Shown here piece after piece: positions 1 to 64,000 of a stretch of 64,000 nucleotides of DNA (within the stretch, counting starts at the first letter, position 1; the number at the start of each line of letters is the position of its first letter). The DNA is taken from assembly GCF_900100075.1 (NCBI RefSeq), contig NZ_FNEG01000004.1, positions 372,001-436,000 on the forward strand. Reading direction: 5' to 3'. The translations under genes and the position numbers were made by a program. This DNA is from Chryseobacterium jejuense. GTDB taxonomy: Bacteria; Bacteroidota; Bacteroidia; Flavobacteriales; Weeksellaceae. The notes beneath the pieces are model-generated. The model did not search any database and was not told the DNA's origin. It saw only the letters and a list, made by a program, of their open reading frames with translations.

Positions 1-133
1 CAACAGAAACAGAAGGATAAAAGGGAATATTTTCATCATTATTAATCTTATTTTTAAAAATACAAAAAATAGGATGAATGGAATATCCCCGATAATAGGT
101 ACTTTTAAGAAGTGAAAAAAAGTAAAAACAAGG

Positions 134-1000
134 ATGAAAAAAACAATACTTTCAATACTTTTATCGGTCCCCTGCCTTTGGGTCAATGCTCAAAAATACA
201 ATGAGCTTTATCCTCAGAAGAAAGCTAATGGATATATCGGCTATTACCTTTCGGATGGAACCAATGTTATTCCGCCTCAGTTTTGCTCAGCCACTTATAA
301 TACAGACGGCTATTATCTGGTTTCAAAAGCAGAACATGAATATAATGAAGCCGGAAGAAGAAAGGAAGAACATATTCCCGGTACAGAAAAGTATGGTATT
401 CTCAACAGCAAAGGAGAATGGGTTATAGGGCTAGACAATACTTACAGCTCAATAGGTATATCCAGTGGGTTTATAAAGGTGACTAAAAATGACCTCAGCG
501 GTATTGTTAATGATAAAAATGAAATATTAATTCCCATAGAATATGAGCAACTGGATCCGATGTACAGTACACTTATTTCTGCAAAAAAGAATGGTAAAGA
601 AGGAATCATAGATATTCAGAATAAGACTCTTGTTCCGTTTCTATATGATACAATTTATGGGTTTCATTTTATGAATGATAAAAACCAGTTTTATTCTATC
701 GTAAGGATTGGAGACCAATACGGAGTGGTTGATAAAAATGGGAAATATGTCATCAAGCTAAGTGATGTTGAGCTCGTATCCTTAACAGACACTACGGTTA
801 TTATCCGGAAAAATGGTTTATTTGGTTTATCGGATTTCCAAATGAAAACCATTATCCCATTAGAATATAATGATGCCTATCTTTATGGTCAGGAATTATT
901 TTTCCAGAAAGATAATGTCAATTATTACTTCAGCCCGATAGGAAAATTGCTAAGAAAGGAAAAAGCAGGATCGGAAAAAGAAAATGGATTAAAAGACTGA
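134..1000 (+). CDS. WG-repeat secreted protein
   Basis: The 288-residue product starts with a signal peptide (about residues 1-19, cleaved near VNAQ) and is otherwise built of about six short repeats of the WG type: a GI/GV/GL turn, a polar loop (NSKGE, NDKNE, DKNGK) and an I-P-x-x-Y strand (IPIEYE, VPFLYD, IPLEYN). WG repeats are widespread in Bacteroidota secreted proteins and are thought to fold as beta-rich solenoids or propellers, without a known reaction. The next gene starts 9 bp downstream on the same strand, so the two are probably co-transcribed. The start is supported by an AAGG just upstream of ATG. Function unknown. Confidence 0.85.
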   Translation: MKKTILSILLSVPCLWVNAQKYNELYPQKKANGYIGYYLSDGTNVIPPQFCSATYNTDGYYLVSKAEHEYNEAGRRKEEHIPGTEKYGILNSKGEWVIGLDNTYSSIGISSGFIKVTKNDLSGIVNDKNEILIPIEYEQLDPMYSTLISAKKNGKEGIIDIQNKTLVPFLYDTIYGFHFMNDKNQFYSIVRIGDQYGVVDKNGKYVIKLSDVELVSLTDTTVIIRKNGLFGLSDFQMKTIIPLEYNDAYLYGQELFFQKDNVNYYFSPIGKLLRKEKAGSEKENGLKD

Positions 1001-1009
1001 TTTAAATTA

Positions 1010-1441
1010 ATGAAACACTCTATATTATTCTTTATTGCCTTAATTTCAGGAATATTTCTGTCATCGGCACAGACTTTAACATCCTCTGAAATTTGGTATA
1101 CTCTTATTCCAAACAAGATGAATACAGACAGCCTTTTAACAAAGAAAGGATTTAAAATGAAATATTCAGGACCGAAGAAACTTGGTGGAAACATCGCGTG
1201 TTATTTCAATAAAAAATTTGATGAATGGCTGTTCATTCATGATAACGAACAGGGGCAAACCACCAGTGTTTATTATCTTCTGCCTACATTAAAAAAATAT
1301 AAGCACAATCAGGTTGAAAAGAAGCTGTTGTTACAAGGTGAAGAGGTTACTCCAATGGGAAAAACCTATCAGGAAAACAAAATTTATTACCAGCTTATTT
1401 ATACTTTTGAAAAATTTAAAGCACCTCCTGTAACGGAATAA
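1010..1441 (+). CDS. small secreted protein of unknown function
   Basis: A 143-residue protein with a clear signal peptide (residues 1-21, ending SSAQ) and a mixed alpha/beta mature part rich in Lys and Tyr. I do not recognise a family. It sits 9 bp after the WG-repeat gene and 21 bp before a lipoprotein gene on the same strand, so the three look like one transcription unit of cell-envelope proteins. No catalytic motif is visible. Confidence 0.75.
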   Translation: MKHSILFFIALISGIFLSSAQTLTSSEIWYTLIPNKMNTDSLLTKKGFKMKYSGPKKLGGNIACYFNKKFDEWLFIHDNEQGQTTSVYYLLPTLKKYKHNQVEKKLLLQGEEVTPMGKTYQENKIYYQLIYTFEKFKAPPVTE

Positions 1442-1462
1442 CCATAACTGAATATCACGCAG

Positions 1463-2200
1463 ATGAAATTAACAACAATCATTATTCTCCTATCAGCAAT
1501 CGTTTTACATAGCTGCAATAAAAGCAATCAGGTTTCCGGAACCTATGTTGCCCAGTCTGTCATGCGTCCGATGTACAATGGTTGTTGTACTGCTACTGAA
1601 GTGCTGCACTTAAATAATGACCATACGTTTAATGTTTATCATCAAAATGACCAGGGTGATTATCTCACTAAGGATGTTACATCAGGAAATTATGATCTGA
1701 AACAGGATATGATCTCTTTTAAACCGGACTCTTTGAATCAGCATTATGATTATTCAAACATAAAATATAAAGTACCTGCTTCGGATGACCATGTGAATTC
1801 TCTCATCAAACAAGGCAGTGAATCCCAGAAGTTCTATAAAATTGATTTTAAACAAGCAGATTCTCTATATATTCATCGCTACAGTCATACCAACTGGGAT
1901 CAGGAAAGCATTACCATCAAAAAGGATGGGACTGTTCATTATATCCGACATTCACAGGATAAAAACAGGAATCCTGTTGATATTTCCAAGCATAAAAAGC
2001 TCACTCAGGAACAATTTCAACAATACATTGAAACCCTTTCACAAAGCAGACTGTTTCAAGCAGCAACAACCTCCGAAAAATACAGTGTTACCTTTTCTTT
2101 GGCCATCAAAGAATATGATATCGTGATTCAGGACCAAAATAATATTGATGAGAAACTGTATAATTTTTTCTTTGAAACGGTACTGAGCTGGGTAAAGTAA
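1463..2200 (+). CDS. lipoprotein of unknown function
   Basis: A 245-residue lipoprotein: hydrophobic leader followed by the lipobox LHSC with Cys at residue 18. The mature part has a GTY...HTF-type beta pattern (GNYDL, LHLNNDHTF), like small lipocalin-like or META-like barrels that Bacteroidota place in the envelope. A GCC pair of cysteines lies near residue 42. Last gene of the three-gene run that begins at 134. It ends 7 bp from the stop of a convergent gene, with no clear terminator between. Confidence 0.75.
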   Translation: MKLTTIIILLSAIVLHSCNKSNQVSGTYVAQSVMRPMYNGCCTATEVLHLNNDHTFNVYHQNDQGDYLTKDVTSGNYDLKQDMISFKPDSLNQHYDYSNIKYKVPASDDHVNSLIKQGSESQKFYKIDFKQADSLYIHRYSHTNWDQESITIKKDGTVHYIRHSQDKNRNPVDISKHKKLTQEQFQQYIETLSQSRLFQAATTSEKYSVTFSLAIKEYDIVIQDQNNIDEKLYNFFFETVLSWVK

Positions 2201-2207
2201 ATGCCCG

Positions 2208-2939
2208 TTACCACTGTGATGGTCTGGGTACTCCGTATTTCACACATTCTGCTACAAATATATCCAGCATAGGACGGTCTGATATTGTAAAAAAGTATAT
2301 TTTGCCTTTTACTTTCATTTTTATAAAGTAGCCATTACGTGGAGCGCTGTTAATTGTAAGCTCTGTGATATCCGCCCATAATAAAGTCAAAACCCTCCCT
2401 AATTTAAATACATACAATCCGGACTGGCTAACAATAAAAGGAGGTGACATGGTAAATCGATCTACTCCGTTCATAGCTTGGTTTACATCCAGCATCGTTT
2501 CAAAATCTGTCTGGTTCAGGCTTAATATTACACTTTTATAGCTTTGCAGCATCTTTCTTTTCAGCAATGAAATCATAAAGAAAAACAATCCGCACATTCC
2601 CAGCATTCCACCCATCAACAAATTGTTATCTCCGATCCGGGCATCATAGCTTTCTTTATCTAATATTCCTTTATAATGTAAGGTATCAAACCAGGCGTAA
2701 AAAACAGGACTGATAAAAGCAAGAACCATAAAAACAAGAAGAATGATGCTTATAGTACGCTGCCTGGTCTCCATCTTTGTAAGATAATCTTCCCTTTTCT
2801 TAATGGCCGACTGATCCAAAGGCTGGGTCTGAAAATCTGTACCTGAAAATGTATTGACCTGCTGTGGCCTGGAAAGTATTCCAATGAACAATACCGCAAA
2901 AACGATGAAAAAAATGAAGAGAACTACAGTGGGAGTCAT
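2208..2939 (-). CDS. membrane protein of unknown function
   Basis: A 243-residue protein with an N-terminal membrane segment (about residues 4-22) and two more near residues 63-85 and 107-127, then a soluble C-terminal half of about 115 residues with alternating hydrophobic strands that resembles a PH-like or YcxB-like cytoplasmic domain. No family is certain. Convergent with the lipoprotein gene at 1463-2200; apparently monocistronic. Confidence 0.7.
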   Translation of the reverse strand: MTPTVVLFIFFIVFAVLFIGILSRPQQVNTFSGTDFQTQPLDQSAIKKREDYLTKMETRQRTISIILLVFMVLAFISPVFYAWFDTLHYKGILDKESYDARIGDNNLLMGGMLGMCGLFFFMISLLKRKMLQSYKSVILSLNQTDFETMLDVNQAMNGVDRFTMSPPFIVSQSGLYVFKLGRVLTLLWADITELTINSAPRNGYFIKMKVKGKIYFFTISDRPMLDIFVAECVKYGVPRPSQW

Positions 2940-3239
2940 ATGGTATACTAATATTTTTTACCTGATTAAGCATTTTCTCACCCGGATTCAATAATCTAAG
3001 CAAAAACAGGTTTTGATTGTGTTGGGTTTCTAAGCAAGCGAACTTATGAAAAAAAACTGTTATAAAAGGTTTTTATTAAAAAAGGATGGAAGCCAGAAGA
3101 TGAAAGCAGGAAGTTACTATGAGTCTGGTAATTATTTTTGATTTACAATATAATTTTGTTTGTCAATTGGACTTCAGTAGTTTTTCTCGTCCTCCTTCAT
3201 TAAAAGTTAAAATATTATCTTCGTAAAAAATTTGACAAT

Positions 3240-3785
3240 ATGAAAAAAATGATATTTCTGGCTTCGGCTGTTCTGGTATTAAATTCATGTGTGGTAAGAA
3301 CTGCCACTAAAGTGGTGTCAGGAGCTGTAAATATAGGCTACAAGGCAGTAAAAGGAACTGTTAATGGAATTAGCTGGGCTGTAAGCAAAGCTAAGGGGAA
3401 AATAGATGAAGACCGTTTAGACGGAACCTGGAAAGTGGTAGGAGTTTATAAAGGTTCTTTCGAAGATTTTACCAAAGATCAGAATCCGGAAAGCACATTT
3501 TCTTCAGAATGTACAGAAGGCTTTGACCAAATGATTTTTAAAGCCAATAAATCTAAATTCAAACCGGTACATTGCAGTACTGATAAAGAAGATTGGGTAA
3601 AATACTCGTTAGAATTCGGGAAAAACCCTATTACCAAAGAAAAGGAAAACTATATTGAATACAATTCCAATAACTATATTTCAGTGATTGATGTGAATAG
3701 CAAAACAATGGTCCTGGAAGGTAACCTGATGCCTAAGCTGGCATTTTCCGGTGCCAAATTATATCTTTTGGAAAAGGTAAAATAA
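3240..3785 (+). CDS. lipocalin-like lipoprotein
   Basis: A 181-residue lipoprotein with lipobox LNSC (Cys 17). An amphipathic stretch rich in Gly, Val and Lys (about residues 22-57) leads into a lipocalin-like domain that opens with LDGTWKVVGVYKG and ends with the strand LAFSGAKLYLLEKV. Two cysteines (in SSECTEG and VHCSTD) could form a disulfide. Such domains often bind small hydrophobic ligands, but nothing here identifies one. A strong terminator follows at 3791-3825. Confidence 0.75.
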   Translation: MKKMIFLASAVLVLNSCVVRTATKVVSGAVNIGYKAVKGTVNGISWAVSKAKGKIDEDRLDGTWKVVGVYKGSFEDFTKDQNPESTFSSECTEGFDQMIFKANKSKFKPVHCSTDKEDWVKYSLEFGKNPITKEKENYIEYNSNNYISVIDVNSKTMVLEGNLMPKLAFSGAKLYLLEKVK

Positions 3786-3790
3786 AATCA

Positions 3791-3825
3791 TAAAGCCTGT
3801 CTCTCATTTTGAAGACAGGCTTTTT
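3791..3825 (+). terminator. intrinsic terminator after lipocalin-like gene
   Basis: AAAGCCTGTCT pairs exactly with AGACAGGCTTT across a 9-base loop and is followed by a T run. It starts 6 bp after the stop at 3785. Confidence 0.85.
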
Positions 3826-3872
3826 ATTTATAGGAAGGTTATGTGTTTCTATCTAAAGCTTTCATGTTTTTA

Positions 3873-4000
3873 AAACGCAAAGGATTAAAGTTGATACTTT
3901 ATAGTTTTAAGCAAGCTAAGAGGGGAATCGATTAAAAATCGATCCTGATGAAGTTGTATGGTTATACAATATCTAGAAAATAAAAACTTTGCGTTTTAAA
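3873..4000. repeat. inverted CTTTGCGTTTTAAA pair before the array
   Basis: TTTAAAACGCAAAG near 3870-3884 is the reverse complement of CTTTGCGTTTTAAA near 3987-4000, the sequence that opens each unit of the 205-bp array. Between them lies a perfect hairpin, ATCGATT-AAA-AATCGAT, near 3926-3943. This may be the founding or boundary element of the array. Confidence 0.6.
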
Positions 4001-5303
4001 TTTATCTCGCGCTGATTTCGCTGATGAAGCAGATCTAAAAATATATGCCTAATCTCCTTGATCTAAGAGAGATTTGTATCATTTGGAAAAAGATAAAGTA
4101 ATTTTGAAAATGCAAGTGTTATCCTTCTGCTTCTTCAGCGGCTTTGCCGCATTACTTTGCTTCCTTGAAATACAACATTTAGAAAATAAAACTTTGCGTT
4201 TTAAATTTATCTCGCGCTGATTTCGCTGATGAAGCAGATTTAAAAATACATGCCTAATCTCCTCGATCTAAGAGAGATTTGTATCATTTGGAAAAAGATA
4301 AAGTAATTTTGAAAATGCAAGTGTTATCCTTCTGCTTCTTCAGCGGCTTTGCCACATTACTTTGCTTCCTTGAAATACAACATTTAGAAAATAAAACTTT
4401 GCGTTTTAAATTTATCTCGCGCTGATTTCGCTGATGAAGCAGATCTAAAAGTATCTGCATAATCTCCTTGATCTAAGAGAGATTTGTATCATTTGGAAAA
4501 AGATAAAGTAATTTTGAAAATGCAAGTGTTATCCTTCTGCTTCTTCAGCGGCTTTGCCGCATTACTTTGCTTCCTTGAAATACAACATTTAGAAAATAAA
4601 ACTTTGCGTTTTAAATTTATCTCGCGCTGATTTCGCTGATCAAGCAGATCTAAAAGTATCTGCATAATCTCCTTGATCTAAGAGAGATTTGTATCATTTG
4701 GAAAAAGATAAAGCAATTTTGATGATGCAAGTGTTATCCTTCTGCTTCTTCAGCGGCTTTGCCGCCTTACTTTGCTTCCTTAAAATATAACATCTAGAAA
4801 ATAAAACTTTGCGTTTTAATTTTATCTCTCGCTGATTTTGCTGATAAAGCAGATCTAAAAGTATCTGCGTAATCTCCTCGATTTGTGAGAGATTTGTATC
4901 ATTTGGAAAAAGATAAAGTAATTTTGATGATGCAAGTATTATCCTTCTGCTTCTTCAGCGGCTTTGCCGCATTACTTTGCTTCCTTAAAATATAACATCT
5001 AGAAAATAAAACTTTGCGTTTTAATTTTATCTCTCGCTGATTTCGCTGATCAAGCAGATCTAAAAGTATCTGCATAATCTCCTTGATCTAAGAGAGATTT
5101 GTATCATTTGGAAAAAGATAAAGTAATTTTGAAAATGCAAGTGTTATCCTTCTGCTTCTTCAGCGGCTTTGCCGCATTACTTTGCTTCCTTGAAATACAA
5201 CATTTAGAAAATAAAACTTTGCGTTTTAAATTTATCTCGCGCTGATTTCGCTGATGAAGCAGATCTAAAAATACATGCCTAATCTCCTCGATCTGTGAGA
5301 GAA
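3965..5303. repeat. 205-bp tandem repeat array, about 6.5 copies
   Basis: The string ACTTTGCGTT recurs at 3986, 4191, 4396, 4601, 4806, 5011 and 5216, exactly 205 bp apart each time. Six units are complete and a seventh of about 88 bp ends in GTGAGAG at 5303. Each unit contains a TCGCGCTGATTTCGCTGAT block and the hairpin GCGGC-TTT-GCCGC (first copy 4138-4150), perfect in five of six units. Units differ by only a few substitutions; the copies near 4.7-5.0 kb share variants such as TGATGATGC. Since 205 is not a multiple of 3, and stops occur in all frames, it is not coding. The array lies directly behind the 3' end of the minus-strand hydrolase gene. Confidence 0.97.
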
Positions 5304-5307
5304 AAAA

Positions 5308-6792
5308 TTATTTATTTTCTATTTCAACAATTTTCTTTCCTTCTTCACCCAGATAATGAAGAACCAACTTTTCATAGACTTTAGAACCGTCATCGGTATT
5401 GGTAAAGATGACAATCCCTTTTCCTGATTTTGGAAGAGCAAATGCAATACATCGTGTCCCTTGGTCAGCACCTCCATGAGCTAATGCATAATCTCCATTA
5501 CCAAGCTCATATACTTCAAAACCTAATCCGAAATATTTATTATCTCTTATTTTCACCTGTTGTTTGATCATTTCCCTAAATATTTCAGGCTTCAGATTTC
5601 CACCTTTCATGATATTGACCATAAAATTCCCTAAATCTTCTATCGTAGTGTGTAGGTCGTCAGCAGCATTAGCCACTTTGTTTTTTTCTATCGGATAAGG
5701 TTTACCATCCTTATCATATCCAATGGCAAATCTTGATTCATCGGTATTTTGATCCCAGATATAATTGGTATCATTCATTTTGAGTGGTTTAAAAATCAAT
5801 TCTTTGGCAAGCTGATCAAGCGATTTACCAAATTTCTTTTCTAAAGCTTTTCTTAGGTATTCAAACCCTTCCCCTGAATATTGATATTTCGTTCCCGGAT
5901 CAAACTGAAAATGCAGTTTCTTGTCAGCATTCATCCATCTCCAGTTGGGAAAGCCTGTTTGATGGGTAAGAATAATTCTGGTGGTTAATTTCTTATGTCT
6001 CGGGTCATTAGCAAGATCCGGATCTATCCAATACTGATCAAGAGGTTCATCCAGATTCCATTTCCCTAAACTTACCAGATGCAGTGTAACCATGGTAGTT
6101 ATGGGTTTGGTAATAGAAGCTACATTGAAATAGGTGTTATAAGGAGCCGAAATTCCTTTTTTTATTTCTCCTAAAACTTTTACCTGCTTCAATGCTCCGC
6201 CTTCAATGATTCCTAATCCTACAGTTGGAATTTTATTTTCTTTCAGCCAGTTTTCAATAGCTTGGTCATCTTCAAAAACATTCTCATCATTGGCTTTTTT
6301 TGCCTGATGGTCGAAACTAAGTGATCTTTTCAGCTTCCACTCGCCATTTTCTTTAACCCATACATGCGTAAATTTAGCAGAACCTGTTAGTTTTTCTAGC
6401 TGATTGGTTTCTTTTTCATAAAACAGATGATCTCCGTTTTGAATAACGGCATATACTTCTCCTTCTTTATACATTGGGTAAACTTCAGTACTTTTTTCGA
6501 CTAAGGCTCTCCTTGCCTTATATGTTTTCAATGGTCTGCATAACCCGTTTTTAAAATCGATCATAAATTTCTTTTTATCAGAAAAGCCATCTTTATCGTG
6601 ATAAAATTCAAGCTGGTCACTGAGTATATTTTCCATTTGACCAACATTACAAGTATTGAAGCCTACCGAAAAAAGCAAGCTGTCTCTGGACATAATTGTT
6701 TTGTATAAAGCATCAGTCTTTTCTATTTGTGCATGAACATTGCTAAAGAAAGCGATAAAAAATAGGAGTATAAAACGAGTATACTTTGTCAT
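5308..6792 (-). CDS. DUF4440 + serine beta-lactamase-like hydrolase
   Basis: Secreted two-domain protein of 494 residues. After a signal peptide (residues 1-21) comes an NTF2-like DUF4440 domain (about 25-165), then a class C beta-lactamase/DD-peptidase-like serine hydrolase domain. The nucleophile motif SITK is near residue 226, YSG near 305 and HGG near 438, so the active site is intact. Such enzymes act as esterases or peptidases and are not necessarily antibiotic resistance determinants. The longer frame to 6810 needs a TTG start and puts six residues before the signal peptide, so the ATG at 6792 is preferred. Its stop is 4 bp from the 205-bp array, which would be its 3' untranslated region. 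Confidence 0.85.
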   Translation of the reverse strand: MTKYTRFILLFFIAFFSNVHAQIEKTDALYKTIMSRDSLLFSVGFNTCNVGQMENILSDQLEFYHDKDGFSDKKKFMIDFKNGLCRPLKTYKARRALVEKSTEVYPMYKEGEVYAVIQNGDHLFYEKETNQLEKLTGSAKFTHVWVKENGEWKLKRSLSFDHQAKKANDENVFEDDQAIENWLKENKIPTVGLGIIEGGALKQVKVLGEIKKGISAPYNTYFNVASITKPITTMVTLHLVSLGKWNLDEPLDQYWIDPDLANDPRHKKLTTRIILTHQTGFPNWRWMNADKKLHFQFDPGTKYQYSGEGFEYLRKALEKKFGKSLDQLAKELIFKPLKMNDTNYIWDQNTDESRFAIGYDKDGKPYPIEKNKVANAADDLHTTIEDLGNFMVNIMKGGNLKPEIFREMIKQQVKIRDNKYFGLGFEVYELGNGDYALAHGGADQGTRCIAFALPKSGKGIVIFTNTDDGSKVYEKLVLHYLGEEGKKIVEIENK

Positions 6793-6880
6793 TGTTAATA
6801 TTTTTGACAAAGATTATATTTTCATCAGTTTTATTCCTAAAAATGGACCTGACAAAAACCCGACAAAGCACTAACAACAC

Positions 6881-7465
6881 CTATATCATGCTGAATTTCA
6901 ACCGAAAATACAATTTCTTATTTCGATCAATCTCTGCAGCATTACGAAGAATGATGAAGACATTAGAGAGTACAATCAGGATCATAATGATCAAGGTAAG
7001 TTTCGGTCCAGGCTTGAAAAAGATTCCCAGCATGAAAACAATAGGTGCCATCACCGTCCATATCATCTGAACTGAAATAATTTCTCTCACCAAGTTATTT
7101 CTCTGCTTCATTGTAAACATCAGAATAAGCGGAACAAGAATATTGAGTGGTGGTAACAGAGTAAATAATAACGAAGAAAGGTTGATGATTTTAACAAGAG
7201 AATAATTAATCTCAGGCTGCTGTTCTTCTTTCACTTCCGCAATAATCTCAGGAAATACCTCATTATCTGTATCTGGACTTATAATAGAATCCTGTAATGA
7301 TGTTTCTTCTATTTCCAATGCTTTCGCCAATGCCCTTAAAGTATGTCCTTTAGGATCTGTACCTGCTTCAATCCGTTGAATGGTTCTCACAGAAATTTTA
7401 GATTTTTCTGAAAGTTCTTCCTGGGTCAGATTCTTCTGTTCTCTTGCAGCTTTTAATTTGGACAT
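6881..7465 (-). CDS. XRE-type HTH protein with membrane C-terminus
   Basis: A 194-residue protein whose first 60 residues are a Cro/C1-type helix-turn-helix (LTQEELSEKSKISVRTIQRIEAG). A Glu-rich linker follows and then three to four hydrophobic segments (about residues 92-170) like those of DUF4870 membrane proteins. This HTH-membrane layout is common in Flavobacteriia and suggests a membrane-tethered regulator. It lies just upstream of the serine hydrolase gene on the same strand, 88 bp apart, and might regulate it. Confidence 0.8.
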   Translation of the reverse strand: MSKLKAAREQKNLTQEELSEKSKISVRTIQRIEAGTDPKGHTLRALAKALEIEETSLQDSIISPDTDNEVFPEIIAEVKEEQQPEINYSLVKIINLSSLLFTLLPPLNILVPLILMFTMKQRNNLVREIISVQMIWTVMAPIVFMLGIFFKPGPKLTLIIMILIVLSNVFIILRNAAEIDRNKKLYFRLKFSMI

Positions 7466-7717
7466 GGATTACTTAAAAAGGTTCATTGATTATCTTGGCT
7501 AATTTACGTTTTTTTCAATATTTGAATTAGACACCATTTGTTGGTTGTTTTTTTGTAACAGAAGAGATTGTAAAGGCTTATAATAGAATGAATGAGAACG
7601 TTATCAATAAGGTTTCATTCAGTAAATAAACATTATAAATTCATGTTTTTTTTTGAATGATTTTCATGAATGTATTGTACATTATTTCAAGAAATAGGAC
7701 ATTTGTATAAAAAAATA

Positions 7718-8353
7718 ATGATCCCACTTCAAGATCTCTCATTCTTTATCCTGGCCGCACTTATCTTAGTCATTAGTCCGGGACCTAATATGATTTATCT
7801 GATTTCAAAATCAATAACGCAGGGGAAAAAGTCCGGGTTGATTTCTTTAATGGGAGTTGTGTGTGGCTTTATGTTTCACATCATTATGGTTTCTTTTGGC
7901 TTAACAGCAGTATTATTGGCAGTCCCATTTGCTTATACAGTTCTTAAAACCCTGGGAACGATCTATCTTTTATATCTAGCGTATCAAGCTATTAAACCTA
8001 ACAGTAAAAATATTTTTGATGTTGACAAAAACACATCGTATGATGGTCCTAAAAAGCTTTTCACCGTTGGTTTTTTAACGAATGTTCTCAATCCGAAAGT
8101 GGCTGTTTTTTACCTGTCATTTTTCCCGCAGTTCATTAAACCGGAATATGGTTCTGTTTTAACCCAGAGTCTGGAACTTGGAGTTATTCAGGTACTGGTA
8201 AGTTTTAGCGTTAATTTTATTATCGTATTAACCGCTGCAAGAGTTGCCCTGTTTTTCAATAATAATCCTGCCTGGGTTAAAGTACAAAAGTGGTTTATGG
8301 CAAGTGTGCTCACCTATCTTGCAGTGAAAATGGCTTTCTCTAAAGCAAAATGA
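7718..8353 (+). CDS. LysE/RhtB-family amino-acid exporter
   Basis: A 211-residue inner-membrane protein with about six transmembrane segments and the family signature SPGPNMIYLISKSITQG near residues 18-34; a second family motif, FLTNVLNPKVAVF, lies near residue 123. LysE/RhtB proteins export amino acids or their derivatives by proton exchange; the substrate cannot be told. An upstream in-frame ATG at 7670 would add 16 hydrophilic residues not seen in the family, so the ATG at 7718, preceded by an A-rich leader, is chosen. An AraC regulator gene follows in the same direction. Confidence 0.88.
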   Translation: MIPLQDLSFFILAALILVISPGPNMIYLISKSITQGKKSGLISLMGVVCGFMFHIIMVSFGLTAVLLAVPFAYTVLKTLGTIYLLYLAYQAIKPNSKNIFDVDKNTSYDGPKKLFTVGFLTNVLNPKVAVFYLSFFPQFIKPEYGSVLTQSLELGVIQVLVSFSVNFIIVLTAARVALFFNNNPAWVKVQKWFMASVLTYLAVKMAFSKAK

Positions 8354-8395
8354 GAAACTTGTTCTAGTTTATAAAATAACAATTTAGCATCTTCT

Positions 8396-8416
8396 GTCCC
8401 CACAGGGGATTTTTTA
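8396..8416 (+). terminator. intrinsic terminator after LysE-family gene
   Basis: TCCCC-ACA-GGGGA is followed by TTTTTT, 43 bp after the stop at 8353. The stem is short but GC-only in its core. Confidence 0.7.
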
Positions 8417-8450
8417 TCTTCTGAATTAAAACAGATCTTCCATATTGTTG

Positions 8451-8458
8451 TAGCTTTG
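8451..8458 (+). promoter_or_regulatory. -7 box TAGCTTTG of AraC gene
   Basis: Exact match to the Bacteroidota -7 consensus TAnnTTTG, 19 bp before the ATG at 8478 and downstream of the terminator at 8396-8416. No TTG is seen at the usual -33 spacing. Confidence 0.5.
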
Positions 8459-8477
8459 TAAAATCAGTTTCAAAAAG

Positions 8478-9341
8478 ATGAAGCATACCATTCCTACCTA
8501 CGATCTGAGTGATATTTCCAAACATCGCTTCCATATAAAAAGGATGGATCAGCATACCTATCATACAGAGACAGTCCTTATGGATAAAGGAATCCATCGG
8601 GACAGCCATTATATATTTACTTTCATGGAAAGCGGTCATGTAAGAATGATGGTTGATTTCAATACTATTGAAGCTAAAGATTCTACTATTTTCTGTGTGT
8701 TACCGGGACAGGTACATCAAGGCCTTTTAATGGATAAAGTGAATGGATGGTTTGTAGCCATAAAATCTGATCTGGTTCCGGATGCTGTACGTTCTGTTTT
8801 TGAAGAGTCTATGGAAGGAATACGACCTTTGGCAGTGGAGAAAATATGGGTAGAAAAATTCAATAATGCCGCTGCTATCCTCCATTCTTTTTATACGGAG
8901 GAAATGTTGGCATCCAAAGAAGGTTTTTTAGTGATTCAATCTCTGCTTCATAGCTTTATAGGCATGTTTGCCCTTATCTACTCAAAAGAAAACTATTCTC
9001 AGGCTATCGGTGAAAATCGTTCTTTACAGCTAACACGGGAGTTTAAAATCATGGTTCGGCAAAGCTATAAAACCATGAAAAGTCCATCTGAATATGCTGA
9101 AAAGCTAAATATCTCAAGAGGATATCTCACAGAAGCTATTCGCGAAGTGACCGGTAAACCTGCTCAACACTGGATTCATCAGGAAATTCTAATTGAAGCC
9201 AAGCGATTATTGGCATTTACTCACCTTACAGTAAAGGAAATTGCTTATGAATTGGGTTATAATGACCACACGTATTTTAGCCGTTTATTTTCAAAACTAG
9301 AAGCTCAGTCTCCTTCAGAGTTCAGGAACTCAAACAGATAA
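8478..9341 (+). CDS. AraC-family transcriptional regulator
   Basis: A 287-residue regulator with an N-terminal cupin-like sensor domain (about residues 25-110, with VLPGQVHQ) and a C-terminal double helix-turn-helix of about 95 residues containing LNISRGYLTEAIREVTG and VKEIAYELGYNDHTYFSRLF. It lies between the LysE exporter and the siderophore-interacting flavoprotein gene on the same strand; either could be its target. It has its own -7 box. Confidence 0.9.
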   Translation: MKHTIPTYDLSDISKHRFHIKRMDQHTYHTETVLMDKGIHRDSHYIFTFMESGHVRMMVDFNTIEAKDSTIFCVLPGQVHQGLLMDKVNGWFVAIKSDLVPDAVRSVFEESMEGIRPLAVEKIWVEKFNNAAAILHSFYTEEMLASKEGFLVIQSLLHSFIGMFALIYSKENYSQAIGENRSLQLTREFKIMVRQSYKTMKSPSEYAEKLNISRGYLTEAIREVTGKPAQHWIHQEILIEAKRLLAFTHLTVKEIAYELGYNDHTYFSRLFSKLEAQSPSEFRNSNR

Positions 9342-9483
9342 CTCAAAACAGAACTGTAATTTCCTTCATACCCTCCTGCATTTTCTTCTTTCATATTCTT
9401 AACCACGAATTGTCCAATTATTCCCATGAAACAGCTATCGTATGATTTACATTTTCCAGCTTCCTTTGCAATAAAAATTACTC

Positions 9484-10206
9484 ATGCCAAGTTTACCAAA
9501 ATGGATCAACGATACGGTAGAAAATGTATGGTCCTCAAAATTCAAAGATTGTAAAGTTATTCATATAGAAACTATTTCCGGGAATCTACGTCTTGTACGT
9601 TTTGAAACCGATTTACTGGATATTCAGTATGAACCTGCTTATGCCATTGGAATAAGAATCAACGACAGGGATTTCCGCAATTATTCACCATTTAATTTTA
9701 ATAGAGAAGCTGGAACCTTTGACGTTTTATTTCATATTCATGATCATTCAGCAGTGGGAAGTCGTTTTGCATCCCATTTATCTGTTGGAGATTCCATAAA
9801 GATATTAATACCCAGAGGAAAGCGATTTTTTGAGCCGGATGCAAAAATTCATTTCTCTATAGGAGATGAAACTTCATTGGGAAGTTCTCTTTCCATTAAA
9901 GAAGCTGTGGAAGAAATGGGTTCTTTATTTATTTGTCTTCATGAACTGGAAGAATCTCAGATCCTGGAAAGCCTCAATTTATATGGTTATTACAGTCCTA
10001 AAAACAGTACAATGATCATCATCGAAGCCTTAACTGAATTTCTGAGAGAAGAAAAGAAAACCATCTATAATGATGATGCTATTTTTTACCTCACAGGAAA
10101 CGGAACCCGCATGTCATTGATAAAGAAATATCTTAAGGCTAAGGGAGTTTCTTCGAAATGCATCAGATCGCAGGCCTATTGGCTTGAAGGGAAAAAAGGA
10201 TTGTAA
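9484..10206 (+). CDS. siderophore-interacting FAD-binding reductase
   Basis: A 240-residue cytoplasmic flavoprotein of the SIP (ViuB/YqjH-like) family, which releases iron by reducing ferric siderophores with NAD(P)H. Seen in the sequence: the FAD-binding RNYSPFNF motif (equivalent to RxYTxR) near residue 64, GDETSL near 121, and the family's C-terminal AYWLEGKKG. No ferric siderophore receptor is adjacent. The AraC regulator just upstream is a plausible controller, by position only. Confidence 0.85.
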   Translation: MPSLPKWINDTVENVWSSKFKDCKVIHIETISGNLRLVRFETDLLDIQYEPAYAIGIRINDRDFRNYSPFNFNREAGTFDVLFHIHDHSAVGSRFASHLSVGDSIKILIPRGKRFFEPDAKIHFSIGDETSLGSSLSIKEAVEEMGSLFICLHELEESQILESLNLYGYYSPKNSTMIIIEALTEFLREEKKTIYNDDAIFYLTGNGTRMSLIKKYLKAKGVSSKCIRSQAYWLEGKKGL

Positions 10207-10212
10207 AAGAAA

Positions 10213-10267
10213 GGAAGCTGGAAATAATACCTATACATGATAAGAAATTCCAACTTCCGTTTTTTTA
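10213..10267 (+). terminator. possible terminator built from a GGAAG repeat
   Basis: GGAAGCTGGAA can pair, with one mismatch, with TTCCAACTTCC 24 bases further on, followed by a T run near 10260. The left arm belongs to the dispersed GGAAGCTGGAAG family. The loop is long for a terminator. Confidence 0.4.
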
Positions 10268-10274
10268 TTCAATT

Positions 10275-10853
10275 TTATTTTAGTTTCTGTCCCAATGATT
10301 TCACTTTCTTCAACCATTTTTTCCGCTGCTCTTCATTAGAAGTACGAATAATCCCCAGATATGTAACCTTCACTGGTTTTATTCCACAAAATTCCAGCGT
10401 TGATTTTTTAAGCTGATTGACGCTGGGTCTTCCATACATAAGACGGTAATACCAACCCGGCTGATCTATTGTGGTGATAATATGAGCTGTTTTCCCCTCT
10501 AAAAGCTTATCCCACCACAAAGAATTCTCTCTGTATTTGTAAGCGAATCCGGGAAGAAAAAGCCGATCTATAAAACCTTTCATTAAAGCTGGTAAACCTC
10601 CCCACCAGACTGGATGCACCCAAACCAGATGATCTGCCCACAGAATAACTTCCCAGGCATTCAACAAATCCGGCTCCAGCTCCATCCTTTTTTGATACCC
10701 AAACTGTAAATTAGGGTTAAAGTTTAAATCTGCTATTGTAATTTCTTTTATCTCTGCTCCCGCTTCTATAGCTCCGTTTTTATAGGCTTCTGCCATTCCG
10801 AAATTGAAAGATTCTTTATTCGGATGGCCGTTGATAATGGCTATTTTTTTCAT
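10275..10853 (-). CDS. NAD(P)H-dependent oxidoreductase, flavodoxin-like fold
   Basis: A 192-residue protein of the Flavodoxin_2 (NQO1/MdaB/YwrO-like) family, which uses FMN or FAD to reduce quinones. The N-terminal phosphate loop region NGHPNKESFNFGMA (about residue 9) and the WVHPVWWGGLPALMKGFIDR segment (about 78-97) are typical. Its start overlaps the stop of the upstream saccharopine dehydrogenase-like gene by 4 bp (ATGA), so the two are translationally coupled. Confidence 0.88.
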   Translation of the reverse strand: MKKIAIINGHPNKESFNFGMAEAYKNGAIEAGAEIKEITIADLNFNPNLQFGYQKRMELEPDLLNAWEVILWADHLVWVHPVWWGGLPALMKGFIDRLFLPGFAYKYRENSLWWDKLLEGKTAHIITTIDQPGWYYRLMYGRPSVNQLKKSTLEFCGIKPVKVTYLGIIRTSNEEQRKKWLKKVKSLGQKLK

Positions 10854-11875
10854 TGTACCATGTTGATATTAATCGTTTCATAGGCATTCAGCTGAGACAA
10901 TAAAGATAAAGGCTCATGCAATTGATGACTGAAGTAAATATTGTTTTCATGGGGATTTCTCACCAACTCTTCCGTATGCAAAACTGCTGATAAAGCCGTT
11001 AATTCTGCCTGCCCTTTCTTACTCTGCAAACTCAGTTTCTTATCTCCGTTTTTATCCTTTATTACAACTTCAAAGACTGCCTGATCTCCGTTTCCACTTG
11101 ATCCGAAAATCATTTTTCTTTCCTTTAAAGATAGGATATTAAAAATTCTGAGGTATTGAAAGCTCCCCAGAAGCCAGGTAATAAACTTAGAATTATAAGT
11201 CATTTTTACACTTACATTGGGAATTCTTTCAACCTTGTTCAGAATATACAGATCAGGGACATCAAAATTATAGGCATTCCTTTTTCCGATTCCGAAGGAA
11301 AAATCAAAAGTTTCTGTGTTTAAAAAATGCCTGATTGGATTAGGTTGATCATTTTTATAATCATAAAAAGGGACCGCCACATTTTCTGCCATAAAGTGAG
11401 CTGAGCTTTCCCCTGCTAAATCTTTAACAGAATAATAGACAAAAAGCTTTACATCCTGAATGTCATGAGTGTCTTTTGAAAGAACATTCAACAGTCCGGG
11501 TACTATTCCACCCATCCATCCGGAACTGAAAACAATTCTACTGTTAACCTCTGTTTTTCGGGCAATATCATAAGCTTTTACCAGATCCGGAGTAGGTTTT
11601 GTGATATCCAGATAGTCGATATGATTCTTTATAGCAAACTGAAGAACATGATCTGACTTATCATTCACCGAAAGAATAATAAGGTTTATTTTTTTATCCG
11701 TAATAATCTGAAGAGTATCAGGATCAGTAACATCAATCTTTAAGGATCTATCTGTACTTCCACCTTTACGTCCACCAATAAAAATATTGAAATGAGGGTT
11801 TCTTGTTTGTAAAATACGGGCCATTGTTTTACCCACCAGTCCGTTTCCTCCGATAATAAGAATATTGTACTCCAT
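10850..11875 (-). CDS. saccharopine dehydrogenase-like NAD(P)-binding protein
   Basis: A 341-residue protein starting with a Rossmann dinucleotide motif, IIGGNGLVGKTMARIL (residues 7-22), typical of saccharopine dehydrogenase-like oxidoreductases. Its substrate is unlikely to be saccharopine: the C-terminal part does not match lysine pathway enzymes, and it is linked by a 4-bp overlap to a quinone-type reductase. The Crp/Fnr-like gene just upstream (54 bp) points to an inducible unit. A -7 box at 11889-11896 allows separate transcription. Confidence 0.8.
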   Translation of the reverse strand: MEYNILIIGGNGLVGKTMARILQTRNPHFNIFIGGRKGGSTDRSLKIDVTDPDTLQIITDKKINLIILSVNDKSDHVLQFAIKNHIDYLDITKPTPDLVKAYDIARKTEVNSRIVFSSGWMGGIVPGLLNVLSKDTHDIQDVKLFVYYSVKDLAGESSAHFMAENVAVPFYDYKNDQPNPIRHFLNTETFDFSFGIGKRNAYNFDVPDLYILNKVERIPNVSVKMTYNSKFITWLLGSFQYLRIFNILSLKERKMIFGSSGNGDQAVFEVVIKDKNGDKKLSLQSKKGQAELTALSAVLHTEELVRNPHENNIYFSHQLHEPLSLLSQLNAYETININMVQ

Positions 11876-11888
11876 TTATTTTTTTTGA

Positions 11889-11896
11889 CAAAATTA
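11889..11896 (-). promoter_or_regulatory. -7 box TAATTTTG of the reductase pair
   Basis: Read on the minus strand this is an exact TAnnTTTG box, 13 bp before the ATG at 11875. It lies between the Crp/Fnr-like gene and its two downstream neighbours. Confidence 0.5.
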
Positions 11897-11929
11897 TAGA
11901 GCTGTAAGATCAATAAACAGGACAAATGT

Positions 11930-12496
11930 CTAAAAAGAGATCTCCTTCCTGATACGGCTTAAATGTCTTTGGGTAATACCAAGATAAGAAGCTAAATACT
12001 GCAGCGGAATTTTCTGAATATAATCGGGGTAGTTTTTAAGAAGTGCTGAATAGCGCTGGGTAGCACTGTCTCTCTGCAACTGGAAAAACCTGTTTTCCAA
12101 TTCAAGATATTCCTGTTCAGCAATGATCTTTAAAAATTTCATCCAATTCAGTTTATCCTGTACTAAGGCATCCATTTTTTCCTTTTTTAAAATCAATAAT
12201 TCGGCATCTGTAATTGCCTGCATACTTTCTTTGCTGAGGCAGCCGGAAATAAATGATGAATAGGCAGCCATCATGGTATTCGGAAACCTGAAACAATAGG
12301 TCATATCTTTTCCGTCATCAGCAAGATAGAAGGAACGGAAGATCCCGGATTGTATAAATGCCACTTCCCTGCATTTCTCACCTTCCTGGATGAAATACTC
12401 ATTCTTATTGACTTTCCTGATTTCAAAAAGTTTTAAAAACTCTTCAATCTCGTTCTCTGAAAACAATTCAAAACTTCGAAAAAAATCATGTACCAT
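11930..12496 (-). CDS. Crp/Fnr-family transcriptional regulator
   Basis: A 188-residue regulator with a cyclic-nucleotide-binding-like beta roll (about residues 15-115; GEKCREVAFIQSGIFRSFY is recognisable) and a short C-terminal helix-turn-helix (LQYLASYLGITQRHLSRIRKE). It has no cysteine cluster for an iron-sulfur centre, so an Fnr-type oxygen sensor is unlikely. The reading frame extends 33 codons further upstream, but that part is repeat-derived sequence (GATGGAAG), so the ATG at 12496 is preferred. It probably controls the two reductase genes downstream. Confidence 0.85.
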   Translation of the reverse strand: MVHDFFRSFELFSENEIEEFLKLFEIRKVNKNEYFIQEGEKCREVAFIQSGIFRSFYLADDGKDMTYCFRFPNTMMAAYSSFISGCLSKESMQAITDAELLILKKEKMDALVQDKLNWMKFLKIIAEQEYLELENRFFQLQRDSATQRYSALLKNYPDYIQKIPLQYLASYLGITQRHLSRIRKEISF

Positions 12497-12751
12497 TAGC
12501 TTGGTTTCTTGGTTTGGCGAAAATAAATAAAACTTATTTAAAAATTGAGGTTGAGGTAAAGAAGTTAGGGTTAAATGCTTGGAAGATGGAAGCATGAAGA
12601 TGGAAGTTACTTTTCGTGATATAATTACTATTCGCCCTATAGAACAATTTCAACTATGATAAAACAGGGTGCATATCTATTCTTTATGAACTTCCAGCTT
12701 CAAACCTTACTACACCTATATTTATTTCTTATCCCAAGCTCATATAAAAAG

Positions 12752-12829
12752 AAAAAATCATCCCAGGATGGGATGATCTACCGTTTTGAATTACTAGTTA
12801 TTATATGAAGATATGAATGATGTTTTTGT
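12752..12829 (-). ncRNA. candidate small RNA
   Basis: On the minus strand, TATCTTTG (12835-12842, an exact TAnnTTTG box) is followed about 52 bases later by a perfect hairpin, ATCATCCC-ATCCT-GGGATGAT (12757-12777), and then a T run. The unit lies after the aminopeptidase terminator at 12913-12948, so the expected product is an independent RNA of about 75-80 nt. There is no ORF. The -33 position lacks TTG. Not a recognised RNA family. Confidence 0.45.
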
Positions 12830-12834
12830 TGGTA

Positions 12835-12842
12835 CAAAGATA
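12835..12842 (-). promoter_or_regulatory. -7 box TATCTTTG of candidate small RNA
   Basis: Exact TAnnTTTG match on the minus strand, between two same-strand terminators. Confidence 0.45.
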
Positions 12843-12912
12843 GATAGATCTGTAATTCCCATCATCAGGAGAATCCCTAGAATTTTATCCGTAAAAATAC
12901 GGTTGTATAAAC

Positions 12913-12948
12913 AAAAAAGCCCTGCAAGCGACAACTTACAGGACTTTT
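12913..12948 (-). terminator. intrinsic terminator of Xaa-Pro aminopeptidase gene
   Basis: On the minus strand AAAAGTCCTGTAAG pairs with CTTGCAGGGCTTTT around a 6-base loop and runs into T residues. Two mismatches of the plus strand become G-U pairs on the minus strand, which shows the direction. It lies about 85 bp after the stop at 13032. Confidence 0.75.
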
Positions 12949-13031
12949 GCTGATCTAACAATTATTTTGTTTAGGAGTATAAATTTTAAAGTTCAATGTT
13001 TAAGATTCCTCAACATCTACTTTAGTTTTTC

Positions 13032-14810
13032 TTATAATGGGCTTACCAGTTGTAAGAACCATTCTTTCACTTCTCCTTCCAAATAAGGAGCTATTTTTTC
13101 TTCACATGTTTTATGATAATCATTCAGCCATGCGATTTCATTTTCTGAAAGGATTTCTTTTACCACAGTATCTTTAAAGAACGGACAGAACGTTAATGTT
13201 TCAAATTGGTAGAATGTTCCGTGAATTGTTTTTTCTGCTTCTTTTACTGCAATAAGGTTTTCATGACGAATTCCGTAATGTCCTTCAAGATAGTATCCAG
13301 GTTCGTTGGATAACACCATTCCCGGAAGAAGTTCCTGAGGATTTAAGTCTTTTCTGATGCTTTGAGGTCCTTCATGAACATTCATAAAGCTTCCTACTCC
13401 GTGCCCTGTTCCGTGGTTGTAATCTTTAGCTTCCATCCACAAAGGAAGTCTGGCAATAGCATCAAGCTGTACTCCTCTTGTTCCTTTAGGGAATTTCACC
13501 ATTGATAAACGGATTAATCCCTGTAATACCAATGTAGAATTTCTTTTGAACTCTTCAGAAGGGGTTCCTAATGCAAAAGTTCTTGTAATATCTGTAGTTC
13601 CTTCAAGATACTGACCTCCTGAATCTACAAGGATTGTCTCTTCATTGGTAACGTCTTTACTTCCTTCTTTTTTGGCAGAATAGTGCATGATCGCACCGTT
13701 GTCTTTATATCCTATGATAGAACCAAAGCTTTCTCCTACAAAGTTTTTCCCTTCCGCACGGAAACCTCTCAGTTTTTCACCGATAGAATATTCATTCATT
13801 GCTTCTTTTCCTGCGTTGTGAGTCAGCCAGTAAAGGAATTTCACCATCGCTACACCATCTCTTACCATTACAGTTCTGAAACCTTCCAACTCAGTTTCGT
13901 TTTTCTGAGCTTTCATCAGATTTCCTGGTACCGGAGCTTTGATAAATTGATTGTTTGCCTTTAAGGTTTCAAAAATCTGTTGGTTGCTGTTTGGAGAAAC
14001 CAATACTTTTTCATTCTTGAACGCATTCAGGTAGTTATAGAACTCTTCGTAAGGCATCATCTTTACGAAAGAATCATCCATTTGTTTTCTTGCTTCTACT
14101 TCAAGTTTTTCTAATCCAGTAAACAAAACTGCATCATTCTTAGTGATCACAATATATCCTAAAAATACAGGATTGCTCTGTACATCGCTTCCTCTCAGGT
14201 TGGATGTCCATGCCACATCATCAAGACTTGAAATAATATGCACCGTTGCTTCCTGCTCTTCCATTTTCTGACGGATCGCAGAAAGTTTATCTGCTACAGA
14301 TTTCCCAGCTCTTTCTACAGGATGTACAAAGATTGGATTAGCAGATGGCGTTCCTCTTTCTTTCCAAACCTCCTTTAAAAGAGGAATATCAGCAAGGGTA
14401 ATATTTTTTGAATTAAATTTTTGAGAAAGTAGTTCCCAGTTGGCATTAGAAGCGGCCAAAGCATTTACAGCCACCTTACCTCCGGCAGGAATTTCAGAAA
14501 TAATCCAATCAATATAATTAGGAGTTCCTTCTATTCCGTCTTTGAAAAGGTCGATTCCTGAACCGTCCAGTTCAATAGCAGCTTGTGTAAAGTATCTTCC
14601 GTCTGTCCAAAGACCTGCTTTGTCTTTAGTTACTACCGCAAAACCGGCAGAACCTAAGAATCCTGACAGCCATGCTCTTTCCTGCCATTCTTCAGGAAGG
14701 TACTCACTCATGTGCGGGTCTGCAGAATATACTATAAATGCATCAACATTATTTTTCTGCATTTCTTCACGAAGCGCAGCAACTTTTTCCTTTGAAGTCA
14801 TTCTTTTCAT
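13032..14810 (-). CDS. Xaa-Pro aminopeptidase (M24B)
   Basis: A 592-residue cytoplasmic metallopeptidase that removes the N-terminal residue before proline. It has two creatinase-like N-terminal domains (about residues 1-300) and a C-terminal pita-bread catalytic domain. Metal ligands are visible: the two Asp in LVDSGGQYLEGTTDITRTF, His in HGTGHGVG, Glu in NEPGYYLEG and Glu in the FYQFETLTFCPF strand. The length matches the long aminopeptidase P1-like form. The start has a second Met three residues on. A TAACTTTC -7-like box lies about 10 bp upstream. Confidence 0.93.
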   Translation of the reverse strand: MKRMTSKEKVAALREEMQKNNVDAFIVYSADPHMSEYLPEEWQERAWLSGFLGSAGFAVVTKDKAGLWTDGRYFTQAAIELDGSGIDLFKDGIEGTPNYIDWIISEIPAGGKVAVNALAASNANWELLSQKFNSKNITLADIPLLKEVWKERGTPSANPIFVHPVERAGKSVADKLSAIRQKMEEQEATVHIISSLDDVAWTSNLRGSDVQSNPVFLGYIVITKNDAVLFTGLEKLEVEARKQMDDSFVKMMPYEEFYNYLNAFKNEKVLVSPNSNQQIFETLKANNQFIKAPVPGNLMKAQKNETELEGFRTVMVRDGVAMVKFLYWLTHNAGKEAMNEYSIGEKLRGFRAEGKNFVGESFGSIIGYKDNGAIMHYSAKKEGSKDVTNEETILVDSGGQYLEGTTDITRTFALGTPSEEFKRNSTLVLQGLIRLSMVKFPKGTRGVQLDAIARLPLWMEAKDYNHGTGHGVGSFMNVHEGPQSIRKDLNPQELLPGMVLSNEPGYYLEGHYGIRHENLIAVKEAEKTIHGTFYQFETLTFCPFFKDTVVKEILSENEIAWLNDYHKTCEEKIAPYLEGEVKEWFLQLVSPL

Positions 14811-15306
14811 TTTTAAACACCGAAAGTTACGAAAAATTTAAAGTCATAGGATCAAATAAAGTCCCTATTTTCCTTATGATATGTTATTTTTTCATGAATT
14901 TTGATTGAGGGCATAAAGAACATCTTTTGTTGGCTACGAATACACGAATTATTTTATGAATAAAGTAGTGGCTCATAGTATACGGTTCTTTCTTTTAAAG
15001 GTTTAAATAACTTTATAGATGAAGCAGAAATATCTGTGAAAATCTGTGGAATCCGTGGGAGTAAATATAGATTTCACGCTATACTACGTTTCGCTCTGAA
15101 TGATAAAAAGAAATGGAAATCTTCACTTGATCTGTGAACTTGTATAATTTTATCACAGATAAAATCCTTGCGCCTTAAAAACATATAGTCTATCATTATT
15201 CTTGCGTCTTCGTATTTTTCCCACTTCCCATATAACTGATGTAGAGATTACTGCGTTTCATTTGTGTATTTTATTCAAAAAAAAGTAAAATTCACATCAT
15301 AAAATA

Positions 15307-15314
15307 TATTTTTG
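15307..15314 (+). promoter_or_regulatory. -7 box TATTTTTG of DUF6526 gene
   Basis: Exact TAnnTTTG match 46 bp before the ATG at 15361, directly upstream of the palindrome at 15324-15346. Confidence 0.45.
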
Positions 15315-15323
15315 TATTAAAAT

Positions 15324-15346
15324 AATAATCTTTTGGAAAGATTATT
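15324..15346. promoter_or_regulatory. 23-bp perfect palindrome in the leader
   Basis: AATAATCTTT-TGG-AAAGATTATT: ten paired bases and a 3-base centre, 14 bp before the ATG at 15361 and at the predicted start of transcription. It could be an operator or an RNA hairpin covering the ribosome entry region. Confidence 0.55.
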
Positions 15347-15360
15347 GCTACATTACACCT

Positions 15361-15798
15361 ATGAAACAGCAGAACTATAATAACCACCGAAAATTTTATG
15401 CACCACATCATTTTATTTATCTCCCTTTATTGATTGTACTGGAGATTTTAGGAATCTATAAAATTTGGGATGACCCCAATAATCAGCTGGTCTGGATCTT
15501 ATTTTCAATCGTAATTTTTCTGCTTTTTTATCTGGCATTTATGACCAGACAGCATTATGCATTAGGGCTTCAGAACCGCATGGTGATCCTTGAATTTAGA
15601 CAACGGTATTTTGAGATTTTTAACAGAAGATCTGATGAAACGGTTGACAAATTAAGATTTGACCAGATTGCAGCCCTGAGGTTTACGTATGACGAAGAAT
15701 TTAAGGAGCTTTTGTACAAGGCACTTCATGAGAATATTTCAGGGGATGAGATCAAAAGATCCATCAAAAATTGGAAGGCTGACAAGCTCCGAATTTAA
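15361..15798 (+). CDS. DUF6526-like membrane protein
   Basis: A 145-residue protein with two hydrophobic segments (about residues 20-36 and 44-62) followed by a cytoplasmic helical part with ALGLQNRMVILEFRQRYFEIF and a C-terminal GDEIKRSIKNWKADKLRI. This matches the DUF6526 family common in Bacteroidota, whose function is unknown. The next genes in the same direction are decayed. Confidence 0.8.
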   Translation: MKQQNYNNHRKFYAPHHFIYLPLLIVLEILGIYKIWDDPNNQLVWILFSIVIFLLFYLAFMTRQHYALGLQNRMVILEFRQRYFEIFNRRSDETVDKLRFDQIAALRFTYDEEFKELLYKALHENISGDEIKRSIKNWKADKLRI

Positions 15799-15820
15799 CA
15801 GACACAAAAAATCTACACTT

Positions 15821-15990
15821 ATGAAAGCATTGAGCTTTTATAGTATAATGATATTAAAAGTGTATTGACACTCACAAATTGTAGCGCAGTAGAAACAATC
15901 TTTAAGGCTGGAATGTGGTGGGGAATCCTATTACTTTGTATAATAGTAGTGATTCTTTTCCTGATTTTTTCGAAGGGTAAAAACTCCTAA
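15821..15990 (+). pseudogene. frameshifted small lipoprotein/membrane protein
   Basis: The first frame starts at ATG 15821 (MKALSFYSIM) and stops at TGA after 15 codons. The next frame then gives LTLTNCSAVETIF, a lipobox-like LTNC, followed by a single membrane segment (GMWWGILLLCIIVVILFLIF) and SKGKNS before TAA at 15988. Joined, this is a typical ~52-residue small Bacteroidota protein with leader, Cys and membrane helix, broken by a small indel near 15862. Either a pseudogene or a sequencing error. Confidence 0.65.
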
Positions 15991-15999
15991 CCAGTTTCT

Positions 16000-16176
16000 A
16001 TGGAGAAGAATACAGATTTAGAGATTATTTCTCACCTTTAGCCATCAAAGATTGTTAACATCATGAAGGATCCGGAAGCTTCTGCAAAGGCGGTACATCT
16101 TATTGATACCACCGATGCAGAAACCGCCGGAATCACGCGTAAAAAAAGCAAAAAGTATTGCTATATAAGGAGGGAA
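16000..16176 (+). pseudogene. 5' remnant of DNA topoisomerase IB gene
   Basis: From ATG 16000 the frame reads MEKNTDLEIISHL, TAG, PSKIVNIMKDPEASAKAV and on to AGITRKKSKKYCY. This is the N-terminal start of bacterial type IB topoisomerases, whose hallmark here is GITRKK before the first conserved domain. The frame has one premature stop (codon 14) and ends after about 55 codons, where a GGAAGCTGGAGGATGGAAGG repeat begins. All catalytic parts are missing, so it is a dead stump. Confidence 0.65.
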
Positions 16177-16452
16177 GCTGGAGGATGGAAGGACGATCAG
16201 ACGATATTGTCCTGAATGTCGTTTCTAATTATTTAATGTTATTATCATTGGTTATAGTGGATTTTTGATTTCTAACAAAGGAAAAATCTAAGCATATATG
16301 AGGTTCTTCCTTCATCAGAAATCGAAGATTATCTCCTTTCAGTCGATGAATATTATTTCGACGTTATCAATGACGGAAAACTGTTTAGTAACTAACTATT
16401 GATTTTTAAGGCTTCAAGAACTTCCAGCTTCCCTCTCCTCACTTCCAGCTTC
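16171..16452. repeat. inverted GGAAGCTGGA repeats around debris
   Basis: GGGAAGCTGGAGGATGGAAGG (about 16171-16191) is met in opposite orientation by CTTCCAGCTTCCC and ACTTCCAGCTTC (about 16411-16450). They flank a 220-bp segment of degraded coding DNA at the break of the topoisomerase stump and could have mediated the deletion. Confidence 0.6.
16277..16396 (+). pseudogene. C-terminal-like coding fragment
   Basis: One frame ending at TAA near 16396 reads LPSSEIEDYLLSVDEYYF followed by DVINDGKLFSN and a stop. The composition is that of a real protein end, but a stop lies 38 codons upstream and there is no start. The parent gene is not recognised. Confidence 0.35.
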
Positions 16453-16456
16453 AAAT

Positions 16457-17344
16457 CTACCCTGTCACTCTATTGCTCAAAAACTGAGTTCTGTATTCTT
16501 TCGGGGTGATGCCTGCTATTTTTTTGAAAAGCTGGGTAAAATGAGATGCCGTATGGAAATTCAGTTCATAAGCAATCTCTGCAATATCTTTACTTGAATG
16601 AAGCAATGCTTTACTGTAATTGATATCGATCTCATTGATCCATTGTTTCGGTGATTTCTGAGTCACACTTTTTACACATTTATTCAGATAACTTTCTGTA
16701 ACGGATAATTTATCTGCATAGAATGCCACCCGTTTTTCTACTACATGATACTTGAATAAAAGATCCCGAAACTGCAGGGATAATTCCATTGGGCGTGTGG
16801 CAGATTTATGATGGGTATCTGAATCTGTGCTCAGCATTTTGATGAGAATAAGGTGAAGCATGGTGACTACAACATCATTCACGTTCAGGTTATTCAGCCA
16901 TAATTCCTGTTCCATGATGGGAAGAAGCTGGGTAATGGTCCCGTAAGTCAGGCTATCCAGATTCAGGAAAGGGGTCATAAAGAAAATACTGCTCTTATGT
17001 TTGGGCAGTTCCTGTTCCGAAAGGATATTATTTTCGTAGGCCAGGAAAAAACCTTCAATATCATCGGAAAGCTCTACCGTTGCGGTAATTGTTCCCTGCT
17101 TGATAAAGATTACACCGCCTTTTTCAGCATGATATTCTTTATTTTCAAGATACTGTTTGATATGTCCGTTAGTAACAAAAATGATAAAGTTAAAGGTTGT
17201 ACGGTATGGAATCACCGGCATCAAAATCCCTTTGAGGTAATTCTCTATCCTGTAAAGCTGTATATCCGCATTATTGGCTAATATTTTCTCCGTGATATTC
17301 GGCAGAAAAAGTTTTTTGTACTGAAAATTGGATAATACTTCCAT
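16457..17344 (-). CDS. AraC-family transcriptional regulator
   Basis: A 295-residue regulator with an N-terminal cupin-like sensing domain (about residues 30-125, containing KGGVIFIKQGTI) and a C-terminal AraC DNA-binding domain (LSVTESYLNKCVKSVTQKSP, then IAEIAYELNFHTASHFTQLFKKIAGITPKEYR). It lies just upstream of the TonB receptor gene end, on the same strand but downstream of it, and is separated by 147 bp, so co-regulation with the urease locus is only possible, not shown. Confidence 0.9.
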   Translation of the reverse strand: MEVLSNFQYKKLFLPNITEKILANNADIQLYRIENYLKGILMPVIPYRTTFNFIIFVTNGHIKQYLENKEYHAEKGGVIFIKQGTITATVELSDDIEGFFLAYENNILSEQELPKHKSSIFFMTPFLNLDSLTYGTITQLLPIMEQELWLNNLNVNDVVVTMLHLILIKMLSTDSDTHHKSATRPMELSLQFRDLLFKYHVVEKRVAFYADKLSVTESYLNKCVKSVTQKSPKQWINEIDINYSKALLHSSKDIAEIAYELNFHTASHFTQLFKKIAGITPKEYRTQFLSNRVTG

Positions 17345-17399
17345 ATCCGATATTATGATTAATTAAAATTAGACAAAATTTGTAAGGTAGAAATCAAAG

Positions 17400-17510
17400 A
17401 ATTTGAAAATTTGAGAATGAGTTCATTTGAAAATGACTTTACACTCCAACTTTAAAACTCTCAAACTCTCCGACTCTAAAGACTTCTCACTCTAAAACTT
17501 ATAATACACT
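17400..17510. repeat. ACTCTCAAACTCTC low-complexity repeat
   Basis: A pyrimidine-rich run of ACTCTAAAACTCTCAAACTC-like words lies next to the 3' end of the TonB receptor gene. Similar runs stand beside the 3' ends of the next two minus-strand genes (about 19885-19932 and 20972-21020). Confidence 0.6.
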
Positions 17511-19738
17511 CCCACTCTTACTCCAAACGGGCTTCCTGGTGTGTAGGTAAGATCTGTAATAGGCTCTGCTTCTCCTTTCAATTGGGTTTCTGTGGCAAAC
17601 TGAGCTTCATTCCATTTTACATTGAACAGGTTATTGACCTGAATATTGGCTCCCCATTTCTGACGGTTATAAGACAGTACCAGATCATTAACGAAGTAAG
17701 CTTTCGTCTTGATGCTATTATCTTCTACTGCAGGTCTTTCTCCAAGATAACGGTATTGAATTCCTAAAGAAAATCCGTTCAGAAAATCCCAGTTTACAGA
17801 TCCTGTACTGGTAACTACCGGTGCTAATGGAATATAATCCTGCCCTTTTTCTTCTTCCATAAATCTTGCGTGAGAATAATTGATATCTGCATTCAGATAA
17901 AAGTTTTCCAACGGCTGAAAACGGATTCCCAAATCTGCTCCGAAACGTCTTGATTTTCCGGATGGTTCTACTACCGCGTCATCTCCTACATATACAAATT
18001 CCTGCTGCAGATCCATATACCAAACGGCAGGAGTAATAATCAATGATTTGAATGGGTGTAGTCTTACTCCGAAATCTGCTCCAATAGAATATGGAAGGGT
18101 ATTTTCGTTTTTATGGGTTACCACTACCCTCATATCATTGGAATGGAATCCCATCCCGGTTTTCAGGAACCACATTACATTATCGCTCTGAGCATAGGAA
18201 AAATTCAGTTTTGGACTTACTCTTGTTGCTTCTTTTGACTGCCCGGAAGGTAATTGTTCTGGATCCAGCAGGTTATGCATGTTAAAGATAAAGTGATCTA
18301 CTCTCACCGCTGGGTTAATAGTCCATTTCCCGGTTTTCCAAACCAGACCTGAATAGGCATGAAGATTGGTTTCTGTTCCGTTTACATCAGACAGCCTGTC
18401 GAGCAGCATATCTCTGTGATAAACGTGATTAAGCTGTAAGGTATTGATATCATCATTTCTTAGACCGATTCCTGAAATCCAGTTTAATGAGCTATTAGGA
18501 AGGGAAAAGCTTTTGGTATATTTTACTTCTGCACCATAGATATTTCTTCCGTCAGTCTGCTGAATTTCATCCCCGTGATCTTTATCTTTTAAGAAAAACG
18601 TAAAATCAGAGTACAGATTGAAATTATATTTTGAATAGAAAGCCATCGCATCAATCTGTTCAGAAGAAGAAATGATATGCTTAAAATTCATCTGAAGATT
18701 GGTTCTTGAAGTTTTTCCACCTTCAGTAGGATCTATACTTCCCCATCTGCCAATGATCCCCTCATCTACTGCACGCTCAGGAATCTGTCCGGAAGCATTC
18801 CATGAGGAATTGAATGTTGAGAATTGAATATTGAAATAATCGTTATCCGTAAGCCATTGGTTATACTTCCCGAAAATATTGACTCTGTTGAAGTTCTGTT
18901 TTACATCAAAAGGACCATCAGTATAATTATATTCAGCAGCGATATAAGCATTTTTTCTTCCCAGATCATCATGCAGAATATTGAACATTCCCAATACTCT
19001 TTTGGAGTTGAATGAACCGCCTTCAAGTTTAATCATACTATTTTTCAATCCGTTATAGGTTTGAAAATCGACATATCCTGCGGTATTAAAATCTCCACGG
19101 TCCATATAATAGGCTCCTTTTCCGAAATCAATATTGTTGACCGTTTCAGGAATCACAAAATGAAGATCGGAATATCCCTGTCCGTGGGCATGAGAAACAA
19201 TATTCACCGGCATTCCGTCTACATTTACGCTTACATCCGTTCCGTGATCGGCATCAAACCCTCTCAAGAAAAGTTGTTCAGCCTTTCCGCCTCCTGCATG
19301 CTGTGCAATGAATAATCCTGGTACTTTTCTCAACAAATCCTGTGCTGAATTAACAGGAAATTTATTCAGATCCACTTTAGTAATAGCAGATAAAAAAGAA
19401 CTGTGATTAATGGCTACTTCTGATATCTGGAAAGGTTTATGCTGTAAAAAAATGACTTTATTTTTATCATCCTCATTGGTAACCACCCGTTTTACCTCAT
19501 CGTATCCCTGGCGGCTGATGACCAATGTATCAGGAAGTGATTGAACAGGAATGGCAAAAGTACCGTCTGTTCCTGTATGTGTATGGCTGTTTCCGTGATT
19601 ATATTTTACCAATACATCCGCAATTGGAAATTTATCTTCTGCATCTTTAATTGACAACTGCTTTTCTATTTCCTGCGCCATCATTTTTCCACTGAATGCC
19701 ATGACCAGAAAAACGGCTGCTATTTTAGTTATTTTCAT
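17492..19738 (-). CDS. TonB-dependent receptor, possible nickel-complex importer
   Basis: Outer-membrane receptor of 748 residues with a signal peptide (residues 1-22, ending MMAQ), a carboxypeptidase-like regulatory domain (about 24-105), a plug (about 115-225; DLLRKVPGLFIAQHAGG, and SHAHGQGYSDLHF, rich in His) and a 22-strand-type barrel ending GVRVGVYYKF. No SusD partner follows, so a metal complex is likelier than a glycan. It is the last gene of the urease locus; import of a nickel complex is an inference from position. The frame extends to 19894 but that part is repeat DNA, so the ATG at 19738 is used. Confidence 0.85.
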   Translation of the reverse strand: MKITKIAAVFLVMAFSGKMMAQEIEKQLSIKDAEDKFPIADVLVKYNHGNSHTHTGTDGTFAIPVQSLPDTLVISRQGYDEVKRVVTNEDDKNKVIFLQHKPFQISEVAINHSSFLSAITKVDLNKFPVNSAQDLLRKVPGLFIAQHAGGGKAEQLFLRGFDADHGTDVSVNVDGMPVNIVSHAHGQGYSDLHFVIPETVNNIDFGKGAYYMDRGDFNTAGYVDFQTYNGLKNSMIKLEGGSFNSKRVLGMFNILHDDLGRKNAYIAAEYNYTDGPFDVKQNFNRVNIFGKYNQWLTDNDYFNIQFSTFNSSWNASGQIPERAVDEGIIGRWGSIDPTEGGKTSRTNLQMNFKHIISSSEQIDAMAFYSKYNFNLYSDFTFFLKDKDHGDEIQQTDGRNIYGAEVKYTKSFSLPNSSLNWISGIGLRNDDINTLQLNHVYHRDMLLDRLSDVNGTETNLHAYSGLVWKTGKWTINPAVRVDHFIFNMHNLLDPEQLPSGQSKEATRVSPKLNFSYAQSDNVMWFLKTGMGFHSNDMRVVVTHKNENTLPYSIGADFGVRLHPFKSLIITPAVWYMDLQQEFVYVGDDAVVEPSGKSRRFGADLGIRFQPLENFYLNADINYSHARFMEEEKGQDYIPLAPVVTSTGSVNWDFLNGFSLGIQYRYLGERPAVEDNSIKTKAYFVNDLVLSYNRQKWGANIQVNNLFNVKWNEAQFATETQLKGEAEPITDLTYTPGSPFGVRVGVYYKF

Positions 19739-19756
19739 TTTTGTTTTAATTAAATT

Positions 19757-19930
19757 AGATAAGAGATAATAGGCGAAGAGATGATAGATATTTTTATATC
19801 CAATGTCAATAGTCAATTTTGCTTCGCAAGTGAATGGTGAATTGTCCAGATGAATGAATAACAACCTTGAACATTTGTTCTCCCCCACCCTCAAACTCTA
19901 TAACTCTTAAGCCCTCGAGCTCTCAAACCC
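19757..19930. repeat. composite dispersed repeat, copy 1
   Basis: Contains GAGATAATAGGCGAAGAGATGATAGAT, CAATAGTCAATTTTGCTTCG with CAAGTGAAT, and an ACTCTATAACTCTTAAGC run. The same blocks in the same order recur at 20862-21020. The TTGC-TTC-GCAA core is a small hairpin. Confidence 0.75.
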
Positions 19931-19934
19931 AAGA

Positions 19935-20822
19935 CTATGCTTTAGCTTTAATAAATACTTTTTGAAGTAAAAGGGTGATCCATGTTCCTGCTACAAATGG
20001 AAAAGTAAATACACCTCCTACTGCATCCAGACAGTGATTATCAATTAAAAGATCATCAATAGCTATTGTTAAAAGAACAGCAATGAGTACCCATAAACCG
20101 TCTGTTTTTTTAACTCCTGAAAACACAATCGCTGAAAGCACTGCATTGAATCCAAATAATCCCATATGAATTTCTTTGATAGGTTCCCCATTGAATTGGG
20201 ATAATCCGGCACCAAGAATAGAGGCCACCAATCCGTATAAAGCAGCTATTGGTGAACTGATAAAAACAGCAACGAAGAAAATCATCCCTGAAATGACTCC
20301 ACCCTGGAAAATAACTTCACCAAAACCATTGGTACAGGTAAGGAAATCATCATATTTTGAAGGTACCACCTCAGCACTTAGCATTGCAGATGGCGGGATA
20401 TGAGTAAAATGGTGTAAAGCAAATACCAGCACCCATGTAATGATAATGAAAGGAAAAGTAAACACCGGAATTTTCTTTTGAATAAAGAAATGCTGAATAA
20501 CAGCAGCCAATGCTCCTCCTAAAATGATAAGCCCCCAAATCAATAAGGTTGTATCAAACAGGAAAGCTAATGCTACCCCTACCAACGCGGCGCTAAAACC
20601 ATATAATCCGGCATTGATTTCAGATGGATCATATTTAAGCTTCATGGCTGTAAAGGTTCCGGCTGCAGTTGAAAGTAAAACTGCTACTCCACACTGCCAG
20701 CTTCCCATAAAGATTCCTATCAGAAACAGAAGACCGGTCCATCTGTTTTCCTGAAGCATGATCTGTCCTATTCCTTTTAAAATATGGTCTAAAAAAGGCA
20801 GTTTTTTGAAAAATTCGTTCAT
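19935..20822 (-). CDS. urea transporter
   Basis: A 295-residue integral membrane protein of the urea channel (UT/SLC14) family, which lets urea pass down its gradient. The family's internal duplication is visible as INAGLYGFSAALVGVA (near residue 70) and HMGLFGFNAVLSAIVF (near 220), each followed by membrane helices. It lies in the urease locus, matching its role of bringing in substrate. The ATG at 20822 (MNEFFKKLPF) is preferred over 20876, since the extra part overlaps repeat DNA. Confidence 0.9.
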   Translation of the reverse strand: MNEFFKKLPFLDHILKGIGQIMLQENRWTGLLFLIGIFMGSWQCGVAVLLSTAAGTFTAMKLKYDPSEINAGLYGFSAALVGVALAFLFDTTLLIWGLIILGGALAAVIQHFFIQKKIPVFTFPFIIITWVLVFALHHFTHIPPSAMLSAEVVPSKYDDFLTCTNGFGEVIFQGGVISGMIFFVAVFISSPIAALYGLVASILGAGLSQFNGEPIKEIHMGLFGFNAVLSAIVFSGVKKTDGLWVLIAVLLTIAIDDLLIDNHCLDAVGGVFTFPFVAGTWITLLLQKVFIKAKA

Positions 20823-20861
20823 AGTTTTATTAATTGTATTAATGATTGGAAATAAAGACAT

Positions 20862-21020
20862 AAAGATGAGAGACAATAGACGAAGAGATGAGAGATGTTT
20901 TAGTTTTAAATTTCAATAGTCAATTTTGCTTCGCAAGTGAATCATCAGACAAAGGATGATAACTTTAAGCAGTCCCACTCTCAAACTCTCAGACACTCAA
21001 ACCCTCAAACTCCGCAACTT
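20862..21020. repeat. composite dispersed repeat, copy 2
   Basis: Repeats the blocks of 19757-19930: GAGACAATAGACGAAGAGATGAG near 20871, CAATAGTCAATTTTGCTTCG near 20911, and an ACTCTCAAACTCTCAGACACTC run near 20975. It fills the space between the urea channel and the nickel permease genes. Confidence 0.75.
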
Positions 21021-21021
21021 C

Positions 21022-21723
21022 TTACCATCCAAGAAAGACCATTCCAACTCCGCAAACTGTTACTACAGCTCCACTTACCACCCCCATGTATCTTTCCAGT
21101 TTTTCAGTATTGAATAATGTTGAATAGCCGTAACGTCCTAGAAGAACCATCCCAAGCATTGTTAAGACAGTCGTAACCGTAAATGAAGTTACCAGAACAG
21201 CAATTTCAGACATAGAATGTTTTACTCCTGAATAAAATAATAAAGGAATTAAAGGTTCACTTGGCCCCATTACGAAAATCATAAAAAGAACAAGTGGTGT
21301 TACTTTTATTCTAGTTTGAGGCATTACCACTTCACTATGATTATGTTCATACACATACACATCATCACCCATCACATCAAAATGTTTGTGAGGCTTATTT
21401 CTGATGGCCTGAATCAAACCATAGATTAAGTAAACTCCACCAAAGATCAGTAGTGCCCATCCTGAGAAATTTCCTCTGATATCCTGAAACCAGGAGATCT
21501 TATTCAGCTGCCAACCCAAAAATACTCCGATAAAGCCAAGGATGAGAGAACTCAGCACATGCCCAAGCCCACAAACGACTGTTAATATTGCGGTTTTCAT
21601 TCCGCTCCATTTTTTTGATTTTGAAATCACAATGAAGGGCAGATAATGATCCGGTCCTGAAGCCGTATGTATAAAACTTATTGAAACGGCACTTAAAAGT
21701 AATGCCCAAACTGTACTATCCAT
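21022..21723 (-). CDS. UreH-like nickel permease candidate
   Basis: A 233-residue membrane protein with about six helices, related to the UreH/NiCoT-type permeases. The first helix carries HTASGPDHYLPF (residues 19-30), which resembles the metal-binding H-x4-D-H signature of nickel transporters, and the fourth carries MGPSEPLIPL. A His-rich loop (KPHKHFDVMGDD, YEHNHSE) lies between. Position behind ureD supports nickel supply to urease; it could alternatively be called a TauE/SafE-like protein. Confidence 0.75.
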   Translation of the reverse strand: MDSTVWALLLSAVSISFIHTASGPDHYLPFIVISKSKKWSGMKTAILTVVCGLGHVLSSLILGFIGVFLGWQLNKISWFQDIRGNFSGWALLIFGGVYLIYGLIQAIRNKPHKHFDVMGDDVYVYEHNHSEVVMPQTRIKVTPLVLFMIFVMGPSEPLIPLLFYSGVKHSMSEIAVLVTSFTVTTVLTMLGMVLLGRYGYSTLFNTEKLERYMGVVSGAVVTVCGVGMVFLGW

Positions 21724-21744
21724 TTTCTATTTTTAATTCATTTT

Positions 21745-21880
21745 TAAGTTTTGGCTAAAGCCAATGGAAGGTTTCTTTTTATTTGCGCGGGCTAAAGCCC
21801 GCTTCTATTGAATATTACTCTCGCAGATTTTGTAGATTACGCTGATGATTGAGTATAAATTCTACAAGAAAACCTGCTTA
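21745..21880. repeat. GGCTAAAGCC palindromic element, copy 1
   Basis: GTTTTGGCTAAAGCCAATGG is followed by the palindrome GCGGGCTAAAGCCCGC and then by CTCTCGCAGATTTTGTAGAT. Related copies lie at 31031-31170 and 45082-45240. Confidence 0.8.
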
Positions 21881-21926
21881 ATCGGCTCAATCAGCAAGCT
21901 ACTGAAAGTGCTCGTCTCTTCCTTTT

Positions 21927-22715
21927 TTACTCCAGTGCCCAAAGAATCTCCTGAACATGTAGGAAAAAGTTGTACATCAATTCTCCGCCATGTCCTAAAG
22001 CTCTTACTACAAATCCATTATCTTCCATCGCCGAAACGCCAACTTCCATCTCTTCAATATGCTGGGCTGCTGCTTCAACAATCTCTTCAATCAATCCGTT
22101 TTTATCTACATTTTCTTTTGTACTGTAAAAGATCAACGTTCCCTGATGGGTATACTGCTCCAGATTACCAATACTGCTGATCGGGATCAGGTCAGGCTGG
22201 ATTACCACATTGTCCTTTACTACCAGTCTATTGTTGTGATAGATTTCCATAAGATTCTGAAAACGTCTCAGTTTGAAAACCTCTCCATAATGCTTTCTTC
22301 CGCAGGTAATGATCTCACTGATGATGATCTGGCTGTTTTTCCCGATATGAACATTTGCTTTACTTTTAAAGTTAGAGTCTTCATGCGGGACGATAGGGTG
22401 AGGAACGTAAGCAAAAGAGGTTTCATCCTCCATGGTTACATTCAGTTCCTGAACAGCCTTATCTTCCATATTGAAAAGCCTTTGATACGACTGCGACTGC
22501 AACTGGAGGGAAGATCCTTTTTCAAGGGCTACATCCAAATGATAATGGTCTCCGTCCAGAATTCCGGGAGAGGAGCTCATTACCATCTGATAGAGTTTCT
22601 TATCACTTTTTCTCTGCCCTACAGAAACTACTCTGAAAGGCAATGAAACGTAAAGATCCTTCACATATGATTCTCCGCCCTTAAATCCTGCAATAATTTT
22701 TAAACGACTGTCCAT
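21927..22715 (-). CDS. ureD: urease accessory protein UreD
   Basis: A 262-residue scaffold protein that, with UreF and UreG, forms the complex that inserts nickel into apo-urease. The family pattern SSSPGILDGDHYHLDVALEKGSS (about residues 47-69) and the AYVPHPIVPHEDSNF segment (about 105) are clear. Its ATG abuts the ureG stop at 22716, so the genes are translated together. Confidence 0.93.
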   Translation of the reverse strand: MDSRLKIIAGFKGGESYVKDLYVSLPFRVVSVGQRKSDKKLYQMVMSSSPGILDGDHYHLDVALEKGSSLQLQSQSYQRLFNMEDKAVQELNVTMEDETSFAYVPHPIVPHEDSNFKSKANVHIGKNSQIIISEIITCGRKHYGEVFKLRRFQNLMEIYHNNRLVVKDNVVIQPDLIPISSIGNLEQYTHQGTLIFYSTKENVDKNGLIEEIVEAAAQHIEEMEVGVSAMEDNGFVVRALGHGGELMYNFFLHVQEILWALE

Positions 22716-23354
22716 TTATCTTACTAAGTTCGGTTCTTCAATTTCTTCTAAAAGAGCGTATTTTTTAATCCATCCAATCACTTTATCCAAACCTTCATCT
22801 GTTTTAAGATTGGTGAAAACAAAAGGATTTCCTTTTCTCATTCTTCTTGCATCATTTTCCATTACTTCAAGGCTGGCTCCTACATAAGGGGCAAGGTCAA
22901 TTTTATTGATGATTAATAAGTCTGATCTTGTAATACCAGGGCCTCCTTTTCTAGGGATTTTTTCTCCTTCAGCAACGTCAATAATGAAAATGGTAACATC
23001 TGCAAGGTCCGGGCTGAAAGTAGCTGAAAGGTTATCACCTCCACTTTCAATAAGAACTAATTCAATTTCAGGAAAACGTGCTGCTAATTCATCTACCGCT
23101 TCCAAATTCATACTTGCATCTTCACGAATGGCCGTATGAGGGCAACCTCCTGTTTCTACTCCGATAATTCTGTCGTGAGGAAGAAGACTGTTTTTAGCCA
23201 TAAATTCAGCATCTTCTTTCGTATAAATATCATTGGTAATAACACCAAGATCATATTTCCCGAATAATTTTCTGCTTAAACGTTCTAATAATGCAGTTTT
23301 TCCTGATCCTACAGGGCCTGCTACTCCTACTTTTATATATTTTCTGTTTTCCAT
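22716..23354 (-). CDS. ureG: urease accessory GTPase UreG
   Basis: A 212-residue SIMIBI-class GTPase that powers nickel delivery to urease. Visible motifs: P-loop [12 protein letters not shown] (about residue 14), the metal-binding CPHTAIRED (Cys-Pro-His), [11 protein letters not shown] and the guanine-specificity NKID. The N-terminus lacks the His-rich extension of some UreG proteins, so nickel storage must lie elsewhere. A 140-bp gap holding degraded repeat DNA separates it from ureF. Confidence 0.97.
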
Positions 23355-23494
23355 TTTGTTAAATTTTACTTTGTTTGATTTTTATTTTTTAACGCGGAGA
23401 GCGCTAAGGTTTTTTATTGATTGTGAAGGTTTTTTGTTCGCAAGGGCGTTACACTCAGCAAAGACATCTTCATTCGTTTAGGTTATTTACTTTC

Positions 23495-24193
23495 CTACGA
23501 CATATAAAGTCTTGAATACAATCTTTCGTGCTGCATACATCGAATGTCAAAGGCTGTATTACAAAGTCCTACCAGATCTCTGTCTAGTTCTATAGTTTCC
23601 CAAACTGTTTTTTCCATAACAGGATACAAAGAGAATAAGATGTCTTGTCCGTCAAGTTGTCCCAGTGGGACCAGCTTTACAGCATTGGTAATCATTCCGG
23701 CAACTGAGGTATAATAAAACCCTAATAATGCTTCGTACAAAGGGATTTTCATTAAATAAGCATACACTCCAAATACGATACAGTAATGAGAATTAGCTTC
23801 TTTATTCTGAATGGCCTTTTCAAATGCTTCCATCAACGGAAAACTTTCTCTTCTTTTGAAGATTTTAATAAGCCTTAATCCTAATTTCTGGCTGGCCTGG
23901 CGGATTTCTTTAGGACATTTTATGGCATTACACTCATTGTCAAGATTCAAAAGGGTCTGTAAATCTCCTTTTTCAGCTGCTTCATAAGCCAGTTTCGCAA
24001 ATGCTCCGTCATTGAATTTAAGGTTGTACTGAAGCATGTTCTGTACAAACTCTTTCGCCGTCTCTGCATTATGAACAATCCTTTCCTGTACATAAGTTTC
24101 AAGCCCGTTGGAATGGGTGTAACCACCAATAGGAAGCGTGGGATCTGCAAGGTGAAGCAACCCTGATAAAAAATTGATGTTCATATTATTCAT
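23495..24193 (-). CDS. ureF: urease accessory protein UreF
   Basis: A 232-residue all-helical protein, the GTPase-activating partner of UreG. The family start LHLADPTLPIGGYTHSNGLETYV (about residues 13-35) is unmistakable. It overlaps the ureE stop by 8 bp, so the pair is translationally coupled. A second Met (residue 4) could be the start. Confidence 0.93.
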   Translation of the reverse strand: MNNMNINFLSGLLHLADPTLPIGGYTHSNGLETYVQERIVHNAETAKEFVQNMLQYNLKFNDGAFAKLAYEAAEKGDLQTLLNLDNECNAIKCPKEIRQASQKLGLRLIKIFKRRESFPLMEAFEKAIQNKEANSHYCIVFGVYAYLMKIPLYEALLGFYYTSVAGMITNAVKLVPLGQLDGQDILFSLYPVMEKTVWETIELDRDLVGLCNTAFDIRCMQHERLYSRLYMS

Positions 24194-24695
24194 CTTTTGG
24201 AGCGGCCATTTTTAATATTTTAGTAAAAATCGTGGAACCAAGACTTCCATGTCCGTGAGGTTCTACATTGGATTTAAGGAGATTCAGCAGTTTTACGGAT
24301 TGTTTTTCCGGTTTAAAGCCACTTGCTTCCAACCATCTGAACATAGGCATTTCAAATGGAAGTAGTACTTTATCATCCTGAATAAAAAGGGGAATATGTT
24401 TGTTCCCGATTTCGTAGCATACTGTTCCCATTTCCAATAAAGATCCGGGAACCATTACGATCGCCTCTGTTTCAAGAACGTTGATTGCTATTACTTTTTC
24501 TGAATCCTCAAAAAGAATATCTCCTTCACGTAACCGTTGACCTTCTTTTAGAAATTTGATGGCAACATCTACTCCGTTTCTTGTTCTTTTGCGTTGGATT
24601 CTTTTTGTGGTTTCAAACCATTCCAGATCCAGATAATCTATGGTTTTCTTCGTAGGATTTTCGGTGAGATTGCCTATGGTTTGATTAATAATCAT
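24186..24695 (-). CDS. ureE: urease nickel chaperone UreE
   Basis: A 169-residue cytoplasmic nickel-binding chaperone. The N-terminal peptide-binding half carries RTRNGVDVAIKF and LREGDILFED; the C-terminal half holds the metal-binding His at NKHIPLFI. The tail has only HGHG, not the long His run of some UreE proteins. The frame extends to 24758, but the ATG at 24695 (MIINQTIGNL) gives the family length and overlaps the stop of the upstream barrel gene by 11 bp. Confidence 0.92.
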   Translation of the reverse strand: MIINQTIGNLTENPTKKTIDYLDLEWFETTKRIQRKRTRNGVDVAIKFLKEGQRLREGDILFEDSEKVIAINVLETEAIVMVPGSLLEMGTVCYEIGNKHIPLFIQDDKVLLPFEMPMFRWLEASGFKPEKQSVKLLNLLKSNVEPHGHGSLGSTIFTKILKMAAPKDE

Positions 24696-25335
24696 TTTTA
24701 GCTGTTTTTTTTCTGAAGTCAAAGTTTTTAGAAATGCCAACTCCGAATGTTGAACCACTGATTCCAGCTACATAGCTTTTCGTCCAACCCTCTTCTTTAG
24801 TTTTGGTCTGAAGCATTGAAAGTTCAGCAAACTTAAATTTCAAAGCCCAGCCTCCGCCTAGTAAAATTCCGATCAAAGGATACGCACGAAGACGAAATCC
24901 ATTAAAGTTCTGCATCGCATCAGCTGTTGTTGCCTGCTGCTGTCCCCAAACATAATGAGCATCAATCTGCCCGATCAGTACAAAGTATTTCCCAAGCATT
25001 AATGATGGACTATACCAAATTCCGGTTTCATTTTGTTTATACACAACATTATGATTCACCGAATTTTGAGAGTATGCATAATTAACCCCGATCAGGTCAT
25101 TATTATTGATAAAATATCCTACTCCCAATGGTGCACTGGAAACGGTACTGCTACTGTTTGTTGGAGTAGTAACCTTTGAGTAATCCAATGAACCATACAC
25201 CATAAGTTGCCCTTTTGGCCCATCTTCATCGCTCTTCAACCTGTGTCCGCCCAGAAACTGAGCGCTTACATTACCTGAAAGCAAAGACATTCCGGCTACA
25301 GCAAGAGAAAAAACTGTTTTATTTAAATATTTCAT
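24685..25335 (-). CDS. outer-membrane beta-barrel protein inside urease operon
   Basis: A 216-residue protein with a signal peptide (residues 1-25, ending VSAQ) and alternating strands closed by an aromatic C-terminus-proximal strand (GVGISKNFDF), as in small outer-membrane barrels. It lies between ureC and ureE, and its 3' end overlaps ureE. It has no known role in urease. It could be a porin for urea or nickel, but no motif shows this. The 5' flank holds a long hairpin at 25397-25433. Confidence 0.8.
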   Translation of the reverse strand: MKYLNKTVFSLAVAGMSLLSGNVSAQFLGGHRLKSDEDGPKGQLMVYGSLDYSKVTTPTNSSSTVSSAPLGVGYFINNNDLIGVNYAYSQNSVNHNVVYKQNETGIWYSPSLMLGKYFVLIGQIDAHYVWGQQQATTADAMQNFNGFRLRAYPLIGILLGGGWALKFKFAELSMLQTKTKEEGWTKSYVAGISGSTFGVGISKNFDFRKKTAKNDY

Positions 25336-25396
25336 TCTAAACGTAGTTCTATAATTGTTTTAAAATATTATCTGATCAATCTTTTTTTGTTGTTAC

Positions 25397-25433
25397 ATAA
25401 ACCTAACAGGTTTTTGAAACCTGTTAGGTTTAT
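25397..25433. repeat. 17-bp-stem hairpin, CCTAACAGG type
   Basis: ATAAACCTAACAGGTTT-TTG-AAACCTGTTAGGTTTAT is a perfect inverted repeat with a 3-base loop between ureC and the barrel gene. This CCTAACAGG hairpin belongs to a class common between genes of Bacteroidota. Here it may lower transcription of the distal accessory genes relative to ureABC. Confidence 0.9.
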
Positions 25434-25447
25434 TGGTAAGATTTATC

Positions 25448-27169
25448 TTAGAACAAGTAATACAACTGTGTTAAAGGAAGTTTTTCTGCCGGCTCACAAG
25501 TGATATATTCACCGTCTACCGTTACTTTATAGTTTTCAGGATTCACTTCAATTAAAGGAGTCTTATCATTATGGATAAGGTCTTTTTTAGAAATATTTCT
25601 ACAGTTTTTCACCGGAAGAATCATTTTTTCCAATCCATAAGAAGCGATAGTTCCGTTATCAATAGAAATTTGAGAAACAAAATTTGCACAAATACCGTAC
25701 TTAGCTTTTCCGTGAGCTCCAAACATATTTCTGTAGATAATGGGCTGTGGTGTTGGAATAGAAGCATTCGGATCTCCCATTTTAGCTGCAATAACAAATC
25801 CTCCTTTTACAATCATTTCAGGTTTTACTCCGAATAATGCTGGTTTCCAGATCACCAAATCTGCTAATTTCCCTTCTTCAAGAGATCCTACATATTCTGA
25901 AATACCGTGTGCAATTGCCGGATTGATGGTATATTTAGCTACATATCTTTTGGCACGATAGTTATCATTTCCGCTATCCTGATCTTCTGCTAAATCACCT
26001 CTTTGCTCCTTCATTTTGCTGGCTGTCTGCCAGGTTCTAGTAATAACTTCTCCCGGTCTTCCCATTGCCTGAGAGTCTGAACTCATGATACTGAAAACTC
26101 CCATATCATGAAGAATATCTTCTGCTGCAATAGTTTCAGGACGGATACGTGAATCTGCAAACGCTACATCTTCAGGAATATTTTTGCTCAAGTGGTGGCA
26201 AACCATCAGCATATCTAAGTGCTCATCGATTGTATTGATCGTGTAAGGACGTGTTGGGTTGGTAGAAGCCGGTAATACATTGGGATACATTGCTGCTTTG
26301 ATGATGTCCGGTGCGTGACCTCCACCTGCTCCTTCTGTGTGGAATGTGTGGATTACTCTTCCATTGATTGCTCTCATCGTATCTTCCAGGAATCCTCCTT
26401 CATTTAAGGTATCTGTGTGAATAGCCACCTGAACATCATATTTGTCTGCTACTTTTAGCGCGGCATCAATGGTTGCAGGGGTTGCTCCCCAATCTTCGTG
26501 AATTTTCACTCCTAATGCTCCCGCTTCAACTTGCTCTTCAATAGGCTCTTCTGCTGAACAGTTTCCTTTTCCGAAGAATCCTAAGTTCATTGGATATTCT
26601 TCTGCTGCTTCAAGCATTTTCTGCATATTGAATTTCCCTGGAGTTACCGTTGTTGCATTTGTTCCGTCATTAGGACCTGTCCCACCTCCAATCATGGTAG
26701 TAATTCCACTGTATAGAGAGGTTTCAATCTGTTGCGGGCAGATGTAGTGAATGTGGGTATCAATTCCGCCGGCAGTTACGATGTATCCTTTTCCACCGTG
26801 AACTTCAGTAGAAGCACCAATAATCATGTTAGGACTTACACCGTCCATTGTATCAGGATTTCCAGCTTTTCCGATTCCTACGATTTTACCGTCTTTAATC
26901 CCGATATCTCCTTTTACAATTCCCCAGTGATCGATGATTACTGCTCCTGTGATGCAAAGATCAAGAACTCCTTCATCTCTTTTGGCAGTAACGTTCTGGC
27001 CCATCCCATCACGTACGGTTTTTCCACCTCCGAAAACAGCTTCGTCTCCATAATGGGTGAAATCTTTCTCGATTTCAATAATGATTTCAGTGTCTCCCAG
27101 TCTGATTTTATCTCCGGCTGTAGGACCTAATATATTGGCATATTGTTTTCTGTCTACGTGTAAGCTCAT
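25448..27169 (-). CDS. ureC: urease subunit alpha UreC
   Basis: The 573-residue catalytic subunit, which hydrolyses urea to ammonia and carbamate with two nickel ions. All key residues are present: THIH (His 139, His 141), the carbamylated Lys 222 in VKIHEDWG, His 251, His 277, the flap MVCHHL with Cys 324 and His 325-326, and Asp 365 in SSDSQAMGR. Length and sequence match bacterial UreC. One base separates its start from the ureB stop. Confidence 0.99.
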
Positions 27170-27170
27170 C

Positions 27171-27539
27171 TTAGTGATTTTTAAAGTTTAATTCTTCAAC
27201 TTTTGCAAGGCTTGCTTTTTTCTGATCTTCAGAATCTACCTGTCCATCAACAAGGTTATTGAAGCCCATTGCTTTTTTGGTTCCTCCTATTTCTACCAAC
27301 TCTACTTCTTTTTCTTCTCCCGGTTCAAAACGTACGGCAGTACTTGCTACAATGTTCAGTCTCTTTCCGAAAGCTTTCTCACGGTCAAAGCTCATCGCCT
27401 TGTTTACTTCGAAAAAGTGAAAGTGTGAACCTACCTGAATCGGACGGTCTCCGGTATTGGTTACTTTTATTTTGACAGTTTCTCTGCCTTCATTACAGAT
27501 AATAGTGCCTTCTTTTACAAAAATTTCTCCTGGTATCAT
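27171..27539 (-). CDS. ureB: urease subunit beta UreB
   Basis: A 122-residue structural subunit with the family pattern PGEIFVKEG...[19 protein letters not shown] and [23 protein letters not shown]. Located between ureA (14-bp gap) and ureC (1-bp gap) as a separate gene, unlike the fused UreAB of Helicobacter. Confidence 0.98.
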
Positions 27540-27553
27540 AATAATAAATAGGA

Positions 27554-27856
27554 TTAACGGATTGGGTTGTGTACGGTTACCAGCTTGGTTCCATCAGGGA
27601 ATGTAGCTTCAATCTGAACATCGTGGATCATGTCTGCCACGCCAGGCATCACATCATCTTTGGTTAAAAGATTGGCGCCTTCCTGCATCAATTCAGCTAC
27701 TCTTTTACCATCTCTAGCTCCTTCAAGCAAAAAATGACTGATTAATGCAATGGATTCTGGATAGTTTAATTTAAGGCCTCTAGCCTTTCTTTTTAGAGCC
27801 AGCTCTCCTGCCAGAAATAGCATAAGCTTCTCCGTTTCTCTCGGTGTTAAGTGCAT
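27554..27856 (-). CDS. ureA: urease subunit gamma UreA
   Basis: A 100-residue structural subunit; [20 protein letters not shown] at the start and [33 protein letters not shown] at the end are canonical. It is the first gene of the urease operon. A TATCGTTTG sequence, one base off the TAnnTTTG spacing, lies about 30 bp upstream. Confidence 0.98.
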
Positions 27857-28014
27857 AGTATTTTTTATTTAAAATTGGACAAACGATATCCTGTTCGCCT
27901 TTCTGAAAAGGCAAATAGAAATGTTCAAAAAATGTAAAAAGGGAAAATGATGTTTACGGATCTGTATTATTAAAATACAAACCATAACCTATCATTACAA
28001 TTGTAAAAAAGAGA

Positions 28015-28380
28015 TTAGCAGCCCGCTATCTGCAGGGCATGATACAGAATGTACCTTGGTGCTGTAATATAAATACGGTTTTGAACGGCCGCAACCCGGG
28101 TATTATAAGTATACCCCCCAAAGAAATAATATAACCACTGCTGGGTAAGTACTGAATAATCAAATTTTACTTTCTCCCAATCATTGGTATCCTGTACATC
28201 CTGTGCATCTGAAAAACTATAAATCTCAGGCTGGGTCTGCTGATCCGATTTTTGCTGAAGAAGATGAATTTTTGATAAGAGATCAGAGTATGGTTCAGTT
28301 TTCCCCTTATGTGCCAAAAGACCTGCACATAAAGCGGAGAAAAACAATACAAAAGAGAAAAATATGACTCTTTTTTTCAT
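28015..28380 (-). CDS. small secreted protein of unknown function
   Basis: A 121-residue protein with a signal peptide (about residues 1-24, FFSALCAGLLAHKG). The mature part contains QQKSDQQTQPEIYSF and ends HALQIAGC with a terminal cysteine. I do not recognise it. It lies 158 bp upstream of ureA on the same strand and seems to be a separate unit. Confidence 0.6.
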   Translation of the reverse strand: MKKRVIFFSFVLFFSALCAGLLAHKGKTEPYSDLLSKIHLLQQKSDQQTQPEIYSFSDAQDVQDTNDWEKVKFDYSVLTQQWLYYFFGGYTYNTRVAAVQNRIYITAPRYILYHALQIAGC

Positions 28381-28788
28381 ATCTGATTAATAATGGTGTA
28401 AAATTAGAGTAATCTTAAAAAACAGGCTATCAAAAAGATTATTTAAAATGTTCAAAATCGCAACAAACACAATTTTATCTAAATTTAACATTTCTTTATA
28501 AATCCTTTATTTACAACACTTAAGGACCGTTTATGAACTATGACAAATATTTTATTGTTTCTATTCCCATAATTGCAGTCAACCTACCCATCTTTTTCCT
28601 TCTATAAAGGATTGAATAAATACATTAAATATTTTCAAAATTTAACCCTCAAAAATGATATATATTAATCATTATAGGGCACTAAGGTTTATTTCATAAA
28701 AACAGATGAGATTTTTTTCTTTCCTTATAATTATCGTAAATTTGTATACACATACTTATTTAATTTAATAAAAATAATAAAACGTAAT
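28381..28788. other. divergent intergenic region
   Basis: AT-rich. It holds the pruA promoter near 28737. Apart from runs of T and A I see no repeats and no gene. Confidence 0.6.
28737..28744 (+). promoter_or_regulatory. -7 box TAAATTTG of pruA
   Basis: Exact TAnnTTTG match, with T-rich DNA at the -33 spacing (19 bases upstream), 45 bp before the pruA ATG. Confidence 0.6.
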
Positions 28789-30414
28789 ATGTCAAAAGCA
28801 ATTTCGCAAGTACCATTAGCGGTAAATGAGCCGGTAAATTCTTATGTACCGGGATCTCCGGAAGTTAAAAGCCTTATCGACACTTATAAAAAGATGTGGG
28901 CTGAGAAGGTAGAAATTCCAATGGTTATCAATGGAAAGGAAGTAAAAACTGATACAAAAGTACAACTTCAGTCTCCTCAGGATCATGCTCACGACTTCGG
29001 ATTTTATTACCAAGGGGGTATGCAGCATGTGGATGATGCTATCAATTCAGCATTGGCAGCTAAAGAAGCATGGAATGCACTAGGTTGGGAACAACGTGCA
29101 GCAATTTTCTTAAAGGCAGCAGATCTATTGGCTGGTCCCTACAGAGATGTAATTAATGCAGCTACAATGATTGGACAGTCTAAAAATGTTCACCAGGCTG
29201 AGATTGATGCAGCTTGTGAGTTTATCGACTTCTTAAGATTCAACGTAGAGTTCATGACAGAAATGTATTCTGAGCAACCAGTTTCTGACAACGGAATCTG
29301 GAACCGTGTAGAGTACAGACCACTAGAAGGATTCTGTTTTGCAGTAACTCCATTCAACTTTACAGCAATTTCTGGAAACCTTCCTACTTGTATGGCCATG
29401 TTAGGAAACGTTGTAGTATGGAAGCCTTCTGATAAGCAGGTTTATTCTGCAAAAGTAATCATGGATGTATTAATTGAAGCGGGTCTTCCTGCTGGAGTTA
29501 TCAACATGATCTTTACAGATGGTAAAGAAACTGCTGAGAAAGTATTGGCACACAAAGATTTTGCAGGTCTTCACTTTACGGGTTCTACAAAAGTATTCCA
29601 GGGAATGTGGAAAATGATCGGTGACAATATCCACAACTACAGAACATATCCAAGAATCGTTGGAGAAACTGGAGGTAAGGATTTTGTTATTGCTCACCCT
29701 TCTGCCAACGTAGAAGCTGTAGCTACGGCTTTAGTAAGAGGTGCTTTCGAATACCAAGGACAGAAATGTTCTGCGGCTTCAAGAGCTTATGTTCCTAAGT
29801 CTCTTTGGGCTGATGTGAAAAAAGTAATGGAAGCTCAGATGGCTACTATTAAAATTGGTTCTCCAGTAGATCCGTCTAACTTCGTAAACGCTGTAATCGA
29901 CAAAAATTCTTTCGAAAAATGTAAAGGATATATCACCAGAGCTAACGAGTCTTCTGAAGCTACTGTAGCAATTGGTGGTACTTGTGACGATTCTAAAGGA
30001 TGGTTCGTACACCCAACAGTAATTGAAACTACAAACGCTCAATATGAAAGTATGGTAGAAGAGATCTTCGGCCCAATCTTATCTGTATTTGTTTACGAAG
30101 ATGCGGACTGGAAAGAGACTCTTAAAGTAGTTGATTCTTCTTCTCCTTATTCATTAACTGGTTCTGTATTCTCTCAAGACCGTTATGCAATTGCTGAGGC
30201 TTACAAAGCATTAGAAAATGCATCTGGTAACTTCTACATCAACGACAAACCAACGGGTGCCGTAGTAGGACAACAGCCTTTCGGTGGTGGTAGAGCTTCA
30301 GGAACTAACGATAAAGCTGGTTCTAAAATGAACCTTCTTAGATGGACGTCTGTAAGAAGTGTGAAAGAAACTTTTGTTTCTCCAAAAGACTACAAATATC
30401 CATACCTAGGGTAA
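28789..30414 (+). CDS. pruA: 1-pyrroline-5-carboxylate dehydrogenase
   Basis: A 541-residue NAD-dependent aldehyde dehydrogenase, the second step of proline breakdown: L-glutamate gamma-semialdehyde to glutamate. Family marks are the oxyanion/cofactor segment VTPFNFTAISGNLPT (about 187-200), the general base Glu 293 in GETGGKDF and the nucleophile Cys 327 in GQKCSAASR. It is the monofunctional form; no proline dehydrogenase domain is attached or adjacent. Codon use is that of a highly expressed gene (few rare codons, many AAC, GAC, GGT). Own promoter and terminator. Confidence 0.96.
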   Translation: MSKAISQVPLAVNEPVNSYVPGSPEVKSLIDTYKKMWAEKVEIPMVINGKEVKTDTKVQLQSPQDHAHDFGFYYQGGMQHVDDAINSALAAKEAWNALGWEQRAAIFLKAADLLAGPYRDVINAATMIGQSKNVHQAEIDAACEFIDFLRFNVEFMTEMYSEQPVSDNGIWNRVEYRPLEGFCFAVTPFNFTAISGNLPTCMAMLGNVVVWKPSDKQVYSAKVIMDVLIEAGLPAGVINMIFTDGKETAEKVLAHKDFAGLHFTGSTKVFQGMWKMIGDNIHNYRTYPRIVGETGGKDFVIAHPSANVEAVATALVRGAFEYQGQKCSAASRAYVPKSLWADVKKVMEAQMATIKIGSPVDPSNFVNAVIDKNSFEKCKGYITRANESSEATVAIGGTCDDSKGWFVHPTVIETTNAQYESMVEEIFGPILSVFVYEDADWKETLKVVDSSSPYSLTGSVFSQDRYAIAEAYKALENASGNFYINDKPTGAVVGQQPFGGGRASGTNDKAGSKMNLLRWTSVRSVKETFVSPKDYKYPYLG

Positions 30415-30467
30415 TGATAAGTAATGAGTAATAGGTAATGAATAATGCTTGCCTGTTCTTTCAATAT

Positions 30468-30498
30468 AGCCTCGGAATTTCGGTTTCGGGGCTTTTTT
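30468..30498 (+). terminator. intrinsic terminator of pruA
   Basis: AGCCTCGGAA pairs with TTTCGGGGCT (two G-U pairs on the plus strand) around a 6-base loop and ends in six T. It lies about 54 bp after the pruA stop. Confidence 0.75.
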
Positions 30499-30715
30499 GT
30501 GGAGTGTTACGAGGTACGTGATTCGAGATTCCGAGGTTTGAGGTTGATTCTAGCTATCAAAGGACCTCAGCTCGCGCCAACTCTAATACGCTCAAACCCT
30601 CCCACCCCAGCCTACCTAACATCTTTTAACAAACTTTACCTATATTTTACGACTTCCCAGCCCCTGTTAGGAATAATAGTTGTGCTTTCATAGAAACACC
30701 CCAAAATAAAATTGT
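30499..30715. other. intergenic before small lipoprotein gene
   Basis: Contains a C-rich run (CTCAAACCCTCCCACCCCAG near 30591-30610) resembling the ACTCTCAAACTC repeats of the urease locus. No gene seen. Confidence 0.5.
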
Positions 30716-30925
30716 ATGAAAAAGTTATTGCTAACAGCCATCGGCATAGGATTATTTGCAGTGAGCTGTGGAACCAAGGAGTCATCTATGTCTACCAGCA
30801 AAAGTGATTCGGCTAATACACGGGCTGCATCACCCATTACCAAAGATACCATGACTACAAAAATGACGAATCCGGATACCATTAAGGTGAAAAAGGATTC
30901 AATGGCAACACCTCCTGCCAAATAG
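30716..30925 (+). CDS. small Ser/Thr/Lys-rich lipoprotein
   Basis: A 69-residue lipoprotein with lipobox AVSC (Cys 18) and a mature part of about 51 residues rich in Ser, Thr, Lys and Asp (TKDTMTTKMTNPDTIKVKKD), probably unstructured. It resembles in layout the next gene at 31306-31509, which ends DTSKVKTNSTKTK; the two look like diverged paralogs. Function unknown. Confidence 0.7.
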   Translation: MKKLLLTAIGIGLFAVSCGTKESSMSTSKSDSANTRAASPITKDTMTTKMTNPDTIKVKKDSMATPPAK

Positions 30926-30950
30926 TATTATATACGTTCAATTTAAAATG

Positions 30951-30986
30951 AAAAATCTGCAGTTGAAAGCGCTGCAGATTTTTTTT
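30951..30986 (+). terminator. intrinsic terminator of small lipoprotein gene
   Basis: AAAATCTGCAG (30952-30962) pairs perfectly with CTGCAGATTTT (30972-30982) around a 9-base loop, followed by T residues. Confidence 0.85.
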
Positions 30987-31030
30987 GGTTAGGATTAAAA
31001 CCTAAATTCATTTAATTATTGAATGGAAAA

Positions 31031-31202
31031 TTTTAGGTTTGGGCTAAAGCCAATGGATTTTTTAAATTTATTTGATTGGCCGGGCTTCCTTCGTGAACTT
31101 CGTTCGTAAACCTTCAGTTTATGCTCAGGATTATAACCCGCCCCTATTGATGTGGATATCCGTATGGATATATAAAGAAAAAAATAGTTGTTTAACGACA
31201 AG
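31031..31202. repeat. GGCTAAAGCC element, copy 2
   Basis: GGTTTGGGCTAAAGCCAATGG opens the element, CCCGCCCCTATTGATGTGG continues it, and it ends with TAGTTGTTTAACGACAAG joined to the heptamer array at 31203. The last 50 bp are nearly identical to 45210-45257. Compared with copy 1 and copy 3 the GCGGGCTAAAGCCCGC palindrome has been replaced by other sequence. Confidence 0.75.
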
Positions 31203-31258
31203 ATCTTTTATCTTTTATCTTTTATCTTTTATCTTTTATCTTTTATCTTTTATCTTTC
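31203..31258. repeat. ATCTTTT heptamer array, 7 copies plus 1 variant
   Basis: Seven exact ATCTTTT units (31203-31251) and an eighth, ATCTTTC. It directly precedes the promoter of the lipoprotein gene at 31306: the -7 box starts 11 bp after the array, so the -33 region falls within it. Confidence 0.97.
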
Positions 31259-31268
31259 ATAAATTCAT

Positions 31269-31276
31269 TATATTTG
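31269..31276 (+). promoter_or_regulatory. -7 box TATATTTG of lipoprotein gene
   Basis: Exact TAnnTTTG match 30 bp before the ATG at 31306. The -33 position lies in the ATCTTTT array, which supplies TT-rich DNA whatever its copy number. Confidence 0.55.
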
Positions 31277-31305
31277 ATTAACACCAAACATAAAAAAGTA
31301 TTATT

Positions 31306-31509
31306 ATGAGAAAATTATGGCTAGGAGCAATTCTTGGACTTCTTTTCCTTGGAAGCTGTGCTCAAAATAAAGAAAAAAGAGAAGAATTTAAGGAGGCCCA
31401 CAATAAAGATTCTTTACTCAACAAAATGGGTGATTCTGCTGTGGCTAATTCTGAACCGGCAGCTCCAGATACTTCAAAAGTAAAAACCAACAGTACCAAG
31501 ACTAAATAA
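31306..31509 (+). CDS. small lipoprotein
   Basis: A 67-residue lipoprotein with lipobox LGSC (Cys 18) and a charged mature part (KEKREEFKEAHNKDSLLNK, then a Ser/Thr/Lys tail). Similar in design to 30716-30925. Its promoter abuts a heptamer array, so expression could vary. A hairpin terminator follows at 31514-31542. Confidence 0.7.
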   Translation: MRKLWLGAILGLLFLGSCAQNKEKREEFKEAHNKDSLLNKMGDSAVANSEPAAPDTSKVKTNSTKTK

Positions 31510-31513
31510 AATC

Positions 31514-31542
31514 GCAAATCCACAGAATATCTGTGGATTTGC
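31514..31542 (+). terminator. 12-bp-stem hairpin after lipoprotein gene
   Basis: GCAAATCCACAG-AATAT-CTGTGGATTTGC is a perfect inverted repeat 4 bp after the stop. No T run follows, so termination may depend on the hairpin or on mRNA stability. Confidence 0.7.
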
Positions 31543-31900
31543 ACTTAAAAAAACTTGACTGAAAAAAAACCGGGCAATCAACCCCGATTATATTGTATAA
31601 TCATATTCTAATCAGAATATTCTCTTTTATAGATAAAAAGAGGAACCGTGGCTATTTCATGAAAACGAAATATACACGCGTTCCATATCTAAAGTTTCAT
31701 GGTTTGGATTGTTGTGGGGAATAATATTCTATTTCAGAAAAAGGACAATACCTTCGAAAATAAAATAGATAAGATGTAATATGATTGTAGTCATTCCCGT
31801 AACACTGTCGCAAAGATATGTCAGGAGTAGTCTTACAAAAAACAATAGGTTATCCATTTTCGTGAAAATGGCAAGACAGAATATGAAAAGCTATACCTCT
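31543..31900. other. intergenic, convergent genes
   Basis: No gene. A hairpin, CCATTTTCGTGAAAATGG (about 31855-31872), lies just past the stop of the minus-strand TPR-AraC gene, and a related TTTTCGCGAAAA lies in the last codons of that gene. Confidence 0.55.
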
Positions 31901-33526
31901 TTAACTATTTTCGCGAAAATGAACATTTTTATCTAGTTGATTTTCAGCATCAAGATGTTTAATATAGGCTGATGGTGAAAAATCGGTAACCGCTTTGAAT
32001 ACTGCAGCAAATTTACTGTGTGAAGAAAAGCCACATTCATCCGCAAGGATACTGATCTTATATTGTCTGTACTTCTCATCATTGATAAGCTTATCTACAA
32101 TATAGTTGATTCTTAGTCGGTTGACATAAGTTTTAAAGTCTGAACTTTTATGTTGATTGATAACATATGAAAGGTACTTGGTATTGGTATTCAATTCCCC
32201 TGCTAAAAATGAAAGAGACATGCCCTTATTGTTGTAAAGATCACCTTTTTCAAACTCATCAAGAAGTTCGAGCAGTTTAGTTTCAGTTTCGGAAGTCATT
32301 AAAGAGTCATTTCTCTTTCGGTCTGCTTCAGAATCTTTCTCGTCTATTTCTTCTACTGATATATTTGAAAATTCAGAATTTACAGGTTGTCTTACCAAAG
32401 ATCCTTTGTAGCTGTTAGCCACATTCATTTGAGTTCTTATTATATTTCTCAGCTTTGTAAACTGTCTTTTCTGTCTTGTTTTGAAAAAAATAATTAAACC
32501 TACCAGTGAAACAAACAAAATAATAATAGCGGCATTCTTGGCTACATTCATTTGTCCGTTTCCTTTGTTAGTTTTAGTTACTATATCTTTAGTTTTTCCG
32601 GAAAACCCTTGATTACGGGCTGCAATACTGTCATAGGCTCTCACATATTTTACCGCATATAAAGAAGCTTTAAAATTATCTCCTATTCCTTCATAATAGT
32701 CATTGATATTGGAATAAACGGCTTTCTTCAATTTCAGACTTCGGGAAGTATCAGCAATTTTTTCGGCTTTTTTCAGATATACTTCAGCATCTTTCCAGTT
32801 CTTTTGTTTTACACGAATTCCTCCCAGTCCGTTATAAATTAATCCAAGAGTACAGCTTCCGGTTTTTAACAAACTCTCTGCTTTTCTATAATAATCTTCA
32901 GAAACAGTGTAATCATTAAGTTTAAAATAAACATCTCCCAATAATTGATAAGAAGTCGCCTCAGTTCTATCTTCGTCGTGGCTGTTTATATTTTCAAAGT
33001 TCTTAAGAGAAAATTCAATGTATTGTATTGCGTTTACATAATTTCCAACTTCCATTTCATAAAAAGCCATTTCCTGATTCAGTATTCCTTCTGCTTCATT
33101 ACTTTCCTGAAAATCAGAAATTTGTTTGGAGGCCTCCAGTCCTTTTGTAATATATTTTTTAGCTCTTTCGTATAACCCTACCTGTCTATATTGTTTCGCT
33201 AGTAATTTGCATACACGGGCCATCCATTCTTTATCATCCGCCAGTTCCACTAGTGAATGGGCATTTTCACTATAGCAAATTGCTTTTTTAAGATCTCCCC
33301 CATGATGATAAAGTTCTGAAGAAATCATGAGGCTTTTCACCTTTTCCAGCGGTTTGTGAGTCGACAAATAAAGAGAATCAGCAGTATTGATTGCTTTGGG
33401 TAAATCTTTATACGCTGTGATAGAGGAAATCCTTTCGCATGCTTGATCGAAATCGTTTTTTTTCTGGGCAGATATGGAGATTGCTGTGGCCAGCAAGAGC
33501 AAAAGTTTCAATAGATTATTAGACAT
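31901..33526 (-). CDS. TPR-containing membrane AraC-type regulator
   Basis: A 541-residue protein with an N-terminal signal or anchor (residues 1-20), tetratricopeptide repeats through about residue 310, one membrane helix (about 327-347, AAIIILFVSLVGLIIFF) and a C-terminal AraC DNA-binding domain (LSFLAGELNTNTKYLSYVIN; ISILADECGFSSHSKFAAVF). The sensor part would lie in the periplasm and the DNA-binding part in the cytosol, as in other Bacteroidota one-component membrane regulators. The signal and its targets are unknown. The -7 box at 33593-33600 predicts a leader of about 60 nt. Confidence 0.88.
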   Translation of the reverse strand: MSNNLLKLLLLLATAISISAQKKNDFDQACERISSITAYKDLPKAINTADSLYLSTHKPLEKVKSLMISSELYHHGGDLKKAICYSENAHSLVELADDKEWMARVCKLLAKQYRQVGLYERAKKYITKGLEASKQISDFQESNEAEGILNQEMAFYEMEVGNYVNAIQYIEFSLKNFENINSHDEDRTEATSYQLLGDVYFKLNDYTVSEDYYRKAESLLKTGSCTLGLIYNGLGGIRVKQKNWKDAEVYLKKAEKIADTSRSLKLKKAVYSNINDYYEGIGDNFKASLYAVKYVRAYDSIAARNQGFSGKTKDIVTKTNKGNGQMNVAKNAAIIILFVSLVGLIIFFKTRQKRQFTKLRNIIRTQMNVANSYKGSLVRQPVNSEFSNISVEEIDEKDSEADRKRNDSLMTSETETKLLELLDEFEKGDLYNNKGMSLSFLAGELNTNTKYLSYVINQHKSSDFKTYVNRLRINYIVDKLINDEKYRQYKISILADECGFSSHSKFAAVFKAVTDFSPSAYIKHLDAENQLDKNVHFRENS

Positions 33527-33592
33527 AAAAAAACAAATTATTATTCTTATAATAATTCATCATTTTCTCACGAGGTGTCTTTTTGTTTTCTA

Positions 33593-33600
33593 CAAAATTA
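33593..33600 (-). promoter_or_regulatory. -7 box TAATTTTG with TTA at -33
   Basis: Exact TAnnTTTG on the minus strand, with TTA 19 bases upstream (33620-33622). It serves the TPR-AraC gene starting at 33526. Confidence 0.55.
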
Positions 33601-33793
33601 GTAATATTTTACTTTTAATTAAAATATTCTATTGAAATTTAATCATTTAACTAAAACAATCATTTACATTAATTTTAACAATAAGTCTAAAACAATAGAT
33701 GTTTTTCTTTCATATAAGCCTATACCTATATTAAAAATAAAGTTCTTCAATAATTATTTTCAATGTGAATAACTTAAATGTCATCATATTTAT

Positions 33794-33801
33794 TACATTT
33801 G
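33794..33801 (+). promoter_or_regulatory. -7 box TACATTTG of thioredoxin gene
   Basis: Exact TAnnTTTG match 20 bp before the ATG at 33822. This places the promoter inside the longer frame that starts at 33765 and supports the later start. Confidence 0.6.
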
Positions 33802-33821
33802 CAGGAAACAAAACGTTTTTT

Positions 33822-34982
33822 ATGAAAAAGATAGTAATACTTTCTACTCTATTTATAGGTGCATTGGCATGGGCACAGGGCATCAAATTTGAGGATGGTA
33901 ATTTTGCCTCTATCCTTGCCAAAGCTAAAAAAGAAAACAAACTGATCTTTGTAGACGCTTATGCATCATGGTGCGGACCATGTAAACTGATGGTAAAAAA
34001 TATTTTCCCTTTGAAAAATGTAGGTGATTATTATAACTCTCATTTTATCAATGCTAAAATTGATATGGAAAAGGGTGAAGGAATTGAACTTGCCAAAAAA
34101 TACAATGTAAAGGCCTTTCCTACCTATTTATTTATTGACGGAAATGGGGAAGCTATACACAGAACCTTGGGATATGTTGAAGAAAAAGACTTCATCCAGT
34201 TTGCAATGGATGCCAACGACCCAAGTAAAAGACTTACTTCTTTAAAACAACAATTTGAAAAAGGAGAAAAGGATCCTTCATTTCTAAAAAACCTGGCAGA
34301 ACTTACCATCTATAATGATGCAGAGTTTGCTGAAAAAGTGCTGAATCGTTATTTTCAGGTAAAGCCTACGATGGATGCAGAAGATGCTCAATTGCTTATT
34401 TCCGGTATACAAACTACGGAAAGTCCTTTATACAAGATCTTTCAGGATAAAAAAACAGAGATTGTAAAGCTTTTTCCTGATGACAGGTATGAAAAATTTA
34501 ATCAGAACTTCCAAATGAGTACGATTACTAAAAAGGCTTATAATCCTGATACTAAAACTTGGGATGACCAATACTTTATTACAGAAGCTCAGAAATTTGT
34601 AAGCAAAGAAAATGCTGAGAAATTATTAAAAAAACTAAAAGCCAGCAGAGCTTTAAAAAACAAAGATATTGCGCTTTTTGAAAAACTGACTTTAGAAGTA
34701 TATCAAGATTACTCTAAGGCAGGTTCTAATGAATTAAATTCAGCAGCTTGGAACTTTTTTGAGAACATAACTAATAAAACCTCTTTGGAAAAAGCGGTAG
34801 CATGGGCACAGGATTCTGTAAAGAAGAAAGAAAGCTTTGCCAATGCAGATACGCTTGCTAATCTTTACAATAAGATTGGAGATAAGAAAAATGCAAAAAT
34901 GTGGGCTGAAAAATCCATTGAGCTTGCAAAAGCTGAAGGGCAAGACTCTTCTGATACTGAAAAGCTGCTAAAAAGCCTTTAA
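33822..34982 (+). CDS. periplasmic thioredoxin-family protein
   Basis: A 386-residue protein with a signal peptide (residues 1-19, ending AWAQ) and an N-terminal thioredoxin domain (about 20-150) with the active site WCGPC (Cys 51 and Cys 54) and the cis-proline loop FPTYLF. The C-terminal 230 residues are helical, without a known domain. It probably reduces or exchanges disulfides of envelope proteins. The longer frame from 33765 would include the promoter, so the ATG at 33822 is used. Confidence 0.88.
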   Translation: MKKIVILSTLFIGALAWAQGIKFEDGNFASILAKAKKENKLIFVDAYASWCGPCKLMVKNIFPLKNVGDYYNSHFINAKIDMEKGEGIELAKKYNVKAFPTYLFIDGNGEAIHRTLGYVEEKDFIQFAMDANDPSKRLTSLKQQFEKGEKDPSFLKNLAELTIYNDAEFAEKVLNRYFQVKPTMDAEDAQLLISGIQTTESPLYKIFQDKKTEIVKLFPDDRYEKFNQNFQMSTITKKAYNPDTKTWDDQYFITEAQKFVSKENAEKLLKKLKASRALKNKDIALFEKLTLEVYQDYSKAGSNELNSAAWNFFENITNKTSLEKAVAWAQDSVKKKESFANADTLANLYNKIGDKKNAKMWAEKSIELAKAEGQDSSDTEKLLKSL

Positions 34983-35004
34983 TGTATAAGCAGAAATATA
35001 AAAT

Positions 35005-35034
35005 AAAAACCGCAGAATGTTCTGCGGTTTTTTA
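35005..35034 (+). terminator. bidirectional terminator, thioredoxin gene/fabH
   Basis: AAAACCGCAGAA-TG-TTCTGCGGTTTT is followed by T residues on the plus strand and preceded by A residues, so it can stop transcripts from both converging genes. Confidence 0.85.
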
Positions 35035-35121
35035 TGTGTATTGGATGTGTATTGTATAAACCACCCCATCAAAAATTCTTACAGAAGAGAGGAATGATTA
35101 CGCCTTCAATAATATACGTCA

Positions 35122-36144
35122 TTAGTATTCAAAAAGAACACTTCCCCAGGTGAATCCGCTTCCGAAAGCTGAAAGAAGTACTAAATCTCCTCTCTTGATT
35201 TTCCCTTGTTCAACTGCTTCACTTAAAGCAATTGGAATAGAAGCAGCCGTTGTATTTCCATATTTCTGAATGTTATTGAAAATCTTCTCATCCGGCAATC
35301 CGAATTTCTGCTGTACAAACTGAGCAATTCTAAGGTTCGCCTGGTGAGGAATAAACATATCAAGATCTTCCACTGTTTTTCCAGCTTTGTTTAAAGCTTC
35401 CATCATCGTTTCCGGGAATCTTGTTACCGCATGCTTGAATACAAAGTTTCCGTTCATGATAGGATACACTTCTTTATTCGTTACATTTTCCGGTTCTTTT
35501 CTCATTCTGTCACTCCATCCAAACTTAGAACCTGGGAACTGTGTACACAATTCATCTGCATATTTCCCTTCAGAATGCATATTTACAGCTAAAATATCTC
35601 CTGCGTTTTCATCTTCTGTTGCTGAAAGCACAACTGCTCCTGCCCCATCTCCGAAAATCACAGAAACCCCTCTACCTTCATCAGAAAAATCCAACCCAAA
35701 AGAATGAACTTCTGCTCCTACCACAAGGATATTCTTATACATTTCTGACTTAATGAAAGCATTGGCAACACTCATAGAATATACAAACCCTGAACACTGG
35801 TTTCTTACATCTAGTGCTCCGATGGTATCACATCCAAGCATATCCTGAAGCAAAACTCCACATCCTGGAAAATAATAATCCGGAGAAAGGGTTGCAAACA
35901 CAATATAGTCGATATCTTTAGCTGTTAAACCCGCTTTCTCAATAGCCTTTTCAGAGGCTTTAAATCCTAAGTAAGCAGCAGTTTCCTGAGAATCATTTCT
36001 GTTTTTTCTATGTCTTCGCTCCTTGATGCCTGTTCTTTCCGTAATCCATTCATCATTGGTAGTCATTAGTTTGGCTAGATCATCATTTGTAACAACGTTA
36101 TCTGGAACATAAAATCCCACACCTTTTATTGTACTTTTAATCAT
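35122..36144 (-). CDS. fabH: 3-oxoacyl-ACP synthase III
   Basis: A 340-residue KAS III enzyme that starts fatty-acid synthesis by condensing an acyl-CoA primer with malonyl-ACP. The catalytic triad is complete: Cys 117 in RNQCSGF, His 267 in PHQANLRI and Asn 297 in GNTTAAS. It stands alone, away from other fab genes, and is slightly longer than the E. coli enzyme, as in the second FabH-like copy of Bacteroidota, which may prefer branched or longer primers. That preference is an inference. Confidence 0.9.
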   Translation of the reverse strand: MIKSTIKGVGFYVPDNVVTNDDLAKLMTTNDEWITERTGIKERRHRKNRNDSQETAAYLGFKASEKAIEKAGLTAKDIDYIVFATLSPDYYFPGCGVLLQDMLGCDTIGALDVRNQCSGFVYSMSVANAFIKSEMYKNILVVGAEVHSFGLDFSDEGRGVSVIFGDGAGAVVLSATEDENAGDILAVNMHSEGKYADELCTQFPGSKFGWSDRMRKEPENVTNKEVYPIMNGNFVFKHAVTRFPETMMEALNKAGKTVEDLDMFIPHQANLRIAQFVQQKFGLPDEKIFNNIQKYGNTTAASIPIALSEAVEQGKIKRGDLVLLSAFGSGFTWGSVLFEY

Positions 36145-36162
36145 ATAGTTTTATAATTTTGG

Positions 36163-36170
36163 CAAAGATA
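36163..36170 (-). promoter_or_regulatory. -7 box TATCTTTG of fabH
   Basis: Exact TAnnTTTG on the minus strand, 18 bp before the fabH ATG, giving a leader of about 12 nt. Confidence 0.55.
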
Positions 36171-36217
36171 AAACTTATTTAACACATAGTTTTTCAAAAT
36201 ATTAGTATTTTTACTTT

Positions 36218-37117
36218 ATGCCAATTGATACGATATACAGAAGCTCCCAATGCGAATGGGTAGATGTAGAGGCTCCTACTGCAGAAGACCTGAAATTCCT
36301 TCATGAACGATACGAAATCAACAACCTTCTTCTGGAAGATACCATGGATCCCAATCACCTTCCCAAATATGAGGAAGACGGGAATGTAAAATTCTTTCTT
36401 CTCCGTGAAAGTACAGAACTGGAAAGAAAGAACCTGAATACCATCAGTGATATCAGCACAAAAATTGCGATTTTCATCCTGGATAAAACCATTATCACTA
36501 TCCACAGAATGAAAACCAGAAGCATTTCTGAAACCAAGAAAAAGCTAACGCTCACCCAGGAAGAAGTAACGCCTCAGAAAACAGCTTTAATGATCGCGAT
36601 ATTGATTATGAAAAGTTTTGATGATGAATCGATAAGCTTACTGGAAACCATGGACAATATTGAAAATGAAATCTTCCTTAAGAATACCAATCATACCAGC
36701 CAGATCCGAAGGCTATACAAACTGAAAAGAAAATCCGGACTGAATTCAAGGGTTTTGGTTATTTCCACAGATGCTATAGATAAATTCAAGCTATTGAACC
36801 TGCAGGATTCTGAAATTGTGGATTTAAAGGATAAGCATAAGGATGTAGTAGCTGATTTTGACCATCTGAATATTCAGATTACCAACCTTATCTCTATGTT
36901 CTTGGCTCTTTCGGATCAGAAAGCCAATCAGGTGATGAAGGTTTTAGCAATCTATTCGGTGTATTTCTTACCGATTACCTTTATTGCCGGAGTTTACGGG
37001 ATGAATTTTGATAATATGCCGGAACTTCATCACAAATATGGCTATTATTTTACGATAGGAGGTATGGCTTTGGTTGTCATCAGTACGTTTATCTATGTGA
37101 GACGGAGACAATGGTAG
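36218..37117 (+). CDS. corA: CorA-family magnesium transporter
   Basis: A 299-residue inner-membrane channel for magnesium (and cobalt or nickel). A cytoplasmic alpha/beta N-terminal domain is followed by long helices and two C-terminal membrane segments; the selectivity motif YGMNF lies between them near residue 269, and the last segment ends in the basic YVRRRQW. Length is typical. Divergent from fabH with 73 bp between starts. Confidence 0.92.
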   Translation: MPIDTIYRSSQCEWVDVEAPTAEDLKFLHERYEINNLLLEDTMDPNHLPKYEEDGNVKFFLLRESTELERKNLNTISDISTKIAIFILDKTIITIHRMKTRSISETKKKLTLTQEEVTPQKTALMIAILIMKSFDDESISLLETMDNIENEIFLKNTNHTSQIRRLYKLKRKSGLNSRVLVISTDAIDKFKLLNLQDSEIVDLKDKHKDVVADFDHLNIQITNLISMFLALSDQKANQVMKVLAIYSVYFLPITFIAGVYGMNFDNMPELHHKYGYYFTIGGMALVVISTFIYVRRRQW

Positions 37118-37367
37118 ATAGATGTTGCTGAATTTTATTTCCCACAGAGGTCACGGATTATACAGATGGCTATGTATATCTGCTTAATCCGTAAAATCTG
37201 CGAGAACCTCATCTCATAATATCCTTATGAAGGCCCTCAAACGTTTTTGGCTTTGCTATCAAATCAATGCTATCAATCTTTACTATAAAACAGTCTTACG
37301 GTTTCCAAATAAGTAGTAATTTAGAGATTGCTTCACCTACAGTTCGCAATGACAAAAACCTGAGACT
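37118..37367. repeat. degenerate intergenic repeat sequence
   Basis: Contains CACAGAGGTCACGGATTATACAGAT, ATCTGCTTAATCCGTAAAATCTGCG (about 37141-37205) and GAGATTGCTTCACCTACAGTTCGCAATGAC (about 37324-37353), resembling words at 15030 and in the 205-bp array. No gene. Confidence 0.55.
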
Positions 37368-38954
37368 ATGAAAACTGAAGATCTTAATACCATTCTGCAA
37401 GATGATTCCCTTTCTCAGGCATCTAAAGATAAGCTTGTGGCTTTACATGGGTATATTTCTCCTAAGGAATTTTCTGATCTTTTAGATACAAAAGGTAATC
37501 AGTATATAGAGTTTGTACAGGAAGGCGGTGGTGTTTGGGGAAGTGCTTTGGTGGGTTATCTTTATGGATTGGAAATCTTCGGCATCCGATTTCTGAAAGT
37601 AGCAGGAACGAGTGCCGGAGCTATCAACACCATGCTTATTGCAGCCTGCAAAACAAAGGAAGAACCGAAAAGTAAGCTTATTAACGATATCTTGTTCAGC
37701 TGGAATTTTGCTGATTTTATGGATGGGAAAACGTATGTAAAGACAACCCTGCACGGAATGTTGAACAATAAAAATTTCTTTAAGATTAATGCTGTAATTG
37801 CTGCTATTTTTTTCATTATTCTTGTCAGTATTCCTTTTGCCACTCCTTCAGGAAGTATTCTGAGTGCCAAACTGATGTTTTTAATTCCATTGATTCCTGC
37901 GGTTATTCTTTTTTTCTGTGTTAAAAAATTATACAACAACTTCAGAAAAGAAAACAGCGGACTTAATCCTGGAAATGTTTTCCTGAATACGATGAAAACA
38001 GCTTTGGATAGCTTTGGAATTAAAACAGTAGCAGACCTCAATGAGAAATTCATACAAAAAGAACAGGACCTGAACCTCAACTACCGCTATGGAAACGGGC
38101 AGGAATATTATAACATCACTTTAGCAGGTATTGAAAAAATCAGGGTTAAAAATCTGGAACATATCGACCAGACAAGGTATAAAATCTATTATGACAGTGC
38201 TGTTAATAATGATTATTATAAAAACAACCCGTTTTATCTTCTCCGATCTGAATATGTTGTGATTACCACAGATATCAATGCCAAAATAAAAGTAGAACTG
38301 CCTACTATGGCTAATTTATATTGGTCTGAGGAAGAACTGAAGCATATCAGCCCGGCAGAGTTCGTGAGAGCCTCCATGTCTGTTCCTTTTTTCTTTGAAC
38401 CTTTTCAGAAGAGAATTAATAAGGATGACAGTTCTGTAAAGTATGCCTGGAAATTCTGGATGAATACCAAGCAGGAAGATATAAACCCTGTTGGAGTTTT
38501 TATTGATGGCGGCAGTATTTCCAATTTCCCTATTGATCTGTTTCATGCAGACGAAGTTTTTTATCCGAGAATGCCTCTTTTCGGGGTACAGCTGACCAGT
38601 GATTCTGATCTTCTTTCTGAAAAGGGAAAAACCAGTGAGGAAATTCTCAAAACGCCCTTCAGCTATGCAGGAAACATCATCAGTACTTTACAGGGATTCA
38701 ATGACAAAGTGTTTCTTACCAAACATAGTTTCTACCGTCTTTACAGTATCCAAACCGTTAACTGTGGTACCAGCAGCTGGCTCAATTTCTTTATGAAAAA
38801 GGAAGAAAAAGAGGATCTTTTCAACAGAGGTTTTCAGGCAGCCCTTGATTTTCTGAACCAATTTGATTGGGAGAAATACAAGTATGAACGTATGATGCTT
38901 ACCATGAAGGAGAAAAAAATACTGAAGGAAGAGGATACGCCGACAGTGGGGTAA
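37368..38954 (+). CDS. patatin-like phospholipase with inserted membrane hairpin
   Basis: A 528-residue lipid acyl hydrolase. The patatin features are the oxyanion loop QEGGGVWGSALVG (about 51-63), the nucleophile elbow GTSAG (Ser 82) and the dyad Asp 380 in DGGSISNFP. Between Ser and Asp lie two hydrophobic segments (about 141-159 and 165-186), so the catalytic domain seems membrane-anchored by an internal hairpin, not a signal peptide. It probably cleaves membrane phospholipids from the cytosolic side. Confidence 0.88.
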   Translation: MKTEDLNTILQDDSLSQASKDKLVALHGYISPKEFSDLLDTKGNQYIEFVQEGGGVWGSALVGYLYGLEIFGIRFLKVAGTSAGAINTMLIAACKTKEEPKSKLINDILFSWNFADFMDGKTYVKTTLHGMLNNKNFFKINAVIAAIFFIILVSIPFATPSGSILSAKLMFLIPLIPAVILFFCVKKLYNNFRKENSGLNPGNVFLNTMKTALDSFGIKTVADLNEKFIQKEQDLNLNYRYGNGQEYYNITLAGIEKIRVKNLEHIDQTRYKIYYDSAVNNDYYKNNPFYLLRSEYVVITTDINAKIKVELPTMANLYWSEEELKHISPAEFVRASMSVPFFFEPFQKRINKDDSSVKYAWKFWMNTKQEDINPVGVFIDGGSISNFPIDLFHADEVFYPRMPLFGVQLTSDSDLLSEKGKTSEEILKTPFSYAGNIISTLQGFNDKVFLTKHSFYRLYSIQTVNCGTSSWLNFFMKKEEKEDLFNRGFQAALDFLNQFDWEKYKYERMMLTMKEKKILKEEDTPTVG

Positions 38955-38993
38955 GGATTTTTTAAGTATTTTAGCTGGAAAGCAAAATGAACC

Positions 38994-39497
38994 ATGAAAT
39001 ACATCTGTGAATGCTGTGGCGAGGAAAAAGAAGACTGGCCTGCATTAGCCTACAATTCCCCTTATTTTTATTCCTGCTTATCTGAGGAAGAACAGGAAAA
39101 TGCTGAGCTTACTTCAGATCTATGTGTAGTTAAAGCACCAGAAGATACTCATCGATTTATCCGAACTGTTTTAGTACAGGAAGTCACTGATGACTGCAGA
39201 GACCTTGAATATGGAATCTGGGTTTCTTTAAGTGAAAAGAACTTCAATGAATATGTAGAAAATTACGACAATAAAGAATTTAAAGCAGAATATTTCGGAT
39301 GGCTTTCCACTTACTTACCCGATTATGATTTTCAGGAAAGTGTTCCTACCACAGTGGTTGTTGACAATTCTATTGGACGTCCATTTGTTTTTCCACATCA
39401 AAGTTATGAGCATCCTTTTGTAAATGACTTTTATACTGGAATTACGAAGGAAGAAGCTGAAAAGAGAATCAATAGGGTTTTAAATAGTAAAATATGA
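38994..39497 (+). CDS. DUF2199 protein
   Basis: A 167-residue protein with the DUF2199 pattern: an N-terminal zinc-ribbon-like CECCGEEKEDWPALAYNSP, then LCVVKAPEDTHRFIRTVLVQEV and DLEYGIWVSLSEKNFNEYVENY. The family has no known function. Coupled by a 4-bp ATGA overlap to the small membrane protein downstream. Confidence 0.88.
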   Translation: MKYICECCGEEKEDWPALAYNSPYFYSCLSEEEQENAELTSDLCVVKAPEDTHRFIRTVLVQEVTDDCRDLEYGIWVSLSEKNFNEYVENYDNKEFKAEYFGWLSTYLPDYDFQESVPTTVVVDNSIGRPFVFPHQSYEHPFVNDFYTGITKEEAEKRINRVLNSKI

Positions 39498-39721
39498 CCC
39501 GTTTTTATAAATATATTTTATTAATAGGATTTTCGATGATTTTCCTATCCATCATCATGTTTTTATTATCTGTAGGGATGTTTGCTGCAAGAGGTAACTA
39601 TTCACAGTTTATGATCAAACTAAGCGAAATATCTTTTGTTTTCTGGTTTCCTTTTTTAATTATAGGAATACTTTTGACTGTATTAGGAATAGGAATCTAT
39701 CTGAAAAAGACCTCCAAATAG
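39494..39721 (+). CDS. small two-helix membrane protein
   Basis: A 75-residue protein with two hydrophobic segments (about residues 8-30 and 47-68) and short polar ends. Its ATG overlaps the stop of the DUF2199 gene by 4 bp, which supports it as a real, coupled gene. Function unknown. Confidence 0.65.
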   Translation: MTRFYKYILLIGFSMIFLSIIMFLLSVGMFAARGNYSQFMIKLSEISFVFWFPFLIIGILLTVLGIGIYLKKTSK

Positions 39722-39734
39722 ACTCCCATTATTT

Positions 39735-40265
39735 TTATAGATTATCCAAAAAATCAAGATATGTTGGAACACTTCTCTCAATCCATTCATCTGAAGAATC
39801 TCTTTCTATTCCATAATAAACGAAAGGTTCTTCATATTGTGCTTTTATATAATCAAAAGTAAGTTCATAAGGACGGAACAGTTCCTTCATAGTGTATTTG
39901 TATTCTCCGGTCGCACTATAACCTTCTTCATCAATTCCCGCAGTAACGGCTAATGACATTTTCTTTCCTGCCAGTTTATAACCACTGTTGCTTCCATAGG
40001 CCCAACCATATAAAACCACCTCATCCAGCCATTGCTTCAAAAGTGGCGGACTGCTGAACCAGTAAAATGGAAATTGGAATACAATATTGTCATAAGATTC
40101 CATGAGCTCCTGTTCTTTGGATACATTAATTTTACCATCAGGATAAGCTTTATATAATTGATGAACAGTATATTTTTCCGGGTGTTTTTCTAATTCTTCA
40201 ATCCATCTTTTATTGATGACAGATTTTTCAATTTCAGGGTGTGTAACAATAATTAAGGTCTTCAT
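39735..40265 (-). CDS. NAD(P)H quinone-type oxidoreductase
   Basis: A 176-residue flavodoxin-fold enzyme of the NQO1/KefF/MdaB group: PFYWFSSPPLLKQWLDEVVLYGWAYG (about residues 69-94) and the GKKMSLAVTAGID strand are typical. It should reduce quinones or similar electrophiles with two electrons. Divergent from an HxlR regulator gene, a pairing often seen in quinone or aldehyde stress responses. Confidence 0.88.
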   Translation of the reverse strand: MKTLIIVTHPEIEKSVINKRWIEELEKHPEKYTVHQLYKAYPDGKINVSKEQELMESYDNIVFQFPFYWFSSPPLLKQWLDEVVLYGWAYGSNSGYKLAGKKMSLAVTAGIDEEGYSATGEYKYTMKELFRPYELTFDYIKAQYEEPFVYYGIERDSSDEWIERSVPTYLDFLDNL

Positions 40266-40284
40266 TATGTTTAAATTTCTATCG

Positions 40285-40292
40285 CAAAATTA
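40285..40292 (-). promoter_or_regulatory. -7 box TAATTTTG of oxidoreductase gene
   Basis: Exact TAnnTTTG match on the minus strand, 20 bp before the ATG at 40265. Confidence 0.5.
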
Positions 40293-40302
40293 CGATAAGC
40301 AA

Positions 40303-40354
40303 CTTACATTTCGTACATTAGCAACCAATTGTAGGGTACTATAAAAAATGTAAG
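40303..40354. promoter_or_regulatory. candidate HxlR operator, inverted CTTACATTT
   Basis: CTTACATTT (40303-40311) and AAATGTAAG (40346-40354) are perfect inverted 9-mers in the 91-bp divergent region, 34 bases apart. The right copy ends 2 bp before the regulator ATG and the left lies upstream of the reductase -7 box. Suited for a dimeric regulator acting on both genes. Confidence 0.45.
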
Positions 40355-40356
40355 TA

Positions 40357-40734
40357 ATGACTAAAATAAAGGAAACCTCAACCAATTTCGCCAATAAAAA
40401 AGCCCTTGCAGACGAATGTCCCGAGGTTTATGCATCAAATATTATCGGTGGGCAATGGGCACTCGCCATCTGTTGCTATCTTATCAATGGCAAAATGAGA
40501 TTTGGTGAGCTTAAGAAACGGCTTCAGAACATCACAGAACGCATGTTAACCCTCCAACTTCGTAGATTGGAAGAAGATAAAATCATTACGAGAACTGTAT
40601 ATGCTGAAGTTCCGCCGCGGGTAGAATATGAACTGACTGAAATTGGCAATAAGCTGAAACCTATTATCCTTGAGTTTGAAAAATGGGGAATAGAACACAA
40701 ACAGTTAATCGAAAAAACCTCTGAAAATAAATAA
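40357..40734 (+). CDS. HxlR-family transcriptional regulator
   Basis: A 125-residue winged-helix regulator with the HxlR core GGQWALAICCYLINGKMRFGELKKRL (about residues 30-55) and RMLTLQLRRLEEDKIITRTVYAEVPPRVEYELTEIG. Cysteines near residues 14 and 38-39 could sense electrophiles, as in YodB-type members. It most likely represses itself and the divergent reductase gene. Confidence 0.92.
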   Translation: MTKIKETSTNFANKKALADECPEVYASNIIGGQWALAICCYLINGKMRFGELKKRLQNITERMLTLQLRRLEEDKIITRTVYAEVPPRVEYELTEIGNKLKPIILEFEKWGIEHKQLIEKTSENK

Positions 40735-40830
40735 AATAAATTCAACAAGAACAACAATTAAAAAGTAAATTATACTTCATTTTATTATTTTATGTAAATT
40801 TAATAACCAATTCACACACAAAATAATATC

Positions 40831-41340
40831 ATGAAAAATCTAACATTCTTACTCTCCCTCGCAGCAGTAATTCTTTGCTACACTTCTGTACATGCACAAA
40901 AGATTTCTGATGGTCAAACCTTAGAAGTTAATGGCATGGATGTTACCTTCAATATTCTCAATAAAGAAAGTGTTGAATCTGGTGGCAAGCAATATGACCG
41001 CTATAAAGTTTCAGCATCTGTAAAAAATAAATCGGATAAAGCTTACAATATCAGACTATCTGCTTTTCCACAGATTGTAAGCAATATTGGTCTTGTAGAA
41101 CTGGATTGTATGAATGCTACCGGAGCAAGGCTTACCTCTAAAAAGATTGAACTGAAAATGAAGGCCCAAATGATCAATGTAACGTATTCTGCTTATGACA
41201 AATCCGGAAAATTTACCACCAGCACGATTCCTGTTACCGGAAGTTATTATTTTGATCCCGGAGATACCATTAGTGACAATGCTATTTTTATTGTCCCACA
41301 AGGTGAAAAACCTGATGTTACTGTGAGAGGTTTAAGATAA
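40831..41340 (+). CDS. secreted protein of unknown function
   Basis: A 169-residue protein with a signal peptide (about residues 1-22, ending VHAQ) and a beta-rich mature part with regularly spaced strands (KVSASVKNKSDKAYNIRL, NVTYSAYDKSGKF), like an immunoglobulin-type fold. No family recognised. A hairpin terminator follows. Confidence 0.75.
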   Translation: MKNLTFLLSLAAVILCYTSVHAQKISDGQTLEVNGMDVTFNILNKESVESGGKQYDRYKVSASVKNKSDKAYNIRLSAFPQIVSNIGLVELDCMNATGARLTSKKIELKMKAQMINVTYSAYDKSGKFTTSTIPVTGSYYFDPGDTISDNAIFIVPQGEKPDVTVRGLR

Positions 41341-41341
41341 G

Positions 41342-41363
41342 AATGCTTTGACAGAAGCATTTT
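41342..41363 (+). terminator. hairpin terminator
   Basis: AATGCTT-TGACAG-AAGCATT followed by TT, directly after the stop at 41340. Further on, CTATGTGGT and ACCACATAG (about 41383-41412) form a second hairpin of a repeat type seen again near 44980-45005. Confidence 0.5.
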
Positions 41364-41496
41364 GAACCTATTTTCTATGTACCTATGTGGTAATTATTTT
41401 TTTCACCACATAGATCCATAGATATTTTGTCAAGAAATCATTCGTCTATTCGTGACCTATAAAAATGAGAGTACAAGCGTATTGATGTTGTACATT

Positions 41497-42048
41497 CTAC
41501 TTCTCTTTCCACAAAGGTTTTTGCTCTAATACTTTTGCATGAATCGGACAAGTCTCATGATGAGCTCCTTTCAGGTATCCTGTGCTCATCAGGAATTCAT
41601 TTACAATCTCACCGCCTGTAAATTTGAATGTTTTCTTAAACAGTTTCATCCATTCCGGTAATGTTTTAGGATAATGATGCTCTATCCACTTTTCAAATGA
41701 ACCGAATTCTTTTTGCAACTCAATGATTGTTTTTGCATTTTCAATAGCAGCATTCACTTTAAGTTTATTTCTAACAATACCGCTGTCATTCAAAAGTCTT
41801 TCGCGGTCTTCTTCCGTATACGCTGCTATTTTTTTAATATCAAAATTATCATAGGCTTTTCTGAAACTTTCTTCTTTCTTTAAAACCATCTCCCAACTTA
41901 AACCGGCCTGATTAATCTCGAGAATTAGCCTTCCAAACAATTCATTATCATCATGAATCGGAAACCCATAATAATTGTCGTGATAATTTTTGTGCAGTTC
42001 TTTTCTGCTTTCAGGCTGCATTCCTTCTATTGCTAAACAATAACTCAT
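41497..42048 (-). CDS. tag: DNA-3-methyladenine glycosylase I
   Basis: A 183-residue repair enzyme that removes 3-methyladenine from DNA. It has the zinc-snap ligands Cys 4 (SYCLAIEG), the early His in HDNYYG and the late HHETCPIH, plus NQAGLSWEMVLKKEESFRKAYDNFD, which lines the base pocket. Start overlaps the stop of the upstream MazG-like gene by 4 bp. Confidence 0.93.
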   Translation of the reverse strand: MSYCLAIEGMQPESRKELHKNYHDNYYGFPIHDDNELFGRLILEINQAGLSWEMVLKKEESFRKAYDNFDIKKIAAYTEEDRERLLNDSGIVRNKLKVNAAIENAKTIIELQKEFGSFEKWIEHHYPKTLPEWMKLFKKTFKFTGGEIVNEFLMSTGYLKGAHHETCPIHAKVLEQKPLWKEK

Positions 42049-42365
42049 TTAAATATATTTTCTGTTTTAGTTAAGAATTTTTCCAAAGCTTCTTTAAGAT
42101 CAATTCCTGTACGGTCTGCCAGGACGATCAGCCACCAGATATTTTCTGCTAATTTATGCTCCAATTCTTCTTCAGCATCTTTTTTTAACCATGTTTTCTG
42201 ATGAGACATCACATTTCTCCCTATTAATCCTGCATCGGTAAGGTAAGCAAGTGCATCCTCCTCTAAGGTCCATTCTGTTCCGTTGCTTTTTATTTCCAGC
42301 TGATGATACATTTCCCTGATATCTAGGGAACGTTTTATGATTTTGTCAAAGTTATTTGTATCCAT
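42045..42365 (-). CDS. MazG-like nucleotide pyrophosphohydrolase
   Basis: A 106-residue helical protein. ELEHKLAENIWWLIVLADRTGIDLKEAL (about residues 67-94) has the E-x2-E/E-x2-D pattern of all-alpha NTP pyrophosphatases, where acidic residues hold magnesium. It may clear damaged nucleotides; the translational coupling to tag fits a nucleotide and DNA repair pair. The second acidic pair is less canonical, so activity is uncertain. Confidence 0.7.
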   Translation of the reverse strand: MDTNNFDKIIKRSLDIREMYHQLEIKSNGTEWTLEEDALAYLTDAGLIGRNVMSHQKTWLKKDAEEELEHKLAENIWWLIVLADRTGIDLKEALEKFLTKTENIFK

Positions 42366-42526
42366 ATTTTCCTATTTTATATAAAAAATTTCCAGAGGGT
42401 AAAGATAAATCAGGATGGTGACAACTGTCCGTCAGTAGTGTTTTTTAATTTTTAAATTTAATAATAATTCAAATCACTTTTATTTCCTTCTTATCAGAGA
42501 ATGTTTAGTAATTTAGGCGGCTCAAA

Positions 42527-43450
42527 ATGTCAACTATGAAATCATTTCTATCACTTCTGTTTTCCTTATTCTTAATTTCTGTACATGCTCAGAATATCTA
42601 TTCAAAAGTGTATGGAAACCAACAAAATCCTGCTGTTATTTTTATTCATGGCGGACCCAGTGGAAATGCTACTCTATTTGAAGGAACAACAGCTCAAAAA
42701 CTGGCTGATAAAGGCTTTTATGTGATTGTATATGACAGACGTGGTGAAGGCCGATCTAAAGATGAAAATGCCACCATGACTTTCAAAGAAAGTTTTCAAG
42801 ATCTGAATCAGCTGTACAACACTTATCATATCAAAAAAGCACATATTGTTGCCCATAGTTTCGGAGGAATCATCGGCACTTTGTTTACTAATCAATTTTC
42901 GGAAAAGGTACAGACTCTTACCCTTGCAGGAGCATTATTTACCCAGCAGGAAACCTATAATCATATTTTAAAACAAGCCAAAGAACATTTTAAAAATGAT
43001 AAGGCTCAGCTACAGGAGATTTCTGAAATAGAAAATCTGGATAAAAATTCTGCCGCTTATCGAAAAAGATGCTACGAAATTGCCAGTAAACTTAATTTCT
43101 TCAATATGCCCGATCCTACTTCGGAAAGTAAAAGCCTGAGAACGGAATATGAAGCCAGTGAATTCTATAGAAATAATATCAGAAACCACAATTCTCCTAT
43201 CAAATTCTACCATAATGAACCTTTGAATAACCTTGATAATACAACCATTTTAAAGGGGATCAAAAGAAAAGGCATTCCTCTTTTTGCAGTGTATGGAAAA
43301 AATGACGGCATATTTTCCGAAAAACAGCTCAACCATCTTACAAATATTGTAGGAAAGAAAAATTTTAAGCTTATTGATAACTGTTCCCACTATTTATTTG
43401 TAGATCAGCAGGATGAATTTTTAAAATTTATTGAGCTAAAATTAAAATAA
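42527..43450 (+). CDS. secreted alpha/beta hydrolase
   Basis: A 307-residue protein with a signal peptide (ending VHAQ) and an alpha/beta hydrolase fold of the proline iminopeptidase-like type. HGGPSG forms the oxyanion region, AHSFGG holds the nucleophile Ser, and NDGIF and CSHYLF near the end give Asp and His. An alternative ATG lies 9 bp inside (42536) and gives a tighter signal peptide. Substrate unknown. Confidence 0.85.
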   Translation: MSTMKSFLSLLFSLFLISVHAQNIYSKVYGNQQNPAVIFIHGGPSGNATLFEGTTAQKLADKGFYVIVYDRRGEGRSKDENATMTFKESFQDLNQLYNTYHIKKAHIVAHSFGGIIGTLFTNQFSEKVQTLTLAGALFTQQETYNHILKQAKEHFKNDKAQLQEISEIENLDKNSAAYRKRCYEIASKLNFFNMPDPTSESKSLRTEYEASEFYRNNIRNHNSPIKFYHNEPLNNLDNTTILKGIKRKGIPLFAVYGKNDGIFSEKQLNHLTNIVGKKNFKLIDNCSHYLFVDQQDEFLKFIELKLK

Positions 43451-43454
43451 AGTG

Positions 43455-43462
43455 TAGTTTTG
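43455..43462 (+). promoter_or_regulatory. -7 box TAGTTTTG abutting a start codon
   Basis: Exact TAnnTTTG with TTG 21 bases upstream (43431-43433). The ATG at 43468 is only 5 bp away, so a transcript from here would be leaderless or nearly so. Confidence 0.45.
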
Positions 43463-43467
43463 CAGGA

Positions 43468-43845
43468 ATGTCGAACACCAGAATCCATATCAGAACTTAT
43501 AAAGCAGTCATTACGATGCTTATTTTGGTGTTTTCGTTATCACCATGTTCTGTGAAGAGAGATGTTCTTGATATTTTTGACATTCAATACATCAGCGGTT
43601 TAAATAAGGTAAAAACAACATCCGGACTTTCCTCAAACTGCGATATATCTTCTACTTCCTCAAGAATTTCCATTTCCAAAGCAGATGCTAAGGTTAAACA
43701 AAAAGGATCTTTTCTGAATTTTAATGTAAGTGCAAAAAATGCAGGGGAAGAAAATTTTAATTTCAATAAATACTCAGGCCGTACTACAGGAAACAGCCCA
43801 CCGAAGTATATTTTATTTAAAAGACTGAAATTAAATCTGGTTTAA
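43468..43845 (+). CDS. small protein of unknown function
   Basis: A 125-residue protein with a hydrophobic N-terminal segment (about residues 12-27, VITMLILVFSLSPCSV) and a Ser/Lys-rich mature part. Bacteroidota often carry similar short proteins beside transport genes. It lies 17 bp after the hydrolase and 49 bp before the DoxDA gene on the same strand. Not recognised. Confidence 0.55.
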   Translation: MSNTRIHIRTYKAVITMLILVFSLSPCSVKRDVLDIFDIQYISGLNKVKTTSGLSSNCDISSTSSRISISKADAKVKQKGSFLNFNVSAKNAGEENFNFNKYSGRTTGNSPPKYILFKRLKLNLV

Positions 43846-43894
43846 AACTTTTTAATCCAGGACAATCAGTTTTTTATAATACAATATACCTTTA

Positions 43895-44908
43895 ATGAAA
43901 CAAACTACAAACAGCCAGTCTTATGATCTGGCCGGATTATACACTTTATCCCTTCGAATGGTGATCGGATGGACTTACTTTTCAGCCTTCTGGCGCAGAC
44001 TTATCCTTGAAAACAAGCTTATTCCTGATGAAAAGGGATATATCGGGGAAAAATTCAATCATTTTTTACCGAATGCTCTGGGTATTAAACCCATTATAGA
44101 ATATCTGGTTACGCATCCGGATGCTTTACAAAGATCTATGATGATTTTTACAATTATTGAAGCAATCGTAGGATTATTTATCATTCTGGGGCTCTTTACC
44201 CGACTGATGAGTATAGGAATTTTCAGCCTTGCCTTAGGAATTTTATTAGGTTCCGGATGGCTGGGAACAACCTGTCTGGATGAATGGCAAATTGGTGTTC
44301 TGGGAGTTGCGGGAGGCTTCGTCTTGTTTCTTTCAGGAAGTAGCTCCTATTCTCTGGATAATTATTTAATAAAGAAAAACAAAGCTTTTACTCAGAAAAA
44401 ATGGTTTCAATGGCTGGGTTCCGGAGTTCTGCCTATTTACAGACCTAAAGTTTTTGTACTCACAGGTTCTCTACTGATTTTCGGACTTACGCTTTACACC
44501 AATCAATATTTTCATGGTGGTGTTTGGGGAACTCTGCATAATAAGTCGGTAAAACCCAAGCTTGAAATTTCCAATATTTCTCATAATAATTCAGATTTAA
44601 AATTTGAGGTTTACAGAACGGAAGGTGCCGATGTGTATGGCTCTTTCCTCATTGGAATTCATATTCTGGATAAAAACGGAAATATTTTAAAGGAAATGGA
44701 TCATAAAGAGCTTTCAAAGTTCTCCAAAGACCATATCAAAAACCATTATGTAGCCAAAGTAAAGCCAGGGAAACACAGTCTTGTTATTCCATTGGGTGCT
44801 AAAGCAGATATGAATATTGGGATTGATGATATTCTTCAAAAAGACGCGATCCATACTTTAAAACTGATTGACATCAGCGGGATTGAATGGACTGAACATA
44901 TAAAATAA
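43895..44908 (+). CDS. DoxD-DoxA fusion, thiosulfate:quinone oxidoreductase-like
   Basis: A 337-residue membrane protein. The N-terminal half (about residues 15-175) has four helices of the DoxD/DoxX type (LRMVIGWTYFSAFWRRL), a further helix lies near 190-208, and the soluble C-terminal half (about 220-335) matches DoxA. In Acidianus the two are separate subunits of a thiosulfate:quinone oxidoreductase; Bacteroidota carry them fused. Activity is not certain here, as no sulfur genes are adjacent. Confidence 0.8.
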   Translation: MKQTTNSQSYDLAGLYTLSLRMVIGWTYFSAFWRRLILENKLIPDEKGYIGEKFNHFLPNALGIKPIIEYLVTHPDALQRSMMIFTIIEAIVGLFIILGLFTRLMSIGIFSLALGILLGSGWLGTTCLDEWQIGVLGVAGGFVLFLSGSSSYSLDNYLIKKNKAFTQKKWFQWLGSGVLPIYRPKVFVLTGSLLIFGLTLYTNQYFHGGVWGTLHNKSVKPKLEISNISHNNSDLKFEVYRTEGADVYGSFLIGIHILDKNGNILKEMDHKELSKFSKDHIKNHYVAKVKPGKHSLVIPLGAKADMNIGIDDILQKDAIHTLKLIDISGIEWTEHIK

Positions 44909-45081
44909 ATAAATCAGTTAAGAATATCGAAGTGAAGTCATTTACCATTTCTCTATAAGCCTAGGTTTTATTTTTTACCACATAGTCACATAGAATATTG
45001 TGGTAAAAATAATATGAAATATTTCTTTTCTATTGAAAATTTATAGAGGTATAATTGAATGGATAATTTCAGACTTATTTT

Positions 45082-45257
45082 AGGTTTTGGCTAAAGCCAG
45101 ATGAATGGGTATTTATAATGAGAGCGGGCTAAAGCCCGCTCCTATTGATATGGATATTGTATGGATATTTGACGTTTGATAAAAGGTAAAGCTCGCCCCT
45201 ATTAAGGTTGATATCCGTGTGGATATATAAAGTGAAAAATAGTTGTTTAACGACAAG
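45082..45257. repeat. GGCTAAAGCC element, copy 3
   Basis: GGTTTTGGCTAAAGCCAGATG, the palindrome GCGGGCTAAAGCCCGC, CTCCTATTGATATGG and the terminal TAGTTGTTTAACGACAAG that joins the heptamer array. The TATTGATATGGATAT module occurs twice in degenerate form. Confidence 0.85.
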
Positions 45258-45355
45258 ATCTTTTATCTTTTATCTTTTATCTTTTATCTTTTATCTTTTA
45301 TCTTTTATCTTTTATCTTTTATCTTTTATCTTTTATCTTTTATCTTTTATCTTTT
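45258..45355. repeat. ATCTTTT heptamer array, 14 copies
   Basis: Exactly 14 perfect ATCTTTT units (98 bp). It begins at the same junction (ACGACAAG) as the 7-copy array at 31203 and ends 10 bp before the stop codon of the minus-strand gene at 45365. Confidence 0.99.
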
Positions 45356-45364
45356 AAACAAAAT

Positions 45365-45961
45365 CTATTTCTTCGCCACAATCACCTCATACACACATGA
45401 GCTGTCCGGGTCAAGTTTCAGAACTTTCACTTCAAATAAAACATCCAGTCCCATAGTATCGCATACTCCCTGTATAAAAGGTTCTATAACCGGCCACTTC
45501 AGCAGTCCTGCGATATGGAGACTTTGTGTGATTTTGTGGTAGCGGTCTACTCCTTTAATCAGTAGTTCAACTCTGTGGTCATTTAATTCTTTGAAATCAA
45601 AATTATATTCGGGACTGGATGTAAAAATTGCACCTATCAAGATTTTTGCGACTGCCGGAATTCCTGGCTGCAAATTAGATTTAGTTTCAAAATTTCTTAA
45701 AGTCATTCGTGATCCAAGATCATACATAAAGGACGTGGAAAGTTCATTCACTGCTTCTTCCCCGTAAAGTTTCCCTGCCTGTTTCAATAATCCACCATAA
45801 AAGGCTCCAGTAATATCTGAAAGGCGTTGGGTTAATTCTGTAAATGTTGCAGGAAAAAAGTCTGAGATGATCTGATCCTGATCCATTTCAGAATGGTAAA
45901 CATCATATTTCCTGAAATCTGATAATGCCATAAAGGTTTCCGGCAATTGTATCTGGTTCAT
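45365..45961 (-). CDS. conserved protein of unknown function
   Basis: A 198-residue soluble protein with a helical N-terminal half and a C-terminal beta/alpha part ending FEVKVLKLDPDSSCVYEVIV. Segments such as LHIAGLLKWPVIEPFIQGVCDTMGLDVLFEV resemble small-ligand-binding V4R-like or ATC hydrolase-like proteins, but I am not confident in either. The stop lies 10 bp from the heptamer array, so the 3' end of its mRNA would read AAAAGAT repeats. Confidence 0.6.
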   Translation of the reverse strand: MNQIQLPETFMALSDFRKYDVYHSEMDQDQIISDFFPATFTELTQRLSDITGAFYGGLLKQAGKLYGEEAVNELSTSFMYDLGSRMTLRNFETKSNLQPGIPAVAKILIGAIFTSSPEYNFDFKELNDHRVELLIKGVDRYHKITQSLHIAGLLKWPVIEPFIQGVCDTMGLDVLFEVKVLKLDPDSSCVYEVIVAKK

Positions 45962-46459
45962 ATAAACGTTAAGTTTTAAGGTTATTAGTTAGTGAATATG
46001 GGATACATTATAGTGTAATAAGATTTTGTGATTAAAAAGCATTGTCTAAAAAGTATATCACAAGGAATCAATCACATCTTCGGCATCAACTTCTCGAAAG
46101 CAAAAAGTATTGTCTCTATTGCAAAAAGACATCAAAACTTCATAAAGATGTAGTGAAACAGATCGGTGTACATCAGGAAATAGTACTCCGGATATTACCT
46201 CCTGAAGAGGAGTTCTTGAGGTGAGGGAATGTATTCATATTTTTTTCATTTGGTATTGTAAAGCTAAAAAAAATAAACAAATTCTCCAATAAGTGATTTT
46301 ATTTTTAACAAAAAGAAATAATGAACTTATGAGATAGAAAACAGAAGACTGGAAAATGGAAGGGATTAGCCAAAGAAACACCCATCAATTGTATTGTCTT
46401 TTACATCGTCTTTTAAACAAAAAAAAACCTCCGAAAAATCCGAAGGTTTTAATTAAAAT
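45962..46459. other. intergenic, no confident gene
   Basis: One short TTG-started frame (46042-46224, 60 codons, with CLYCKKTSKLHKD) lies here but has no ribosome site or recognisable family. A GGAAAATGGAAGGG repeat word is near 46350. The right end holds the MFS gene terminator. Confidence 0.5.
46421..46450 (-). terminator. intrinsic terminator of efflux operon
   Basis: On the minus strand AAAACCTTCG pairs with CGGAGGTTTT (one G-U), followed by a long T run, 10 bp after the MFS stop. Confidence 0.8.
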
Positions 46460-48037
46460 TTAGTGCATGGCTTCACTCAAATCTATTTTTTCTTTACTCT
46501 TTCTTTCTTTTACGAGTAAGATAAACGGAATACATATCAGGAATACGATTCCAAGGTAGAGAAATACATCCATATAAGATAGTACAGTGGCTTGTTTGGT
46601 TACTGACATATCAAGCATCTTATAGGCTGCATTCATTGCTGCATCAGGAGTCATCCCTTTTGCAATGAAACTAGCCTTCAATGCTGCCAGTCTTTGCTGA
46701 ACATCAAAACTGTTTACATCTAAATGGGAAATCAGATTATTTCTGTAGGTCTGACCTGCATTCGCAATGAAAGTGGTAATAGCCGCAATCCCAAAGGATC
46801 CTCCCAGCTGTCTCATCATCCCCGTAAAGGCTGCTCCCTGACCAATCTCCTGTCCTTTCAAAGTACTTAATGACAAAGAGGTGATTGGGATAAACAATAG
46901 TCCTAAACCTGCTCCTCTTACAATCAACATCCAGAAAAATGCTTCTTTGCTGGTATCCGGTGTCAGAATTTTGTATCCCCAGAAACTATAAACAAAGAAA
47001 ATAAAGAGTCCTAATGATACCAAAATCTGCTGTTTTGCTCCTTTTGCCAATAGTCTACCAATAATAGGCATCATAAAGGCTGTTGTTAATGCAGCCGGAA
47101 TCATCAATGCTCCAGACTGAAGTGCCGTCCAGCCCAAAATACTCTGAGTATACAACGGAACAATGAATGTGGAGCCATAAAGCCCAAATCCAAGTACAAA
47201 AGACATCATGGTACCAATTCTTAAATTACTATTTTTAAGTACCCTGAGCTCAACGATTGGATATTTAAAGGTAAGTTCCCTCCAAAGAAATAAGATAAAT
47301 CCTAAAACAGCAGCTACTGTAAACGCTACAATCATTCCGCTGGCAAACCAGTCTTCTTCATGCCCTCTCTCAAGAATGAATTGTAATGAACCTACTGTTA
47401 CTGCCAGTAATGCAATTCCTATCCAGTCAACATCCGAGACTTTACGTTTTTCCGCATATTTTGGACTTCTTACAAACTGCAGCGTCATCAAGGTTGCTGC
47501 AATTCCAATCGGAATATTAATATAGAAAATATATGGCCAGCTGAAATTATCAACGATATATCCTCCAAGAGGTGGACCTAATGTAGGACCGATAATTACT
47601 CCCAGACCATAAATAGCCTGAGCCATACTTCTTTTTTCAATCGGATAAGATTCCGTAATAATCGTTTGTGAAGTTACCAATAAGGCTCCTCCACCGATTC
47701 CCTGCATCAATCTGAAGAACACGAGTTCCCAGATATTGGTCGCATTTCCACATAAAAATGAAAATATGGTAAATATAATGATGGATGCCGCAAAGTAATT
47801 TCTACGCCCAAACTGCTGGGAAAGCCAGCTCGTCATTGGTACTATAATTACGTTACCAATGGCATAAGCCGTAATTACCCATCCCACTTCAGAAAGTGTA
47901 GATCCAAGATTCCCCTTCATTTCATTCAAGGCAACATTAACAATCGTGGAGTCTACAATTTCAAGAAGGGCACAAAGTATAGCAGTAATCGTAATGATCA
48001 CTCTCCGCGCTCCATATTCTACTAATGAATCTTGCAT
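46460..48037 (-). CDS. DHA2-family MFS drug exporter (EmrB-like)
   Basis: A 525-residue inner-membrane proton antiporter with 14 helices. The DHA2 start LEIVDSTIVNVALNEMKGNLG (about residues 26-46), LSQQFGRRNYF and the motif C segment GPTLGPPLGGYIVDNFSWPYIF are typical. With the HlyD adaptor and TolC partner upstream it forms an EmrAB-TolC type tripartite pump for hydrophobic toxic compounds. Last gene of the operon. Confidence 0.93.
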   Translation of the reverse strand: MQDSLVEYGARRVIITITAILCALLEIVDSTIVNVALNEMKGNLGSTLSEVGWVITAYAIGNVIIVPMTSWLSQQFGRRNYFAASIIIFTIFSFLCGNATNIWELVFFRLMQGIGGGALLVTSQTIITESYPIEKRSMAQAIYGLGVIIGPTLGPPLGGYIVDNFSWPYIFYINIPIGIAATLMTLQFVRSPKYAEKRKVSDVDWIGIALLAVTVGSLQFILERGHEEDWFASGMIVAFTVAAVLGFILFLWRELTFKYPIVELRVLKNSNLRIGTMMSFVLGFGLYGSTFIVPLYTQSILGWTALQSGALMIPAALTTAFMMPIIGRLLAKGAKQQILVSLGLFIFFVYSFWGYKILTPDTSKEAFFWMLIVRGAGLGLLFIPITSLSLSTLKGQEIGQGAAFTGMMRQLGGSFGIAAITTFIANAGQTYRNNLISHLDVNSFDVQQRLAALKASFIAKGMTPDAAMNAAYKMLDMSVTKQATVLSYMDVFLYLGIVFLICIPFILLVKERKSKEKIDLSEAMH

Positions 48038-48122
48038 AAGTTTTTTACGATGTTAAAAGTCAATGGTCAATTTTGTTTCATTATTTGATAAAGCAATTCT
48101 TGACTCTTAACAATTTTAAGTG

Positions 48123-49226
48123 TTATTTCAATGAAACCTCAGCCTTCACATTCATCCCTGTTCTTAATCTTTTTGCAATATTCTTATCAAGATTTACAAA
48201 ATCGATTTTTACAGGAAGTCTCTGCACTACTTTTACGAAGTTTCCACTTGCGTTATCCGGAGGAAGAATAGAGAATGTTGCACCAGTAGCCGGAGAGAAT
48301 GAGCTTACTACCCCATCAAATTCTTTATCAGGGAAAGCATCAATTTCAATTTTTACTTTCTGTCCTTCTACCATTTTGTCTACCTGCGTTTCTTTGAAGT
48401 TCGCCACTACCCATTTCTGGTCGTTTTTAACCAAAGAAAATAACTGAGCACCTGCCTGAAGATATTGGCCAGCCTGTGTAGATACTTTACCTACATGTCC
48501 GTCTTCAGAAGCAAGAATGACGGTATATGACAAGTTTAATTTTGCATTTTCAACATCTACTTCTCTTTGTTTTGCCACAGAGCCTGCAACACTGATTTGT
48601 TGAGAACTTGCAGCTGTTTGAGAAGAAGCAATAGTGGTTTGCTGAGCAATCTGATTTCTCTGATCAACTAAAACCTGTAACTGTTTATCCGCAGATTGTT
48701 TTGCTGCTAAAGCCTGCTCATATTGTTGTTCTGTAATAGAATGATCTTTTACAAGATTAGCATACCTCTTCAGATCCTGAGAAGTTTTCCAGACATTTAC
48801 TTTCGCTGCTTCAATTTGTGCATTGGCAGTTACTACAGCAGCTTCAGAAGAACTGATATTTTTTGAAGTGGCATTCGTAGTAGCTTCTGCATTTGAAATA
48901 TTGCTTTTCGCTGTAGATAAAGCAGCCTGAGCCTGCTCAAGTGCCATCTTCTGATCTCTGTTATCTAAAATAACCAAAGTATCTCCTTTCTTTACAAACT
49001 GATTGTCTTTTACTTTTACTTCAGCTACATATCCGGAAATTTTAGAAATTACAGGTGACATGTTTGAAGTGATTTGAGCATCATCAGTTTCTTCATGATA
49101 CTGTCCGTAGCTATAGGCTCTGTAACCGTAGATTCCTCCTCCGATTACTACGGCTGCTAAGATGATAGGAAAAACTAAACTTTTTTTCTTTTTAGTTTCA
49201 ACTGCCTGTGTATTATTATTTTCCAT
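48123..49226 (-). CDS. HlyD/EmrA-like membrane fusion protein
   Basis: A 367-residue periplasmic adaptor with an N-terminal membrane anchor (about 14-32), two lipoyl half-motifs (about 50-80 and 240-275), a long alpha-helical hairpin rich in Ala, Gln and Lys (about 85-225) and a beta-barrel domain. It bridges the MFS pump and the outer-membrane channel. Lies 85 bp upstream of the MFS gene and 16 bp after the TolC gene. Confidence 0.93.
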   Translation of the reverse strand: MENNNTQAVETKKKKSLVFPIILAAVVIGGGIYGYRAYSYGQYHEETDDAQITSNMSPVISKISGYVAEVKVKDNQFVKKGDTLVILDNRDQKMALEQAQAALSTAKSNISNAEATTNATSKNISSSEAAVVTANAQIEAAKVNVWKTSQDLKRYANLVKDHSITEQQYEQALAAKQSADKQLQVLVDQRNQIAQQTTIASSQTAASSQQISVAGSVAKQREVDVENAKLNLSYTVILASEDGHVGKVSTQAGQYLQAGAQLFSLVKNDQKWVVANFKETQVDKMVEGQKVKIEIDAFPDKEFDGVVSSFSPATGATFSILPPDNASGNFVKVVQRLPVKIDFVNLDKNIAKRLRTGMNVKAEVSLK

Positions 49227-49242
49227 TTTGGTTTCGATCTGA

Positions 49243-50559
49243 TTATTTAATTGTTAAAGTTCCTGTTGTTTGCAATAGTTTTCTGTATGCTAAAGCAGCG
49301 TCTGCCTTGGCATTGATTACGCCAACGTTAGCAGCAATCTGAGCAGCGTCTGCATCCAATAATTCCGTCATGGTTGCAAGGCCGTTGTCATATTTATTTT
49401 TTGTAATTCTGTAGTTTTCATTAGCCTGTTCAGCAGATTTTTCGAAAACAACAATTCTCTTTTTAGAAAAGTCTGTATTCTGATATTCTCTGTTCACATC
49501 AAGCTTAATGTTATCATTCAGTAATTCATCTGTAGCAGCCAACTGCTTTTCTCTCGCCTGAGACTGTCTTAGTGATGAATTTTCTTTCCAGATATTGGAT
49601 AAATTATAAGAAATCCCAACTCCTACATTAATCGCATTGTATACGGTAAGAAACTTAGGAATATCCGCGGCCACATATCCTCCCGTGAATGCCAGAGAAG
49701 GAAGATTTTCTGCCTTAGCAGCCTTCGTTCCCAACTCTGCTGCTTTTCTCTGTTGAACTAAAGCCTGAAGGTCCTTACGGTTTTCTCTGGCTTCGTTTAC
49801 ATAAAAATCAACCGTTTTTACTTCTGAACCTTCTTCAATATAGTTCTGGTCTATTTCAAGTTCTGTAGTTTCAGGAAGTCCTAATAACAAGTCCATATTG
49901 ATGTTAGCAATATTGTAATTGTTTTTAGCTTCCAGCAGTTGAAGTTCAATATTGGAAGTCTGAAGGTTTGCTTTCAATCTGTCATTTCTGGCGATCAGTC
50001 CATTATTTTCCATTTTAAGGAAAGTTTCATCTCTCTTTTGAGAAGCAGTAAGATTTTCTTCAAAAACCTTGATGGACTGATTGGCTTTAAACAGGTTGTT
50101 ATAAGCCTGGGCAACATTATAAGCAATGGCAGTTTTGTCATTTTCAGTACTTAATTTTGATGCTTCAACCAGATATTTTGCCGACTGAATTCCGTATTTA
50201 ATTCTTCCACCACTGTAAATAGGTACGCTAAGGTTAGCGGAACCATACACTACCTGATGAATTTCCGGGCCTCCTGCTCCTCCTGACATACCAGGAAGTT
50301 TGATGTCCACATTCGGTTTTATTGGAAGATACATATAGCTTCCTGAAATCTTCAATTCAGGAAGCTGTCTGTTTTTAGCTTCCAAAAGATCAGCGGTAGC
50401 CTCCTCGATCTTGGCTGCATCGATCTTGAGATTCTTGCTGTTCTGGATTCCCAGCTGCACAGCTTCGTCAAGAGAAAGGGTCTTTTTCTCCTGAGCATTT
50501 GCATTTGCTATTCCTACGAATAGTGATAATGCAATCACTGAGTTATTTATTCTCTTCAT
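49243..50559 (-). CDS. TolC-family outer-membrane efflux channel
   Basis: A 438-residue protein with a signal peptide (about 1-22) and the two tandem TolC repeats: LDEAVQLGIQNSKNLKIDAAKIEEATADLLEAKNRQLPELK-type helices near the start and a second LDADAAQIAANVGVINAKADAALAYRKLLQTTG near the end. It is the exit duct of the pump. Its start overlaps the TetR stop by 17 bp. Confidence 0.93.
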   Translation of the reverse strand: MKRINNSVIALSLFVGIANANAQEKKTLSLDEAVQLGIQNSKNLKIDAAKIEEATADLLEAKNRQLPELKISGSYMYLPIKPNVDIKLPGMSGGAGGPEIHQVVYGSANLSVPIYSGGRIKYGIQSAKYLVEASKLSTENDKTAIAYNVAQAYNNLFKANQSIKVFEENLTASQKRDETFLKMENNGLIARNDRLKANLQTSNIELQLLEAKNNYNIANINMDLLLGLPETTELEIDQNYIEEGSEVKTVDFYVNEARENRKDLQALVQQRKAAELGTKAAKAENLPSLAFTGGYVAADIPKFLTVYNAINVGVGISYNLSNIWKENSSLRQSQAREKQLAATDELLNDNIKLDVNREYQNTDFSKKRIVVFEKSAEQANENYRITKNKYDNGLATMTELLDADAAQIAANVGVINAKADAALAYRKLLQTTGTLTIK

Positions 50560-51169
50560 AACCTAAAAGGTCTTTTAGTAAATGTTTTATGTGTCTATTA
50601 AGTTCTGTATAAAATTTTTCGTCAAAAACATCCTCATCATCCGTATCATTCAGGAATTCCTTATACATTTCCTTGGCATTGAATGCATAAAATAAGGTTC
50701 CGCTTATGGTGGAATGAAGCAGATAAATAGGAGGATTTTTTGTAAAAACGCCACTCTTCAGTCCGCTTTCCAGTATTCGGGAGTACATCGAGAGGAATGA
50801 CATTTTGGTTTCTTTTAAAAACTCTACGATCTGCGGATTACTGGTATGAAGCTGTTCCCGCTGCATAATTCTGTAAAAGCATTTCTGAGTTCTTATTCTG
50901 TTAGAAAACTGATCTATTATTTTTTCAATCTTCTGCCACTCATTAAGGTCTGTTCTTTCTACAATATCTCTTGAGAAAAACTGTCCTTCATTCATTCTGT
51001 ATTCAACCAATTTCTCATAAAGCTTTTCTTTCGATCCAAAATAGTAAGAGATCATCGAGATATTCACATTTGCAGCCTTGGAAATTTCACGGGTTGAAGT
51101 TCCATCGAAACCCTTTTCAGCAAAGAGTTTTTCAGCAGCAAATAATATATTTTCTTCTTTTGAAATCAT
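50543..51169 (-). CDS. TetR-family repressor of the efflux operon
   Basis: A 208-residue regulator with an N-terminal TetR helix-turn-helix (AEKGFDGTSTREISKAANVNISMISYYFGSKEKLYEKLV, about residues 16-54) and a helical ligand-binding C-terminal part. It is the first gene of the efflux operon, overlapping tolC. The palindrome at 51217-51232 in its promoter is the likely operator, so the pump and its repressor would be induced together. Confidence 0.92.
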   Translation of the reverse strand: MISKEENILFAAEKLFAEKGFDGTSTREISKAANVNISMISYYFGSKEKLYEKLVEYRMNEGQFFSRDIVERTDLNEWQKIEKIIDQFSNRIRTQKCFYRIMQREQLHTSNPQIVEFLKETKMSFLSMYSRILESGLKSGVFTKNPPIYLLHSTISGTLFYAFNAKEMYKEFLNDTDDEDVFDEKFYTELNRHIKHLLKDLLGYEENK

Positions 51170-51192
51170 ATCACTTCCATTTTTTCAGGGGG

Positions 51193-51200
51193 CAAATTTA
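51193..51200 (-). promoter_or_regulatory. -7 box TAAATTTG of efflux operon
   Basis: Exact TAnnTTTG on the minus strand with TTG at 51220-51222, exactly 19 bases upstream. This is the best-formed Bacteroidota-type promoter in the window. Confidence 0.8.
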
Positions 51201-51216
51201 CATAAGTTTTTCATAA

Positions 51217-51232
51217 AATCAAACGATTGATT
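51217..51232. promoter_or_regulatory. candidate TetR operator AATCAA-ACGA-TTGATT
   Basis: A 16-bp palindrome with 6-base arms. It covers the -33 TTG (51220-51222) of the efflux promoter, so bound TetR would block the polymerase. TTTTTT and AT-rich DNA flank it on the far side. Confidence 0.6.
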
Positions 51233-51279
51233 GATTTTTTTAATGTAGATTTAATTTATATTTACAAAAAACTAAATGT

Positions 51280-52392
51280 ATGGGCCTATTTGATTTCCTC
51301 TTTAAGTGGATGAAGAAAAAAAATAAGACAAATGAAGAAACTGTTAAAAATGAGTCTCCGGTTGAAGAAACAATAGCTCCAATTCATGAAGAGACATCCA
51401 CTCCAATAGAAGAAAACATTTCCTTAATACCTCAGGAAACAGACATTATACTAGAGGAAGAGACACCTGTTGTAATAGAGGAAACTACCGCCCCGTCCAT
51501 CAATGAAGACGGTAATCGTTTCGATCTTGAAGTTGTTGAAGCCCTCAGAAGATTTCATTCTGATCCGAGTCTTGATATTGACATTGAAATCAAAGATAAT
51601 ATTCAAAACGCTCACCAGACTCATAGAGATCTTTTCAGAGAATGGGCAGATATTCAGTCGAAATGGGATCGCATCTCTTTATTATATCGTTTCTGGGATC
51701 AGTCTCAGCTTGAAAAACTTGAAGACTGGCAAGTGATTGAAAGGTATGTAAAAGACCGTTATCCGAAAAAGGCACTTCAATATTTTGAAAAAAATATGTC
51801 AGACAAAAGGCATTTTACCAAGGAAGAACTGGTTTCTCTTTCAAAGCTTCACCGCGTATTGCTGGATAATCCTACGGCAAAGGAATATATTGAAACTGCC
51901 TATCACAATCACCCTGAAGATGATGCTGTAAAAGTAGAATATGCAACAGTTCTCCATATCATAGGAAATCACTCTGAAAAAGAGCTTTCTCATCAGTTGT
52001 TTCATGATGTACTAGATAAAAAGATCCAAAAGAATGATACGGAATCTGTTTTTGATTGCTTCAAATTTTCTGAAGGCTATACTGATTCTTCCATTTTTGC
52101 CATGCTTTATCTGATAAATACGGAAGCTGATATTGATACCTGGGATTATGTTGCTGAAGAATATTATTACTGTCCTGTTTTCAGATATGAACATGCCGTA
52201 CAATTAGCGCAAACAGAAAATCCTATGAGAGCCTTGGCAAAGCTTACTTCTTTAAGCCAGGAATTCCCATGGTTCAGAATCGCTCTTGAAAGTACCATCG
52301 GTAATATTAAATCGATGCGAAAACAGCTCAACAATCCTGAATTTATGGAACAGGAACTCCAGGAATTCCAGACATCATTAAAAAAATTATAG
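51280..52392 (+). CDS. acidic TPR-like cytoplasmic protein
   Basis: A 370-residue protein. The start has a basic helix (FKWMKKKNKTN), then a low-complexity Glu/Pro/Thr-rich stretch (about residues 17-75), then helical repeats of about 35 residues that look like tetratricopeptide-like pairs (ALQYFEKN, YIETAYHNHPEDDAVKVEYATVL). No domain was identified with confidence. Divergent from the TetR gene; 110 bp separate the starts. Confidence 0.7.
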   Translation: MGLFDFLFKWMKKKNKTNEETVKNESPVEETIAPIHEETSTPIEENISLIPQETDIILEEETPVVIEETTAPSINEDGNRFDLEVVEALRRFHSDPSLDIDIEIKDNIQNAHQTHRDLFREWADIQSKWDRISLLYRFWDQSQLEKLEDWQVIERYVKDRYPKKALQYFEKNMSDKRHFTKEELVSLSKLHRVLLDNPTAKEYIETAYHNHPEDDAVKVEYATVLHIIGNHSEKELSHQLFHDVLDKKIQKNDTESVFDCFKFSEGYTDSSIFAMLYLINTEADIDTWDYVAEEYYYCPVFRYEHAVQLAQTENPMRALAKLTSLSQEFPWFRIALESTIGNIKSMRKQLNNPEFMEQELQEFQTSLKKL

Positions 52393-52438
52393 GATAAGCG
52401 TAAAAGTATTACATTTAGCCACTTAACAATTTTAGATC

Positions 52439-52666
52439 ATGAAAAAACTCATTTCAATTCTTGCCATCGGTTTATTTACATTCAGCTATGCTCAGGAAAA
52501 ACCTAAAGAAGGTGGCTGCTGTGCTGGGAAAGATAAAAAAGAATGTTCTGTAAAGGATAAAAAAGCTTGTTCAGATGCTCATCACAAAGGATGTGATACA
52601 AAGGCAAAAACAGCAGAGAATACGCCTAAAGATAAAAAGGCTGCCAAAGAAAAAAAGACAGCGTAA
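52439..52666 (+). CDS. secreted Cys/His/Lys-rich peptide
   Basis: A 75-residue protein with a signal peptide (about residues 1-18, ending SYAQ). The mature part has five cysteines and two histidines in a short span (EGGCCAGKDKKECS, KKACSDAHHKGC) and a Lys/Ala-rich tail. The spacing suggests metal binding or disulfide bonding, but it matches no metallothionein that I know. A perfect terminator follows. Confidence 0.7.
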   Translation: MKKLISILAIGLFTFSYAQEKPKEGGCCAGKDKKECSVKDKKACSDAHHKGCDTKAKTAENTPKDKKAAKEKKTA

Positions 52667-52686
52667 ATCAAACTACTGCTAAAAAC

Positions 52687-52714
52687 AAAAACTCCGGAAA
52701 ATTTCCGGAGTTTT
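52687..52714. terminator. bidirectional terminator
   Basis: AAAACTCCGGAAA and TTTCCGGAGTTTT are perfect complements around a single central A. It lies between the converging Cys-rich gene and holB and has T or A runs on both sides. Confidence 0.85.
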
Positions 52715-52717
52715 ATT

Positions 52718-53836
52718 TTATGTACTTTTATGAATATATCTTGATAATTTGATCCCAAGATCTGTCCACACAATTTTAGGATTCCCGTTTCTGGTAAGGT
52801 GAAGATCTGCGGTACTGATCTCTTCCAGAATACTTTCAATATTGGCACCACTGATAAACTTTGAAAAACCTGCCCAGTTAAAACCATTGGCATCAATCTT
52901 TTTATACACCAGATTTTCTGACTGGTAATTCTGAAGAAGAGCTAATCTAAAAATCTCAGAACAGTAATTTAAAAAATTCTTCTGTTTTTCTCTGTTCCAG
53001 CCGGCAATTTCTCTTGCCCAGGAAATGATACTTCTTAGATATTCAGGTTTCTTCTTTACCATAAAGGCGTCACGAACCCATTGCACGAAGAGTTTTTCAA
53101 ATTCATTGCTTTTGTCTCCAGAGTTCAGCAGTTTTATCGCTTCATTAAGATTTCCTTGTGCCTCATGAACAATTTCTCTTACTTTTTCATCAGTAACAGA
53201 GAAATTCTTCTTTAAATAGGCTTCAATGTCTTCATCATGAACTCTTGGAATTTCTACGACCTGGGTACGGGAAAGTATTGTTGGTAAAATATCATTGGTA
53301 CTTTCTGCGGTAAGGAGAATAATGGTTTTTGCCGGTGGTTCTTCAAGAAATTTCAAAAATTTGTTGGAGGCGGCTATATTCATTTTATCGGCTCTCCAAA
53401 CAATCAGAATTTTGGTTCCGCCTTCAAAACTTTTTAAAGAAAACTTCTGATTTTGATCATCAACTTCATCTGCAGAAATAAAAAGCTGTTTGTTTTCTGA
53501 TTCTAAAAAAGCAGTCCAGTCATCATAACTTGCATACGGAGAAGCCTGAATCATTTCTCTGAACTCTTCGAATTTATTCTTGCTTAAAGAGTTTCTATTA
53601 TCTGTAAATACGGGAAAACTAAAGTGCAGGTCTAAGTGATTAAGGTGTTCTACTTTTGAAGCAGCATGCTCATTTTCCTGCCTTAAAATCTCCTTAGCAT
53701 ACGCCAACACCATGGGTAATGTTCCGTAACCTTCCTTTCCTACGAAAAGCTGGGCATGGCTCACTCTGTTTTCAGCAATGCTTTCTCTAAGAAGTTTTTT
53801 AAGATTTTCCTGTCCGGCGATGTTCTCCCAATTCAT
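52718..53836 (-). CDS. holB: DNA polymerase III subunit delta'
   Basis: A 372-residue clamp-loader subunit. It follows the DnaX-like layout (HAQLFVGKEGYGTLP for a degenerate P-loop, ILIVWRADKMNIAASNKFLKFLEEPP for the Walker B region, ILSRTQVVEIP for the sensor region). Lack of the P-loop lysine is normal for delta', which does not hydrolyse ATP. The -7 box lies only 4 bp before the ATG. Confidence 0.92.
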   Translation of the reverse strand: MNWENIAGQENLKKLLRESIAENRVSHAQLFVGKEGYGTLPMVLAYAKEILRQENEHAASKVEHLNHLDLHFSFPVFTDNRNSLSKNKFEEFREMIQASPYASYDDWTAFLESENKQLFISADEVDDQNQKFSLKSFEGGTKILIVWRADKMNIAASNKFLKFLEEPPAKTIILLTAESTNDILPTILSRTQVVEIPRVHDEDIEAYLKKNFSVTDEKVREIVHEAQGNLNEAIKLLNSGDKSNEFEKLFVQWVRDAFMVKKKPEYLRSIISWAREIAGWNREKQKNFLNYCSEIFRLALLQNYQSENLVYKKIDANGFNWAGFSKFISGANIESILEEISTADLHLTRNGNPKIVWTDLGIKLSRYIHKST

Positions 53837-54269
53837 GTTTCAAAGATAAAAAAACTGAAGAAGAATTCAGAGTTAAATTTATAGAATGATGAATTTTTGC
53901 CTCAACAAAGTGGATAAAGAATGGAGGAATAAAATAAATTAGCAATGAAGCAAACTGACAGTTTTACTTTAACTTAAGTTTCTTGGATGGTCAATTCTTC
54001 CTTCACAAAATGAATGATGAATACATGATAAAGGAAATTCATGAACAAAGTTGATTGACTTATTATCATTTCTATCTATACAAATAGTGAATTATAACAT
54101 TAAATTATACAAATAGAAAACAAAGTAAACTCATGATTCACAATTGACACCAATAATATATAAAGATTAAAAATTCCCCATTATACAGCCCTTAACAAAC
54201 TTTAACCACATATAATTTTTACAATTCATTAATATTTAAGATATTTGCGCATTATTTTAAAAATAAAGA
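53837..54269. other. divergent intergenic region
   Basis: AT-rich and without genes. Besides the holB promoter it contains two direct copies of TATACAAATAG (about 54076-54086 and 54107-54117). No longer structure seen. Confidence 0.55.
53841..53848 (-). promoter_or_regulatory. -7 box TATCTTTG of holB
   Basis: Exact TAnnTTTG on the minus strand. The holB ATG starts 5 bp downstream, at the position where transcription would begin. Confidence 0.5.
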
Positions 54270-55550
54270 ATGAAAAAAATCTTTGTAGTATCATTCATAT
54301 CAGTTGGATATTTTCTGAATGCACAGAGTCTAGGTAACTCTCCGTATGCAAAATATGGAATTGGGGATGTAAAATATGATAATACGATCGAAACGGCATC
54401 CATGGGAGGTATCTCTACTGCTTTTATAAGTGATTTCACCAGTAATTTCAACTTTGCCAACCCTGCAAACAATGCTAATTTCGAACTTACTAGTATCAAA
54501 CTAGAAGCTACTAACGAAAACAACTATTTCAAATCGAATTTTAACGATATGAAATCTACAAAGCATTCTACGTATCTTTCTAATATTTCATTGGCATTTC
54601 CTATTTCCTCAAAAGTAAAAATGGGAATTAGCTATCAGCCATATAGCTCTAAAAACTATGATATTCTTAGTCAGCGTGAAGTAGGTGGTACTGTTGTTGA
54701 CCAAAACCAATTTAAAGGTAATGGTACTTTAAACACAGCAGCTGTGGCTTTATCTTATAAGATCAACCAGGAATTCTCTGTAGGAGCAAGAGCTAATTTA
54801 TATTTTGGAGACCTTACTGATCTTACTGAGTTCAGTGCAGCAAATACAGAATACATTGCTGGATATGAAACCAAAAACAGAATCAGAAACTTCAACTTTA
54901 CTTTAGGTACAAGCTATCAGAAGTTGAATACCCGTACTGACAAGAAATTAACGATTGGAGCAACAGCAACTTTCGGGAATACCGGTAATATGACGACTGA
55001 GTATACCAACAGTACTTACAGATATGCTGATGCAGCAGGTACTAAAATGGATGTTACTACAATTGACTACAAAGAAACCAAATCTAAAAACCTTCTTCCG
55101 CTTCAGGCGTCTGTAGGGGTTGGATATGGAAGTGAAAACCATTGGTTCCTTTCTGGGCAGCTTGATTATAAAAAAGGGGAAGATATTTCTTATTTCGGAA
55201 ATACTTTCAGCTTACAGGATACTTACAGAATTTCTGCCGGTGGATGGTACTTACCTAACTATAACAACTTCAGAAGCTACTTCTCAAGGGTAGTCTACAG
55301 ATATGGTGCCTTCTATGAAAGAGGAAACCTTAAACTGGAAGGAAACAGCATCAATAAATTCGGTATTTCTGCCGGAGTAATGCTTCCGTTCAAAAACAGC
55401 AGTATTACAAGAATGAGTGGCTTAGAGATTGGTGTAGAAGTGGGCAAGAGAGGTACTCTTCAGAACAACCTTATCAACCAGAACTTTATCAACCTGAAAC
55501 TCGGCTTCAATTTTGCTGATAAATGGTTCAGAAAGGCTCTTTATAACTAG
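54270..55550 (+). CDS. outer-membrane beta-barrel protein
   Basis: A 426-residue protein with a signal peptide (about 1-19, ending LNAQ) and 14 or so amphipathic strands (GISYQPYSSKNYD, FNFTLGTSYQKL, ISAGVMLPFKNSSI) ending NLKLGFNFADKWFRKALYN. It belongs to a family of conserved Flavobacteriia outer-membrane proteins; a FadL-like transport role is possible. lptC starts 2 bp after its stop, so both are one transcript. Confidence 0.85.
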   Translation: MKKIFVVSFISVGYFLNAQSLGNSPYAKYGIGDVKYDNTIETASMGGISTAFISDFTSNFNFANPANNANFELTSIKLEATNENNYFKSNFNDMKSTKHSTYLSNISLAFPISSKVKMGISYQPYSSKNYDILSQREVGGTVVDQNQFKGNGTLNTAAVALSYKINQEFSVGARANLYFGDLTDLTEFSAANTEYIAGYETKNRIRNFNFTLGTSYQKLNTRTDKKLTIGATATFGNTGNMTTEYTNSTYRYADAAGTKMDVTTIDYKETKSKNLLPLQASVGVGYGSENHWFLSGQLDYKKGEDISYFGNTFSLQDTYRISAGGWYLPNYNNFRSYFSRVVYRYGAFYERGNLKLEGNSINKFGISAGVMLPFKNSSITRMSGLEIGVEVGKRGTLQNNLINQNFINLKLGFNFADKWFRKALYN

Positions 55551-55551
55551 A

Positions 55552-56142
55552 ATGAATTTTTCAAGAAAAATAGTATATAAAAATATAGCATACCTTTTTA
55601 GTTGTGCTATATTTTTTATATTCACATCCTGTGAAGAAGATCTTACCAAAAAGAATGGAAATAACAGCAAAAACTTTCCTTCACAGGTCATTAATAACGC
55701 GAATATCGTACAACGTGATTCCGGATTTATCATCCTTAAGGCTAAAGCAGCTATTATTGAAAAATATGAACTGATTGACAGTCCTTATACGGTAGCCAGA
55801 AAAGGTATTGATATTGAGTTTTTTGATAAGAAAAAACCAAAAATACCGGGAACAATTAAGGCTAAATATGCCAAGTTTTATGATTACAAAAAGTTTTACG
55901 AAGCAAAAGGTAATGTAAGGATTACGACCAACGAAGGACAGAAATTTGCGATGCAGAGTGTGTATTGGGATCAGCTTAAAAAAAGAATCTATACCAAAGA
56001 CACAGTGTACGTAACCATGGAAGACGGCTCTACATTGGTAGGTGCCAATGGAATGACTGCCAAGGATGATTTTTCGGAATATACTTTCTATAACAATTCA
56101 GGAGACTTTAGTTCTAAAAGGCTTTCTGAAAATAAAAAATAG
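55552..56142 (+). CDS. lptC: LPS export protein LptC
   Basis: A 196-residue envelope protein with a lipoprotein-like leader (FIFTSC, Cys 26) in place of the single helix of E. coli LptC, followed by the LptC/OstA-type beta-jellyroll with repeated strands (GTIKAKYAKFYDYKKFYEAKGNVRITTNEG, MEDGSTLVGANGMTAKDDFSEYTFYNN). It passes LPS from LptBFG towards LptA. The frame reaches back to 55513 inside the upstream gene; the ATG at 55552 is preferred. Confidence 0.88.
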   Translation: MNFSRKIVYKNIAYLFSCAIFFIFTSCEEDLTKKNGNNSKNFPSQVINNANIVQRDSGFIILKAKAAIIEKYELIDSPYTVARKGIDIEFFDKKKPKIPGTIKAKYAKFYDYKKFYEAKGNVRITTNEGQKFAMQSVYWDQLKKRIYTKDTVYVTMEDGSTLVGANGMTAKDDFSEYTFYNNSGDFSSKRLSENKK

Positions 56143-56153
56143 CTTCTGTTACC

Positions 56154-57197
56154 ATGAAAACGCTTGCCATTGGACTCATGTCCGGAACAAGTTTAGACGG
56201 GTTGGATATCTGTCTTGCTGAATTTGAAAAAAAGGACAAATGGCATTTTCAGATCCTGAAAGCAGAAACCCTTCCCTATTCTACTGATTGGGAAAATAAA
56301 CTCAGAAATTCTATTCATCTTTCAGCAACGGATCTTTTAGAATTGCATTCCGATTATGGGTTTTATCTGGGGCAAAAAGTTAAAGAATTTATAGAACAAC
56401 ATCAGCTTGAAAATATTGATCTGATCGCCTCTCATGGTCATACGGTTTTTCATCAGCCTCAAAGAAAATTTACCTTGCAGATTGGAGATGGCAGAGCCAT
56501 TAAAATGGAAACCAAAATACCGGTTCTCTATGATTTCAGAAGTCAGGATGTCCTGATGAAAGGAAATGGAGCTCCCCTGGTTCCTATAGGTGATGAACTT
56601 CTTTTTTCACAATATGATGCCTGTCTTAATCTGGGCGGATTCTCAAATATTTCCTTGACGTCAGAAGGTAAAAGAATTGCCTTTGATATAGCTCCTGTCA
56701 ATATTGTCCTGAATTATTTGGCTCAACAACTGAATGAAAGCTTTGATGAAAATGGTGATCTGGCGAGAAAAGGAAAAATAAATGAAACTTTACTTGACGA
56801 ACTTAATTCCTTAGGTTTCTACCAACAACTTCATCCCAAATCATTGGGTGTAGAATGGTGCAACCACCATGTATTTCCGAAACTTGAAGGTATAGCTCCA
56901 GTTGAGGCCCTTGCTACCTTTTCAGAACATATTGCCCAGCAGATTTCCAAGGTTATCAATGAAAAGAATATAAAGAACATACTGATAACCGGAGGAGGTG
57001 CTTATAACAGTTTTATAATAGAGAAAATAAAAGCAAAAACAGATGCTGAGGTAATTATCCCTGAAAAGAAAATTATCGAATATAAGGAAGCTTTAATCTT
57101 TGCATTTATGGGGGTTTTAAAAATGAACAATGAAATCAATGTTCTATCCTCTGCTACCGGAAGTACTGCCGATCATTGTTCTGGAGTAATTGCGTAG
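56154..57197 (+). CDS. anmK: anhydro-N-acetylmuramic acid kinase
   Basis: A 347-residue sugar kinase that recycles 1,6-anhydro-MurNAc from cell-wall turnover into MurNAc-6-phosphate. The ATP-binding start GLMSGTSLDGLD (residues 7-18), DFRSQDVLMKGNGAPLVPIGD and the ITGGGAYN motif are all present. It follows lptC by 11 bp, closing an operon of envelope genes. Confidence 0.95.
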   Translation: MKTLAIGLMSGTSLDGLDICLAEFEKKDKWHFQILKAETLPYSTDWENKLRNSIHLSATDLLELHSDYGFYLGQKVKEFIEQHQLENIDLIASHGHTVFHQPQRKFTLQIGDGRAIKMETKIPVLYDFRSQDVLMKGNGAPLVPIGDELLFSQYDACLNLGGFSNISLTSEGKRIAFDIAPVNIVLNYLAQQLNESFDENGDLARKGKINETLLDELNSLGFYQQLHPKSLGVEWCNHHVFPKLEGIAPVEALATFSEHIAQQISKVINEKNIKNILITGGGAYNSFIIEKIKAKTDAEVIIPEKKIIEYKEALIFAFMGVLKMNNEINVLSSATGSTADHCSGVIA

Positions 57198-57207
57198 ATA
57201 GAATTCA

Positions 57208-57312
57208 TTAATCTTTTACCTTAACAGTTTCTTCTTTAATCCTGAATTGGTATTCATCATTATAAGTGAATTGCTTTGCATTCTCAATACTATAGCTAAC
57301 TGAAATGTTGTA
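57208..57312 (-). pseudogene. 3' coding remnant truncated at an accessory insertion
   Basis: On the minus strand a frame ends at TAA (57208-57210) and reads back YNISVSYSIENAKQF, TYNDEYQFRIKEET and KVKD over 34 codons with good coding character. Upstream it runs into a stop at about 57313, and no start or ribosome site exists. The rest of the gene should lie to the right, where an AraC gene begins at 57342. Parent gene not recognised. Confidence 0.5.
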
Positions 57313-57341
57313 TTTTTAACTCATCTTTAGAATGAGAAAAA

Positions 57342-58208
57342 ATGGCATCAGCAGCAAAAATTAAAACATATCATTTTCTCCCACATAAATATGGCTTGGA
57401 GCTGCTATTGGATATCGGACGTATCGAAACGCTGAATCATTATGTATTAGATAAGACACTGCATCAGCTCAGCTTCTATGAAATTATTTTTATCGAAGAA
57501 GGAACGGGAACTTTTACATTGGACGAAAATAGAATCCCAATAACTCCACAAACTGTTATTTTTACAAGCCCCGGACAAATACGTTGCTGGGAAATTGAGA
57601 AGAAAGTAAAAGGCTATACCCTATTCTTTGACAAAGACTTTCTGCATCTTTTTTTCTCGGACGAATTATTCCTGCATCGCTTTCAGTACTTTCATCAATA
57701 TTCACGCCCCACAGGTATGGAAATATCAGAGGAATCATTTGGAAAATGTTTGAATCTTTTACATGGAATAGAACAGGAATTCGGGCAGCTTCAGAATGAC
57801 AGTAATCATTTAATCCGGTCATTTTTATATCAATTGCTGGTCATTCTCAACCGATTTTATGCTAATGTTTATAATGTTCAGAGAGATACTCATGTGCACT
57901 CAGACTTTTATAGATTCCGATCTTTATTGGAAAAGAAATTTGTGGATGACAGAAGTGTTGAAGCTTATTCAAAAATGCTTACCATCAGCCCAGGATTTCT
58001 TAATAAAATCTGTAAGCAGTTCAGCGGATTATCAGCTCAGCAAATGATCCATTATAAGTTAATTTCAGAAATAAAGAAACAGCTTTATCAAAATAAATCA
58101 GCAAAAGAAATTTGCTACGAATTCGGCTTTTCAGATCCATCTAATTTCAATCGCTTTTTTAAAAAGTTTACCGGTATTACTCCTCAGCAATACCGGAAGA
58201 ATATATAA
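57342..58208 (+). CDS. AraC-family transcriptional regulator
   Basis: A 288-residue regulator with an N-terminal cupin-like sensor (about residues 25-115, VIFTSPGQIRCWEIE) and a C-terminal AraC domain (LTISPGFLNKICKQFSG; KEICYEFGFSDPSNFNRFFKKFTGITPQQYRKN). It directly precedes the beta-helix gene by 69 bp and is its likely controller. Shares layout with AraC genes at 8478 and 16457. Confidence 0.9.
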   Translation: MASAAKIKTYHFLPHKYGLELLLDIGRIETLNHYVLDKTLHQLSFYEIIFIEEGTGTFTLDENRIPITPQTVIFTSPGQIRCWEIEKKVKGYTLFFDKDFLHLFFSDELFLHRFQYFHQYSRPTGMEISEESFGKCLNLLHGIEQEFGQLQNDSNHLIRSFLYQLLVILNRFYANVYNVQRDTHVHSDFYRFRSLLEKKFVDDRSVEAYSKMLTISPGFLNKICKQFSGLSAQQMIHYKLISEIKKQLYQNKSAKEICYEFGFSDPSNFNRFFKKFTGITPQQYRKNI

Positions 58209-58277
58209 AAGACCTTTTTAAAAACAAAATGACCTTTTCATTATATAAGACTGTTCTTAATTTTACAAAAAAAGGAA

Positions 58278-59333
58278 ATGATAAAACATACATTTAGCTT
58301 TCTATTGTTACTACTAGGCATAGCTTTAGGACAGGCAGAACAATTATATGTTAATCCAAAGACAGGTAACGATACAAATTCCGGGACAAAAACACAGCCG
58401 TTAAAAACCCTTCTGGAAGCTGCAAAACGTGTGAATGTAAACAAAGAACCGGAAGCAACCACAATTTTTCTCTCGGAAGGTGTACATCTATTGACTCAGA
58501 CAGTTGTATTCACCAATGATAAATATACCTCTGCAAACCGTCTTGTTATTCGTGCCGATGTAATGCCTGATGAAGCACAGTGGACTCCTCAAAAAATGCC
58601 AACGGTAGTAACAGCAGTTCCGCCAGAGCCAGGCATAGGTGGAGAAGAAGCAAAGGGTATACAACCAGAAGTCAGCCATGTAACGATTGAAGGCTTGCGC
58701 TTTACCGGCAGTCCAGATTATTCCTATATAGACGGTAATAATCTGCGTCGTTCTTATCCTATCTGGCGGGATGGAAAAAGCCTGGACGACCTGCTTGTAA
58801 CCCAATGTGTGTTTACCGGAAATGTAGATGTATTGCCACTACATGTGGGAGTTATTGCTAATGGCTACGGACTTGTGATTGACCATTGCATTTTCTTCAA
58901 CTGCAAAAACCCGGTTGTTTTCTGGAAAAACGATAGAAAAACAGGCAGCCGTAATGCCATGCAGTATTCGTTGGTATATGGCAGCTATTTTAGCGGTGTT
59001 TGGACAACAAAGGATACGGATGGAGATCGTTTTGATTTTCATCATAACATCATAGCCAATGCCAGTACAATTTGGATCAGAGAAAAAGGAAGCACACGCC
59101 GATATAAAGCCTCCGATTGTCTTTTTGCAGACTATACCAATCTGGCAGGATTCGGAAGCGGTCCGTTAAGTGGAAATAATGCCACTTCCACTGATTTTCT
59201 GGAAATGAAAAATGTACAGACTACCGGAACAGTAACCATTGAAAAAGATCAGAGCAAACGCAATTACCTACAATTGGCGGAAGGTTCAGCCGGTTTAAAT
59301 TTAAAGGCTGGGCTTTTTAAAAAGAATCAGTAA
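58278..59333 (+). CDS. secreted right-handed beta-helix protein
   Basis: A 351-residue protein with a signal peptide (about 1-20, GQAEQ) and the parallel beta-helix pattern of short repeated turns (VTIEGLRFTG, LVTQCVFTGN, LVIDHCIFFNCKNPVVFWKN, FDFHHNIIANAS). The opening QLYVNPKTGNDTNSGTKTQPLKTLLEA is shared with polysaccharide lyases and other glycan-active proteins of Bacteroidota. No catalytic Lys or Asp pair could be assigned. Probable surface or periplasmic glycan binding or cleavage. Confidence 0.8.
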   Translation: MIKHTFSFLLLLLGIALGQAEQLYVNPKTGNDTNSGTKTQPLKTLLEAAKRVNVNKEPEATTIFLSEGVHLLTQTVVFTNDKYTSANRLVIRADVMPDEAQWTPQKMPTVVTAVPPEPGIGGEEAKGIQPEVSHVTIEGLRFTGSPDYSYIDGNNLRRSYPIWRDGKSLDDLLVTQCVFTGNVDVLPLHVGVIANGYGLVIDHCIFFNCKNPVVFWKNDRKTGSRNAMQYSLVYGSYFSGVWTTKDTDGDRFDFHHNIIANASTIWIREKGSTRRYKASDCLFADYTNLAGFGSGPLSGNNATSTDFLEMKNVQTTGTVTIEKDQSKRNYLQLAEGSAGLNLKAGLFKKNQ

Positions 59334-59342
59334 TGTGTTAAT

Positions 59343-59372
59343 AAAAAAAACCTTCATTTCTGAAGGTTTTTT
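59343..59372. terminator. bidirectional terminator
   Basis: AAAAAACCTTCA-TTTC-TGAAGGTTTTTT, placed between the converging beta-helix and SRPBCC genes, with A and T runs on both sides. Confidence 0.85.
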
Positions 59373-59377
59373 ATGTA

Positions 59378-59767
59378 TTATTTATAGGCTTCGATCTTAT
59401 CTGTCAATGTATTGATAAAGTTCTGTAATGGCTTTTCTACCATCATTTTGATGAACGGATTGAATTTTCCTTCAAACAACATCTGAACTTCTGTCTGATT
59501 CTCATTGATCGGATTTAAAGTAGCCGTTAAAGAGAAATCTAAGCTTGAGCTTGCAGATTTCAATACTGCTTTCTGATCGTCTACCTCATCTATTTTCAAT
59601 GCAATTTCAGGCATTCCCTGTAATCCGAATTTGAACCCATTATCTCTCGTTTCAAATTTCTGAAGACCGTCCGGCATGAAATCTTTGTAATTTTCAGGAG
59701 TTTTCAATAACTCGCTTAATTCTTTGGATGATTTATTGACAATAATTTTTCGTCCTTCTAAATTCAT
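59378..59767 (-). CDS. SRPBCC-domain protein
   Basis: A 129-residue protein of the START/SRPBCC fold (VNKSSKELSELLKTPENYKDFMP, LKSASSSLDFSLTATLNPINENQTEVQMLFEG, and a last long helix MMVEKPLQNFINTLTDKIEAYK). The fold holds hydrophobic ligands; no ligand can be named. It stands alone between two terminators or AT-rich spacers. Confidence 0.8.
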   Translation of the reverse strand: MNLEGRKIIVNKSSKELSELLKTPENYKDFMPDGLQKFETRDNGFKFGLQGMPEIALKIDEVDDQKAVLKSASSSLDFSLTATLNPINENQTEVQMLFEGKFNPFIKMMVEKPLQNFINTLTDKIEAYK

Positions 59768-60220
59768 TTTTTTATTTTGTATTTAAATTCTTATAAAGAT
59801 AAGGTTCTTTACATTTATGATAACAACAAAATTATAAAAAAAATCTACAAAGACGTTATCCAAAGCATACTTTTAAAGGCTGAATCCTTTTACTGATGGG
59901 AATTCATGATGAATCAATTTTATAGTAATATCAATTTTATGATTAAACCGGTTAAAATATTCAATAGTATAAGTTTTGAAATCAGAAATAAAATGGAATA
60001 TACCTATTATACTTATTTTAGTGGAAAGAATCTTATCCTAAGTAAACCAAACAATTGTTCTCATTAAGAAAAATAAAGCTCATCAATTGACTTATTTTCT
60101 TGCTATAATTTGATATATTTGCGTATAAATTGTGGTAAAAAGCGTAGTTAAAACAATCTGTTCACTCCTCTTTCAAAACCATTACCCTCTAAGGATCAAT
60201 ACTAACTATAAATATCTGAG
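59768..60220. other. divergent intergenic region
   Basis: Very AT-rich with no gene seen. It holds the promoter of the NUDIX gene near 60114. Confidence 0.6.
60114..60121 (+). promoter_or_regulatory. -7 box TATATTTG of NUDIX gene
   Basis: Exact TAnnTTTG with TTA 19 bases upstream. The ATG at 60221 is 99 bp away, so a long leader of about 95 nt is predicted. Confidence 0.5.
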
Positions 60221-60832
60221 ATGTATAAAGTTTTTGTGAACGAAAAAAAATTATTGATATCTAAACATCCCGAAGGACTTGAAAAAAAATTGGGGTATGA
60301 AAGTTTCACGACTTTAGAGATCGCATTAGATCTTTTAGAGAACACTTCTGTAAACGAACTTAATGTATATGGTGAGAATATTGATGAGATCTGGCAGGAG
60401 TTCCAAAAGCTGTTCAGAATTATAGAAGCTGCCGGAGGACTGGTGATTAAACCTGAAGGAGAAATGCTTTTCATCAGAAGATTGGGTAAATGGGATCTTC
60501 CAAAGGGAAAAATGGAAAAAGGAGAATCCAGGGAAGAGTCTGCAGTTAGGGAAATTGAAGAAGAAACCGGATTAAGAGATGTAGAATTGGTACAGTTCAT
60601 TAATACCACTTATCATATCTATATCGAAAGAAATGGTGAAAAAATCCTGAAATGCACCCATTGGTTTGAAATGAACTTCAATGGTGAAGATACTTCAAAG
60701 CCACAAATTGAGGAAGGAATTACTGAAGTTGCCTGGAAAAACACCACTCAGATTGAAGAAGAAGTTTTCCCAAGCACATTCAAGAATATTAAACTTATCG
60801 TAAAAGAATTCTGGGCTTTAAAGGCTAAATAA
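60221..60832 (+). CDS. NUDIX hydrolase
   Basis: A 203-residue protein with an N-terminal extension of about 70 residues and a NUDIX domain with a perfect box at residues 96-118 (GKMEKGESREESAVREIEEE, then TGL). Such enzymes cleave nucleoside diphosphates linked to other groups; the substrate is not evident. Its last codons overlap the 3' end of murF by 8 bp (convergent). Confidence 0.92.
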   Translation: MYKVFVNEKKLLISKHPEGLEKKLGYESFTTLEIALDLLENTSVNELNVYGENIDEIWQEFQKLFRIIEAAGGLVIKPEGEMLFIRRLGKWDLPKGKMEKGESREESAVREIEEETGLRDVELVQFINTTYHIYIERNGEKILKCTHWFEMNFNGEDTSKPQIEEGITEVAWKNTTQIEEEVFPSTFKNIKLIVKEFWALKAK

Positions 60833-62096
60833 AATCAATAACCTTTTCCAGCGCTATTCCTCTTGATCCTTTCAACAGTATATTTTCTGACTGAATTTTA
60901 TGCTGCTGTAAATATTCTGTAAGTTCAGCTGTATTTTCAAAAGCAAGATCTGATGAATTTACACCTTTAAAGTGTTTTCCAACTGTGATGATGGTATCAA
61001 AACCAAGTGTTTTGGCTAATTCTAAGATGTTTTGATGCTCTTTTTCACTTTCAGCACCCAATTCCAACATATCACCAATAATAATGGTTTTACGGCCTTC
61101 AAACGTGATAAAATTATTTAATGAAGCCGTCATCGAACTTGGGTTGGCATTATAAGTATCCAGCACCAATGTTCTGTTTTCTTTTTTCACCACTTGTGAA
61201 CGCATATTGGTAGGAGTATACTGCTCCACTGCATGCTTGATTTTTTCAAAGCTGATTCCAAAGTGGAGTCCAAGGCTCGCCGCAGCACAAAGATTCGTAA
61301 AATTGTAAGCTCCTGTCAGTTTAGACACTGTTTTTTCTCCCTGGTAGATTAATCCTACAAAATGATCTTCTGAGAAAGGTTCAAAATTGTAATCTGACTC
61401 TACTTTTCCAAAAGTAATTTTAGGTGAATAGTTTTCCGTCTTTTCAACTTGAATAGGATCATTTTCATTAACAATGATGGTCTGTTGATTTTCTTTAAGA
61501 TAATCGTAAAGTTCAGACTTCCCTTTAATCACGCCTTCAAAACCACCGAAACCTTCCAGGTGTGCTTTTCCAAAATTGGTAATATATCCTAAATCCGGTT
61601 GTGCAATGGTACAAAGGTGTTCTATTTCTTTCTGATGATTGGCTCCCATTTCAATCACAGCCATTTCATGCTCAGGTTTAATGGAAAGAATGGTCAACGG
61701 AACTCCGATGTGGTTATTCAGATTACCATAAGTATACTGAACATTGAATTTTTCTGAAAGCACAGCATGAATCAACTCCTTTGTTGTTGTTTTCCCGTTA
61801 CTTCCCGTAAGTCCGATAAAAGGAATGGTAAGCTGGCTTCTATGGTAGACTGCCAACTGTTGCAGGAATTCAAGAGTAGAGGGAACATAGAAAATATTCC
61901 TATCCTTATTCTCAAATTCAGGCTGCTCAACAATAACAGCTAAAGCTCCGTCTTCTATGGCTTTTTCCGCCAGCGTTGCTGCATTAAAATTATCACCGGA
62001 AAAGGCAAAAAAGATATCATTTCTGGCTATTTTTCGGCTATCGATCGTTACTTTGTCGGCCTGTAAAAACAAAGGGTAAAACTGTTCTATATTCAT
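60825..62096 (-). CDS. murF: UDP-MurNAc-tripeptide D-Ala-D-Ala ligase
   Basis: A 423-residue cytoplasmic Mur ligase that adds D-Ala-D-Ala to the peptidoglycan precursor. It has the Mur P-loop GLTGSNGKTTTKELI (about 103-117), NHIGVPLTIL, VIEMGANHQKEIEHL and the C-terminal LDTYNANPSSMTASLNNF. It follows gldJ on the same strand with 145 bp and a terminator between; the gldJ-murF neighbourhood is known from other Flavobacteriia. Confidence 0.95.
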   Translation of the reverse strand: MNIEQFYPLFLQADKVTIDSRKIARNDIFFAFSGDNFNAATLAEKAIEDGALAVIVEQPEFENKDRNIFYVPSTLEFLQQLAVYHRSQLTIPFIGLTGSNGKTTTKELIHAVLSEKFNVQYTYGNLNNHIGVPLTILSIKPEHEMAVIEMGANHQKEIEHLCTIAQPDLGYITNFGKAHLEGFGGFEGVIKGKSELYDYLKENQQTIIVNENDPIQVEKTENYSPKITFGKVESDYNFEPFSEDHFVGLIYQGEKTVSKLTGAYNFTNLCAAASLGLHFGISFEKIKHAVEQYTPTNMRSQVVKKENRTLVLDTYNANPSSMTASLNNFITFEGRKTIIIGDMLELGAESEKEHQNILELAKTLGFDTIITVGKHFKGVNSSDLAFENTAELTEYLQQHKIQSENILLKGSRGIALEKVIDFI

Positions 62097-62186
62097 GTGG
62101 AAATATATGTATTTTCTAATAGTAACCGCTACATCTGTATCAATATTCTTGAGTTTTTCAGCTAAGCGATTTCACTGTTCAAAAAT

Positions 62187-62220
62187 AAAAAAACCTTCCG
62201 GATTTTCGGAAGGTTTTTTT
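62187..62220 (-). terminator. intrinsic terminator of gldJ
   Basis: AAACCTTCCG-GATTTT-CGGAAGGTTT, with T runs on the minus-strand side, 22 bp after the gldJ stop. Confidence 0.85.
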
Positions 62221-62241
62221 AAAAGTATTTTTTGATAAATA

Positions 62242-63843
62242 TTATCTTCTAGTTCTGTTCTTATCGTTAGTTCTAGCATCCTGTGCAACACGGAAACCAA
62301 TCCAACCATAAGCTCTACCTTGATTTTTATATCTTCTTTGTCCCGGATCAAGCCAGTATGCTGTATCTTGCCAAGAACCACCTTTTACTACTCTAACATC
62401 GTTAGAAATTCCAGATGTTCTGTCTTTGGTATCTTTCAGCATTTTAACTCTACCGCTTGCATCTACAACAAAACTCTTTTTAGGTGCATTATACATATCG
62501 AATCCTGCAGCTGAGTCTGATTCACTTCTGTATTCTAAAGAAGATTGTCTGTCACCATCTCTGTAGTTTCTGTAATCACCAATCGTTTCTCTTTCGAATT
62601 GTCCAGGTAATCCTTTATATACTAATCTACCATCAGCTAGAGTATCATACTTAATAGTACCTTCGTCTATCATTTTATAAGTTCCGTCACCGTTTCTTAC
62701 GATAGCCTGAGGCATATTTCCTCTGTAGTAGTTGAAGTCGTTGTAATCTTCATCAATGATAGGTCTGTAAACATCAGCAGTCCATTCTGAAACGTTACCA
62801 TACATACCATAAATTCCAAGGTCGTTAGACGGATATTGTCTTACATCTGAAGTTTGTGCAGATCCATCGTTTTTCCATCCAGCGATACCAGAGTAATCTC
62901 CTTTACCCATTTTAAAGTTTTCAAGGAACATACCTCTTGTTTTTCCTTTAGTTCCTCTTAATCTTTCGATTTCAGGTTTTTTACCAAGGTATTGGTTATA
63001 TTCTCTGTTTTTCGCCATTCCTAAAGCTGCATATTCCCATTCAACTTCAGTAGGAAGTCTGAATTTCTGAACCATTGCACCATTAGGAGCTCTGTTTGCA
63101 GATAATAATCTCTGGTTAGTAGTTTTCATACCAGATTTCTGCTGCATTCTTTTTTCGTTGATATACCCTTGCATTTCAGGATCATTCGCTTTGAATTTAT
63201 CCATGTTAAATGCTGTCCCTCCCTGGTTGTTAGATTCGTTGATATACAAATCTTTAGCAATAACACCTGCTTGCATCAAAGCTTTTTCATTTGCTCTGTC
63301 TGTCAACCATTCACAGTATCTGTTTGCTTGTGTCCAGGAAACACCTACTACCGGATAGTAATCAAATTCCGGAGAACGTAGATAGGTCTCATTATAATCG
63401 TTTCTAGATAATTTGTTGTCCCATAATAAGGTATCCGGTAAAGCACCGTTATAGATTTCCTTAAAGCTAGGATCACTTGGTGGGAATACATACTTCAACC
63501 ATGTAAGGTATTCGCGGTATTCATAGTTAGTAATTTCTGTTTCTCCGATAAAGAATGAACTCACCTGCATTCTGCGTGGTGTGTTATTCCAATCGTGCAT
63601 AACATCATCTTTCACTAATCCCATTGTAAAAGTTCCACCTTCTACATATACCATTCCCGGCCAACCCTTCTGCTTCTGTTGCTTTCCTGCAAAAAACCAA
63701 CCCTGTTTTTCGTTTGGTTTCCAACCCGTTTTACTGACAAATTTTTTGGTACCGCCACCTTTGCTGGTTCCTGATCCGCCACAGCTGGTTAATGCAAGTG
63801 TAGAACTTAATGCTATTAATGAAAACAACTTTAGTTTTTTCAT
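62242..63843 (-). CDS. gldJ: gliding motility/T9SS lipoprotein GldJ
   Basis: A 533-residue outer-membrane lipoprotein (lipobox LTSC, Cys 21) of the formylglycine-generating-enzyme-like (SUMF1) family. GWKPNEKQGWFFAGKQQ and GWPGMVYVEGGTFTMGL (about residues 42-77), RLPTEVEWEYAA and GNVSEWTADVYRP are typical of GldJ. In other Flavobacteriia it stabilises GldK and is needed for gliding and type IX secretion; Chryseobacterium usually does not glide but keeps the secretion system. The frame to 63864 uses TTG, so the ATG at 63843 is chosen. porU/porV would be expected upstream, outside the window. Confidence 0.93.
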   Translation of the reverse strand: MKKLKLFSLIALSSTLALTSCGGSGTSKGGGTKKFVSKTGWKPNEKQGWFFAGKQQKQKGWPGMVYVEGGTFTMGLVKDDVMHDWNNTPRRMQVSSFFIGETEITNYEYREYLTWLKYVFPPSDPSFKEIYNGALPDTLLWDNKLSRNDYNETYLRSPEFDYYPVVGVSWTQANRYCEWLTDRANEKALMQAGVIAKDLYINESNNQGGTAFNMDKFKANDPEMQGYINEKRMQQKSGMKTTNQRLLSANRAPNGAMVQKFRLPTEVEWEYAALGMAKNREYNQYLGKKPEIERLRGTKGKTRGMFLENFKMGKGDYSGIAGWKNDGSAQTSDVRQYPSNDLGIYGMYGNVSEWTADVYRPIIDEDYNDFNYYRGNMPQAIVRNGDGTYKMIDEGTIKYDTLADGRLVYKGLPGQFERETIGDYRNYRDGDRQSSLEYRSESDSAAGFDMYNAPKKSFVVDASGRVKMLKDTKDRTSGISNDVRVVKGGSWQDTAYWLDPGQRRYKNQGRAYGWIGFRVAQDARTNDKNRTRR

Positions 63844-64000
63844 AGTCGATATAAATATTTTCAAGAGTACAAAGAAAAAATAAATTATTCAATAAATCAA
63901 ATAAAGATTTGATTTTTTTGAACAACGATAACAAATTAATTTTATTGTATTACAATTTAATTCTAAAATTTTCATTTATTTTGTAATTTAGCAATTTCAA

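Follow-up and report, generated by a model that had tools for sequence, protein, structure and literature searches.

Our analysis suggests that the 205 bp tandem array in the window, the whole 64 000-nucleotide stretch of DNA analysed here, is an amplified and homogenized composite of gene-less pieces derived from two palindromic repeats, A and B, of the kind linked to GxxExxY genes. Judged from sequence comparison, we put the probability of this reading at roughly two in three. The array looks like the debris of a little-known partnership between gene and repeat, rather than part of the adjacent serine hydrolase gene. The repeats are linked to GxxExxY genes, and a gene-less state of them exists. 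The array alone is of modest interest, and the gene–repeat link to which it led is the interesting part.

The array and its position

Tandem Repeats Finder, run on the 64 kb window with an upper period limit of 500, reported 6.5 copies of a 205 bp period at 3964–5302 (94 % matches, score 2354), and its four other rows in the window had periods of only 7–15 bp. Copies start at 3964, 4170, 4375, 4580, 4785, 4990 and 5195; copy 1 is 206 bp long, with one additional A, each of copies 2–6 has 205 bp, and copy 7 is truncated at 5302. The seven starts at 205 bp spacing given in the original prediction were therefore right, copy 1 being one base longer. The predicted distance of 4 bp to the hydrolase stop codon holds with the array end put at 5303, and 5 bases separate an end at 5302 from the stop codon at 5308–5310 on the minus strand. 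The array occupies most of the spacer between a lipoprotein gene on the plus strand and the hydrolase gene on the minus strand (Table 1); this convergent arrangement and the complete, shortened palindrome A at 3872–3997 were absent from the original prediction. Perfect tandem repeats of the 7 bp ATCTTTT, possibly slippage-prone, stand 14 kb apart in the window at 31203–31257 (7.9 copies) and 45258–45356 (14.1 copies).

The window ORF list holds no ORF of at least 60 aa between 3786 and 5307, and the 205 bp period is not divisible by 3; the array is therefore regarded as non-coding, as had been predicted, and a coding function was rejected. Any two of copies 1–6 differ at 5–19 of 205 sites, and 23 columns vary, their variants being combined in mosaic patterns; copy 6 starts as copy 5 and then resembles copy 3, and the first 100 bases of copy 7 show 1 difference from copy 2 and 10 from copy 6. 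These mosaics, along with the varying number and period of units in the same spacer of other species, agree with the expansion or homogenization proposed earlier. The GCGGC-TTT-GCCGC hairpin, which had been ascribed to each unit, is intact in five of the six copies that reach it, but copy 2 reads GCCAC; copy 7 stops short of it. One unit folded as a single DNA strand gave a z of -1.0, with 33 of 200 shuffles equally good. No Rfam family matched the array at its gathering score, and structured-RNA membership comes down to two sub-threshold matches at E≤1. Elsewhere in the window (26719–27014, plus strand), a whole-model Rfam match to 5_ureB_sRNA (70.5 bits, cut-off 40) perhaps reflects the ureB coding sequence and no sRNA gene.

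Table 1. Features in and around the array (window coordinates)
Feature	Position	Strand	Basis
Lipoprotein gene, left neighbour, convergent with hydrolase gene	3240..3785	+	ORF; below-cut-off LPAM_1 and NF038104 matches
Terminator-like hairpin AAGCCTGTCT..AGACAGGCTTTTT, after lipoprotein gene	3793..3826	+	Read from sequence
Palindrome A, shortened but complete (AAAACGCAAAG ... AATCGATTAAAAATCGAT ... CTTTGCGTTTT), left array edge	3872..3997	.	Read from sequence
Tandem array, composite 205 bp unit x 6.5	3964..5302	.	Tandem Repeats Finder and copy alignment
Copy 2, representative unit	4170..4374	.	Copy listing
Degenerate B palindrome, copy 2 (ATCTCGCGCTGATTTCGCTGATGAAGCAGAT...AATCTCCTCGATCTAAGAGAGAT)	4209..4278	.	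By-eye comparison
Possible decayed copy of the lipoprotein gene's last codons, copy 2	4279..4306	+	BLASTN and position
Partial A palindrome, copy 2/3 junction: GCGGCTTTGCC(G/A)C hairpin, CTTTGCTTCC arm, CTTTGCGTTTT arm; left arm degenerate	4322..4409	-	
Serine hydrolase gene (PF00144 Beta-lactamase, DUF4440), right neighbour	5308..6810	-	ORF; Pfam E 2.9e-43

Composition of the unit

Half of palindrome A (AACGCAAAG...CTTTGCGTT) is present in each unit together with palindrome B (CTCGCnGATTTCGCnGAT...ATCTGnGAG), which is degenerate and gene-less. The complete A at the left edge has its right arm in common with copy 1, and its layout equals that of the element upstream of GxxExxY genes. The B block of copy 2 was compared by eye with loci L174, L180, L182, L249, L243, L250 and L058, and is laid out like the inverted repeats on either side of some GxxExxY genes with the gene left out. 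The partial A at the copy 2/3 junction matched two elements of the same genome, C14:456279 and 456554, which sit upstream of a GxxExxY gene, at 90 % and 85 % over ~60 bp. BLASTN aligned unit positions 110–137 with window 3759–3785 (82 % over 28 bp, E 0.43) and, to go by its position, the unit may also contain a decayed duplicate of the lipoprotein gene's final codons.

Searched against its own genome, the unit gave seven matches within the array and five partial ones outside it, two of them directly upstream of a GxxExxY gene, and a pattern search of that genome for the full element gave 0 matches. Partial matches were found in 87 of 148 genomes of the genus, so that the question raised earlier, whether the unit occurs singly elsewhere, is answered by the finding of its parts across the genus.

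Palindrome A measured 147–178 bp in 22 of 23 copies and 225 bp in L163, and B about 65–70 bp. Both have inverted-repeat arms, like the terminal inverted repeats of MITEs, and these are degenerate in the window array. An alignment of A from 21 of 31 loci, leaving out eight without a clean arm pair and the longer L142 and L163, gave a fold of an outer stem, an inner stem and three hairpins, with 95.4 % of pair cells paired. Cells changed on both sides numbered 29, against 9.9 in shuffles and 2–6 with partners slid. Pairs with two-sided change showed a weak excess (6 against 3.9, reached by 41 of 500 shuffles), and further pair types (17) were fewer than the 19.8 of the shuffles. The copy in L150 folded with a z of -4.0. 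Because the aligned sequences are related, this covariation is support, and no proof, for a conserved fold in A.

GxxExxY genes and their flanking repeats

A GxxExxY protein of the same genome matched TIGR04256 (E 2.4e-41, 140.7 bits against a cut-off of 35) and PF13366 PDDEXK_3 (E 1e-39). This genome has three such matches; they were found in 111 of 118 Chryseobacterium genomes, with up to nine per genome, and in 122 of 247 genomes sampled across the phylum. D67, E77, K79, Q91 and Y95 were invariant in 99 of 99 domains; the invariant D, E-x-K, Q and Y presumably form the PD-(D/E)XK active-site motif, and this pattern is as expected of a putatively active nuclease of that type. Similarity to Cas4 models was weak (best E 1.8e-4), and no match at E≤1 was found among PDB sequences. 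We know of no assigned role for GxxExxY. The name receives passing mentions in those passages of the open-access literature that were available, and neither the Pfam name PDDEXK_3 nor six typical A/B repeat strings were found in that literature; the available portions of work on intergenic repeats of Chryseobacterium, Flavobacterium and Bacteroidetes held nothing on A/B repeats.

The link with A was assessed at 30 loci, which were the best-scoring ones, one per genome, out of the 118 genomes. On the upstream side, 28 of these 30 genes had an A word at most 500 bp away, and on the downstream side none had one, against a background of 0.05 per kb at 23 other Chryseobacterium loci. The gene cutC was present at 27 of the 30; L148 and L152, without cutC, have no A, and L167, a short contig without cutC, has it. 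With 27 of 30 loci sharing cutC, the A link is mainly one linkage conserved through the genus, and A could therefore be an independent repeat placed at one GxxExxY gene. An A word was also found within 350 bp of 7 of 69 further GxxExxY genes, four of the seven coming from the phylum sample.

Of 20 further paralogues that were read, most lie between inverted repeats, which belong to several types. Of these, CTCGCAGATTTTGCAGATAACGCAGATT (L174, L180, L182) is the B type; the bracketing repeats are mostly of other types, including AACCACAAAAGTCACAAAAG, CCCACAGATTTCTCAGATAACACAGATT, AAACACAAATAACACAAATG and AACCATTAAGA. B words occurred in the flanks of 8 of 39 further genes of the genus, 2 of 30 of the phylum sample and 0 of 30 A-type genes; a narrow B pattern, which misses CGCAGATTTTGCAGAT, was used in the 69-gene scan, as in the array and short-spacer scans and the first RAYT scan.

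Gene-spanning inverted repeats were assessed with 150 bp flanks and 200 dinucleotide shuffles per gene. At p≤0.05 (p≤0.01 in brackets), they were found at 30 (26) of the 39 additional genes from Chryseobacterium and at 26 (21) of the 30 from the phylum sample, so that 56 of 69 GxxExxY genes outside the cutC-type set have a bracketing inverted repeat of any type at p≤0.05. The corresponding figures were only 2 (2) of 30 for A-type GxxExxY genes, 16 (12) of 30 for RAYT genes as a positive control, 4 (1) of 23 for hydrolase genes and, at p≤0.05, 0 of 30 for tpiA. A cruder test put 39 of 99 GxxExxY genes above the 99th percentile in either of two tests; its controls were 364 six-frame ORFs, spurious ones included, and the shuffle test on real genes is preferred. 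One of 100 loci (L194) was dropped, its gene not being found in frame. The two flanks of the gene in L214, from the phylum sample, are identical at 41 of 42 bases. Spacings between successive C-N-C-A-R-A words in GxxExxY flanks were 9–11 bp in 88 of 143 cases, compared with an average of 0.3 in shuffles.

Some further observations concern these loci. Two other genera have tandem duplications of units that include GxxExxY, at L335 1807–3452 (94 % over 906 bp) and L336 2013–3238 (92 % over 686 bp); apparent twin copies in G088 were rejected, the pair being different paralogues. Another palindrome type, AACGCA...GCGAACG...GCGTT, lies upstream of GxxExxY in L181 and L187 and, gene-less, upstream of tpiA in L264 and L265.

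Gene-bearing and gene-less states upstream of tpiA

The site upstream of tpiA was searched in 31 genomes and compared in 30. L238 carries an intact repeat–GxxExxY–repeat arrangement, identified by HMM. Broken GxxExxY genes stand between the repeats in L245 (by HMM) and in L241 and L251 (by eye), and in L249, L243 and L250 the repeats stand back to back as a gene-less B. The element is one-armed in L239, which is the genome of the window, and in L240 and L246; a trace is left in L247, and nothing is present in L242, L244, L254 and others. The gene on the far side of the site differs among genomes. By eye, no clean target-site duplication was found at this site, at which element-free versions exist (L242, L254). 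From these states we infer that gene-less copies of B probably derive from gene-bearing ones, with the change running in that direction. The B block of the window has the layout of the gene-less state at this site.

Abundance and arrays at other sites

The 118 genomes held 1347 A words and 2112 B words. In G000, A words numbered 44 and B words 52, against 7 and 0 for the reversed-pattern controls. Across the 118 genomes, the number of GxxExxY genes correlated with B words (rho 0.47) and with A words (rho 0.31), in a comparison uncorrected for phylogeny or genome size and with words adjoining GxxExxY genes counted. The seven GxxExxY-free genomes had fewer B words (median 3 versus 16), and words were still present in such genomes, G042 having 13 A and 10 B. 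Close to genes, B words of the window's own genome lay in 14 convergent and 2 divergent settings, from 30 of 52 examined, some pairs of words being one element.

Arrays containing A and/or B recurred elsewhere. Tandem Repeats Finder, applied to 14 loci, gave such arrays at 12, with periods of 156–342 bp, and no array at L042 and L049. Period and copy number were 204 bp x 6.5 in G108, 342 x 8.0 in G067, 188 x 3.5 in G011, 164 x 4.1 on C14 of the same genome, 156 x 3.9 in G083, 262 x 3.4 in G088, 221 x 3.6 in G105, 203 x 3.2 in G021, 272 x 2.8 in G005, 339 x 2.8 in G006, 279 x 2.7 in G053 and 265 x 1.9 in G055. B is visible in the array of L331, and the unit takes in a copy of the start of a GxxExxY gene in the arrays of L043, L044, L045 and L051. 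As the arrays were located through A/B words, they show recurrence and are no measure of enrichment. A special link with the hydrolase gene, suggested by the original prediction, was rejected, as palindromes of the same kind form arrays beside other genes. At L056 (1070–2040), 47 bp GTTGTGACTGATCACTAAG... repeats alternate with variable stretches of ~30 bp at a period of 77, an arrangement that resembles a CRISPR array.

The same spacer in other species

Relatives of the hydrolase were represented by 80 named loci, the genus being Chryseobacterium and the nearest hydrolase among those listed coming from C. jejuense (85 %). In 73 of the loci the lipoprotein gene was sought; it lay beside and convergent with the hydrolase gene in 31 of the 73, with spacers of 95–2236 bp. 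Twenty of these 31 spacers were read base by base, namely 19 shorter than 700 bp and that of L091. The spacers of L060, L061 and L062 (95–143 bp) are without A or B words, which again speaks against a hydrolase-specific association. One element each is present in the L071 spacer and the G053 locus, and two tandem copies ~334 bp apart in L058, the second of which additionally includes spacer from beside the lipoprotein gene. L073 has 2.1 copies with a period of 235 bp, and L091 has 2.9 copies with a period of 189 bp, its words being related but different and its unit matching that of the window across only 39 bp. L058 and L042 probably come from one genome, and L071 and L057 from another, each counted twice. 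Counterparts of the terminator-like hairpin are present in L042, L046 and L057. In eleven species (L063, L065–L067, L077, L082, L105, L113, L124, L126 and L128), the spacer holds ~535–560 bp of different sequence, apparently a gene, in place of the repeat.

The element may therefore be absent, single or tandem with periods of 189, 235 or ~334 bp, so neither period nor number is conserved; this variation in copy number was seen between species. As the copies in the spacers of different species are of different units, tandem growth has taken place here more than once.

Interpretation and alternatives

On the reading that we prefer, palindrome-rich DNA in the spacer would have been duplicated by slippage or by unequal recombination, after which gene conversion or unequal crossing-over may have kept the copies alike. 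The array would be without a dedicated function, its presence being tolerated where two genes converge. The hydrolase/lipoprotein spacer showed no GxxExxY gene, and for this array the link consequently rests on the similarity of the repeats. It is less certain that GxxExxY nucleases might recognize the palindromes and help them to spread or rearrange, in the way that RAYT acts on REPs; that GxxExxY acts on A and B is a hypothesis.

An ordinary minisatellite is a possible but doubtful explanation, in which any spacer may duplicate by slippage and the pieces of A and B are incidental passengers. It fits with periods that differ everywhere, with the unremarkable folding of the unit as a single DNA strand and with the two arrays of L057, with periods of 101 and 94, in whose consensus no A or B word was visible by eye; the recurrence of A and/or B in arrays at many sites argues against it, though these were found via such words. 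The order in GxxExxY flanks, where words are phased at 9–11 bp as DNA-binding sites might be, would suit an array that binds or titrates a protein, for which GxxExxY is a possible and natural candidate, and the array does multiply related words. Its words are degenerate (CGCGCTGATTTCGCTGATGAAGCAGAT), however, and its copy number is not conserved, and we consider such a decoy unlikely. Still less probable is a functional RNA or 3'-end element, whether 3' UTR, terminator, RNA sponge or transcription buffer between convergent genes. The predominance of B words at gene 3' ends and the conserved fold of A would favour it, but this bias is equally expected where insertions elsewhere are harmful, just half of the A fold is present in each unit, A and B words are missing from the short spacers of three species, and copy number is variable. 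The 3' UTR or sponge of the original prediction lost further ground with the Rfam result at gathering score and a unit that folds little better than shuffles.

Ownership of the palindromes by a TnpA(REP) tyrosine transposase, with A and B as REP-like repeats, is very improbable and largely refuted. Y1_Tnp genes are present in 104 of 118 Chryseobacterium genomes, with three matches in G000, and REP subclass 2.6 genes of Bacteroidetes are described as having flanking atypical structures with copies elsewhere (PMC6006769). However, at 30 Y1_Tnp loci, the best-scoring ones with one per genome, the 350 bp flanks held A words in 0 and B words in 0, the latter with the narrow and the corrected B pattern alike and even with 2 mismatches allowed. 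The two repeat sets are therefore separate, and RAYT/REP ownership of A and B was rejected. At 13 of these 30 loci (flanks of L303–L325) there is a GTCCC-GGGAC palindrome instead, distinct from A and B, and several other RAYT-type loci have CCACTTCGTGG-type repeats. An assembly artefact, by which the assembler made or changed the number of units, is the most improbable of these explanations: the genome is in 20 contigs, but the array lies inside a 642 kb contig, its copies have distinct variants, and more than one copy is also seen in this spacer in other assemblies.

The reading as amplified gene-less pieces of A and B leads to a wider proposal, which we put forward tentatively. GxxExxY genes and phased palindromes may form a phylum-wide system of a new enzymatic class, in which the nuclease recognizes its own flanking palindromes and is lost and regained, and gene-less palindromes are spread or rearranged in trans. 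If so, arrays such as that at 3964–5302 would be products of nuclease activity. If the palindrome link holds, a candidate DNA substrate adjoins each GxxExxY gene, which would make its function directly testable, and part of the dispersed CGCAGATTTnGCAGAT and AACGCAAAG genome repeats would be accounted for.

Comparison with known systems

The closest parallel is with REP/REPIN sequences and RAYT (Y1_Tnp), in which the gene of a single-domain DNA-processing enzyme is likewise flanked by palindromic repeats, and gene-less copies lie scattered in intergenic DNA, frequently at 3' ends, and form tandem clusters. However, GxxExxY is a PD-(D/E)XK nuclease whereas RAYT is an HUH transposase, and RAYT genes of the same genus carry other repeats. 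REPs are defined as short palindromes of 20–40 bp with a conserved tag (GTAG/CGTC) (PMC3733652). The repeats linked to GxxExxY are words phased at 9–11 bp or the branched fold of ~160 bp of A. MITEs are similar in that gene-less inverted-repeat pairs are present where other genomes hold a gene in between, but differ in that no target-site duplication was seen here and no transposition is demonstrated. Intact A and B-type repeats adjoin genes of the GxxExxY family (TIGR04256/PF13366 PDDEXK_3), whereas the window array has repeats only, with no gene seen. Like an intergenic VNTR or minisatellite, the array is tandem, with mosaic copies and a number that varies between species, but its unit is built of dispersed palindromes that are also arrayed elsewhere in the genus.
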